Assembly (NCBI GenBank): GCA_003220315.1
Contig: QHSA01000060.1
Coordinates: 1 to 37,070, forward strand
DNA from: Candidatus Rokuibacteriota bacterium
GTDB taxonomy: Bacteria; Methylomirabilota; Methylomirabilia; Rokubacteriales; CSP1-6
Reading direction: 5' to 3'
DNA length: 37,070 nt
The position numbers and the translations under genes were made by a program. Under the pieces are notes generated by a model, which had not been told where the DNA came from, did not search any database, and saw only the letters and a list, made by a program, of their open reading frames with translations. Positions 1 through 37,070 of the stretch are shown piece by piece (positions within the stretch are counted from its first letter, which is position 1; every line of letters starts with the position of its first letter).

Positions 1-170
1 CGCTCCGTGGGTGGCCTGCGGCAGGCGCGCTCAGCGGCGTTGTAGCGGGGGCCGCGAGGCCGGAGCACTCCGTGGGTGGCCTGCGGCAGGCGCGCTCAGC
101 GGCGTTGTAGCGGGGGCCGCGAGGCCGGAGCACTCCGTGGGTGGCCTGCGGCAGGCGCGCTCAGCGGCGT
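1..170 (+). repeat. Tandem array of the dispersed GTGGGTGGCCTG repeat (locus A)
   Basis: A 65-base unit is repeated about 2.6 times: the word CTCCGTGGGTGGCCTG begins at 3, 68 and 133, and the copies are identical. Each complete unit has the layout seen at the other loci: a TTGTA edge, a GGCCGCGAGGCC block (two GGCC arms around GCGA), then GTGGGTGGCCTG and a GC-rich tail. The third copy breaks off at 170 inside the 3' end of the leftward gene at 161-457, whose TGA stop (161-163) lies in the repeat. The array runs into the window's left edge, so its full size is unknown. Period and identity are read directly; its relation to the other loci rests on the shared word order. Confidence 0.93.
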
Positions 171-457
171 CTGCGCGCGGCGGCGAGCTCGCGCTCGAGC
201 GCGTCGACGCGCTTGGCCAGCGCGTCGCGCTCGGCGGAGAGCGTCGCGAGCTGGCGCTCGCGTTGCGCCTGCGCCTGGACCTTCGTCTGGAGCTCCGCCT
301 CGTGCTGGTAGAGCTCTTTGAGCTCGACCTCGAGACTCGCCATCCGCCGCTTCGCGGGAAGGTAGCCGACGAACATGACGTAGAGCAGGAGGGCCGCGAA
401 CAGCACGCTCGCCGCGACGAGCATCCAGGAGAGCTTGGTATCCGGTCGGTCGGCCAC
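161..457 (-). CDS. Small membrane-anchored coiled-coil protein
   Basis: About 98 residues. A short N-terminus leads into one hydrophobic helix (LVAASVLFAALLLYVMFVGYL), followed by a charged segment rich in E, K, Q, R and L with coiled-coil heptads, ending in four arginines. The likely form is a single-pass protein with a helical rod. I cannot name a family; FtsB/FtsL-like and LapB-like small proteins share this build without clear identity. The start is uncertain: GTG at 457, or ATG at 424 just before the helix. The stop codon and last codons lie in repeat array A, so the repeat has probably set or changed the C-terminus. It is divergent from the gene at 497. The protein at 32654-32944 has the same plan. 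Confidence 0.6.
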   Translation of the reverse strand: MADRPDTKLSWMLVAASVLFAALLLYVMFVGYLPAKRRMASLEVELKELYQHEAELQTKVQAQAQRERQLATLSAERDALAKRVDALERELAAARRRR

Positions 458-469
458 GGGCTCGGATTC

Positions 470-485
470 TAGCAAGTTTTTGCTA
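470..485. promoter_or_regulatory. Short perfect inverted repeat between divergent genes
   Basis: TAGCAA-GTTT-TTGCTA is a perfect 6-base inverted repeat with a 4-base loop, in an AT-rich patch between the leftward gene starting at 457 and the rightward gene starting at 497. Hexamers resembling -10 boxes flank it: TATCAT at 484-489 for the + strand, and TAGAAT (complement of 466-471) for the - strand. No convincing -35 boxes are seen. It could be an operator for a divergent promoter pair or chance; the call rests on position and symmetry only. Confidence 0.3.
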
Positions 486-496
486 TCATCCGAATC

Positions 497-1018
497 GTGG
501 AGCTCCGGCAGTTCTTCGGTCGGGCAATCGGAGCGAGTCTCGGCGATCTGGCCCTGGGCGACGATCCCGCCTCGGCGTACCTCGCCGATCTCCTGACGCG
601 CTTCGCCCGCACCGACCACCTCTACCCGCAGGGGTTCGCGATGCCGCGCCTCGAGACCGTCGTGGACATGCTCCTCGAGACGCAGGCCGCCTGGGAGAAC
701 CCGGCCTCCTTCCAGCCCGAGCGCGAGGTGGTCGTACGGCGGCACATCGGCGACTTCACGCTCTTCATGACCGGGATCTTCCCGGAGCGCGTCGAGCGAA
801 CCGCCTCGACCCGCTACTACATCGACCAGGGCAAGCGCGCGTATGCCTTCGTCTCCGAGCACGACCGCGCGAGCTCGCGCACGGGGGGCACCGGCGCGCC
901 GCTCTACCGGCGGCTGGCCGACCGCTTCGAGCGCTACGTGGCCGTGCTCGAGTACGCGCGCAAGGCCCACTTCCACGACCATCCGCAGCACCCGTTTTTC
1001 GGGCTCACCTTCGGATGA
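497..1018 (+). CDS. Conserved-looking hypothetical protein, 173 aa
   Basis: Starts at GTG 497 (VELRQFFGRAIG...) and ends with an ATGA overlap into the next gene, so the two are probably translationally coupled. The protein is soluble, has no signal peptide or membrane helix, and is mostly helical with several aromatic and histidine-rich stretches (RRHIGDFTLFMTGIFPERV near residue 80, HFHDHPQHPFF near the C-terminus). The histidine-rich tail might bind metal, but no known motif supports that. I do not recognise the family. Codon use is typical of the region, and the long frame with a coupled neighbour supports a real gene. Confidence 0.75.
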   Translation: MELRQFFGRAIGASLGDLALGDDPASAYLADLLTRFARTDHLYPQGFAMPRLETVVDMLLETQAAWENPASFQPEREVVVRRHIGDFTLFMTGIFPERVERTASTRYYIDQGKRAYAFVSEHDRASSRTGGTGAPLYRRLADRFERYVAVLEYARKAHFHDHPQHPFFGLTFG

Positions 1019-2070
1019 CCGTGCCCGCCCTCGACGCCGAGCGGCTCCGCGGCCTCGCCGAGGACGCCCTGGACGACACGCTCCGCTCGTTCGCCGACGC
1101 CCACGGCGCCGAGGCCCTGCCCGCGCTCTCTCTGCTCGCGTCGGGCGCCGAGCGCGCGGTGCGACGCGCCGCGAAGCGGGCGCTCTACCGGCTGGCCCAG
1201 CGGGGCGTGACGCCGCCCCCCGGTCCAGCGCCACGCCCCGTCGTCGAGCGCGCGGCCGAGCGCGCCACGCGCGCGTGGGCCTCGGGCGTCGACGGCAGCG
1301 GCTCACGCGCCCTCTGGATCCTCTTCGAGGGCGGCTTCGGCGGCGCGGCCCTCTGCTCGCTCATCGTCAACGATACGGCCGGGATGCTCGAGGTCGCGGG
1401 GGGCGAGATCACCAAGCGGCGGCTCGAGGCCGAGCTCGCCGCCCTCCGGTCGTCCCAGAAGCTCCCGTGGGTCGAGTGCGATCCCGCGCGCGCGGTCGGC
1501 CTCGTCGCCGAGGCGCTGGCCCTCCACGCGGCGGAGGGAACCGCGCCGCCCGAGGCTTTCGCGCGCTGGCGCCGGCTCTTCGACGGGGCCGCCGCGCCGG
1601 CGCCGCCTCGGCTTCCGGCCGCCGATCCCGCGCTGGTCGAGCGCTCGGCCGCGCTCGCCGAGCTCCCCGAGATGGCGGGTTGGTTCCTCGATCCGGAAGC
1701 CGTGCAGGTCGACGCGGTCGAGCTCCTCGCGGCGCGTGAGAGCCGACTCGTCGTCTCCGACCAGGTCAAGGCCGAGCGCGAGGACGCGATCGTCGGCCGC
1801 GTGATCGCGCGCGAGCTCGGCCCCGAGGCGCGCCGCCGCTGGGCGCGGCGACTCGCCGAGATGGCGCTCGTGTTCGACGCGACGGGGCGCGCCGACCTCG
1901 GCGCACTCGCCCGGGCGGCGGCGGCCGCGCTCGCCGATCCCGACGCCGACGCGGGTCGTCACCCGTTCGCGCGCGCCCTCGCCCGGCGGGCCCTCGACGT
2001 GGCGGCGGAAGTCGCCTCGGGCCGGCTCCGCGCCTCCGACGTCAGTCGCAAACCTCGTCCCGCGGAGTGA
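1015..2070 (+). CDS. Hypothetical alanine-rich helical protein, 351 aa
   Basis: Starts at ATG 1015, overlapping the previous stop by four bases. The protein is very rich in Ala, Arg, Glu and Leu and appears all-helical; the N-terminal 70 residues (repeated AL/RRAAKRAL segments) look like HEAT-type helical hairpins. A glycine-rich stretch (ILFEGGFGGAALCSLIVND) near residues 102-120 and a WFLDPEAVQVDAVELL segment near 225 are the most distinctive parts. There is no signal peptide. Its job is probably tied to that of the coupled 173-aa gene. I do not recognise a family and assign no function. Confidence 0.75.
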   Translation: MTVPALDAERLRGLAEDALDDTLRSFADAHGAEALPALSLLASGAERAVRRAAKRALYRLAQRGVTPPPGPAPRPVVERAAERATRAWASGVDGSGSRALWILFEGGFGGAALCSLIVNDTAGMLEVAGGEITKRRLEAELAALRSSQKLPWVECDPARAVGLVAEALALHAAEGTAPPEAFARWRRLFDGAAAPAPPRLPAADPALVERSAALAELPEMAGWFLDPEAVQVDAVELLAARESRLVVSDQVKAEREDAIVGRVIARELGPEARRRWARRLAEMALVFDATGRADLGALARAAAAALADPDADAGRHPFARALARRALDVAAEVASGRLRASDVSRKPRPAE

Positions 2071-2086
2071 AGAGCGACCTTGGCGG

Positions 2087-2145
2087 ACGCAGCCGGGCCG
2101 CGCCTCGTCTCAGGCCACCCACCAATCGCACCGGCCGCGCGGACC
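2087..2145 (-). repeat. Dispersed GTGGGTGGCCTG repeat, locus B copy 1
   Basis: This 59-base segment is identical to 2174-2232, an 87-base period. Read on the - strand it shows CCGCGCGGCCGG, then GGTGGGTGGCCTGAG, then a second GGCGCGGCCCGG-type block, the same order as at the other loci. It lacks the TTGTA-like edge, diverging after GGACC on its right side. It lies in the 170-base gap between the hypothetical gene ending at 2070 and the S58 peptidase. Confidence 0.9.
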
Positions 2146-2173
2146 CGGCGTGGAATGAATCGCGACATGTGCA

Positions 2174-2241
2174 ACGCAGCCGGGCCGCGCCTCGTCTCAG
2201 GCCACCCACCAATCGCACCGGCCGCGCGGACCTCGTTAAAA
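2174..2241 (-). repeat. Dispersed GTGGGTGGCCTG repeat, locus B copy 2, abutting a start codon
   Basis: Identical to copy 1 over 59 bases, then extends to the right. On the - strand its edge reads ATTTTAACGAGGTCCGCG, which aligns with ATTGTACCGGGGGCCGCG at the other loci. On the + strand the repeat therefore ends in TTAAAATG, where ATG (2241) is the start codon of the S58 peptidase gene. No Shine-Dalgarno sequence is visible, so the gene's leader is essentially made of the repeat. Confidence 0.88.
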
Positions 2242-3215
2242 TGATCACTGACGTCCCGGGACTCCGCGTCGGGCACGCGGCAGACCCGATCGGCCTCACC
2301 GGCGTCACGGTCGTCCTGTGCGACCGCCCCGCGACGGGCGGCGTCGCGCTGCGCGGCGGCGCCAACGACGTCGTCGGCCTCGACTACCTCCACCCCCGCC
2401 ACCTCGTCACGACGGTCAACGGCGCCGTCCTGGGCGGCGGCAGCCGGTTCGGCGAGGAGGCGATCTACGGCGTGATGCGGTGGCTCGAGGAGCGCGGCGT
2501 CGGCTTCACCGCAGGCCCGGCCATCGTCCCGCACGTGCCGGGCGCCTTCCTGTTCGACCTCGGCGTCGGCGACCGTCGCGCCCGCCCCACGCGCGAGATG
2601 GGGTACGAGGCCGCCGCGCGCGCCGTCGCGGGCGCCGTGGCCGAGGGCAGCGTCGGCGCGGGCGCCGGGGCGAGCGTCGGCAAGATCCACGGAATCGCCC
2701 GCGCGATGCGCGGCGGCATCGGCAGCGCGAGCGTGCGGCTCGGCGAGATCGTCGTCGGCGCGCTCGTGGCGGTCAACGCCGTCGGCGACGTGCGCGACCC
2801 CGAGACGGGCGCTCTCGTCGCCGGTACGCGCGACGCCGCCGAGGGGCGGCGGCTCGTGGATTCGGCCCGCGAGCTCCTCGCGGGCGCCGCGCTCGGGCGC
2901 TTCGCCGCGCCGGAGCACACGACGATCGGCGTGGTCGCGACCAACGCGCGCCTCGACCGCGCGGACGCCGCCACGCTGGCCTCGCTCGGGATGCTCGGCT
3001 TCGCGCGCGCGCTCTCGCCGCCCCACACGGCCTTCGACGGCGACACGCTCTTCGCGCTCTCGCTCGGCGACCACCGCGCCGATCTCACCCGCCTCGGCCT
3101 CGCCGCGGCCGACGCGGTCGCCCACGCGATCTGCCGCGGCGCCCGCGCCGCAACGTCCCTCCCCGGCCTGCCCGCCGCCGCCGACCTCCGGCCTCCCCTC
3201 GGGCCGACGGCATGA
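2241..3215 (+). CDS. P1/S58 family peptidase (DmpA-like L-aminopeptidase/D-esterase)
   Basis: 324 residues, the usual length for short S58 peptidases. The opening ITDVPGLRVGHAAD is the family's N-terminal signature. RGGANDVVGLDYL, NGAVLGGGSRFG and GAGASVGKIHG are typical glycine-rich core segments. EHTTIGVVATNA near residue 237 matches the autoproteolysis and nucleophile region, where the proenzyme cuts itself before a Thr/Ser to make two subunits. Related enzymes hydrolyse N-terminal residues or beta-peptides; the substrate here is unknown. There is no signal peptide, so it is cytoplasmic. ATG 2241 is chosen because the family signature starts at once; no ribosome-binding site is seen because repeat B fills the leader. 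It overlaps the patatin gene by ATGA. Confidence 0.92.
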   Translation: MITDVPGLRVGHAADPIGLTGVTVVLCDRPATGGVALRGGANDVVGLDYLHPRHLVTTVNGAVLGGGSRFGEEAIYGVMRWLEERGVGFTAGPAIVPHVPGAFLFDLGVGDRRARPTREMGYEAAARAVAGAVAEGSVGAGAGASVGKIHGIARAMRGGIGSASVRLGEIVVGALVAVNAVGDVRDPETGALVAGTRDAAEGRRLVDSARELLAGAALGRFAAPEHTTIGVVATNARLDRADAATLASLGMLGFARALSPPHTAFDGDTLFALSLGDHRADLTRLGLAAADAVAHAICRGARAATSLPGLPAAADLRPPLGPTA

Positions 3216-4768
3216 GGCGCTCCGCCCTGCCCGTCCTCGCGCTCTTGCTTTCCGCCTGCACCCTCGTCCCGTGGTGGGCGAGCGTCAACCGCGACGGACG
3301 CGACAATGCGACGGTCGCCGCCGTGACCCTGTCCGCGGACGCGTTCCGGGACGGGATGTTCGTCGGGCTCGCGCTGTCCGGCGGCGGGAGCCGCGCGGCG
3401 AACTTCGGCGCGGCCGTGATGCTGGAGCTCGCCGAGCTGGGCGCGCTCGACCGGGTCGACGCGATCTCGTCGGTCTCGGGCGGCTCGCTCGCCGCGGCCT
3501 ACTACATGCTCCAGGGCGAGCGCGGCATCGCGTTCACGCGGCGCGAGGTCGACGCGCGCTTCGCCCGCGACTTCCAGCTCCGGTGGCTCGTCCGTTGGTT
3601 CGATCCGCGCAACGCGCTCCGCTACTGGTTCACCGCGTTCGACCGCTCGGACATCATGGTCCAGGTCTTCGACGCCAATCTCTTCCACGGCGCCACGTTC
3701 GCGGATCTGGGCCGACGCCTCGTCCCGCGCCCGAGCCTTCTCATCAACGCCTCCAACGCGGTCAACGGCCGCAAGTTCGTGTTCGCGAACGAGGAGTTCA
3801 ACCGCCTCAGGTCCGACCTCGCCAGCTACCCGGTCGCGCGGGCCGTGATGGCGTCCGGGGCGTTCCCCGCCGCCTTTGCGAGCGTCACCCTCCGGGACTA
3901 TCGGACGGGCGACGACCGCCGGTACGTCCACCTCTTCGACGGCGGGCCGATCGACAACCTCGGCATCGGCACGCTGGTGAAGGTGCTGCAGAACCACCTC
4001 GCGAAGCGCTACCTCGACGACGCGCCGGCCGCCGAGCCCGCCGGAGCGCCGCCGGACCTGCTGCGCCGATACGGCCTCCCGCGAGGATGCCTGATGATCT
4101 CGGTCGACGCGTACACCGATACCTCGGTCAAGGCGAGGCGACGGGCGCGACTCGACGACCTCCGTCCGTGGTACGGCTTCCTCGTGGATCCCAACCTCAA
4201 CGACGCCACGGGCGACCTCCTGGCGGTGAAGCGGAGCGAGGCGCTGCATCTGCTCGGCCTCGATTCCGCCAATCGGGACGCGCTCGGCTCGTTTCCGATC
4301 TTCGGCCCGAACCTCGACGACGACGAGTTGCCGAATCTCCGGGGCGAGCTCGCCCGGGCGCTGGCGCAGCGGACCGGACACGGCGCGGCCGACCGCTACG
4401 TCGTCGACGAGCTGTTGCGACGCGCCGGCTCGTGCCACCTCTGGCACGTGACACTCTCGCAGCTCCGCCCCAGCACCGCCTGCCCGCTGGGCGAGCTCGT
4501 CAACGGCGTCGGCACCGCCTACAAGGTCTCCAAGGGGGAACAGTGCGGCCTGTTCGCCGCGGCCCGGACGCTCGTGCGGGCGATGTGGCGGGAGTTCGGG
4601 CTCGACGGGCTGATGCGCGACGGGTTCCCCACGGCCGGCCCCATCCCGGGCGCTCCGCTCAGGATCAGGGAGCCCAGGCTCAGCCTCGACTGCAGCCTCC
4701 CCGAGACCGTGGCGGAAGACGGTCGAGAGGTCTGCCGGATCTCGCTCACGCCGCCGGGTTCGCGCTGA
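3212..4768 (+). CDS. Patatin-like phospholipase, lipoprotein
   Basis: 518 residues. The N-terminus is a lipoprotein signal peptide (MRRSALPVLALLLSAC, Cys16 as lipidation site), so the enzyme is probably tethered to a membrane facing the periplasm. Patatin motifs: oxyanion GGGSR at 57-61, the nucleophile elbow SVSGG with Ser89, and the DGG motif with Asp243 completing the Ser-Asp dyad. Such enzymes cleave acyl esters of lipids. The C-terminal 200 residues are less conserved and contain several cysteines (CLMISVDAY, SCHLWH, CPLGELV), possible disulphides in an exported protein. It is coupled to the S58 peptidase by a four-base overlap and meets the rhomboid gene tail to tail after 13 bases. Confidence 0.93.
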   Translation: MRRSALPVLALLLSACTLVPWWASVNRDGRDNATVAAVTLSADAFRDGMFVGLALSGGGSRAANFGAAVMLELAELGALDRVDAISSVSGGSLAAAYYMLQGERGIAFTRREVDARFARDFQLRWLVRWFDPRNALRYWFTAFDRSDIMVQVFDANLFHGATFADLGRRLVPRPSLLINASNAVNGRKFVFANEEFNRLRSDLASYPVARAVMASGAFPAAFASVTLRDYRTGDDRRYVHLFDGGPIDNLGIGTLVKVLQNHLAKRYLDDAPAAEPAGAPPDLLRRYGLPRGCLMISVDAYTDTSVKARRRARLDDLRPWYGFLVDPNLNDATGDLLAVKRSEALHLLGLDSANRDALGSFPIFGPNLDDDELPNLRGELARALAQRTGHGAADRYVVDELLRRAGSCHLWHVTLSQLRPSTACPLGELVNGVGTAYKVSKGEQCGLFAAARTLVRAMWREFGLDGLMRDGFPTAGPIPGAPLRIREPRLSLDCSLPETVAEDGREVCRISLTPPGSR

Positions 4769-4781
4769 CGCGCGGGCCCGA

Positions 4782-5525
4782 CTATGCGCGAAGCCACCCC
4801 CAGACCGTGTAGGCGAGCACCGCGGCGATGAGCCAGAGCCGGCGGCGCACCGTCGCCGCCTGCGCGGCGGACAGCGGCGTCAGAACGACGGGATCGAGCC
4901 GCCGGGCGACGAGCGCCCCGCCGAGCGCACCGCCCAGGTGGGCGCCGTTATCGATCAGCGGTGTCAGGAGCCCGCCGACGATCGTGTAGATCGCCCAGAC
5001 CAGGAGCACGAACCCGACGCGCCGGTCGCGGAGCAGCAACCGGTCACGGTGGGCACGGAAGAGGACGATCGCCGCGCCCTGTAGGCCGAAGATCGCCCCC
5101 GACGCGCCCACCGAGGGCCCCGGGCTCGTCAGGAGGCTCACGAGCGAGCCGGCGAGCGCGCTCGTGACGTAGAGAATGACGAACTGGCCGTGGCCAAACG
5201 CGTGCTCGCAGACCATGCCCAGGATGTAGAGCGCGATCGCGTTGCCGACGAGGTGATCCACGCTGCCGTGCAGGAACGTGGCGCTCAGCAGACGCCAGTA
5301 CTCGCCCGCGGCCACGCCTTCGCGGACGAGCGCGCCCGCCGCCACGATCCCGCGACGTGACGCGAGGGCGCCGGCGGCCACCTCCGCCATGAAGACCACG
5401 ACGAGCACGGCGATGGTCGCGAGCGTGACCGGCGGCGCCCGGCGCATCCGCCGCTCGAAGTCGACACGGCGCGAGAGCAGCATGTCCGGCGTGATCGGGA
5501 GCGGCGGCTCGGGCGTCTCGGTCAT
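4782..5525 (-). CDS. Rhomboid-family intramembrane serine protease
   Basis: 247 residues with a cytoplasmic N-terminal tail (about 30 residues) and six or more hydrophobic helices. The first-loop HGSVDHLVGN (about 86-95), the catalytic GASGAIFG with Ser142, and NGAHLGG with His196 form the rhomboid Ser-His dyad. Rhomboids cut transmembrane segments of other membrane proteins. The ATG at 5525 overlaps the stop of the zinc-ribbon gene by ATGA, making it last in the operon with the dioxygenase, P450 and zinc-ribbon genes. The substrate is unknown; the adjacent membrane protein is a candidate partner by position only. Confidence 0.93.
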   Translation of the reverse strand: MTETPEPPLPITPDMLLSRRVDFERRMRRAPPVTLATIAVLVVVFMAEVAAGALASRRGIVAAGALVREGVAAGEYWRLLSATFLHGSVDHLVGNAIALYILGMVCEHAFGHGQFVILYVTSALAGSLVSLLTSPGPSVGASGAIFGLQGAAIVLFRAHRDRLLLRDRRVGFVLLVWAIYTIVGGLLTPLIDNGAHLGGALGGALVARRLDPVVLTPLSAAQAATVRRRLWLIAAVLAYTVWGWLRA

Positions 5526-6385
5526 CGCCGCTCGCCCGTGTCCAGCATGACCCCGAGCGCCAGCGCGACGCGCCGGTCGAAGGTCCGCGCGGGGTCGGCC
5601 GAGAGGTCGAGCACGTAGCGGTCGAGCAGCGTGAACTTCCGGTTGAACTCCCCGAAGACCTCCGCATGCTCGCCGCGCACCAGCACGAAGTTCGTCCTCA
5701 GAAAGCCGAAGAGCGGGCCCAGAACCCGGCGCAGGAGCGACAGGACGATCGAGTCCTCGATGGCCATGGCGAGCCTCCGGCCGTCGGGCGCCTCGACGTA
5801 CCAGCGCTTGCGCACGATGTTGTGGATGTAGGTCTTTCGGAGCTTCGCGATGGGCTCGCCGCCGCTCGCGAGCACGGTGTACGTGCGGGTGAGGAACGCG
5901 ACGCGCTGGTCCTGCAGCACCCGGAGCACGATCTCCGCGCGCGACTCGTCGCGATAGACCGTGACGTGCCGGCGCGGGCGCAGCGACATCGAGATCACCA
6001 TGAACACGAACGCGGTGGCCGGGAGGGCGAGCAGCATCAGCAGCGGACCGACGAGCGGACCGGCGGTCTCGGCAAAGTACCCCAGCCGGGCGAGCACCAC
6101 GAACCCCGCGACGAGGCCGGCGAGGTACGCGACGAGCGTCCGCAGCGGGTACGTCGGCCGCTCCACGTAGAGGATTGCCGTGCCGTCCTCGGCCCACACC
6201 TCGTACTTCGACCGGATCGTGAACACGCGCTCCCGGAGCAGGAAGACGTCGCGGTCGAACGCCTCGGGATCGCCCTGGGACGCCCCCGACCGGGTGCTCC
6301 CGGGCGGCGACCCGGCGCGCAGGTGGCGTCCGCACGCCGGGCATTCGAGGAGCCGGCCCGCGTACTCGGGCTTGAGCTCGTACAC
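5522..6385 (-). CDS. Zinc-ribbon membrane protein; 5' end possibly frameshifted
   Basis: At least 287 residues from GTG 6385. That start is suspect because it falls inside a zinc ribbon: the upstream codons in the same frame read CPCGE, giving CPCGEVYELKPEYAG...CPACGRH, a normal CxC...CxxC ribbon. The frame stays open to 6491 but has no ATG, GTG or TTG above 6385. In another frame, ATG 6471 overlaps the P450 stop as ATGA, as the other junctions here do. One missing base in the C-rich run at 6443-6458 would join it to the ribbon. After the ribbon come two hydrophobic helices (about 80-130) and a C-terminal part resembling phospholipid-scramblase-like (LURP) folds (RKTYIHNIVRKRWYVEAPDG), a tentative likeness. 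Function unknown. Confidence 0.75.
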   Translation of the reverse strand: MYELKPEYAGRLLECPACGRHLRAGSPPGSTRSGASQGDPEAFDRDVFLLRERVFTIRSKYEVWAEDGTAILYVERPTYPLRTLVAYLAGLVAGFVVLARLGYFAETAGPLVGPLLMLLALPATAFVFMVISMSLRPRRHVTVYRDESRAEIVLRVLQDQRVAFLTRTYTVLASGGEPIAKLRKTYIHNIVRKRWYVEAPDGRRLAMAIEDSIVLSLLRRVLGPLFGFLRTNFVLVRGEHAEVFGEFNRKFTLLDRYVLDLSADPARTFDRRVALALGVMLDTGERR

Positions 6386-6467
6386 CTCCCCGCACGGGCA
6401 GGCGACGACGGGTCCGGCGGCGGGGGTCAGCGGTGCGGCTCGGGGAGGCGGGGGCGCGCGAGGCGCG

Positions 6468-7706
6468 TCATAGGGCGACGGGGAACGAGCTCAGCACCCG
6501 GAAGCGCGCGCGCCGGGCGCGCACCGGCCGTCCCGCCGCGCGCAGATTCGGGAACCGGGCGACGAGTCGGCCGATCGCGACGCGGCCCTCCATCCGCGCG
6601 AGCCACATCCCGGCGCACGCGTGGATGCCCGTGATGAACGCGAGGTGGCGATTGGGCGTGCGCCCGAGGTCGAGGCGGTCCGGCTCATGGAACCGGGCGG
6701 GGTCGCGGTTGGCCGCCCCGATTCCGAGCGTGACGAGCGTCCCCGCGGGCATCGCGACGGAGCCGAACGCCGCGTCGGCCACGGCGCGCCGGTTGCCGAG
6801 CTGGTTCGGGCTCTGGAAGCGCAGGAACTCCTCCACGGCGCTCTCCAGGAGCCCCGGCTCCGCCCGCAGGCGCGCCAGCTCCACGGGGTGCTCGAGCAGG
6901 CTCACGACGGCGTTGGCGATCAGGTTCGTCGTGGTCTCGTGGCCGGCGTTCAGGAGAAAGATGCACTGGTGCAGGAGCTCGAGCTCGGTGAGCCGGTCGC
7001 CGGCGTCCTCGGCCGCGAGGAGCGCCGAGAGGATCTCACCGGGGTCGGTGGACGGTCGGCGCCGCCGGTCGGCGATCAGCCGGCGGAGGCAGTCCTTGAA
7101 CTCCTCCACGGCGCGGCTGCCCGCCTCGAGGCGCTCCGGGCCGGGCTCCGGCTCGAGCGCGCCGAGGATCGCCAGCGACCAGGCGCGCAGCGGCGCGCGC
7201 TCCGCCTGCGGCACGCCAAGCATGTCGCCGATCAGCTGGACGGGAAGCGCGGCGGCGAAGTCGTCCACCACGTCCATCCCGCCCCGGGCCGCGGCGCGGT
7301 CGAGGAGCCCGTCCACGAACCGGACGACGCGCGGCTCGAGCGCCGCCAGCGCCTTCGGCGTGAACGCCGGGGCGAAGAGCCTTCGGATGCGCGTGTGATC
7401 GGGCGGATCGCGGAAGACGACGCTCGTGGTGTGGTGCTCGTAGAGGGGGCTCGCGCCGAACTTCGGCGCGAACTCCACGCGCTTGTCGGAGCTCCACGTC
7501 GCGTGGTCCGCGTAGACGGCGACGACGTCGTCGTAGCGCGTGAGGAAGTAGGTCCCGTCGGGGCAGCGGTGCACGGGGTCCCAGCGCCGCAGCCGGTGGT
7601 AGGCGGGAAACGGGTCCGCGTAGAAGTCGTCGGGCAGCGCGCGCAGGTCGAAGGCGAGCGCCGCGGCGCGCTCCGCTTCTTCGGAGCGGACGCCGACCGC
7701 CGTCAC
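6468..7706 (-). CDS. Cytochrome P450
   Basis: 412 residues, the usual length of soluble bacterial P450s. The I-helix has AGHETT at 254-259 (oxygen-activating Thr), the K-helix has EFLR (Glu293, Arg296), and the haem loop FITGIHACAG carries the ligand Cys364. There is no membrane anchor, so electrons must come from a ferredoxin or flavodoxin system not seen in this window. GTG 7706 overlaps the dioxygenase stop (GTGA), so it is co-transcribed with a ring-cleavage-type dioxygenase. Joint oxidation of an aromatic compound is a reasonable inference; the substrate cannot be told from sequence. Confidence 0.96.
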   Translation of the reverse strand: MTAVGVRSEEAERAAALAFDLRALPDDFYADPFPAYHRLRRWDPVHRCPDGTYFLTRYDDVVAVYADHATWSSDKRVEFAPKFGASPLYEHHTTSVVFRDPPDHTRIRRLFAPAFTPKALAALEPRVVRFVDGLLDRAAARGGMDVVDDFAAALPVQLIGDMLGVPQAERAPLRAWSLAILGALEPEPGPERLEAGSRAVEEFKDCLRRLIADRRRRPSTDPGEILSALLAAEDAGDRLTELELLHQCIFLLNAGHETTTNLIANAVVSLLEHPVELARLRAEPGLLESAVEEFLRFQSPNQLGNRRAVADAAFGSVAMPAGTLVTLGIGAANRDPARFHEPDRLDLGRTPNRHLAFITGIHACAGMWLARMEGRVAIGRLVARFPNLRAAGRPVRARRARFRVLSSFPVAL

Positions 7707-9001
7707 TCGCGCTCCGGATACCTCGGCCGGAGCTCGTCGCGCGCGTGGGCGTGGCGCTCGGCCAGCGCGCGGATCTCCGCGAGCCTGTCGGGCCGGTGCA
7801 CGAAGCGCGGATCGGTCGTGTAGGCGGACCAGGCCGCCATGTAGTCGGGCGTCGAGAGCGAGAGCGCGAACTCCGAGATCTCGGTCGGGTTCGCGAGATC
7901 GGCCATGATCCCCACCTCGTTGTGGACGCCCGGATTCTTCCCGTCCAGGAACGCCTTCAGCGAGGCCGGCTTCGGACCGTGCGGCAGGCCGACGGGGTGG
8001 AGCGTCACCATCCCCTCACGGACGACGCCGCCGCCGCTGAAGAAGTCGCCGAAGTGATAGCCGAGCGTCTCCAGGTAGTCGAGGTTCTTGTGGAAGAACG
8101 GCAGCCACATCCCTTCCTTCTCGACCGAGCGGACGGTGAAGATGCAGATGTAGCAACCCGGGAGCTTGAAGATCGTGTGGCCCGAGGGCGGCACGTGCGA
8201 GCGGTCGGCGACGAGCGGTCGCACGTCCTCGACGGCGAACCTGTACGGGAGGTAGTCGCCCCGCCACCCGACGACGTCGAAGGGGTGGGTCGGATGCACG
8301 CGGCGGGTATACACGTCGGCGACCTTCGAGACGATCTCGAACCGCCCCGACTCGTTCCGCGTGTCGAGCGTGCGCGGGTACTTGTAATCGCTCCGGCTGT
8401 GGGTGATGAACTGCCCGGTCGTGGGCGACTCGGCCTTCTCGGGGTCGCCCGCGAAGGACTCGTACACCCAGTAGTACTGCGGGCCAGCTGCTAATTCGAA
8501 TCGGTGAGTGATCCCCTTCGGGACGATCAGGAAGTCGCCCTTCCGGAACTCGATCGGGCCGAAGGTCGTCTCGAGCGTGCCGCCGCCCTGGTGGACGAAG
8601 AAGACGAGCGTCGCCGAGTGGTGCTCGAAGAAGTAGTCCATGGAGGCGCGCGGGGCCGTGACGTGCATCGCCACGGTCGCGTTCGCGACGAGCCGCGCCA
8701 TCCCGCGGTACACGTCGCGCGGCGTGTCGGGCGTCATGACGTTCAGGAGGTGGTGGGTGCCGCCGATGGGCCCGAGCGGCGAGTCCCAGTGGGGCGCCCA
8801 TACGTGGCCGTCCAGCACGCGCGTCTCCGCGGGCAGCCAGTTGGTGGGTGGGTAGAGATGATAGCTGTGGGTGACCTTGCCCGCGAAGCCGCCCCGGCCG
8901 TGCTCCTGCTCGTAGACCTGGCGGACGAGGGGCCCGGCGTGGGGCGCGCGGGGGACGATCCCGACCTCTGGCGTGCCGCTGAAATACTCGAACTTCTCCA
9001 T
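7703..9001 (-). CDS. Homogentisate 1,2-dioxygenase-like protein (HmgA family)
   Basis: 432 residues with a two-part cupin layout. The N-terminal half has the HmgA-type GKVTHSYHLYPPTNW stretch. The first cupin includes FFVHQGGGTLETTFGP and GDFLIVPKGITHRF. The C-terminal part has PFFHKNLDYLETLGYH and LHPVGLPHGPKP, where the family's two His and one Glu bind Fe(II). Homogentisate dioxygenase opens the ring of homogentisate in tyrosine catabolism, but no maleylacetoacetate isomerase or fumarylacetoacetase is nearby, so another aromatic substrate is possible. ATG 9001 is chosen because GAGGTG lies just upstream; GTG 9052 would add 17 residues that do not look conserved. First gene of the four-gene leftward operon. 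Confidence 0.88.
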   Translation of the reverse strand: MEKFEYFSGTPEVGIVPRAPHAGPLVRQVYEQEHGRGGFAGKVTHSYHLYPPTNWLPAETRVLDGHVWAPHWDSPLGPIGGTHHLLNVMTPDTPRDVYRGMARLVANATVAMHVTAPRASMDYFFEHHSATLVFFVHQGGGTLETTFGPIEFRKGDFLIVPKGITHRFELAAGPQYYWVYESFAGDPEKAESPTTGQFITHSRSDYKYPRTLDTRNESGRFEIVSKVADVYTRRVHPTHPFDVVGWRGDYLPYRFAVEDVRPLVADRSHVPPSGHTIFKLPGCYICIFTVRSVEKEGMWLPFFHKNLDYLETLGYHFGDFFSGGGVVREGMVTLHPVGLPHGPKPASLKAFLDGKNPGVHNEVGIMADLANPTEISEFALSLSTPDYMAAWSAYTTDPRFVHRPDRLAEIRALAERHAHARDELRPRYPERE

Positions 9002-9119
9002 AGGCACCTCGCGTCCGGATGGTTCGGGGTCCAGGGCCAGATTGTACGTCACTTCCGCGTGAGGCTCGCGGCGAGATGGGCCCAGCCCGCGCCCGTCCCC
9101 GCGTTCTTCGCTGCCGAAC

Positions 9120-9125
9120 TATACT
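9120..9125 (+). promoter_or_regulatory. Candidate -10 box, possibly giving a leaderless mRNA
   Basis: TATACT lies seven bases before ATG 9133. If it is a sigma-70-type -10 box, transcription would begin at or next to the A of the start codon, making a leaderless transcript. This fits the lack of a Shine-Dalgarno sequence before the DUF2007 gene. No clear -35 box is seen about 17 bases upstream. Confidence 0.35.
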
Positions 9126-9132
9126 CTGACCG

Positions 9133-9420
9133 ATGACCCGCCGCGGGAAGGTGATCCGCTTTCCGACGCGTCCGCCCGAGCCGCGCGACTCGCGGAGCCT
9201 CGTGGCCGTGCACCGCTGCGATCGGGCGGAGGCGGTCGTCGTGAAGAGCCTGTTCGAGAGCGAGGGCATCCCGACGCTCCTGCGCTCGCACCTCGCCCAC
9301 TCGGTGCACCCGTTCTCGGTCGGCGACCAGGGCGAGGTCGTCATCCTGGTCCCCGAGGCCGAAGCGCCGCGGAGCCGGCGCCTCCTGACCCGCATCAAGC
9401 CTGGGCCGGGCCTCCCCTAG
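9133..9420 (+). CDS. DUF2007-type putative signal-transducing protein
   Basis: 95 residues. After a basic N-terminus, the segment LVAVHRCDRAEAVVVKSLFESEGIPTLLRS followed by GEVVILVPEAEAPRSRRLL matches the small alpha-beta DUF2007 fold, related to PII-like and GlnB-type folds. Members are described as putative signal-transducing proteins without a firm function. It stands alone on the + strand, divergent from the dioxygenase operon and tail to tail with the M28 peptidase gene (7 bases apart). Confidence 0.82.
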   Translation: MTRRGKVIRFPTRPPEPRDSRSLVAVHRCDRAEAVVVKSLFESEGIPTLLRSHLAHSVHPFSVGDQGEVVILVPEAEAPRSRRLLTRIKPGPGLP

Positions 9421-9427
9421 TCGCGCG

Positions 9428-10348
9428 TCACCCGAGCGCGGCGATCACCGCGTCGAGCGCCCGGCCGACGAGAGCGAGCGCCCGTGGGTCCAACGTGGCG
9501 ACGGCGTCGCGCGGGGTGTGGTAGGTGTCGAAGGGCACCGGGCGGCGGACGAGGGACCGGAGCGCGCTCCGCACCGGGCTGAACACGAACCGCCGGAGCG
9601 CCTCGGCCTCGGTCGACGGGATCACCGTGAGGCCGTAGGCGGGGACGCCGCTCGCGGCGAACGCCCGGTGGTCGCTCCCGAAGAGCGGAATGCGCCCGAC
9701 GACGTGGTAGCCGACGTCCCGCCTGAGGCCGAGGGTTTCGAGCGCGCCGCGCACACGACCGAGGAAGGGCGTCTCGTCGCCCGCGTCCCACACCGCGAGG
9801 CTGTCGCCGATGCCGCACAGCTCCAGGCTCAGCACGCCGGCGATCCCCGCCACCTCGGCCTCGCGCACCCAGGCCCGCGCGCCGAGATAGCCGAGCTCCT
9901 CGCACGCGGTGAAGAGGAAGCGCACGCGGAGGTCCGGCGGGACCCTCGCGCGCTCGAGCAGGTGGAGGAGAATGCCGACCGCCGCCGCGTTGTCGTTGGC
10001 GCCCGGGCTTCCCGGCACCGCGTCGTGGTGGGCGATCAGGAGCAGCACGCGCTGGCCGGCGCCCACGTTCACGGCGAAGTTCTCCCCGCGCCCCTCGAAC
10101 GTCTCGAAGCGCTGACGCGCGAAGCCCACGCCGCGCGCGGCGAGGTAGCGGGCGACCGCGGCCTCGCGCTCGACGTTCGGCCGGCCCGCGAGGAGACGGA
10201 CCAGCGCCAGGGGCGCGCGGTCGCCGGCGATGACCGCGTCGACGGGAGGCGGGGTCACGGTCGAGCCGCCGCCGCGGGCGTTGAGCACCCGGCTCAGCTG
10301 GCTGTTGATCCGCCCGCGGACGTAGAGCCGCAGGTCGCGCAGGCTCAC
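9428..10348 (-). CDS. M28-family zinc peptidase
   Basis: 306 residues. The M28 metal and catalytic motifs are present in order: LLLIAHHDAVPGSPGANDNA (about 115-135, His and Asp ligands), the FLFTACEELGYLGA pair of Glu (base and ligand, about 160-172), and GSDHRAFAASGVPAYGL with the last His. Such enzymes are di-zinc aminopeptidases or glutaminyl-cyclase-like proteins. No clear signal peptide is seen, so the location is uncertain. GTG 10348 overlaps the TatD stop by four bases, placing it at the end of the housekeeping operon. Confidence 0.92.
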   Translation of the reverse strand: MSLRDLRLYVRGRINSQLSRVLNARGGGSTVTPPPVDAVIAGDRAPLALVRLLAGRPNVEREAAVARYLAARGVGFARQRFETFEGRGENFAVNVGAGQRVLLLIAHHDAVPGSPGANDNAAAVGILLHLLERARVPPDLRVRFLFTACEELGYLGARAWVREAEVAGIAGVLSLELCGIGDSLAVWDAGDETPFLGRVRGALETLGLRRDVGYHVVGRIPLFGSDHRAFAASGVPAYGLTVIPSTEAEALRRFVFSPVRSALRSLVRRPVPFDTYHTPRDAVATLDPRALALVGRALDAVIAALG

Positions 10349-11118
10349 AAACCGAAGAGCCGGCGGGCGTTCTCCGACATGCGGGCCGCGAGCCCGGCGA
10401 GCGGCTCGCCACGCAGCTCGGCCACGCGCGCGGCGGTGATCGTGAGGTAGGCGGGCTCGTTGCGCTGGCCCCGGTGGGGCTGGGGCGGCAGGTAGGGGCA
10501 GTCGGTCTCGACGACGAGGCGGTCGGCGGGGACGAGCGTCGCGACCTCGGGCAGCGCGCGCGCCTTCGGATAGGTCACCGGCCCCGCGAGCGAGATCAAC
10601 AGGCCGAGGTCGAGACAGCGCTTGGCGACCGCCGTGTCGCCCGAGAAGCAGTGCATGATCCCGCCCGTCTCGCTCACAGGCATCTCCGCGAGGATCGCGA
10701 GCGTCTCCTCGTGAGCGTCGCGGCAGTGGACGAGCACGGGCTTCCTCGCCCGCCGCGCGAGGGCGAGCTGGGCCCGGAACGCGCGCGCCTGGGCGTCGTG
10801 GGGCGAGAGGTTGCGAAAGAAATCGAGCCCGGTCTCACCGATGGCGACCACGCGCGGCGCCGCGGCGAGCCGCTCGATCTCCACGAGCTGGGCCTCGTCG
10901 GCCAGGCTCGCCTCGTGGGGATGGATGCCGACCGCGGCCCAGACGTCGGGCTCGCGCGCGGCGAGCGCCACGGCCGCGCGCGAGCTCGGGACATCGGTGC
11001 CGATCGTGATCATGCGCCGCACCCCGGCGGCCCGCGCCCGTGCCAGCACGGCGCCGAGATCGTCCGCGAACTCCGGGAAGTGCAGGTGCGCGTGGGTGTC
11101 GAAGAGGTCCGGCGTCAC
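10345..11118 (-). CDS. TatD-family metal-dependent hydrolase (DNase)
   Basis: 257 residues, the usual TatD length. The metal ligands are all seen: HxH in DTHAHLHF (7-14), Glu in IGETGLDFF, His in VLVHCRDAHEE, His in IMHCFSGD and Asp in VETDCPYLPPQPHRG. TatD proteins are 3'-5' exonucleases/DNases of the amidohydrolase superfamily. GTG 11118 overlaps the ACT-protein stop (GTGA). In many bacteria tatD lies just downstream of metG; here three genes separate them but the neighbourhood is kept. Confidence 0.96.
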   Translation of the reverse strand: MTPDLFDTHAHLHFPEFADDLGAVLARARAAGVRRMITIGTDVPSSRAAVALAAREPDVWAAVGIHPHEASLADEAQLVEIERLAAAPRVVAIGETGLDFFRNLSPHDAQARAFRAQLALARRARKPVLVHCRDAHEETLAILAEMPVSETGGIMHCFSGDTAVAKRCLDLGLLISLAGPVTYPKARALPEVATLVPADRLVVETDCPYLPPQPHRGQRNEPAYLTITAARVAELRGEPLAGLAARMSENARRLFGL

Positions 11119-11528
11119 ATCGCTCCCAGGACGGCGGCCGCCTTCTTGACGGCGCCCGGCTTGACCCAGAGGATCGCGCCCCAGCGCCCGAAACCGGCCG
11201 CCACCGAGTCCATGGCGGTCACGTTGATCTTCGCCGCGGCCAGCTTCTGGAGAACGTCCGAGCAGGCGCCGATCCGGTCGTCCCCCTCGATCACGAACGC
11301 GCGCTTCGGGCCCTTCACCTTCCACTTGTTCTGCTTGGCGACGGCCCGGAACGCGTCGGGATCGGTCGGGACGAAGTCGAGCTGGGCCCCGCGCCCGCTC
11401 GGGAAGCCCGAGTAGGCGACCAGGTTCACGCCCGCCCGCTTGAGCTCGCCCAGGATCCGTGCCCCCTCGCCAGGCTTGTCGGGCACCAGCACGTAGAAAT
11501 AGTCGACGGCGCGCACTGTCTCGGGCAT
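11115..11528 (-). CDS. Protein of two ACT domains
   Basis: 137 residues made of two ACT-type beta-alpha-beta units. The first starts YFYVLVPDKPGEGARILGELKRAGVN (about 11-36); the second starts RAFVIEGDDRIGACSDVLQKLAAAKINV (about 76-103). ACT domains bind amino acids or similar small ligands, and free-standing pairs are usually called amino-acid-binding regulators. ATG 11528 has a strong GAGGAGG ribosome-binding site six bases upstream. No enzyme of amino-acid synthesis is adjacent, so the ligand cannot be guessed. Confidence 0.88.
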   Translation of the reverse strand: MPETVRAVDYFYVLVPDKPGEGARILGELKRAGVNLVAYSGFPSGRGAQLDFVPTDPDAFRAVAKQNKWKVKGPKRAFVIEGDDRIGACSDVLQKLAAAKINVTAMDSVAAGFGRWGAILWVKPGAVKKAAAVLGAM

Positions 11529-11560
11529 GACGGCCTCCTCTCGTCGCGAAATCGGAGTTC

Positions 11561-12547
11561 TCACGGGGTCACACGAAAGCGCAGCCGGCCGATGAGCTGA
11601 CCCGAGCCCGTCTCGACGTCCACCGTCCAGCGGCCCGTCGGATCGGCCGGAAACGACGTCTTGCGCGAATAGGTCCTGAACCCTTCCAGCCGCCCGCCCC
11701 GGACGGGGGAGAGGTTCACCACGTTCACCACCTGCCCGTTGCGCCGCCACACATGGGTGACCGCCTGGGACAGCCCGGCGGGCGCGTAGATGGGAGTGTA
11801 CGCTATCAGGCCCCGCGCTCTGAGCTCGTCCGCGCCGATGGGATCGGGGGCGAGCTCGAGCGCGTCGGTGCTCAACACGTCCCACGCGATCACGGCGCGC
11901 GCGAGGAAGAGCGGCGCCGGCGGGATCACGGCACGGCCGAGCGCGACGACCGTCGCCGCCACGACCCCCACGGCGACGGTGGTCCGGAACGCCGTGGGCC
12001 AGTCCAGGCGCTGACCGCGCCGGACGGCGGGCGTGAGCGCGACCGACGCCAGGAACGCGCTCGCGATGAGCGACGGGAACGGCGCCACGCCCACCAGCGG
12101 CAGCGCCACGTTGAGCGACGCGAAGATCGACACGACGAAGAAGACATAGCCGAGCCACGGCCGCGGCTGGACGACGGCCCGGTACCAGGGGTCGAAGGTC
12201 GCCAGGAGCGCCAGGGCCACGAGCAGCGCGAGAAAGCCGGCGTTCCGCGAGGTGAGGGTGGTGGCGGCGTAGTACGCCGGGAGCACGAAGAGGAGCAGGC
12301 CGTGGTAGAGGGTCTGGATCGTGTAATCGACCGCCGTGACGAGGAGCCGCAGGGACTTGCGCTCCGAACCCTCGAGCGCCCGGATGTCGACGAAGACGGC
12401 GAAGAGCAGCCAGAGGAGCAGGAGGTAGCCGACGGTCCAGCCGACATTCGGCAGGCCGCGACGGAAGACGAACAGCGTGAGGAGCCCGCCGCCGAACGAG
12501 GCGCACGAGACGCCCCAGGTCGACAGAAAGGCCAGCGCCCGTTCCAC
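11561..12547 (-). CDS. DUF5924/DUF2914 membrane protein
   Basis: 328 residues. The N-terminal 215 residues hold about seven hydrophobic helices (DUF5924-like). The C-terminal 110 residues form a DUF2914 beta domain with its signatures THVWRRNGQVV, NLSPVRGGRLEGFRTYSRK and DPTGRWTVDVETGSGQLIGRLRF. DUF2914 is predicted to be extracytoplasmic. The role is unknown. GTG 12547 follows the stop of the small protein at 12572 by 24 bases, so it is probably in the same operon. Confidence 0.87.
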   Translation of the reverse strand: MERALAFLSTWGVSCASFGGGLLTLFVFRRGLPNVGWTVGYLLLLWLLFAVFVDIRALEGSERKSLRLLVTAVDYTIQTLYHGLLLFVLPAYYAATTLTSRNAGFLALLVALALLATFDPWYRAVVQPRPWLGYVFFVVSIFASLNVALPLVGVAPFPSLIASAFLASVALTPAVRRGQRLDWPTAFRTTVAVGVVAATVVALGRAVIPPAPLFLARAVIAWDVLSTDALELAPDPIGADELRARGLIAYTPIYAPAGLSQAVTHVWRRNGQVVNVVNLSPVRGGRLEGFRTYSRKTSFPADPTGRWTVDVETGSGQLIGRLRFRVTP

Positions 12548-12571
12548 GCGCGCGGTTCGGCGGGTCCGGCG

Positions 12572-12826
12572 CTAGGCCGGGCCGAGCCGCTCGGCGATCC
12601 GCCGCGCGACGTCGTCGCGCTTGAGGGCCGCGACGCAGTCGAGGACGTCGCCGGCGGCGGAGTGGATGCGAAGGTGGGCGCCGACGAGGTCGAGCGCGCT
12701 CGCGCGGACCGCGCCGTCGAGGCCGCAGATCTCGCGCAGCACACGCGCGATCGACGCGTCGCGCCCCGCAACCTGGAGCACCGCGTCCACGAACTCGTTC
12801 TGGCCGAGCTCGGAGCGCGGCGTCAC
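12572..12826 (-). CDS. Small hypothetical protein downstream of metG
   Basis: 84 residues. GTG 12826 overlaps the metG stop by GTGA, the main reason for calling it. The protein is soluble and mostly helical (NEFVDAVLQVAGRDASIARVLREICGLD..., then a segment around VLDCVAALKRDDVARRIAERLG). I do not recognise a family. Codon use matches the neighbours, and the tight coupling suggests co-expression with methionyl-tRNA synthetase. Confidence 0.65.
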   Translation of the reverse strand: MTPRSELGQNEFVDAVLQVAGRDASIARVLREICGLDGAVRASALDLVGAHLRIHSAAGDVLDCVAALKRDDVARRIAERLGPA

Positions 12827-14781
12827 GTGATCGTCGCCCCCGGCGGCAGGTCCCGGTCGACCGTGAGCACGGCGAGCTTCCCCTCGATGGAGGCCGCCAG
12901 CACCATACCGTTGGACTCGATCCCCATGAGCTTCACCGGCTCGAGGTTCGCCACGACGACGACCTTCTTGCCCACGAGCTCCGCCGGGGCGTAGTGCTCG
13001 GCGATCCCGGCGACGAGCGTCCGCGGCTCGCCGCCGAGCGACACGGTGAGCTTGAGGAGCTTCTTCGACTTGGGCACGGGCTCCGCGGTCAGCACCTCCG
13101 CGACGCGCAGCTCGAGCTTGCCGACGTCGGATATTGTAGCGGGTGCCGCGGGGCCGGCTATTGTAACGAGTGCCGCGGGGCCGGACTGTCCCGAGGGTGG
13201 CCTGCTTGAGGTGCCCGTGGCTCCGATCTCCAAGTCCGATTTGTTCTTGTCGTCGACCCGCGGGAAGAGCCCGGAGACTTTCTGGACGCGCGTGCCCGCG
13301 GCGAGCCGCCCCCAGACGGCGTCGGCGAGCGTCGGCTCGCCCGACTGGCCCAGCCCGACCCGGATCTTCGTCGCGGCGTCGGGAAGGAACGGCGTCAGCA
13401 TGATGCCGAGGAAACGAAGCGACTCGCCGAGGGCGTAGAGAACGACGTCCAGGCGCGTTCGCTGTGTCTCGTCCTTGGCGAGCGCCCACGGCTGCGTCGT
13501 GTCGACGTACCCGTTCACCGAGCCGACGAACGCCCAGATCGCGGTGAGCGCTCGCTGAAACGCGAACTCGTCCAGCGCGGCCGCAACGTCCCGGATCACC
13601 TGCGCCGAGCGGCGCTCGAGACGCGTCTCCAGCTCGCCGACGTCTCCGGCCTGCCACCCTCGCCGGATCCCGCCGAAGTTCACGATCAGCGTCGTCACGC
13701 GCGAGACGAGGTTGCCGAGGTCGTTGGCGAGGTCGGCGTTGAGCCGTCCGACCAGCGCTTCCTCCGAGAAGTCGGCGTCGAGGCCGAAGACCATTTCGCG
13801 CAGGATGAAGTAGCGGAAGGCGTCGTTGCCGTAGGTGTCCTTGAGCGCCAGCGCCTCGACGAGGTTCCCCACGGACTTCGAGATCTTGCGGCCGCCGAGC
13901 GTCCAGTAGCCGTGGACGTTGAGGTGCCGGTAGAGAGGCAGGCCGGCCGCCTTCAGCATGCACGGCCAGTAGATCGCGTGGGGCTTGACGATGTCCTTCG
14001 CGATCACGTGCTGGGCCGAGGGCCAGTACGTCTCGAAGCGTGGGTCACCCGGCCCGCCGAGCGCCGAGACGTAGTTGATGAGCGCGTCGAACCAGACGTA
14101 CGTGACGTACTTGTCGTCGAACGGCAGGGGGATTCCCCAGTTCAATCGGCGCTTGGGCCGGCTGATGGACAGGTCCTGGAGGGGATCGCGCAGGAACCCG
14201 AGGATCTCGTTGCGGTAGCGCTCCGGCCGGATCAGGTCCGGCTGGCGTTCGATGGTCTCGACGAGCCACGCCTGGTACTTCGACATCTTGAAGAAGTAGT
14301 TCTCCTCCTCGATCCACTGGAGCGGCGTCTGATGGTCGGGGCACTTACCATCGACGATCTCTTTCTCGGTGTAGAAGCGCTCGCACCCGAAGCAGTACTG
14401 GCCGCCGTAGTTGCCCAGATAGATCTCGCCCGCCTCCCAGAGCGTCTGGAGGATCGCCTGGACGACCTTCGTGTGGCGCGGCTCCGTCGTGCGGATGAAA
14501 TCGTCGTTCGCGATGCCAAGCGCGTTCCAGGTCTCGCGGAACGCGGCGGAGTTGCGATCGGCCAGCGCCTGCGGCGTCACGCCCGCCTTGGCCGCGGCTT
14601 GCGCGATCTTGTCGCCGTGCTCGTCGGTGCCGGTGAGGAGCCAGACGTCGTCGCCCGCGAGCCGGTGGTAGCGCGCCATCGTGTCGGCCGCGATCGTCGT
14701 GTAGGCGTGGCCGAGGTGGGGGCGGTCGTTGACGTAGTAGATCGGCGTCGTGAGGTAGAAGACGCGGGCGCGGTCGGTCAC
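12823..14781 (-). CDS. metG: Methionine--tRNA ligase with C-terminal tRNA-binding domain
   Basis: 652 residues. The class I signatures are HLGH at 22-25 and KISKS (in GGRKISKSVGN). The zinc knuckle CFGC...CPDH near 140-165 marks the Thermus/Bacillus-type enzyme with one zinc site. The helical anticodon-binding domain ends near 515. The last 100 residues (VGKLELRVAEVL...) are a Trbp111-like tRNA-binding domain. Between them, about 520-552, lies a Gly/Ala/Pro/Ser-rich linker largely encoded by repeat C in frame. The enzyme charges tRNA-Met. GTG 14781 overlaps the ricT stop (GTGA). Function should be intact because the insertion is in a natural linker. Confidence 0.97.
   Translation of the reverse strand: MTDRARVFYLTTPIYYVNDRPHLGHAYTTIAADTMARYHRLAGDDVWLLTGTDEHGDKIAQAAAKAGVTPQALADRNSAAFRETWNALGIANDDFIRTTEPRHTKVVQAILQTLWEAGEIYLGNYGGQYCFGCERFYTEKEIVDGKCPDHQTPLQWIEEENYFFKMSKYQAWLVETIERQPDLIRPERYRNEILGFLRDPLQDLSISRPKRRLNWGIPLPFDDKYVTYVWFDALINYVSALGGPGDPRFETYWPSAQHVIAKDIVKPHAIYWPCMLKAAGLPLYRHLNVHGYWTLGGRKISKSVGNLVEALALKDTYGNDAFRYFILREMVFGLDADFSEEALVGRLNADLANDLGNLVSRVTTLIVNFGGIRRGWQAGDVGELETRLERRSAQVIRDVAAALDEFAFQRALTAIWAFVGSVNGYVDTTQPWALAKDETQRTRLDVVLYALGESLRFLGIMLTPFLPDAATKIRVGLGQSGEPTLADAVWGRLAAGTRVQKVSGLFPRVDDKNKSDLEIGATGTSSRPPSGQSGPAALVTIAGPAAPATISDVGKLELRVAEVLTAEPVPKSKKLLKLTVSLGGEPRTLVAGIAEHYAPAELVGKKVVVVANLEPVKLMGIESNGMVLAASIEGKLAVLTVDRDLPPGATIT
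13134..13210 (+). repeat. Dispersed repeat, locus C, inside metG
   Basis: Read on the + strand: TTGTAGCGGGTGCCGCGG, GGCCGGCTA, then again TTGTAACGAGTGCCGCGG, GGCCGG, then GAGGGTGGCCTG. It is the same word order as the other loci, with the 5' half duplicated (27-base period) and one change in the core (GAGGGTGGCC for GTGGGTGGCC). It runs antisense to metG yet keeps the metG frame open, encoding about residues 524-549. It sits exactly between the anticodon-binding and tRNA-binding domains. Confidence 0.88.
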
Positions 14782-15638
14782 GAGTCCTCGAGCTGGGCCT
14801 GGATGTGGGGCCGCCCCTCCCAGGTGAGCTGGTCGAGCGGCACTTCCGCCTCCGTCCCATCGGGGAAGCCGACCACCACCGTCTGCTTGAGCACGCGGAT
14901 CGACGTCACCTTGCCCGCCATGCAGCCCCCGCCGCCGCACGAGGCCTGGCACGGCGTGTTGACCCGTGGCAGGCGCGACCGGAGCTCCTGGTAGGTCGAG
15001 AACTCGTAGAGGAGACAGCACTTCAGCCGTCCGCAGTTGCCCAGCAGCCGGTTGTCGGTGAGCGGCATGTCCTGGGCCTTCGCCATCCTCACGGAGATCG
15101 GCTCGAAGCGCCGGAGGTAGGACGAGCAGCAGAGCTGGCGGCCGCACGGCCCGATGCCGTCCATGAGCTTGGTCGTGTCGCGCGCGCCGACCTGGCGCAT
15201 CTCGATCCGCGAGTGGAACTCGCGCGCGATGTCGCGGACCAGCTCGCGGAAGTCGACGCGGTCCTCGGCGTTGAAGTAGACGGTGACACGGCGCGCCGCC
15301 GGTTGCATCTCGACGTCCACCACCTTCATCGAGAGCCCTCGTCCGCGCGCCAGCTGCTGGCAGGTGACGATCGCCCGCTGCTCGCGCTCGCGGCGCTCGC
15401 GGTACTCGCGGGCCTCCGCCGGTATCGCGAGGCGCACCACGCGGCGGTACAGGCGGTCGCGCTTGGCCTCCGGGAGCGCACGTCTGGGCCGCCGGACCTC
15501 GCCGACCGCGGTGTCCTGCCCCGTCTCGACGACCACGAGGTCGCCCACGTGGGCGTCCAGGCCGACCAGCTTGTAGTCGTCGGCCTGCGCGCTCTCGTGG
15601 AGCCGAACCCCGATCAGGTACTCTGGCTCGGATTCCAT
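14778..15638 (-). CDS. ricT: RicT/YaaT-like PSP1 domain protein
   Basis: 286 residues. The PSP1 C-terminal domain is clear (MKVVDVEMQPAARRVTVYFNAEDRVDFRELVRDI). It is followed by conserved cysteine motifs GPCGRQLCCSSYL and GNCGRLKCCLLYEF, then CQASCGGGGCM. In Bacillus, RicT with RicA and RicF forms an iron-sulfur complex acting on RNase Y-dependent RNA processing; many other bacteria carry only RicT next to holB and tmk, as here. ATG 15638 follows the holB stop by 10 bases. The extra CxxxC...C cluster near residue 235 could add a metal ligand. Confidence 0.93.
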   Translation of the reverse strand: MESEPEYLIGVRLHESAQADDYKLVGLDAHVGDLVVVETGQDTAVGEVRRPRRALPEAKRDRLYRRVVRLAIPAEAREYRERREREQRAIVTCQQLARGRGLSMKVVDVEMQPAARRVTVYFNAEDRVDFRELVRDIAREFHSRIEMRQVGARDTTKLMDGIGPCGRQLCCSSYLRRFEPISVRMAKAQDMPLTDNRLLGNCGRLKCCLLYEFSTYQELRSRLPRVNTPCQASCGGGGCMAGKVTSIRVLKQTVVVGFPDGTEAEVPLDQLTWEGRPHIQAQLEDS

Positions 15639-15648
15639 GGGTCTCGCC

Positions 15649-16587
15649 TCATGCCGCCCGCAGGGCGAGGCGGCTCAGTATCACCTCGAGGGTCAGCCGG
15701 GGCGCCACGTTGCGCGCGAGCGCCTGCCGCGCCTGCCGGCAGAGGTCGATCGACTGGAGCAGCTCGTCGAGTGTCCACGCCTCGGCCTCGCGGGCGAGCT
15801 CCACGGCGCGCGCGGCGTCGGCCAGCAGCAAGGCGGGAGCTCCCGCCTTCGCCAGGACGAGGTCACGGCAGAGGAGCCAGTAGGCGTCGACGAGCCCCTC
15901 CGCCGTCTCGCGGTCGAGTCGCTCGGTTCGGCTGAACATGAGGTCCGCGCCCTCGGCCCTCACCTCGGCGAGGAGCGTGCGCGCCCGAGCGCGCGCCACC
16001 ACGGCGGCCTCCGCGCTGCGCGGCTCGAAGCGCACGACCTGACAGCGCGAGATGACGGTGGCGGGCAGCGCCCGCGCCCGCGGCAGGACGAGGATCAGCA
16101 CCGTCGCGGCGGGCGGCTCCTCGAGGGTCTTGAGAAACGCCTGGGGCGCCTCGCCCGTCATGCGCTCGGCCTCGTCGAGCACGAACAGCTTCCGGGGCGC
16201 CATCACGGGTCGGAGCGCCGCCTGACGCTCCAGCCCGCGGATCGCGTCGATGCGGATCGCGCGGGCGCCCTTCGGGTTCGTCTCGGGCGGCGTCGGCGCG
16301 ATCAGGTGGAGATCGGGATGCACGCGGGCGGCGGCGAGCCGGCAGCCCTGGCACCGCCCGCAGGGCGGAGCGCCGGCCTCGCGTCTCGGCTCAGGCCACC
16401 CACCGACTGCACCGGCCTCGCGGCCCCCGGTACAAAGCAACGCCTGGGCGAACGCGAGCGCCGTCGTCATCCGTCCCGCGCCCGTGGGCCCGACGAACGC
16501 GTACGCGTGCGCGACGCGGTCGGTCGCGAGCGCCCGCCGGAGCAGGGCCACGGCACGCGGCTGGTCGCGGATCGCGTCAAGCGCCAC
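15649..16587 (-). CDS. holB: DNA polymerase III delta' subunit with repeat insertion
   Basis: 312 residues. The clamp-loader AAA+ fold is clear: P-loop GPTGAGRM (32-39 region, with Arg in place of the usual Lys), KLFVLDEAERMTGEAPQAFLKTLEEPP (Walker B region) and VISRCQVVRF (SRC motif). The degenerate P-loop fits delta', which usually does not hydrolyse ATP. The zinc module has Cys52, Cys76, Cys79 and Cys82. The loop between the first and second Cys, normally about eight residues, is expanded to 23 by in-frame repeat D. GTG 16587 overlaps the tmk 3' end by 11 bases. It helps load the sliding clamp at replication forks. Confidence 0.94.
   Translation of the reverse strand: MALDAIRDQPRAVALLRRALATDRVAHAYAFVGPTGAGRMTTALAFAQALLCTGGREAGAVGGWPEPRREAGAPPCGRCQGCRLAAARVHPDLHLIAPTPPETNPKGARAIRIDAIRGLERQAALRPVMAPRKLFVLDEAERMTGEAPQAFLKTLEEPPAATVLILVLPRARALPATVISRCQVVRFEPRSAEAAVVARARARTLLAEVRAEGADLMFSRTERLDRETAEGLVDAYWLLCRDLVLAKAGAPALLLADAARAVELAREAEAWTLDELLQSIDLCRQARQALARNVAPRLTLEVILSRLALRAA
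16371..16435 (-). repeat. Dispersed repeat, locus D, inside the holB zinc loop
   Basis: Read on the - strand (sense for holB): TTGTACCGGGGGCCGCGAG, GCCGGTGCAGTC, GGTGGGTGGCCTGAG, then a second CGCGAGGCCGGCGC. It keeps the frame and encodes TGGREAGAVGGWPEPRREAGAPP between Cys52 and Cys76 in two blocks: TGGREAGAVGGW and PEPRREAGAPP. The TGT codon of Cys52 is itself the TTGTA edge. It is the closest match to array A among the dispersed copies. Confidence 0.92.
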
Positions 16588-17197
16588 GCAGGAAGTCCTC
16601 GACGAGCGCGCGTACCTCCGCGGCGACCACGGCCGGGGGCTCGGCCGCGCGCACAAGCCGCACGCGCTTGGGCTCCGCGCGCAGGATCTCCAGGTAGCCC
16701 CGGCGCACGCGCCGGTGGAAGGCGAGCGCCTCGCGCTCGAAGTGGTCGCGCCGCCGGGCGCCAATCCGCCGGAACCCCTCGGCGGGATCCACGTCGAAGA
16801 GCAGCGTGAGGTCGGGCAGGACGCCGCCGGTCGCCCGGACGTTCAGCTCACGGATCAGGTCGGGGTCGATCCCGCGCCCGTAGCCCTGGTACGCCACGGT
16901 CGCGTCGGCGTAGCGGTCGGAGAGCACGACGCGGCCGCGCGCGAGCCACGGGCGGACCTTCTCGGCGACGTGCTGGTGGCGCGCGGCCATGAACAGGAAG
17001 ACCTCGACGAGCGGCTCGGGCCGGACGCCGGGGCGCTCGAACAGGCGGCGCACGGCGAGCCCGAGGCGCGTCCCGTCGGGCTCGCGGGTGCACTCGACCC
17101 GGTGCCCCTCGGCGCGCAGCCAGCGTCCGAGGCGTCGCATCTGGGTCGTCTTGCCCGACCCCTCGACTCCCTCGAACGTGATGAGCACTCCGCTCAC
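16577..17197 (-). CDS. tmk: Thymidylate kinase
   Basis: 206 residues, the normal length. P-loop FEGVEGSGKTTQ (8-19), TREPDGT (37-43; the family usually has TREPGGT, so Asp replaces Gly), and the DRY-containing SDRYADATVAYQGYGRGID. A short basic lid RIGARRRDHFE follows. It phosphorylates dTMP to dTDP. GTG 17197 has a GGAGG about eight bases upstream. It heads the leftward tmk-holB-ricT-metG operon. Confidence 0.97.
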   Translation of the reverse strand: MSGVLITFEGVEGSGKTTQMRRLGRWLRAEGHRVECTREPDGTRLGLAVRRLFERPGVRPEPLVEVFLFMAARHQHVAEKVRPWLARGRVVLSDRYADATVAYQGYGRGIDPDLIRELNVRATGGVLPDLTLLFDVDPAEGFRRIGARRRDHFEREALAFHRRVRRGYLEILRAEPKRVRLVRAAEPPAVVAAEVRALVEDFLRGA

Positions 17198-17249
17198 ATC
17201 CAGATCCTCCGCGTACTGCAGTATGCCACGCTCGCGCGGGGCCCCGCTC

Positions 17250-17921
17250 CTATCGTCGCGGCACGCGCGCCGGGGGCAGCTCCTCCATGCGCAGCTCGAC
17301 CGGGCCGCGCGGGGTCCCTAGCACGACGTGGCGCTCCTCGATCGTCTCGACGACGCCGTCACCGATCGCGTCACCGACACGGTAGCTCTTGACCTGGCTC
17401 GTCGCGGCGTCGGCGATGTAGGCGGTCGAGCCCTCGGCGCGCAACACGGTCCCGGCGAGACGCCACGGGGGCGCCGGCTTCGGCGCCTCGGCGGGCGGGA
17501 CCCGCGCCTCGCCAGGCGGGGCCGACGCCCTCCCGGCGCCCAGGAGGACACGCACCCCCCGCGGATGGGCCTCGACCCTGTAGGGAACCTCGCGCGTCAG
17601 CTCGATCACCAGCCGGGCGACGTTCGCGCGGAACTGCCCACCGCGGATCGTTTTGACCGGATCGATGTCGATCGCCAGGGGTCCCACCGTCCAGTGATAC
17701 AGGGTGTCCTCGAAATCGAGGACGAGACGGTACGGCCCGTCCATCAGCTCGCTCCGGTACCGTGGCGGGCCCGACGTCTTGACGTCGACCCTGACGCCGT
17801 CACTCCGGGACTGGACGGTCACGTCGATCAGCTCGACGGGCGCGTCGGCGGTCTCTCCCGCGGCGGCTCGGGGCCAGAGGGCGAGCACCAGCCCGAGGAC
17901 CGCCAACCCGCAGCGGCTCAC
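17250..17921 (-). CDS. Exported AMIN-domain protein
   Basis: 223 residues from GTG 17921, preceded by a GAGGG site and followed at once by a signal peptide (MSRCGLAVLGLVLALWPRAAAG). Residues 30-125 form an AMIN domain (VDVKTSGPPRYRSELMDGPYRLVLDFEDTLY and RLVIELTREVPYRVEA), a fold that targets periplasmic proteins to peptidoglycan or secretin assemblies such as PilQ. After a Pro/Ala linker, the C-terminal 65 residues (WRLAGTVLRAEGSTAYIADA...SYRVGDAIGDGVVETI) resemble the PilP/GspC homology-region fold. It is probably an envelope accessory protein; no pilus or secretion genes are adjacent. GTG 17954 is an alternative start. Confidence 0.82.
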   Translation of the reverse strand: MSRCGLAVLGLVLALWPRAAAGETADAPVELIDVTVQSRSDGVRVDVKTSGPPRYRSELMDGPYRLVLDFEDTLYHWTVGPLAIDIDPVKTIRGGQFRANVARLVIELTREVPYRVEAHPRGVRVLLGAGRASAPPGEARVPPAEAPKPAPPWRLAGTVLRAEGSTAYIADAATSQVKSYRVGDAIGDGVVETIEERHVVLGTPRGPVELRMEELPPARVPRR

Positions 17922-17980
17922 GCCAGACCCTCGTCCATACGAAAATCTTCGCACGTGACCCGGCGGGATCGGCACGGGTC

Positions 17981-18688
17981 TCAGATGTGGCTGATGGTCT
18001 CGCGGTCGCGGGTTTCGCGCTCGCGGCGCCGCCCGCGCTCCAGGATATGGCGCGCGAGGTGGCGGCCGCCGAGGCCGAACGCGACCGCCAGGGCGAGCAC
18101 GAGCCCGCCGAAGAGGATGCCGAAGGCGACCACGACCATGTCGCGGCCGATCCCGATCTCGGTGAGCGCCGTCGCGAACGCGAACAGCAGGACGAGCCAC
18201 CGGGCCGCGCGGGCCAGGACGCGCGCCTCCGGCAGGCCCGCGTTGACCGCCGCGATCAGCACGCCCTGCCCGAGGAAGTTCGCCGCGAGCCAGCCGACGA
18301 CGAGGATCAGCAGCGCCGAGAGCGTGCGCGGCAGGAGGTGCATCAGCGTGCGCGTGGCGCCCGGCGCGCCGGGAATCGCGAGGGCGTCGATCCCCATGGT
18401 CGCAAAGACCACGAAGACGCTCCAGATCACGCTGAGCCGCAGGAGGAGCGACGGCGCCTTGGAGACGCCCGCCCGCGCGAGCGCTCCCGTCAGGCCCCAC
18501 GTCCGGCTCCGCCGGTCGAGGTCCACCGCGCGCGCGAGACGCCCGACGAGCGCGCCGCCGACCCAGCCGAGCGCGGCGCCCAAGGCCACCAGCGTGAGCA
18601 TCGCGAGGACGCTGGGCATGACCACCCGTAGCGTGCCCACCGTGTCGCGGACGGCGGTCCAGACGAGATCGCGCCAGAAGTCAGCCAT
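17981..18688 (-). CDS. Conserved-TM-helix (MscS-related) membrane protein
   Basis: 235 residues, four or five hydrophobic helices: about 25-50, 85-105, 125-155, 165-185 and 188-212. LPRTLSALLILVVGWLAANFLGQGV resembles the helix repeat found in small relatives of MscS channels, with no beta domain after it. The C-terminus is short and charged (GRRRERETRDRE). ATG 18688 has GGGAGGT seven bases upstream. It may be a mechanosensitive-channel-like or structural membrane protein; the exact role is unknown. Confidence 0.75.
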   Translation of the reverse strand: MADFWRDLVWTAVRDTVGTLRVVMPSVLAMLTLVALGAALGWVGGALVGRLARAVDLDRRSRTWGLTGALARAGVSKAPSLLLRLSVIWSVFVVFATMGIDALAIPGAPGATRTLMHLLPRTLSALLILVVGWLAANFLGQGVLIAAVNAGLPEARVLARAARWLVLLFAFATALTEIGIGRDMVVVAFGILFGGLVLALAVAFGLGGRHLARHILERGRRRERETRDRETISHI

Positions 18689-18746
18689 TCTCAGACCTCC
18701 CTGCGTCGATGCTACTCGAGCGCGCGCCTCGCCGCCGGCCGCACGC

Positions 18747-19043
18747 TCACGGCGAGAAGGGCGACGACCCCGGGGCGCTGTCCTGCTCGCCGGGCACCGT
18801 CTCGGCCGCGCTGAGCCGCGACTCGAGCGCGCGCAGGCGTGAGCGGAGCCGCCAGCGCTCGACGAGGAGCGGCACGCCCACGAGCACGACGCCGAGCCCG
18901 ACGGACACGAGCATGATCGTCGCCAACGGGACCGCATCGAGCTGCCAGAACAGGAAGCGCACGGACGTCGGGGCGTTGTTCTGGAGGGCGAACAGGGTGA
19001 TGGAAGCCGCGATGGTGGCGACGATGATGTATTTGAAGACCAT
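18747..19043 (-). CDS. LapA-domain (DUF1049) small membrane protein
   Basis: 98 residues with two hydrophobic helices (5-23 and 41-64) around a loop QNNAPTSVRFLFWQLDAVPLA, the typical LapA-domain hairpin, then a short coiled coil (RWRLRSRLRALESRLSAAE) and a disordered tail. In Escherichia coli, LapA works with LapB in lipopolysaccharide assembly control, but many species carry stand-alone relatives of unknown role; no lapB is in the window. Confidence 0.85.
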   Translation of the reverse strand: MVFKYIIVATIAASITLFALQNNAPTSVRFLFWQLDAVPLATIMLVSVGLGVVLVGVPLLVERWRLRSRLRALESRLSAAETVPGEQDSAPGSSPFSP

Positions 19044-19123
19044 GGCGCACCTCGTGATCTCGGGCTGAAGTGTACCCCGCTTTCGCACGGCCAGCCCTGC
19101 GAAAGCCCCGCGATCGAGCCTCG

Positions 19124-19384
19124 TCACGGCGTCTTCGACGACGAAGACGTGTCCTCCCCGTCGCGCGTGCCCCCGCCGGCCGAGCCCTGCGGAGCCACCC
19201 GCCGCACCTGCTCCCGGACACGCTCCAGGAGGCGGCGCGCCCAGACGAACTCGGTCGCGAGGATGGCCAGGCCGACCGGAATGACGACCAGCGCTGGCCC
19301 GGGCAGAACGATCATCGCGACGCCGACGAGGAGGACCGTGCCGCCGATCACGGCGACCACGAGCCGCCGCGCGCGCTTCAGCAC
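19124..19384 (-). CDS. Small PGPGW-type transmembrane protein
   Basis: 86 residues from GTG 19384. A basic start (LKRARR) leads into two hydrophobic helices with VLPGPALVVIPVGLAILATEFVWARRLLE between and after them, matching the PGPGW small membrane family except that GPGW reads GPAL. The tail is Ser-rich. No strong Shine-Dalgarno site is seen. Function unknown. Confidence 0.68.
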   Translation of the reverse strand: MLKRARRLVVAVIGGTVLLVGVAMIVLPGPALVVIPVGLAILATEFVWARRLLERVREQVRRVAPQGSAGGGTRDGEDTSSSSKTP

Positions 19385-19437
19385 CGGTTCACGACGAGGA
19401 TGAGCACCGCCATGCGCACCAGTAAACCGTATCGACG

Positions 19438-20259
19438 CTACTCCTTGAGCGCGCCGGCGACGAGCCCGCTGACCAGGAACCGCTGGAGGACGATCACGAT
19501 CAGCACGGGCGGCAGGCTCGCGAGCATGGAGGCCGCCGCGATGTCGCCCCAGGGCACCTCGTAGACGCCGGGGAAGAGCGCCAGCGCGACCGGGATCGTC
19601 CGGCTCGCCTCCGAGGCCGTGAACGTGTACGCGAAGAGGAACTCGTTCCAGCTGAACAGAAACGTCAGGAGCGCGGTCGAGGCGAGCCCGGGTAATAGCT
19701 GCGGTACCACCACCCAGCGGAGGGTGCCGACCGTGCCGGCGCCGTCGACGGACGCCGCCTCTTCGGCCGCGAGGGGGAGCTCGCGGATGAAGCCGGCGAG
19801 GAGCCAGACGGTCAGGGGCAGCGCGAACGAGGCGTGGACCAGGACGAGGCCGGCCCAGGTGTCGCGGAGGCCGAGCGCGCGCATCAAGAGATAGAGCGGG
19901 CTCACCGTGGCGATCTGAGGGAACGCCGTGCTCGCGACGATCGCGAGGAGGAGGGCGCTCTTGCCGGGCAGCGGGAGCCGCGCGATCGCGTACGCGCCCG
20001 GCACGCCGAGGACGAGCGCCAGGAGGGTCGTCAGCGTCGCGATCCCCACGCTGTTCACGAGCGCCCGGGGGATCAGGCTCTGCTCGAGCACCACGCGGTA
20101 GTGCGCGAGCGTCAGTCGGCTCGGCAGGAGCGGCGGGACGCGCAGGAGCTCGCCCTCGGGTTTCAAGGAGGTCAGGAGCTGCCAGAAGAACGGCGCCGCG
20201 TACGCGGCGAGGGCCACAAGGACCAAGAGGTCGACGGCGGTCCGTGCCGGGCGTCTCAC
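19438..20259 (-). CDS. Sugar ABC transporter permease (MalG/UgpE type)
   Basis: 273 residues with six predicted membrane helices. The EAA motif EEAASVDGAGTVGTLRWVVVPQLLPG (about 183-208) is where the permease contacts the ATPase. The early VDLLVLVALAAYAAPFFWQLLTSLKP and the WNEFLFAY segment are typical of the CUT1 carbohydrate family. GTG 20259 overlaps the stop of the first permease (GTGA). No ATPase gene follows, so a shared MsmK/MalK-type ATPase elsewhere must energise it. Confidence 0.94.
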   Translation of the reverse strand: MRRPARTAVDLLVLVALAAYAAPFFWQLLTSLKPEGELLRVPPLLPSRLTLAHYRVVLEQSLIPRALVNSVGIATLTTLLALVLGVPGAYAIARLPLPGKSALLLAIVASTAFPQIATVSPLYLLMRALGLRDTWAGLVLVHASFALPLTVWLLAGFIRELPLAAEEAASVDGAGTVGTLRWVVVPQLLPGLASTALLTFLFSWNEFLFAYTFTASEASRTIPVALALFPGVYEVPWGDIAAASMLASLPPVLIVIVLQRFLVSGLVAGALKE

Positions 20260-21128
20260 GCCACGACCGCGCGCGGGCGGAGCAGCCGGAGGTAGGCCCA
20301 CGCGGCGCCCATGACGAGCGCAAAGACGACGACGCTGATCGCCGAGCCGAAGCCGAGCTGGAGCATCTGGAAGAGGCTCCGGTAGGCGTAGACCGTGAGC
20401 GTCTCGGTGGTCCCCGCCGGGCCGCCGCCGGTGAGCACGAACATAATGTCGAAGGCGCGCAGCGCGTCGAGCGTCCGGAAGAGGAGCGCCAGCAGCACGA
20501 TGCGACCGAGCAGCGGCAGCGTGACTCGGCCGAGTGTCGCCAGCCGGCCGGCGCCGTCCACCTGGGCCGCCTCGTAGAGCTCCGCGGGAATCGTGCGCAG
20601 GCGCGCGTAGCAGAGGAGCGCGACGAAGGGCATGCTGCGCCACACGTCGGCGAGGATGACCGCCGGGAGCGCCAGGCGCGGGTCGCCGAGCCAGTTGATC
20701 GCGTGAGCGCCGAGCAGCACGTTGATGAGGCCCGCCGTCGGATGATAGAGCCACTCGTAGAGCTTCGCCGTCACCACCGACGGCATCGCCCATGCCAGGA
20801 GGAGGAGCGAGAGCCCGAGCCGTCGGCCCCGCTCCTGGCGGGCGAGGGCGAGCGCGACCGCGACGCCCAGCAGGAGCTCGAGCGCGACCGAGAGCGCGGT
20901 GAAGGCCGCCGTCGTGCGGGCGGCGCTCCAGAAGCGCGGGTCCACCGCGAGGAACGCGAAATTGTCGAGCCCGGCGAAGCGCGCCACGCCGAAGATCGGG
21001 ACGCGGTGCTGGAGCGAGAGCCACACCACCCAGCATCCCGGGTAGACCGTGAGCGCAGTGAGCGCCACGAGCGTGGGCGCCAGCAACAGGAGGGCCTGCC
21101 GCCGGGCCGCGCGCGTGCGCCCGGTCAC
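20256..21128 (-). CDS. Sugar ABC transporter permease (MalF/UgpA type)
   Basis: 290 residues with six hydrophobic helices, starting LLLLAPTLVALTALTVYPGCWVVWLSL as in CUT1 MalF/SugA-type permeases. The EAA loop reads YEAAQVDGAGRLATLGRVTLPLL (about 188-210). FDIMFVLTGGGPAGTTETLTVYAY is a family hallmark. GTG 21128 overlaps the binding-protein stop (GTGA), so binding protein, permease 1 and permease 2 form one unit. Confidence 0.95.
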   Translation of the reverse strand: MTGRTRAARRQALLLLAPTLVALTALTVYPGCWVVWLSLQHRVPIFGVARFAGLDNFAFLAVDPRFWSAARTTAAFTALSVALELLLGVAVALALARQERGRRLGLSLLLLAWAMPSVVTAKLYEWLYHPTAGLINVLLGAHAINWLGDPRLALPAVILADVWRSMPFVALLCYARLRTIPAELYEAAQVDGAGRLATLGRVTLPLLGRIVLLALLFRTLDALRAFDIMFVLTGGGPAGTTETLTVYAYRSLFQMLQLGFGSAISVVVFALVMGAAWAYLRLLRPRAVVA

Positions 21129-22390
21129 CGCAGCGCGTCCAGAAAGTGGGAGAGCCGGAGGCGCGCGTCGCCGATCGCGCGCGCCGGCGCCTTCAGGCCA
21201 ACCAGGACCGCCGAGAACTCGGGTTGGACGGTCGAGGAGAGCAGGAGGTAGTAAGGCGTGACGGGGCGGGATCGGCCCGCGCGCATGAGCGCGTGGAGCG
21301 CGGGAAGCTCGGGTCGGCTCCGCACGAGTCCGGGATCGTGGTAGAGGACCTCGCGCGTCGGGGAGAGGGCCGCGCCGAGCGCGATGGCCTTCTGGGCGCG
21401 CTCGCTCGTGAGGAAGCGCGCGAGGTCGACCGCGAGCTCCGGGTGGCGGCTCCGCCGGGACACGCCGAGGTGCGCACCGCCGGTCGAGCCCGCGCCCCGC
21501 GGGCCGCCCGCGAACCCCGGGAGCGGCGCGATCCCGACGCGACCGCGCACCGGCGAGTCCCGCGCCTGGAACAGGTCCATCGCGTACGGCCAGTTCCGGA
21601 GGAACACCGCGCGGCCGTCACCGAAGGCGCGCCGCGAGAGCTCTTCGTCCGCCGCGGGCGTCCAGGCCGGGCTCACGCCCGACGCGATGAGCCCGCGGAG
21701 GAACCCGAGCGCCTCGGCGGCCCGCCCGGGCTCGGGGAAGAGGGTGCCGTCGTCCGCGAGCAGTCGCGTCCCGTTCGCCCAGAACGCCTCGAGGACGTTC
21801 ACGACGAGCCCCTCGTACTGCTTGGCCTGCCACAGGTAGCCGTCGAGCGCGGGGTCGCGCTCACCCGCCCGGATCCTCACGACCTGCCGCGCGAGCTCGT
21901 CGAAGGTCTCGGGCGGCGCGAGCCCGTACTTCCCGAGGAGGTCCGCGCGGTAGTAGAGGAGCCCGACATTCATGTTCCAGGGCAGTGCCCAGACGCGGCC
22001 GTGGTCGGTCGCCGCCTCGACCGTGCTCGGGAAGTACGGCGCGAGCTCCCCGGGGTGGAGGCCCGGAGTCAGGTCCAGCAGCCACCCGGCGCGCGCGAAC
22101 TCGGGCACCCAGATGACGTCGAGCATCATGACGTCGAAGCCCGGGCTCCGGCCCTCGAGGTTGATGACGTAGAACTGGTGCTGCTCGTCCGACGTCCACG
22201 GCAGTGCCTCGCCCCTGACGCGGACGTTCGGATGCGCCGCCTCGAACTCGCGGAGGAGCTCTGGCACTGGATCCGCCGGCCCGAGGATGCGCGCGTACTT
22301 GAACACGAGCGTGACGGGTCCGCGCTCGAGGGCGCTTCCCCCGCAGCCGCTCAGGACGGCGACCCAGAGTACGAGCAGGAGGCGGCGCAC
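21125..22390 (-). CDS. Sugar ABC transporter substrate-binding lipoprotein
   Basis: 421 residues. The lipoprotein signal peptide MRRLLLVLWVAVLSGC ends at Cys16. The rest is a family 1 binding protein: LLREFEAAHPNVRVRGEALPW, GFDVMMLDVIWVPEFARAGWLLDLTP, ALPWNMNVGLLYYRADLLGKYGLAPPETFDEL and HPELAVDLARFLTSERAQKAIA. These resemble trehalose/maltose-type receptors such as LpqY and ThuE. Adjacency to trehalose genes supports an alpha-glucoside ligand, but the ligand is not proven by sequence. GTG 22390 lies 15 bases after the pal stop. Confidence 0.93.
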   Translation of the reverse strand: MRRLLLVLWVAVLSGCGGSALERGPVTLVFKYARILGPADPVPELLREFEAAHPNVRVRGEALPWTSDEQHQFYVINLEGRSPGFDVMMLDVIWVPEFARAGWLLDLTPGLHPGELAPYFPSTVEAATDHGRVWALPWNMNVGLLYYRADLLGKYGLAPPETFDELARQVVRIRAGERDPALDGYLWQAKQYEGLVVNVLEAFWANGTRLLADDGTLFPEPGRAAEALGFLRGLIASGVSPAWTPAADEELSRRAFGDGRAVFLRNWPYAMDLFQARDSPVRGRVGIAPLPGFAGGPRGAGSTGGAHLGVSRRSRHPELAVDLARFLTSERAQKAIALGAALSPTREVLYHDPGLVRSRPELPALHALMRAGRSRPVTPYYLLLSSTVQPEFSAVLVGLKAPARAIGDARLRLSHFLDALR

Positions 22391-22405
22391 CGCGGGGGCC
22401 GGTGG

Positions 22406-23044
22406 TCAGCGCGCCTTGACGAGGAAGTGGGCGCGACGGTTCTTGGCCCAGCACGCCTCGGTGTGCTCCCGGCACACGGGCCGCTCCTCGCCGTAGCTCA
22501 GCGTGGTGATCCGCTCCGCCTGGATGCCACGCGAGACGAGGTAGTCCATCGTGGCCTTGGCGCGTCGGTCGCCGAGGGCCATGTTGTAGGCGTCCGTGCC
22601 CCGCTCGTCGCAGTGACCCTCGATGAGGACGAGCGAGGCCGGGTTCGCCCGAAGCCAGGCGGCGCTGGCGTCGAGGAGCCTCGCGTCGCCCGGACGGATA
22701 TCGTAGCGGTCGAAGTCGAAGTAGATGTCCTGGAGCTCGGCCCGCGCGGCGAACTCCGCGACGGACGGACGCGCCGGCCCGATCGGCGCACGCGCTTCCC
22801 CTGCGCCGGCCGGCGCGCCGGCGGGCGCGCTGGGCGGCGTCGTGCCCGGTCGCGTCGTGACCTCCCCCAGGGGCGCGACCGATCCCTCCGGCGTCGTGGC
22901 GGTGCCGGCGCGCTCAGGCGCGGGGGCGGCGGCCGGGGGCGGAGGGGCGACGTCCGCCGTGACGGGACTCTTCGCACACCCCGCGACGATCGCCGCGGGC
23001 ACCAGCATCGAGACGGCGAGTACACGGACCCGTTGGTTCACCAT
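22406..23044 (-). CDS. pal: Peptidoglycan-associated lipoprotein (OmpA-like C-terminus)
   Basis: 212 residues. A lipoprotein signal ends at AGC (Cys23), followed by a 70-residue Pro/Ala/Thr-rich linker. The OmpA-like domain reads IYFDFDRYDIRPGDARLLDASAAWLRANP, then LIEGHCDERGTDAYNMALGDRRA (peptidoglycan-binding NMALGDRR), then YGEERPVC...CWAKNRRAHF. Pal ties the outer membrane to peptidoglycan with Tol proteins; no tol genes are in the window, and its place between maltokinase and a sugar transporter is odd. AGGAGGG lies just upstream of ATG 23044. TAATAC (complement of 23100-23105) could be its own -10 box. The cysteine pair near the end is unusual for Pal. Confidence 0.9.
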   Translation of the reverse strand: MVNQRVRVLAVSMLVPAAIVAGCAKSPVTADVAPPPPAAAPAPERAGTATTPEGSVAPLGEVTTRPGTTPPSAPAGAPAGAGEARAPIGPARPSVAEFAARAELQDIYFDFDRYDIRPGDARLLDASAAWLRANPASLVLIEGHCDERGTDAYNMALGDRRAKATMDYLVSRGIQAERITTLSYGEERPVCREHTEACWAKNRRAHFLVKAR

Positions 23045-23102
23045 GATCCCTCCTGGTCTTCGGTGGCTTCCGCTTCTGCTGCGAGTTGGCGAACGCATGG
23101 TA

Positions 23103-24719
23103 TTACACACTCTCCCAGCGCGTCCGCGCCGAACGCTGAGCGCGCTGCGGCCCCGGCGGCTCCCGGAGGCGCGAGAGCCCGTCCAGAGGGACGCCGATCC
23201 AGCCCGGGCGATGGTCGATCTCGTATCGGACCTCGTAGAGCGCCTTGTCCAGCTCGAACGCGGCCAGGGCCCGCTCGAGCGCGAGCCGCGACCCCGGGAG
23301 GAGTCGCACGGGCGCGCGCGCCAGGACCTCGACGTACGCGTCGAGGAACGCGCCCGTCGCGAGCTGGCGCCACGCGGCCCGAGCCGCGGCGAATTCGTCC
23401 GACGATCCGAACGCCGTCGCGGCCGCATAGTCGAATGAGCGCAGCATCCCCGCCACGTCCGTGAGGGGCGACTGCTTCAACCGCCGCTCCGCCGGCGGGC
23501 GGTCGGGCTCGCCCTCGAAGTCGAGGATGACGAAGCCGTCGTCGGTGCGGAGTGTCTGGCCGAGATGGTAGTCGCCGTGGATCCGGATCTTCGCGCAGCC
23601 CGCGTCCGCGAGCGCGTCCAGGCCGCGCACGCGCGGGAGCAGCGCTCCCTCGCCCGCGGCGAGCGCGCGCGTCTGGTCCCTCAGCTCCGGTGGGACACGG
23701 TCGAGGCGCGCCCGGACCGCCTCGCACGTGCGCCGCACGTCCGCCGCGACGCGCCTGCCCCAGGCGCCCGTGTCGGCCGCCGTGATCGGTTCCGGAGCGA
23801 AGACCGGGTCGGCGGCGTCCGAGGCGAGCGCGTTGTGCAGGCCGCCCGTGAGCGCACCCAGGCGGCGGAGGGCGTCCAGCATGCTCGCCGCGGAGGCTTC
23901 GACGAACGCGCCGAGCCGGGAGGCGTCGATCGGCTCATGCTGCGCCCGGGTGGTGATGACGACGTCCCGAAGACCGCGGAGCTGCTCGAGCGCCCATTCC
24001 CACCCGCCGCCGTGGTTCGGAACGTAGCGCTGGAGGATGGCGAGGGTCGCCGCGGGGCCCGCGGCCGGGACGTACTCGATCGCCCCGGCGACCGGGGGCA
24101 CGTGCGCGAAGCCGACGCGTGAGGTCAGGAAGGCGCCGATCTCGTAGTCGAGGCTCTCCCCCGGCTCGACCCGCCGGAGCGCCTTGAGGACGAAGCGATC
24201 GCCGTAGACCACCGACGTGTTGGACTGCTCGACGCTGAGGCGCCGGGGCACCAGCGCGGCCGCCTGCGCGAGGGTGGGGGCGCCGTCCCCCCTGACGAAG
24301 CGGAGGCGGCCGCGCGTGCTCGACACGCTCGTCCCCCGCCCGAACCCCTCGAGCAGCGCGCGACAGAAGAGGGGATCGTCGAACGCGTCCTCGGCGCGCA
24401 CGGACGTCTCGGCCAGATCGAGCGGGAGCGAGAGGGCGCCGCGCGGCGCGGCGCCCGCGCGGAGGACGAAGGCCACGAGGTACCGCTCGTCGGCGCCCGC
24501 GCCGAAGGCGACGTCGACGAGGCCGAGCCAGCCGCGCTCACCGAGCCGCGCCCAGTCGGCGGCCCTCACGGCGGCGATGGCGCGCCCCTTGCTCCCGAAC
24601 CACCGCTGGCGCGGCAGGAGGCGGGGAAGCTCCGCGGCGACCGTGCGGTCGAGCGCCTCCTCGACGCGCGCGGGCGACGGCGCCCGCGCCGGGCTAGATG
24701 GCCGTGCTCTCGATCCCAT
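23103..24719 (-). CDS. mak: Maltokinase-like protein
   Basis: 538 residues. The N-terminal cap starts [18 protein letters not shown], the maltokinase/TreS-C signature. The kinase half has [24 protein letters not shown] (ATP-binding Lys), the catalytic loop [28 protein letters not shown], and [13 protein letters not shown]. It phosphorylates maltose to maltose-1-phosphate. In many actinobacteria this feeds GlgE to make alpha-glucan, but no glgE is in the window. ATG 24719 overlaps the treS 3' end by 26 bases. In many genomes TreS and maltokinase are fused; here they are separate and coupled. Confidence 0.93.
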
Positions 24720-26373
24720 ACGGCTCCTCCGCGCCGTCGGACCGATCGAGTCGGAACCAGTAGAACCCGTGTGGCCCGACGCTCACGACGTAGGGGGCCG
24801 CCTGGATCGGGGGGAAGACCGTGTCGCCGAGGATCTCGATCGGCCTGACCCCGGCGAACTCGGCGAGGTCGAGCTCCGCGGGCTGCGGCGCCCCCGACAG
24901 GTTGGCGACGATCAGCACCGTCTCGCGCCCGTGCCGCCGGAGGTACGCGAGGACCTTTTGGTTGCGCGGTCGCAGGAACGCGATCGTGCCGCGGCCGAAC
25001 ACCGGCGAGGTGCGGCGCGCGGCGATCAGCCGCCGCATCGTGCTGAGGAGCGAGGCGGGCTGCCGCGCCTGTGCGGCGACGTTCACCGCCTGGTAGCCGT
25101 AGACGGGATCGGCGATCACGGGCAGGTAGAGCGTCCCCTCGGCCGCCGTCGAGAAGCCCCCGTTCCGGTCGCTCGACCACTGCATCGGCGTGCGCACGCC
25201 GTTGCGGTCGCCGAGGTAGACGTTGTCACCCATCCCGATCTCGTCGCCGTAGTAGATGATCGGGCTGCCCGGCAGCGTGAGCAGCAGACAGTTCAGCAGC
25301 TCGATCCGCCGCCGGTCGTTGTCGACGAGCGGCGCCAGCCGCCGGCGGATCCCGAGGTTGAGCTTCATCTCTGGATCTTGGGCGTACGCGTAGTACATGA
25401 AGGCGCGCTCCTCGTTGGTCACCATCTCGAGCGTCAGCTCGTCGTGGTTCCGGAGGAAGAGCCCCCACTGGCACCCGGGCGGGATCGGCGGCGTGTGCGT
25501 GTAGATGTCCACGATCGGCCGTCGCTCCTCGAGGCGGAGCGCCATGTACAGGCGCGGCATCAGCGGGAAGTTGAACGCCATGTGGAACTCGTCGCCGTCG
25601 CCGAAGTAGGGGCGCACGTCCTCCGGCCACTGGTTCGCCTCCGCCAGCAGGAGCCGGTCGCCGCCGTACTCGTGGTCGATGACCGCGCGGAGCTCTTTCA
25701 GGACGGCGTGAGTCTCGGGCAGGTTCTCGCAGCTCGTGCCGTCGCGCTCCACGAGGTACGGGACCGCGTCACAGCGGAAGCCGTCCAGGCCGCGGTCGAG
25801 CCAGAAGCGCATGACGTCGAGCATCGCGCGGCGGACCGTGGGGTTGTCGTAGTTGAGGTCGGGCTGGTGGCTGAAGAACCGGTGCCAGTAGTACGCCTTG
25901 CGCTGCGGGTCCCACGTCCAGTTCGACTTCTCCGCGTCCACGAAGATGACGCGCGCGTCCGTGTAGCGCCGGTCGGTCGCGTCCCAGACGTAGTAGTCCG
26001 CGTAGGGCGACGCGGGATCGGCGCGTGAGGCCTGGAACCACGGGTGCGCGTCCGAGGTGTGGTTCATGACCAGGTCGGCGATCACCCGGAGGCCACGCGC
26101 GTGGGCGGCGTCGAGGAACTTCTGGAAGTCCTCGAGCGTGCCGTACGCGGGATGGACCGCGAAGAAGTCGGCGATGTCGTACCCGTCGTCGCGCAGCGGC
26201 GAGGCGTACATCGGCAGGATCCAGAGACAGTCGACGCCGAGCTCGGCCAGGTAGTCGAGCCGCTCGGTCAGTCCGGCGAAGTCGCCGACGCCGTCGCCGT
26301 TGCCGTCCATGAACGCCTTGACGTGGACCTCGTAGAAGACGGCGTCCTTGTACCAGTCGCGCGCGGCGGTCAT
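24694..26373 (-). CDS. treS: Trehalose synthase (maltose alpha-D-glucosyltransferase)
   Basis: 559 residues. It has the GH13 barrel with TreS signatures: [15 protein letters not shown] (7-21), the nucleophile Asp202 in [10 protein letters not shown], acid/base Glu245 in [11 protein letters not shown], and Asp311 in [12 protein letters not shown]. It interconverts maltose and trehalose by intramolecular rearrangement. It is shorter than the 600-residue actinobacterial form, mainly in the C-terminal domain. ATG 26373 is chosen because [15 protein letters not shown] follows at once. Repeat E fills most of the 61 bases between the previous stop and this ATG, and no Shine-Dalgarno site is seen in it. 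Confidence 0.96.
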
Positions 26374-26423
26374 TGTACCGAGGACCGCGAGCCCGGCTCG
26401 CTTCGTGGGTGGCCTGCTGTCGG
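26373..26423 (+). repeat. Dispersed repeat, locus E, abutting the treS start codon
   Basis: On the + strand: TTGTACCGAGGACCGCGAG, CCCGGCTCGCTTC, GTGGGTGGCCTG, CTGTCGG. The TTGTA edge is at 26373-26377, so on the - strand the repeat ends in GGTACAATG, where ATG starts treS. The arrangement mirrors that at 2241: antisense repeat, edge on the start codon. It lies between the second glycosyltransferase and treS. Confidence 0.9.
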
Positions 26424-26434
26424 CACGAGTGGCC

Positions 26435-27694
26435 TCATCGCCACCGCTCCACGAGGTAGCGCTTGTGCCGCTCGAAGGCCTCGCCCACTCCGTCCAGATG
26501 GGTCTCGGCGGCCCCGACGTCGCGGTCCCGCGTCGCGACGACGAACGCGGCGGTGCGGCCGAGGTAGAGCGGGACGAAGGAGCGCAGCAGGTGCTCACGG
26601 TAGACGACGTTGTAGTGGTGGCCGAGCGCGAAGTCGTAGACCACCCGCGCCCACAGCTCGTCCGGGAACCGGAACCGCGCCGCGCTGCCCGCGTCGAGGC
26701 TCAGGACGTCGCCGAGCGTCTCGGGCGCCAGGATGTGCTCCCAGATCGTGCCGAGATCCCGCAGGCCGCGCCGGAACGCGCCCACCATGCGGTCCACGTC
26801 GAGCGCCACGGGCTCCACAGACGACGGCGCCGGCGCGCCCGCGGTGGGGACCGGCTCGCTGCCACGGATGTCGAGCCACAGGTCGTCGTATCCGCCCATG
26901 ACGGCAAAGAGTCCCCCGACCGCCTGAACGACCATCGTCGGGAGGTCCGGCGTCAGGGTCCGCGACGTCGCGCGCCGGTGGCCGAGCCACGCCTCCCAGA
27001 CGGCGAAGCCCTCGGCGATCGCGGTCCCCTCGACCCAGAGGTCGGTCTGGTTCGTTCCGGGCGCGGGCCACCGCGGGTCGGCGAGCAGCCGATCGAGCAG
27101 CCCAGCGGAGAGCGCCCGGGCGCCCGCCAGCGGCTGGTGCAGCCGTCGTCCGAAGAGCGCCCGGACCAGCGGCGCCAGCACGAGATTCGTGATCGTGCCG
27201 TCGTACCGGTGGCGCGCGTACACCGGGACCACGAGGTCGGCCTTCTGCTCGAGGACGGGACGGAGGAGACGCTCGAGCCACTCGTCGGCCGCCGAGGTCA
27301 CGTCGGCCTCGAGCAGGCCGAGGCCGCGCGCACCGAGCCGCCGGGCGACGGCAAAGGTGAGACGGAGCGCGGCGCCGCGCGCGGGCACGCCGTGGAAGGG
27401 CACGGCGACGCGCTGGGCGAGGGGCGTCGCGTGACGGGCGCGGACGAGGGGGAGCCCGGCCGCCGCGAGTAGATCCGGCGTGCCGTCCGTCGAGCCGGCG
27501 TCGGCGTTGATCAGCACGGCCCGGGCGCCGGCGAAGTGACGCTCGAGACCCGCGCGGACGACCTTGGCCACGGCCGGGACGGTCTCCGCGTTGTTGTACG
27601 TGAGCACGCCGATCGCGATCTCGCACGGTGCGACACCCTCGAGCTCAGGCTCGACGTCGGGCGGCAGCGCGAACCCCGGGGCGCGGTCCGTCAT
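26435..27694 (-). CDS. GT-A fold glycosyltransferase of unknown acceptor
   Basis: 419 residues. [22 protein letters not shown] (25-46) and [15 protein letters not shown] give a GT2-like nucleotide-sugar fold. [31 protein letters not shown] and [13 protein letters not shown] recall GpgS (GT81) and mannosylglycerate synthase-type enzymes, but the likeness is only partial and the usual DxD is replaced by EAD (LLEADVTS). Between the TreT-like gene and treS, overlapping both contexts (ATGA with the former), it probably makes a related glucosyl solute. Substrate unknown. A C-terminal helical part (about 310-419) ends in KRYLVERWR. Confidence 0.78.
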
Positions 27695-28881
27695 CGCGCG
27701 AGGTGGATCATGAGCGCCAGGAAGTCCGTGAGGTGGCGCGTGATGAGAAACGACCGCCGCACGTGCTCTCGGCCGGCCGCGCCCATCCGGGGGATCAGCT
27801 CCGGATTGTTGAGGAGGTGGCGGATCCGGAACGCCGCGCCCTCGACCGTGTAGACCGTGTAGCCCGTCGCGTTGGGGATGATCTGCTGCGCCAGACCGCC
27901 GGCGTAGCCACCGATCACGGGCTTGCCCTTCCACATCGCCTCGGCGGGGCCGAGCTCGAACCCCGCACGCACCGACTTCTGCAAGACGATCGTGGCCGCG
28001 CGCTGGAGCGCGTTGATCTGACGGTACGCCTCCGCCGGCAGCTCGAGCACGAGGACGTCGGGGTCCTCGCGGGCGGCCTCCCGAAGCTCGTTTCCGATCT
28101 CGACCCGATCCGGCTCGTCGCCGCCCGTGCCCGCCAGGACGAGCCGCACGTCGTGGTGCTTCTTCACCAGCCGATAGGCGTTCACGACGCCGATCGGGTC
28201 GTCACCGTGGGTGAACGATCCGATCTGAACGAGCAGCGGTTTGTCCCGGACCACACGGAGCGACGTCAGGATGTCCGTGAGCTCGCGCGGCGACAGCTCG
28301 CGGTTCTTCTCCGACAGCGGGTCGATGGACGGCTCGACGACGTACATCGGGATCCCGAGGCGGCCCTCGAATCCCGGCAGCGAGAAGACCGCGGCGTCGT
28401 ACTGGTCGGCGAACTGCCGGAAGAAGGACCAGGCGGCCGGACGCGCCGACGAGCAGTCGAAATGGCAGCGCCAGACCCACCGGCCGTCGGTCCGGTGGGT
28501 CACGAGGCTCGCCGGCTGGACGTCGTGGACCAGGACGAGGTCGGCGTCGAGCGCGAGCTTCTTGGCGTTCACCCGGTTCATCTCGACCCAGTGGGCGAGC
28601 CCCTCGTCGCTGAGCACGCGCTCCGCGCCCTCGAGCGTCGCCTGGAGCGTGCGCGCGGTCGCATAGTAGGCCTGATCGCCCCCCGTGATCTCCCAGCTCG
28701 TGTCGACGCCCAGGTCGCTCAGGATCGGGACGGCCGTGCGGAGGATCTCGGCTACGCCGCCGCCCAGCCGACCGCCGGTCAGGTTGAGGAACCGTCGACC
28801 CCGCACGCGCTCGGCCAATTTCTGGATCACGTCCACGGCGCCCGGCGGCGCCACCTGACGGTAGTCGTCGATCCGGCTCAC
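27691..28881 (-). CDS. treT: TreT-like trehalose glycosyltransferring synthase (GT4)
   Basis: 396 residues. The opening FLNLTGGRLGGGVAEILRTAVPILSDLGVDTSWEI (31-65) is the TreT signature, with the glycine loop GGGVAEIL. The GT-B C-terminal half has QIGSFTHGDDPIGVVNAYRLV, LVLAGTGGDEPDR and the nucleotide-sugar motif VRAGFELGPAEAMWKGKPVIGG. Characterised TreT joins NDP-glucose and glucose to make trehalose directly. GTG 28881 overlaps the DUF5752-like stop and its own stop overlaps the next ATG, so it is tightly coupled on both sides. A related retaining GT4 with another acceptor is possible. Confidence 0.88.
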   Translation of the reverse strand: MSRIDDYRQVAPPGAVDVIQKLAERVRGRRFLNLTGGRLGGGVAEILRTAVPILSDLGVDTSWEITGGDQAYYATARTLQATLEGAERVLSDEGLAHWVEMNRVNAKKLALDADLVLVHDVQPASLVTHRTDGRWVWRCHFDCSSARPAAWSFFRQFADQYDAAVFSLPGFEGRLGIPMYVVEPSIDPLSEKNRELSPRELTDILTSLRVVRDKPLLVQIGSFTHGDDPIGVVNAYRLVKKHHDVRLVLAGTGGDEPDRVEIGNELREAAREDPDVLVLELPAEAYRQINALQRAATIVLQKSVRAGFELGPAEAMWKGKPVIGGYAGGLAQQIIPNATGYTVYTVEGAAFRIRHLLNNPELIPRMGAAGREHVRRSFLITRHLTDFLALMIHLAR

Positions 28882-29543
28882 CCCCGCTCCTCCTCCAGCG
28901 CCCGGTCGACGAGCCTCAGGAGCCGCCCGCGGACCCGCTCGAGGGTCGTCAGGTACGGGTCGATCCGCTCGAATCGCTCGGCGAGCGCCGGCAGCTCGAG
29001 CGCGCCCCGGAGCCACTCGGCGAAGTCACCCGCACGGCGGCCACCCCGCGCCCGCGCCTCGACCGCGTGCAGATAGATCGCGGTCGCGTCGGCGGCCGCG
29101 AGGCCGGCGCGGAACTCCGCGAGCGTCGTCGCCGCGAGACCGAGCTCCACCTCGACGAGGTGGGAGCGCTGGAAGTGGAACGCCCGATCGAACTCGACAC
29201 GGAGGTCGCCGCCGCGCGCCCGGAGATGATCCTGGAGGATCGTCACGAGATGCTCGCGCAGCGCCTCGACGGTCGGGAACGCGAACGGATCGACGACGGC
29301 CAGACGCTCGGCGAGCGCGCGGTCGCCGATCTCGAGCGCGGCCCACCGCGCAAAGTCGTTGCCGTACGCGGTGGTGAACGGCCGGTGGCGGAGGAAGTAG
29401 CCGAAGGTGTGGAAGAAGACGGAGTCGGCCGGCACCTCGGCCACGCGATGCATCAGCTCGCGCTCGTCGAGCGCGTGCATGTCGAGCGTCTGTCGCAGCT
29501 CGACGCAGCCCACGAAGAGGAATGGGTGCGCGGCGGTACGCAT
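28878..29543 (-). CDS. DUF5752-like protein
   Basis: 221 residues, soluble and largely helical. Distinctive parts are FVGCVELRQTLDMHALDERELMHRVAEVP near the N-terminus, VFFHTFGYFLRHRPF near 45, and YGNDFARWAALEIGDRALAERLAVVDPF. I match this to DUF5752 by the histidine-rich FFHTFxYFLRHRPF segment, with moderate certainty. Four His residues near 45-55 could bind metal. Its start is 36 bases after otsB and it overlaps the TreT-like gene (GTGA), so it probably acts with the trehalose enzymes. Function unknown. Confidence 0.78.
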   Translation of the reverse strand: MRTAAHPFLFVGCVELRQTLDMHALDERELMHRVAEVPADSVFFHTFGYFLRHRPFTTAYGNDFARWAALEIGDRALAERLAVVDPFAFPTVEALREHLVTILQDHLRARGGDLRVEFDRAFHFQRSHLVEVELGLAATTLAEFRAGLAAADATAIYLHAVEARARGGRRAGDFAEWLRGALELPALAERFERIDPYLTTLERVRGRLLRLVDRALEEERG

Positions 29544-29579
29544 GGTCGGGCGATCGACCCCCCTCTCGACGGAATCGTG

Positions 29580-30353
29580 TCAGCCGAGCGCGACGGCGAG
29601 TCGGCGGAGCACGGCCTGCATCTCCCTGACGTCACGCACGCGGTAGTTCGCGGCGCTCGGTCCGTTGCCGACTCGGACGGTCAGCGCGCGCCCTTTCAGC
29701 GCGGCGAACGCCGCCTCGTCGGTGGCGTCGTCGCCCGCGTAGAGGACGACGCGACTGCCACGCGGGAGCGTCCGTCCGGCGCGGTGCACGATCCAGCGCG
29801 CGGCCTCGCCCTTGCTCCAGCGGACCCGTGGGACGAAGTCGAAAACCTCGCGACCGGCGATGAGCGCGAGGCCGGGGACGCCGCGGAGCACGCGCGTCAC
29901 GAGCTCGCGCACCGCGCCGCGCCGCGACGGCGCGACCCGCCGGTAGTGGAGGCTCACCGCGAGCCCCTTGAACTCGACGCGCGAGCCCGGGATCGCGTCG
30001 GCGGCGGCGGCCAGCGCGCGCCGCGCCGTGACGAGGCTGGTGGCGCGGACCCCCGGGTGACGGAAGGCGAGACCGCCGCCCCGGATCTCCAGCCCGTGGC
30101 ACCCACCGTAGATGACGTCGTCGAGGGCGACCCGGGCCCGGACGTCCGCCAGCGCGCGCCCCGAGAGGATCGCCAGGCGGGCCCGGTCGCTCGTCGCCAG
30201 ACGCTCGAGCGTCGTCCGCACCGACGGTGCCAAGACCGCCGCCTGCGGCGACGGCACGATCGGGGTCAGCGTCCCGTCGTAGTCGAGGATGGCCACCAGA
30301 CCGGCGCCGCACGCGAGCTCGCGCTCGAGACGCGTGAGGAGACGGGGCGGCAC
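29580..30353 (-). CDS. otsB: Trehalose-6-phosphate phosphatase
   Basis: 257 residues, HAD superfamily. DYDGTLTPI with nucleophile Asp24 and Asp26, the LAILSGRAL motif II region, the cap with YGGCHGLEIRG, RWSKGEAARWIV (motif III Lys) and YAGDDATDEAAF (motif IV acids). It removes phosphate from trehalose-6-phosphate. GTG 30353 follows the otsA stop by two bases, so the two are co-translated or coupled. Confidence 0.96.
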   Translation of the reverse strand: MPPRLLTRLERELACGAGLVAILDYDGTLTPIVPSPQAAVLAPSVRTTLERLATSDRARLAILSGRALADVRARVALDDVIYGGCHGLEIRGGGLAFRHPGVRATSLVTARRALAAAADAIPGSRVEFKGLAVSLHYRRVAPSRRGAVRELVTRVLRGVPGLALIAGREVFDFVPRVRWSKGEAARWIVHRAGRTLPRGSRVVLYAGDDATDEAAFAALKGRALTVRVGNGPSAANYRVRDVREMQAVLRRLAVALG

Positions 30354-30355
30354 GG

Positions 30356-32590
30356 TCAGGACGCCTTGACTCCCGGCGTCTCGACCGGGATTCGGGAGAG
30401 CTCGCTCAGGAGGAGCCCGGCCCAGCGGTAGATGTTGTGCTCGCTCACGACGTGGCGCATCCGCGTCATCCGCGCGCGCCGTTCGTCCTTGGGCATCTCC
30501 AGCGCGGTGCGGATCGCCTCGGCGGTCCCGGCGAGGTCGTACGGGTTGATGATCAGGGCGTCCCGCAGCTCGTGGGACGCGCCCGCGAACCGGCTCAGGA
30601 TGAGGACGCCGTCCTCGTCGTCGCGAACGGAGACGAACTCCTTGGCGACGAGGTTCATGCCGTCGTGGAGCGAGGTGACCATGCAGAAGTCCGCGTGGCG
30701 ATAGTAGGACCACACCTCCCGGTGCTCGTGGTGACCGGAGAGGTACACGATCGGCCGCCAGCCCTTGGTCCCGAGCCGCTGGTTCACCTCGCGGACGGTC
30801 GCCTCGACCTCGAGCGCGAGCTCCGCGTACCGCTTGATGGAGGTCCGGCTGGGCGCGCCGAGCTGGACGAACACCACGCGCTCGCGGTACTCGGGATAGC
30901 GCTCGAAGAACCACTGGAGCGCGCGGAAGCGCTCGGGGAGTCCCTTGGTGTAGTCCACCCGCTCGACGCCGACGCCGAGGAATTCGGCGGAGATCCCGAG
31001 CTCGCGCCTGAGCTCCTCGCGCGTGCGCTGCGGCGGATCGTCCACGAACTCGGGCGCGACACTGATCGGGAACGGCTTGACGGCGGTCACGCGCTCACCG
31101 CGGGTGACCGCGAAGTGTTCCCAGTCGATCCGTGTTTCGAGCGTGCGATCCACCGTCTCCAGAAAATTGTTGCAGTAGTACTGCGTGTGGAAGCCGACGA
31201 GATCGGCGCCCAGCATGCCGGCGAGCAGCTCCTGCTGCCACGGGCAGATCGCGAAGGCTTCGAAGTTCGGCCAGGGGATGTGCCAGAAGAGCGCGACGCG
31301 CGCATCGGGCCGCTCCGCCTTGACGAGCGCGGGCAGCGGCGCGAAGTGGTAGTCCTGGATCAGGACGAGCGGCTCCTCGGCGTTCTTGATCTCGTCGAGC
31401 ACCGTCCCGGCGAACCGGCGGTTCGCCTCGAGGTAGCTGGCCCAGTCGTCGGGCCGGAACACGGGCCGCGTGTGCACGATGTGGCACAGCGGCCAGAGCC
31501 CCTCGTTTGCGAACCCGTAGTAGTAGCCGTGCTCCTCCGCCGCCGTCAGCCACACCCGGCGCAGCGTGTAGCGCGGGTCGTCCTCCGGCACGGCGAGCCG
31601 CCCGCGCGCGTCCGCGGTCTCCCGGTCGGCGTCACCGCTCCCGTGAGCGACCCACACGCCGCCGCACGCACGCATCATCGGATCCATCGCGGTCACGAGC
31701 CCGCTGGCGGGCGTCAGCGTCTGGATCCGTCCCCCCTTTCGCACGTGGCTCACGGGCTCGCGGTTGGACACGACGACGAGCAGCCGGCCGCCGAGGCGGA
31801 GGTTGACGAACTGCTTGAGACGCTCCTCGGTCCAGACGGATTCGCCCGCCAGACGCAGGGCAGCCTCGTGCTCGGCCGCCGCGCGGGCCCGCTGCATGCT
31901 CCGCGCGAGCCCGGCGACCTCGCGCGCGAGCGGGCCGAAGACGTTCGTGTCGGGCACCTCCGGGGGCGGCACGTAGCGCCCGGCGCGGAGCGCCTTCGTC
32001 CACTCCGACATCTTCGCCATCGGGGCCGTCACGCTGCTGCGGACGAGGACCAGCGCGATGAGCGAGATCACGAGTGCCAGCGCGAGGAACCGGAGCGCGT
32101 TGCGCCACCAGAGGTCCCACTCCGCGGCCTGCAGGTGCTCGGCGTCGAGGAACACCGCCAGCGCGCCCACCGGCCGCTCGTCCTGCGTGAGCGGCGCCGC
32201 GTACACGTACGCCGGTCGGGCACCGACAACGCGAAAGCCCTGGCTCACGGCGTTGGTGGCGACGGCGTCGGTCACCTCGGGGAGCGACGGGGGGAGAAGC
32301 TTGGCGACTTCGGGGGTCGCGACCATCAGGCCGGCGAAGCGGTCGTAGACCGCGATCCCACGCGTCGGCCGGCCGAACTTCTTGAGGATGCGCTCGACGC
32401 CGACCGTCGAGCCGCGCGCGACCTGAGGCTCGATCGCCTCCTTGAGCCCCTCGCCCACGAGGACGGCGCGGCGCTTCAGATCGTCGAGGAGCCGCTCGCG
32501 CTCCTCGCGGATCTGGAGGAACGCGAACCCCCCGATGACGATCAGCACCGAGAGCCAGATGGCGCCGACGAGGCGAATCGTGAATTTCAT
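30356..32590 (-). CDS. otsA: Membrane-anchored OtsA: sensor/HAMP-like N-terminus fused to trehalose-6-phosphate synthase
   Basis: 744 residues against about 470 for a normal OtsA. Residues 8-27 are a membrane helix; 28-165 are an extracytoplasmic segment (PTRGIAVYDRFAGLMVATP...AYVYAAPLTQDERPVGALAVFLD) resembling a sensor domain; 166-183 are a second helix; 184-236 are a HAMP-like linker (SVTAPMAKMSEWTKALRAGRY...). The GT20 domain (268-735) is complete: VAHGSGD, HFAPLPALVK, FWHIPWPNFEAFAICPW, GFHTQYY, GVERVDYTKGLPERFRA and DGMNLVAKEFV. It makes trehalose-6-phosphate from NDP-glucose and glucose-6-phosphate at the membrane. ATG 32590 is needed for the first helix. An inner-membrane location with inside GT20 is inferred. 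Confidence 0.94.
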   Translation of the reverse strand: MKFTIRLVGAIWLSVLIVIGGFAFLQIREERERLLDDLKRRAVLVGEGLKEAIEPQVARGSTVGVERILKKFGRPTRGIAVYDRFAGLMVATPEVAKLLPPSLPEVTDAVATNAVSQGFRVVGARPAYVYAAPLTQDERPVGALAVFLDAEHLQAAEWDLWWRNALRFLALALVISLIALVLVRSSVTAPMAKMSEWTKALRAGRYVPPPEVPDTNVFGPLAREVAGLARSMQRARAAAEHEAALRLAGESVWTEERLKQFVNLRLGGRLLVVVSNREPVSHVRKGGRIQTLTPASGLVTAMDPMMRACGGVWVAHGSGDADRETADARGRLAVPEDDPRYTLRRVWLTAAEEHGYYYGFANEGLWPLCHIVHTRPVFRPDDWASYLEANRRFAGTVLDEIKNAEEPLVLIQDYHFAPLPALVKAERPDARVALFWHIPWPNFEAFAICPWQQELLAGMLGADLVGFHTQYYCNNFLETVDRTLETRIDWEHFAVTRGERVTAVKPFPISVAPEFVDDPPQRTREELRRELGISAEFLGVGVERVDYTKGLPERFRALQWFFERYPEYRERVVFVQLGAPSRTSIKRYAELALEVEATVREVNQRLGTKGWRPIVYLSGHHEHREVWSYYRHADFCMVTSLHDGMNLVAKEFVSVRDDEDGVLILSRFAGASHELRDALIINPYDLAGTAEAIRTALEMPKDERRARMTRMRHVVSEHNIYRWAGLLLSELSRIPVETPGVKAS

Positions 32591-32644
32591 GGCGCACGAC
32601 CCCGTCCCGGCCGGGAGGACCGGGAGCACCGAGGGTCTCTCGGA

Positions 32645-32650
32645 ATTTTA
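32645..32650 (-). promoter_or_regulatory. Candidate -10 box upstream of otsA
   Basis: TAAAAT on the - strand, 55 bases before ATG 32590 and just after the stop of the coiled-coil gene (32654), in an AT-richer stretch of an otherwise GC-rich gap. No convincing -35 box is found at the expected distance. If real, it would let the trehalose genes be transcribed apart from the upstream binding-protein gene. Confidence 0.35.
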
Positions 32651-32653
32651 CCC

Positions 32654-32944
32654 CTATTTCTTCCCGCGGCCCACGAGCCTCTGGAGCTTGAGGTTCATCT
32701 CCTTGACCGACGTCAGGTCTTTCTCGGCCGCCGCCAGGCGGTCCTGGGTCTCCTTGAGCCGGGTTTCCAGCCCCCGCGCGTCGGTGCGAGCGGCGTCGAG
32801 CTGCTGCTCGAGCCCATCCGCGCGCTTGCGCGCGGCGTCGAGCTCCCCCTGAACGCGCTGAGGGGGCATGCCCCACCAGAGGAACCCCACGAGGGCACCG
32901 ATCAGGATCCCGACGATCGTGCCAATCACGACGAGTCGGTTCAC
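32654..32944 (-). CDS. Small membrane-anchored coiled-coil protein
   Basis: 96 residues: one N-terminal helix (LVVIGTIVGILIGALVGFLWW, 4-24), then a long coiled coil (ELDAARKRADGLEQQLDAARTDARGLETRLKETQDRLAAAEKDL) and a basic end. It has the same plan as the protein at 161-457 but no clear sequence identity. GTG 32944 follows the binding-protein stop by 15 bases. It may be a tether or scaffold; it lies between a binding protein and the membrane-anchored OtsA. Confidence 0.75.
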   Translation of the reverse strand: MNRLVVIGTIVGILIGALVGFLWWGMPPQRVQGELDAARKRADGLEQQLDAARTDARGLETRLKETQDRLAAAEKDLTSVKEMNLKLQRLVGRGKK

Positions 32945-32959
32945 CGGCGCGCCTTCCTT

Positions 32960-34513
32960 CTACCGGGCCCTGAGCTTCAGGTCTTCGTACGGTGCGGAGT
33001 AGGCGTGGCCGGGGATCAGGCCGAGCCCCGACTCCTCGACCCGCGGGCCGACGCCGTTCAGGAACGCGAGCTGCCAGATCGGCACGAAGATCGCCTTCTC
33101 GTGCACGAGCTGCTGGATCTTCACGAGCATCGCCTCGCGTTTCTTCCGGTCGAGCTCCGCGGCCTGCTCGTGGAAGAGCCCGTCGATGTCCGGGTAGCTG
33201 CCGTAGACGTACGCCCCGCCGGCCACCACGAACGCTTCGAGCCGCGTGGCGGCGTTGCCGAACGCGCCGGTGGCCCCGTAGGTGAGGTTCTTGTACTTCT
33301 TCTCGCCCCACTCCTTGAAGAAGGCCGCGCGCTCGACCGGGCGCAGCTTCGCGCGGATCCCGACGTTCTGGAGGTAGTTGAGGATCGCCTCCTGTACGTT
33401 GGCGTACGAGATATCGCAGTAGTACTCACCGGCGTCGAACCCGTTCGGGTACCCGGCTTCGGCGAGGAGCCCTTTGGCGCGGGCGGGATCGTACGGATAG
33501 GCCGGCGGCTGCCAGAAGAACTCGAACGTGTTCGGGATGATGCTGAAGGTCAGCATGGAGTGCCCGAGCGTGATGGCCTGGTTGATCGCCTTCCGGTCGA
33601 TGGCATAGTTGGCGGCCAGGCGCACGCGGCGGTCGTGCCACGGCGACTTCGGGTCCCACTGGTCGAGCAGGTTGACCCACTGCGGAGCCTGGATCACCGC
33701 CGGCTTCAGCGTGAGCCCGGGCGTTCGCTGGAGCTCCTCGGCCAGCTCCCCGCGGATCGAGTAGACCACGTCGACCTCGCCGCGCTTGAGCGCGGCCAGG
33801 CGCGTGGACTCATCGGGGATGACTTTGAAGACCAGGTGCTTGACGCTCGGCGTCTTGCGCCAGTACGGCTCGAAGGCCTCGAGCACGAGTTCCACACCCG
33901 GTGTGAAGGACACAAACCGATAGGGACCGGCGCCGACCGGCGACTTCTTATAGCCCTCCTCGCCCACCTTCTCCACGTACTTCTTGGGCACGATCCAGCC
34001 GGCGCCGGTGGCGGTCGAGTAGAAGGTCATGAAGTCGGGCCACGGCTGCTTGAGGCGGATGCGGACCCGCCAGGGGTCAGGCGTCTCGACCGCCGCGACC
34101 CGGTCCTTGAGGGTCTTCTGGCTGGTGCCCCGGTAGCGCTCGAGCGAGAACTTGACGTCCTCGGCGGTCACGGGATCGCCGTTGTGGAACCTGGCCCCCT
34201 TGCGGAGGACGAACTCGTAGGCGAGGCCGTCCCTTGAGACCGTCCACGACTCCGCGAGGCTCGGGGCCAGGGGGATGCCGGGCATCGGCTTCACCATGGC
34301 GTCGTGCAGCGCGTACATGATCATGAACGGCGTGATGATCCCCGGGGTCTCCGCGGGATCGAACCAGGTTGGCGCCAGCGAGATGTGGACGCCCCAGGTG
34401 ATCTGCCCCTCGGGGGCGGCGCGGGACGGCGTGGGCGTGATCAGCGCTACGCCCAGCAGGAGCGCCACGCCAACGGCGTACACCAGCCTTCCCTCGAACC
34501 GTGATCGACTCAT
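32960..34513 (-). CDS. ABC transporter substrate-binding protein, family 5
   Basis: 517 residues with an N-terminal signal peptide (VYAVGVALLLGVALITPTPSRA). SBP family 5 hallmarks: LAPSLAESWTVSRDGLAYEFVLRKGARFHNGDPVTAEDVKFSLER (about 80-125), SPVGAGPYRFVSFTPG and LAANYAIDRKAINQAI. Such proteins bind peptides, nickel or other solutes for DppA/OppA-type importers. No permease or ATPase gene is next to it. ATG 34513 has a GGAGGAG ribosome-binding site. It is divergent from mtoX, with a 231-base gap. Confidence 0.95.
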   Translation of the reverse strand: MSRSRFEGRLVYAVGVALLLGVALITPTPSRAAPEGQITWGVHISLAPTWFDPAETPGIITPFMIMYALHDAMVKPMPGIPLAPSLAESWTVSRDGLAYEFVLRKGARFHNGDPVTAEDVKFSLERYRGTSQKTLKDRVAAVETPDPWRVRIRLKQPWPDFMTFYSTATGAGWIVPKKYVEKVGEEGYKKSPVGAGPYRFVSFTPGVELVLEAFEPYWRKTPSVKHLVFKVIPDESTRLAALKRGEVDVVYSIRGELAEELQRTPGLTLKPAVIQAPQWVNLLDQWDPKSPWHDRRVRLAANYAIDRKAINQAITLGHSMLTFSIIPNTFEFFWQPPAYPYDPARAKGLLAEAGYPNGFDAGEYYCDISYANVQEAILNYLQNVGIRAKLRPVERAAFFKEWGEKKYKNLTYGATGAFGNAATRLEAFVVAGGAYVYGSYPDIDGLFHEQAAELDRKKREAMLVKIQQLVHEKAIFVPIWQLAFLNGVGPRVEESGLGLIPGHAYSAPYEDLKLRAR

Positions 34514-34635
34514 CGTGGTCTCCTCCCCGCATCGCGAACCTGGAATCGTGCCGACGGGAAACAGAGGCAACCTGCGTGTGGTGCGATTATCGGCGAATCG
34601 ACCGGCCTGTCAACCGAGCTCTCGCACCCGGCGCG

Positions 34636-34664
34636 TTGCTCGGACCACGCGCGTGTGGTAGGGT
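34636..34664 (+). promoter_or_regulatory. mtoX: Candidate mtoX promoter with internal near-palindrome
   Basis: TTGCTC (34636-34641), a 17-base spacer and TAGGGT (34659-34664) form a weak sigma-70-like promoter 80 bases before the mtoX ATG. The 16-base near-palindrome ACCACGCG-CGTGTGGT (34644-34659, one mismatched pair) fills the spacer and could be an operator. Both calls are by eye; the gap 34514-34744 otherwise shows no gene. Confidence 0.35.
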
Positions 34665-34744
34665 CCGGCCAGTCAGCAAAACGGGCTGCCTGTACGCGCG
34701 GGCGGTGCGGGCGACCCGCCGTCGTCCAGGGGAAGGAGCCTCGC

Positions 34745-36079
34745 ATGATTTCTCATCGCGTGATGCGTTCGGGTATTCTGGCGGCTGCTTGGGTCGCCCT
34801 CGCGTGCACGGTCGCCGCTGGCCCGGTCCGCGCCGACGAGACCTGCAACTCACCCTACACCGCCAAGCTCATCAAGGGTCAGGAAGATTATGTCTACGTC
34901 TGGGCCCTGGGCGTCGAGGGGCTCGGGGACGGCTCCGACAAGCTGGTGACCGTGGACGTGCACCCGAAGTCGAAGAGCTACGGGAAGGTGATCGCCTCCG
35001 TGTCGGTCGGATCCCGTGGCGAGGCCCACCACATGGGCTTCACCGACGACCGGCGCTTCATCTGGGCGGGCGGGCTCTCGGAGGCCAAGATCTACGTCTT
35101 CGACATCGCCACCGATCCGGCGAAGCCCAAGCTCGTCCAGACGATCACCGACCTGGCCGACAAGACCGGGTATCTCGGTCCGCACACCTACTACGCGCTC
35201 CCCGGACGGATGCTGGTGCAGGCGCTCTCGAACACCAACGACAAGGGCGGCGTCACCGGCATGGCACTCTACAACAACAAAGGCGAACTCATCGCCTCCT
35301 ACAAGATGCCGACCGACGGCGGCGGTGACGGCTACGGCTACGATCTGGCGGTCAATCCGAAGAAGAACATCCTGCTCACGTCGAGCTTCACCGGCTACAC
35401 GAACTACATGCGGTCGCTCTGGGAGCTCGTGAAGGACGCGGAGGCGATGAAGCGCTTCGGCAACACCATGGTCGTGTGGGATCTGAAAGCCATCAAGCCG
35501 AAGCGGATTCTCAGCGTGCCCGGCGCGCCGCTGGAGATCCGCTGGTCGCTCAACCAAGCAGACAACTGGGCCGTCACAGCGACCGCGCTGACATCCAAGA
35601 TCTGGCTCGTCAAGCAGGATGGCAAGGGCGAGTGGCAGGCGAAGGACGTGGCGACCATCGGCGATCCGGCGAAGGTCCCGCTCCCCGTCGACATCAGCAT
35701 CACCCGTGACGGCAAGGGGCTGTGGGTCAACACGTTCATGGACGGAACCACGCGCTACTTCGATCTGAGCAACCCGGAGGCGCCGAGGCAGACCTACGCG
35801 AAGGTGACCGGCAAGCAGGTCAATATGATATCGCAGAGCTGGGACGGCAAGCGCGTCTACATCACCTCGTCGCTGCTGGCCAACTGGGACAAGCTCGGTG
35901 CCGAGAACGAGCAGTTCCTGCGCGGCTTCGTCTGGAACGGCAAGGAGCTCAAACAGGTCTTCGAGGTGGATTTCACCAAGGAGACGCTCGGCCGCGCCCA
36001 CCACATGAAGCTCGGCTCGAAGGCACTGCGTACGACGGCAGCGGACGCGGCGGCGCTGGAGCGGCTCGCACGGCGTTGA
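34745..36079 (+). CDS. mtoX: Methanethiol oxidase / selenium-binding protein 56 family
   Basis: 444 residues with a signal peptide (MISHRVMRSGILAAAWVALACTVAAGPVRA), so periplasmic. The mature start DETCNSPYTAKLIK and the segments GPHTYYALPGRMLVQALSN, GYGYDLAVNPKKNILLTSSF, PGAPLEIRWSLNQADN and ITRDGKGLWVNTFMDGTTRYFDL match the SBP56/MtoX beta-propeller family. Bacterial MtoX is a copper-dependent enzyme oxidising methanethiol to formaldehyde, hydrogen sulfide and hydrogen peroxide. ATG 34745 has GGAAGGAG upstream. The SCO gene four bases downstream supports MtoX rather than an unrelated SBP56 protein. A mauG gene, also common in such clusters, is not seen before the window ends. Confidence 0.9.
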   Translation: MISHRVMRSGILAAAWVALACTVAAGPVRADETCNSPYTAKLIKGQEDYVYVWALGVEGLGDGSDKLVTVDVHPKSKSYGKVIASVSVGSRGEAHHMGFTDDRRFIWAGGLSEAKIYVFDIATDPAKPKLVQTITDLADKTGYLGPHTYYALPGRMLVQALSNTNDKGGVTGMALYNNKGELIASYKMPTDGGGDGYGYDLAVNPKKNILLTSSFTGYTNYMRSLWELVKDAEAMKRFGNTMVVWDLKAIKPKRILSVPGAPLEIRWSLNQADNWAVTATALTSKIWLVKQDGKGEWQAKDVATIGDPAKVPLPVDISITRDGKGLWVNTFMDGTTRYFDLSNPEAPRQTYAKVTGKQVNMISQSWDGKRVYITSSLLANWDKLGAENEQFLRGFVWNGKELKQVFEVDFTKETLGRAHHMKLGSKALRTTAADAAALERLARR

Positions 36080-36083
36080 GCGC

Positions 36084-36836
36084 ATGGCCGTGAGGGGCGG
36101 GGGCCGTCGCGCCATTGCCTCCGCCGCGGCCAGGGTGCGCCAGCGCACGGGCGCGGCCGCGCTGCTGGCTTGGTTCGTCTGTGCTACCTCGGCGTCCGCG
36201 CATGCGGGCGAGCCGCTTCCCGCGCTCGACTTCGATCCCCCGCCTCCCGGCAGCTATACGTTGCACCGGATCATGGCGGCGCCGGACGGCGCGGTTCTCG
36301 GTATCGACGGGCGCAGCCAGCGGCTCTCTCAGTTCACACGCGACCGCATCACGCTGCTCGGGTTCATCTACACGACGTGCAGCGACCCGGGCGGCTGTCC
36401 GCTTGCGTACCGCGTGTTCGATGCGATGAAGCAGGCGATCGAGACCACCCCCGCCTTGCACGACCGCGTGCGGTTCGTGACATTGTCGCTCGATCCGGCG
36501 CGTGACACGCCGGCGATCATGCGTCAGTACGCCGGCAGCCGCCCGAGCGACACGAGTGGTGGATTGCGCTGGTATTTTCTCACGACCGGCTCGGCGCACG
36601 AGCTCATGCCGCTGGTCGAAGGCTTCGGCCAGGACATCCGCTACACGATCGACCGGTCGAACGGCAAGCCGCGGTGGGAGCTGTCGCACGTTCTCAAGCT
36701 GTTCTTGATCGACGCCGCGGGTTTCATCCGGGAGATCTACACGTCCGCCTTCCTCCACCCGCGAACGGTGCTCAACGACATTGAAACGCTCCTCATAGAG
36801 GGCAGCGGCCCCGGGATCGAAGCCGCGGGTCGGTGA
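36084..36836 (+). CDS. SCO1/SenC-family copper chaperone
   Basis: 250 residues. A long basic N-terminus leads into a hydrophobic signal segment (GAAALLAWFVCATSASAHA), then a thioredoxin-like fold: RITLLGFIYTTC (Cys99), Cys105, VRFVTLSLDPARDTP and ELSHVLKLFLID (His202, the third copper ligand). The cysteines are spaced CX5C (CSDPGGC) rather than the usual CX3C, a two-residue insertion. SCO proteins deliver copper to periplasmic or respiratory enzymes. Its position directly after mtoX suggests it matures MtoX. It overlaps the TonB-receptor start (GTGA). Confidence 0.92.
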   Translation: MAVRGGGRRAIASAAARVRQRTGAAALLAWFVCATSASAHAGEPLPALDFDPPPPGSYTLHRIMAAPDGAVLGIDGRSQRLSQFTRDRITLLGFIYTTCSDPGGCPLAYRVFDAMKQAIETTPALHDRVRFVTLSLDPARDTPAIMRQYAGSRPSDTSGGLRWYFLTTGSAHELMPLVEGFGQDIRYTIDRSNGKPRWELSHVLKLFLIDAAGFIREIYTSAFLHPRTVLNDIETLLIEGSGPGIEAAGR

Positions 36837-37070
36837 GCCGACGCGCCTGGCCGATCGCCGCACTCGTGGTGCTCGCCGCTCAGACTTCGCAGGCGCAGGA
36901 GACGGCCGAGCCGCCCTCCGCGCCGCCAGTGCTCCCGCCGGTGGTCGTGACGGCCCCCCCACCCGTGGCCGCCTCGTCCGAAGTGCTCATTCCCGGTCGC
37001 GACTTCGAGCTCCGACCCCAGGGCCGGCCCGCCGACGTGGTGCGCCTCATTCCCGGGTTCGTCATCAGCC
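36833..37070 (+). CDS. TonB-dependent receptor, N-terminal part (runs off the window)
   Basis: Starts at GTG 36833, overlapping the sco stop by four bases, and stays open to the window end (79 codons). It has a signal peptide (SRRAWPIAALVVLAAQTSQAQ), then a Pro-rich stretch with PPVVVTAPP, the usual lead-in to a plug domain, then RPADVVRLIPGFVIS, matching the plug's VLRxxPGVxV motif. It is probably an outer-membrane receptor, perhaps for copper or another need of the MtoX system. Partial, so the ligand cannot be judged. Confidence 0.85.
   Translation, partial: MSRRAWPIAALVVLAAQTSQAQETAEPPSAPPVLPPVVVTAPPPVAASSEVLIPGRDFELRPQGRPADVVRLIPGFVIS

What the first reader, a model, noticed from the sequence alone, without database searches (positions are those of the whole stretch)
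30356..32590. Trehalose-6-phosphate synthase fused to a membrane sensor-like and HAMP-like region
The GT20 enzyme follows two membrane helices enclosing about 138 extracytoplasmic residues and a HAMP-like linker, the layout of chemoreceptors and sensor kinases. HAMP linkers pass conformational signals from outside to a cytoplasmic output. Here the output would be osmolyte synthesis itself, so osmotic or envelope stress might control the enzyme directly.
Basis: partly seen in the sequence, partly recalled or inferred. Interest (0 to 1): 0.75.

Follow-up and report, generated by a model that had tools for sequence, protein, structure and literature searches.

The report
Trehalose-making enzyme built like a receptor
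A soil bacterium (a Rokubacteria/Methylomirabilota relative) makes trehalose phosphate with an enzyme whose front end is a receptor-like module (an outside sensing domain, two membrane helices and a HAMP-like relay), and the same design occurs in many bacterial phyla, so the cell may control this stress sugar directly from outside, which nobody seems to have tested.

Summary
The gene is on the minus strand (ATG at 32590, 744 aa). Residues 271-732 are a GT20 trehalose-6-phosphate synthase (E=1e-117) with all OtsA active-site positions I checked conserved. Residues 1-268 are two TM helices around ~139 residues, then a HAMP-like region. Family profiles and a predicted structure identify the outside part as a single Cache domain: WalK Cache E=2.4e-4, and a fold match to WalK over TM1-Cache-TM2-HAMP (TM-score 0.76). 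The linker matches bona fide HAMPs of the same genome (hhalign 96%, E=4e-9), although this protein alone misses Pfam's HAMP model and the DExG motif is mostly lost. The N-terminus is conserved: complete fusions occur in 36 of 60 relatives and in Acidobacteriota, Nitrospirota, Omnitrophota, Elusimicrobiota, Bacteroidota, Gemmatimonadota and Patescibacteria, usually as the only GT20 gene, often in a TPS-OtsB-DUF5752-TreT neighbourhood. Cache-less, HAMP-less, TM-only and soluble variants also exist, so mere membrane tethering is a live rival. Most likely it is a one-protein receptor-enzyme: an outside signal acts through Cache, TM2 and HAMP on trehalose-6-phosphate synthesis. That step and the signal (osmotic or otherwise) are inferred. 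I found no published description.

The parts
30356..32590 (-). whole gene: Cache-TM-HAMP-like-GT20 trehalose-6-phosphate synthase, 744 aa, ATG 32590, stop 30356-30358
32516..32572 (-). TM1 (residues 7-25), continuous with long helix 2-58
32141..32509 (-). extracytoplasmic single Cache (PDC-like) domain, residues 28-150
   Evidence: WalK Cache E=2.4e-4; WalK, CitA, DctB folds
32042..32098 (-). TM2 (residues 165-183)
31877..32035 (-). HAMP-like relay, residues 186-238 (AS1 186-202, connector, AS2 ~215-238)
31787..31870 (-). conserved linker 241-268 with W253 and L258 invariant in the fused forms; belongs with the catalytic clade, since forms without the sensor begin near residue 250
30395..31780 (-). 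GT20 trehalose-6-phosphate synthase catalytic domain, residues 271-732
29580..30320 (-). downstream trehalose-phosphatase (OtsB); start approximate
28878..29543 (-). DUF5752 protein of the conserved neighbourhood
27691..28890 (-). TreT-like trehalose synthase of the conserved neighbourhood; start approximate

Best explanation
It is a membrane receptor-enzyme. A single Cache domain outside the membrane, two TM helices and a divergent HAMP relay are covalently joined to a trehalose-6-phosphate synthase, and a trehalose-phosphatase (OtsB) is encoded next door. A ligand or physical change sensed by the Cache/TM part shifts TM2 and the HAMP helices, and the change passes through the conserved linker to alter GT20 activity, so trehalose synthesis is set directly by conditions outside without a kinase/regulator relay. 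Shown by computation: the anatomy, homology of the modules, conservation of active-site positions, conservation of the fusion across phyla, operon context. Inferred: dimerisation, conformational coupling, and the nature of the signal (osmotic/ionic, an organic anion as for CitA/DcuS, or envelope stress).
For: GT20 and active site. N-terminal modules: Foldseek to WalK TM1-Cache-TM2-HAMP E=4e-12, TM-score 0.76, and CitA Cache TM-score up to 0.79; PDB profile hits to WalK Cache, Tsr HAMP, Af1503 HAMP, DcuS; hhalign to own-genome HAMPs 96%; Pfam sCache_3_2 in 27 and HAMP in 12 of 67 N-termini. Conservation: 36/60 relatives carry complete fusions; many phyla; 31/81 genomes of the Acidobacteriota class sampled and about 20/78 Omnitrophota; N-terminal and catalytic distances track each other, Mantel rho 0.74, best of 999 permutations 0.24; N-terminal dN/dS well below 1. 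Sole GT20 in its own genome and in 16 of 20 GT20 genomes sampled from this clade. OtsB within 3.5 kb in about 70 of 100 loci, some redundant.
Against: No activity, ligand or dimer data. The window protein alone has no Pfam HAMP hit. The DExG motif, reported as critical for signal input in membrane-proximal HAMPs (PMC3570549), is mostly lost. Related enzymes without Cache (L127, L131, L135, L137, L171), without a recognisable HAMP (L169), with one TM (L155, L175) or apparently soluble (L041-L044, L173, L174) exist, so the enzyme need not be regulated this way everywhere. The quick catalytic tree is weakly resolved.
Confidence: 0.6

Rival explanations
1. Membrane tether only: the N-terminus places T6P synthesis at the inner membrane (near a transporter or the other trehalose enzymes), and the Cache/HAMP features are relics without a signalling role.
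For: Variants keep a membrane anchor while losing Cache (L127, L131, L135, L137, L171) or have a single TM instead (L155, L175); the HAMP is divergent and lacks DExG.
Against: The Cache domain is under purifying selection, retains recognisable Cache signatures over many phyla and co-varies with the catalytic part; a plain anchor would not need a ~140-residue folded domain of near-constant length (129-151).
Confidence: 0.25
2. Inside-sensing device: HAMP, TM helices and the cytoplasmic linker respond to ionic strength or membrane tension, with the Cache domain only modulating.
For: Cache-less forms keep the TM hairpin and HAMP-like region; osmosensing from the cytoplasmic side has been proposed for other HAMP receptors such as EnvZ (own knowledge).
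Against: Most sampled membrane-fused members keep an outside domain; no direct test.
Confidence: 0.12
3. Not a trehalose-6-phosphate synthase but another GT20 sugar-phosphate transferase (for example glucosylglycerol-phosphate synthase) with the same membrane control.
For: Scores below the NCBIfam OtsA equivalog cut-off (430 vs 565 bits); a tryptophan of OtsA's 'FGW' is histidine (H316) here.
Against: The GgpS model scores far lower (277 vs cut-off 569); the OtsA active-site positions checked are conserved; neighbours are trehalose-phosphatase, a TreT-like synthase, an alpha-amylase-family enzyme that looks like TreS, and a maltokinase-like protein.
Confidence: 0.08
4. Assembly or gene-call artefact joining two genes.
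For: None found.
Against: The same single open frame occurs in 36 of 60 independent relatives and in many phyla, including a complete Elusimicrobiota chromosome record (L112) and the named strain Niastella soli MAH-29 (L095).
Confidence: 0.005

Closest known systems
WalK/YycG sensor histidine kinase (Cache-HAMP input module)
   Same: TM1-single Cache-TM2-HAMP layout; best fold match over 264 columns (9a5d is an integrative/deep-learning model, 5is1 and 4ywz are crystal structures of the Cache domain); the NCBIfam WalK model hits the N-terminus weakly.
   Different: Output is a GT20 glycosyltransferase; no kinase domain.
CitA/DcuS-type periplasmic sCache sensors
   Same: Cache fold, rmsd about 2.5 A, TM-score up to 0.79 to CitA; Pfam sCache_3_2 in 27 of 67 members.
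   Different: Ligand pocket and ligand not established here; no kinase.
HAMP domains of Tsr, Af1503 and EnvZ
   Same: Helix-connector-helix after TM2; profile hits; hhalign 96% to own-genome HAMPs.
   Different: DExG motif mostly absent; output is a biosynthetic enzyme, not a kinase, MCP, cyclase or phosphatase, named as the main outputs in PMC3570549.
OtsA, soluble trehalose-6-phosphate synthase (E. coli, Mycobacterium)
   Same: GT-B fold, active-site positions, OtsB next door.
   Different: OtsA is soluble; this clade has a sensor module, scores below the OtsA equivalog cut-off and carries H316 in place of an OtsA tryptophan.
L040/L169/L170/L176-type TM-fused TPS (found here)
   Same: Same catalytic clade (L040 in the tree) with TM1-outside-TM2 in front.
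   Different: N-terminus poorly alignable to P0002 and without a Pfam HAMP hit: a second input module.

Membership tests
GT20 / trehalose-6-phosphate synthase | Glyco_transf_20 domain above curated cut-off | tested here: met
   394 bits vs 32.5
GT20 / trehalose-6-phosphate synthase | OtsA donor and acceptor site residues (OtsA R9,G22,Y76,W85,D130,H154,R262,K267,R300,D361,E369, numbered without the first Met; list from own knowledge) | tested here: met
   aligned to R277,G297,Y357,W366,D413,H437,R544,K549,R582,D643,E651
OtsA equivalog (NCBIfam TIGR02400) | score above 564.85 bits | tested here: not met
   429.7 bits: a related subfamily, not an OtsA equivalog
GT20 / trehalose-6-phosphate synthase | makes trehalose-6-phosphate | not testable with these tools
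   needs biochemistry; OtsB next door is supportive
single Cache (sCache) sensor domain | N-terminal long helix plus PAS-like sheet between two TM helices | tested here: met
   models and Foldseek, PDB profile, Pfam in 27/67 members
single Cache (sCache) sensor domain | binds a ligand | not testable with these tools
   no ligand data
HAMP domain | ~50-residue helix-connector-helix after a TM helix with profile-level similarity to HAMP | tested here: met
   (family level)
HAMP domain | Pfam HAMP score above cut-off for this protein | tested here: not met
   no hit for P0002; 11 of 36 close and 12 of 67 distant members hit at weak E-values
HAMP domain | DExG motif of membrane-proximal HAMPs | tested here: not met
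   G kept in 28 of 36 close relatives but DE lost; across phyla G in 17 of 67
HAMP domain | parallel four-helix bundle in a dimer | not testable with these tools
   only monomer models could be run

The most novel reading that the evidence does not exclude
A widespread, undescribed class of one-protein transmembrane receptors whose direct output is synthesis of a compatible solute: an outside signal gates T6P synthesis through Cache and HAMP, with no phosphorelay, second messenger or transcription, in at least eight bacterial phyla or candidate phyla.
Probability: 0.5. Interest if true: 0.85.

Novelty: new variant of a known kind. Interest (0 to 1): 0.7.

Why it matters
HAMP receptors are known to drive mainly kinases, chemoreceptors, cyclases and phosphatases (PMC3570549). 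Here a biosynthetic glycosyltransferase sits in the output position, and in most sampled genomes of this clade it is the only GT20 gene. If regulated, it would be a direct, very fast route from outside conditions to osmolyte level, and a clean assayable output for studying how HAMP relays act on an enzyme. It also means that trehalose synthase genes in many soil and groundwater lineages should not be read as plain OtsA.

Tried and rejected
Pfam on the single protein gave no HAMP or Cache hit, so family profiles were needed. Chance fusion or artefact was rejected by conservation. W253/L258 as a sensor-specific coupling element was rejected, because forms without the sensor begin near residue 250 and several keep a similar linker. 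Literature searches for TPS with HAMP or a membrane sensor found nothing relevant, but only open-licence PMC papers are held. A plasmid search found only catalytic-part matches. The catalytic tree is the quick version, not the finished careful search. The DExG motif and the Pfam threshold were counted against a canonical HAMP. The operon count includes duplicate contigs and a few forms without the sensor, so 70/100 is approximate.

Full report
WHAT IS THERE. The gene lies on the minus strand of the window, ATG at 32590, stop at 30356-30358, 744 aa. The start is shared by its relatives. Residues 271-732 match Pfam GT20 with E=1.2e-117, and the model's best fold matches are solved trehalose-6-phosphate synthases of Mycobacterium, E. 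coli and Candida. Aligned with E. coli OtsA read from NC_000913, the donor and acceptor positions I checked are kept: R277, G297, Y357, W366, D413, H437, R544, K549, R582, D643-GMNL, E651 (the list of OtsA residues is from my own knowledge of the OtsA structures). It is the only GT20 gene in the genome.

THE N-TERMINUS. Hydropathy finds two TM segments, 7-25 and 165-183, with 139 residues between. The single protein gives no HAMP or Cache hit in Pfam. I therefore collected relatives. 36 of 60 related genomes carry the complete fusion, two more are cut by contig ends, one is frame-shifted, and four carry only forms without the sensor (the counts are mine from the match table). Thirty-six full-length proteins (A1), and 67 N-termini from many phyla (A4), were aligned. 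Individually, 27 of the 67 N-termini hit Pfam sCache_3_2 (best 1.3e-8) and 12 hit HAMP (best 5.5e-5). As a profile they hit the WalK Cache domain (2.4e-4), Tsr TM2-HAMP (4.2e-4), Af1503 HAMP (0.02) and, weakly, DcuS and NarQ among PDB sequences. AlphaFold2 on A4 (pLDDT 86) gives a long helix through TM1, an alpha/beta Cache domain, a helix through TM2 into AS1, a loop, and AS2. Foldseek ranks a full-length WalK model first (E=4e-12, TM-score 0.76 over 264 columns), then crystal structures of WalK Cache, DctB, amino-acid chemoreceptors and CitA. The 9a5d entry is an integrative/deep-learning model, so the crystal structures are the firmer evidence for the Cache part. A profile of the TM2-HAMP stretch matches ten bona fide HAMP stretches of the same genome with 96% probability, E=4.4e-9.

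DEPARTURES. Across 67 N-termini the HAMP proline (P190, 62/67) and E224 (65/67) are kept, but the DExG motif is mostly lost. That motif is reported to matter for signal input in membrane-proximal HAMPs (PMC3570549). So it is HAMP by descent and probable fold, not a textbook HAMP.

SELECTION AND CO-INHERITANCE. Between same-genus species dN/dS in the Cache and TM2-HAMP parts is 0.05-0.34, against 0.12-0.19 for GT20. Over 72 sequences, N-terminal and catalytic distances correlate (rho 0.74, best of 999 permutations 0.24).

DISTRIBUTION. In evenly drawn samples it is in 31 of 81 genomes of an Acidobacteriota class and about 20 of 78 Omnitrophota. In 16 of 20 genomes taken from this clade (18 with the full layout, 2 with the Cache-less form) it is the only GT20; two of the exceptions could be seen to hold a second GT20 frame of another length, and one a longer bifunctional-looking one.

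VARIANTS. Within the same catalytic clade there are forms with TM hairpin and HAMP-like region but no Cache (L127, L131, L135, L137, L171), forms with a different outside domain and little or no recognisable HAMP (L040, L169, L170, L176), forms with one TM (L155, L175), and apparently soluble forms that begin near residue 250 (L041-L044, L173, L174). The quick catalytic tree puts forms without the sensor inside the sensor-bearing group. This swapping and loss of input modules is what receptors do, but it also shows the enzyme can work untethered, and it keeps the tether-only rival alive.

CONTEXT. The gene is followed by trehalose-phosphatase, DUF5752 and a TreT-like synthase, then a glycosyltransferase-like protein, an alpha-amylase-family enzyme that looks like TreS, and a maltokinase-like protein. 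TPS with OtsB, and often DUF5752 and TreT, recurs across phyla (about 70 of 100 loci have OtsB within 3.5 kb, duplicates included).

MECHANISM. Shown: modules, homology, conservation, context. Inferred: the protein dimerises through HAMP; a signal at the Cache/TM part changes AS2 and the linker and thus GT20 activity. The signal is unknown. Osmolarity is a fair guess given the product but has no direct support. I put about 0.6 on real transmembrane regulation, 0.25 on tethering only.

NOVELTY. The parts are known; the combination of a Cache-HAMP receptor with a biosynthetic osmolyte enzyme appears undescribed in the papers I could search, which exclude most subscription journals. A related one-TM record (Aminobacter plasmid) is annotated simply as trehalose-6-phosphate synthase, so the layout is probably hidden under that name in databases.

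Noticed in passing
window 28878-29543 (-) and loci: DUF5752, function unknown, is repeatedly placed between trehalose-phosphatase or TPS and a TreT-like synthase across many phyla; no paper in the held library mentions it.
   Followed up: partly
L040:3831-6059, L169:581-2773, L170:647-2884, L176:718-3012: A second kind of two-TM input module, without a Pfam HAMP hit, is fused to the same TPS clade.
   Followed up: partly
window 34745-36079 (+) and 36084-36836 (+): Methanethiol oxidase MtoX (730 bits) followed by a SCO1/SenC protein.
   Followed up: no
window 26435-27550 (-): A protein in the trehalose cluster with no Pfam hit and only a weak match to glucosyl-3-phosphoglycerate synthase.
   Followed up: no
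window 32654-32944 (-): A 96-aa protein with a predicted membrane start and coiled coil just upstream of the TPS; among the loci checked, found only in the nearest relative's.
   Followed up: partly
G176:C101:6632-8140 and G195:C30:18837-20126: GT20 domains inside open frames of 2747 and 7499 aa in Omnitrophota genomes.
   Followed up: no
L048:7043-7580 and L062:4041-6004: Fragments of a second TPS copy beside an intact one, and a frame-shifted fused TPS, in two relatives.
   Followed up: no
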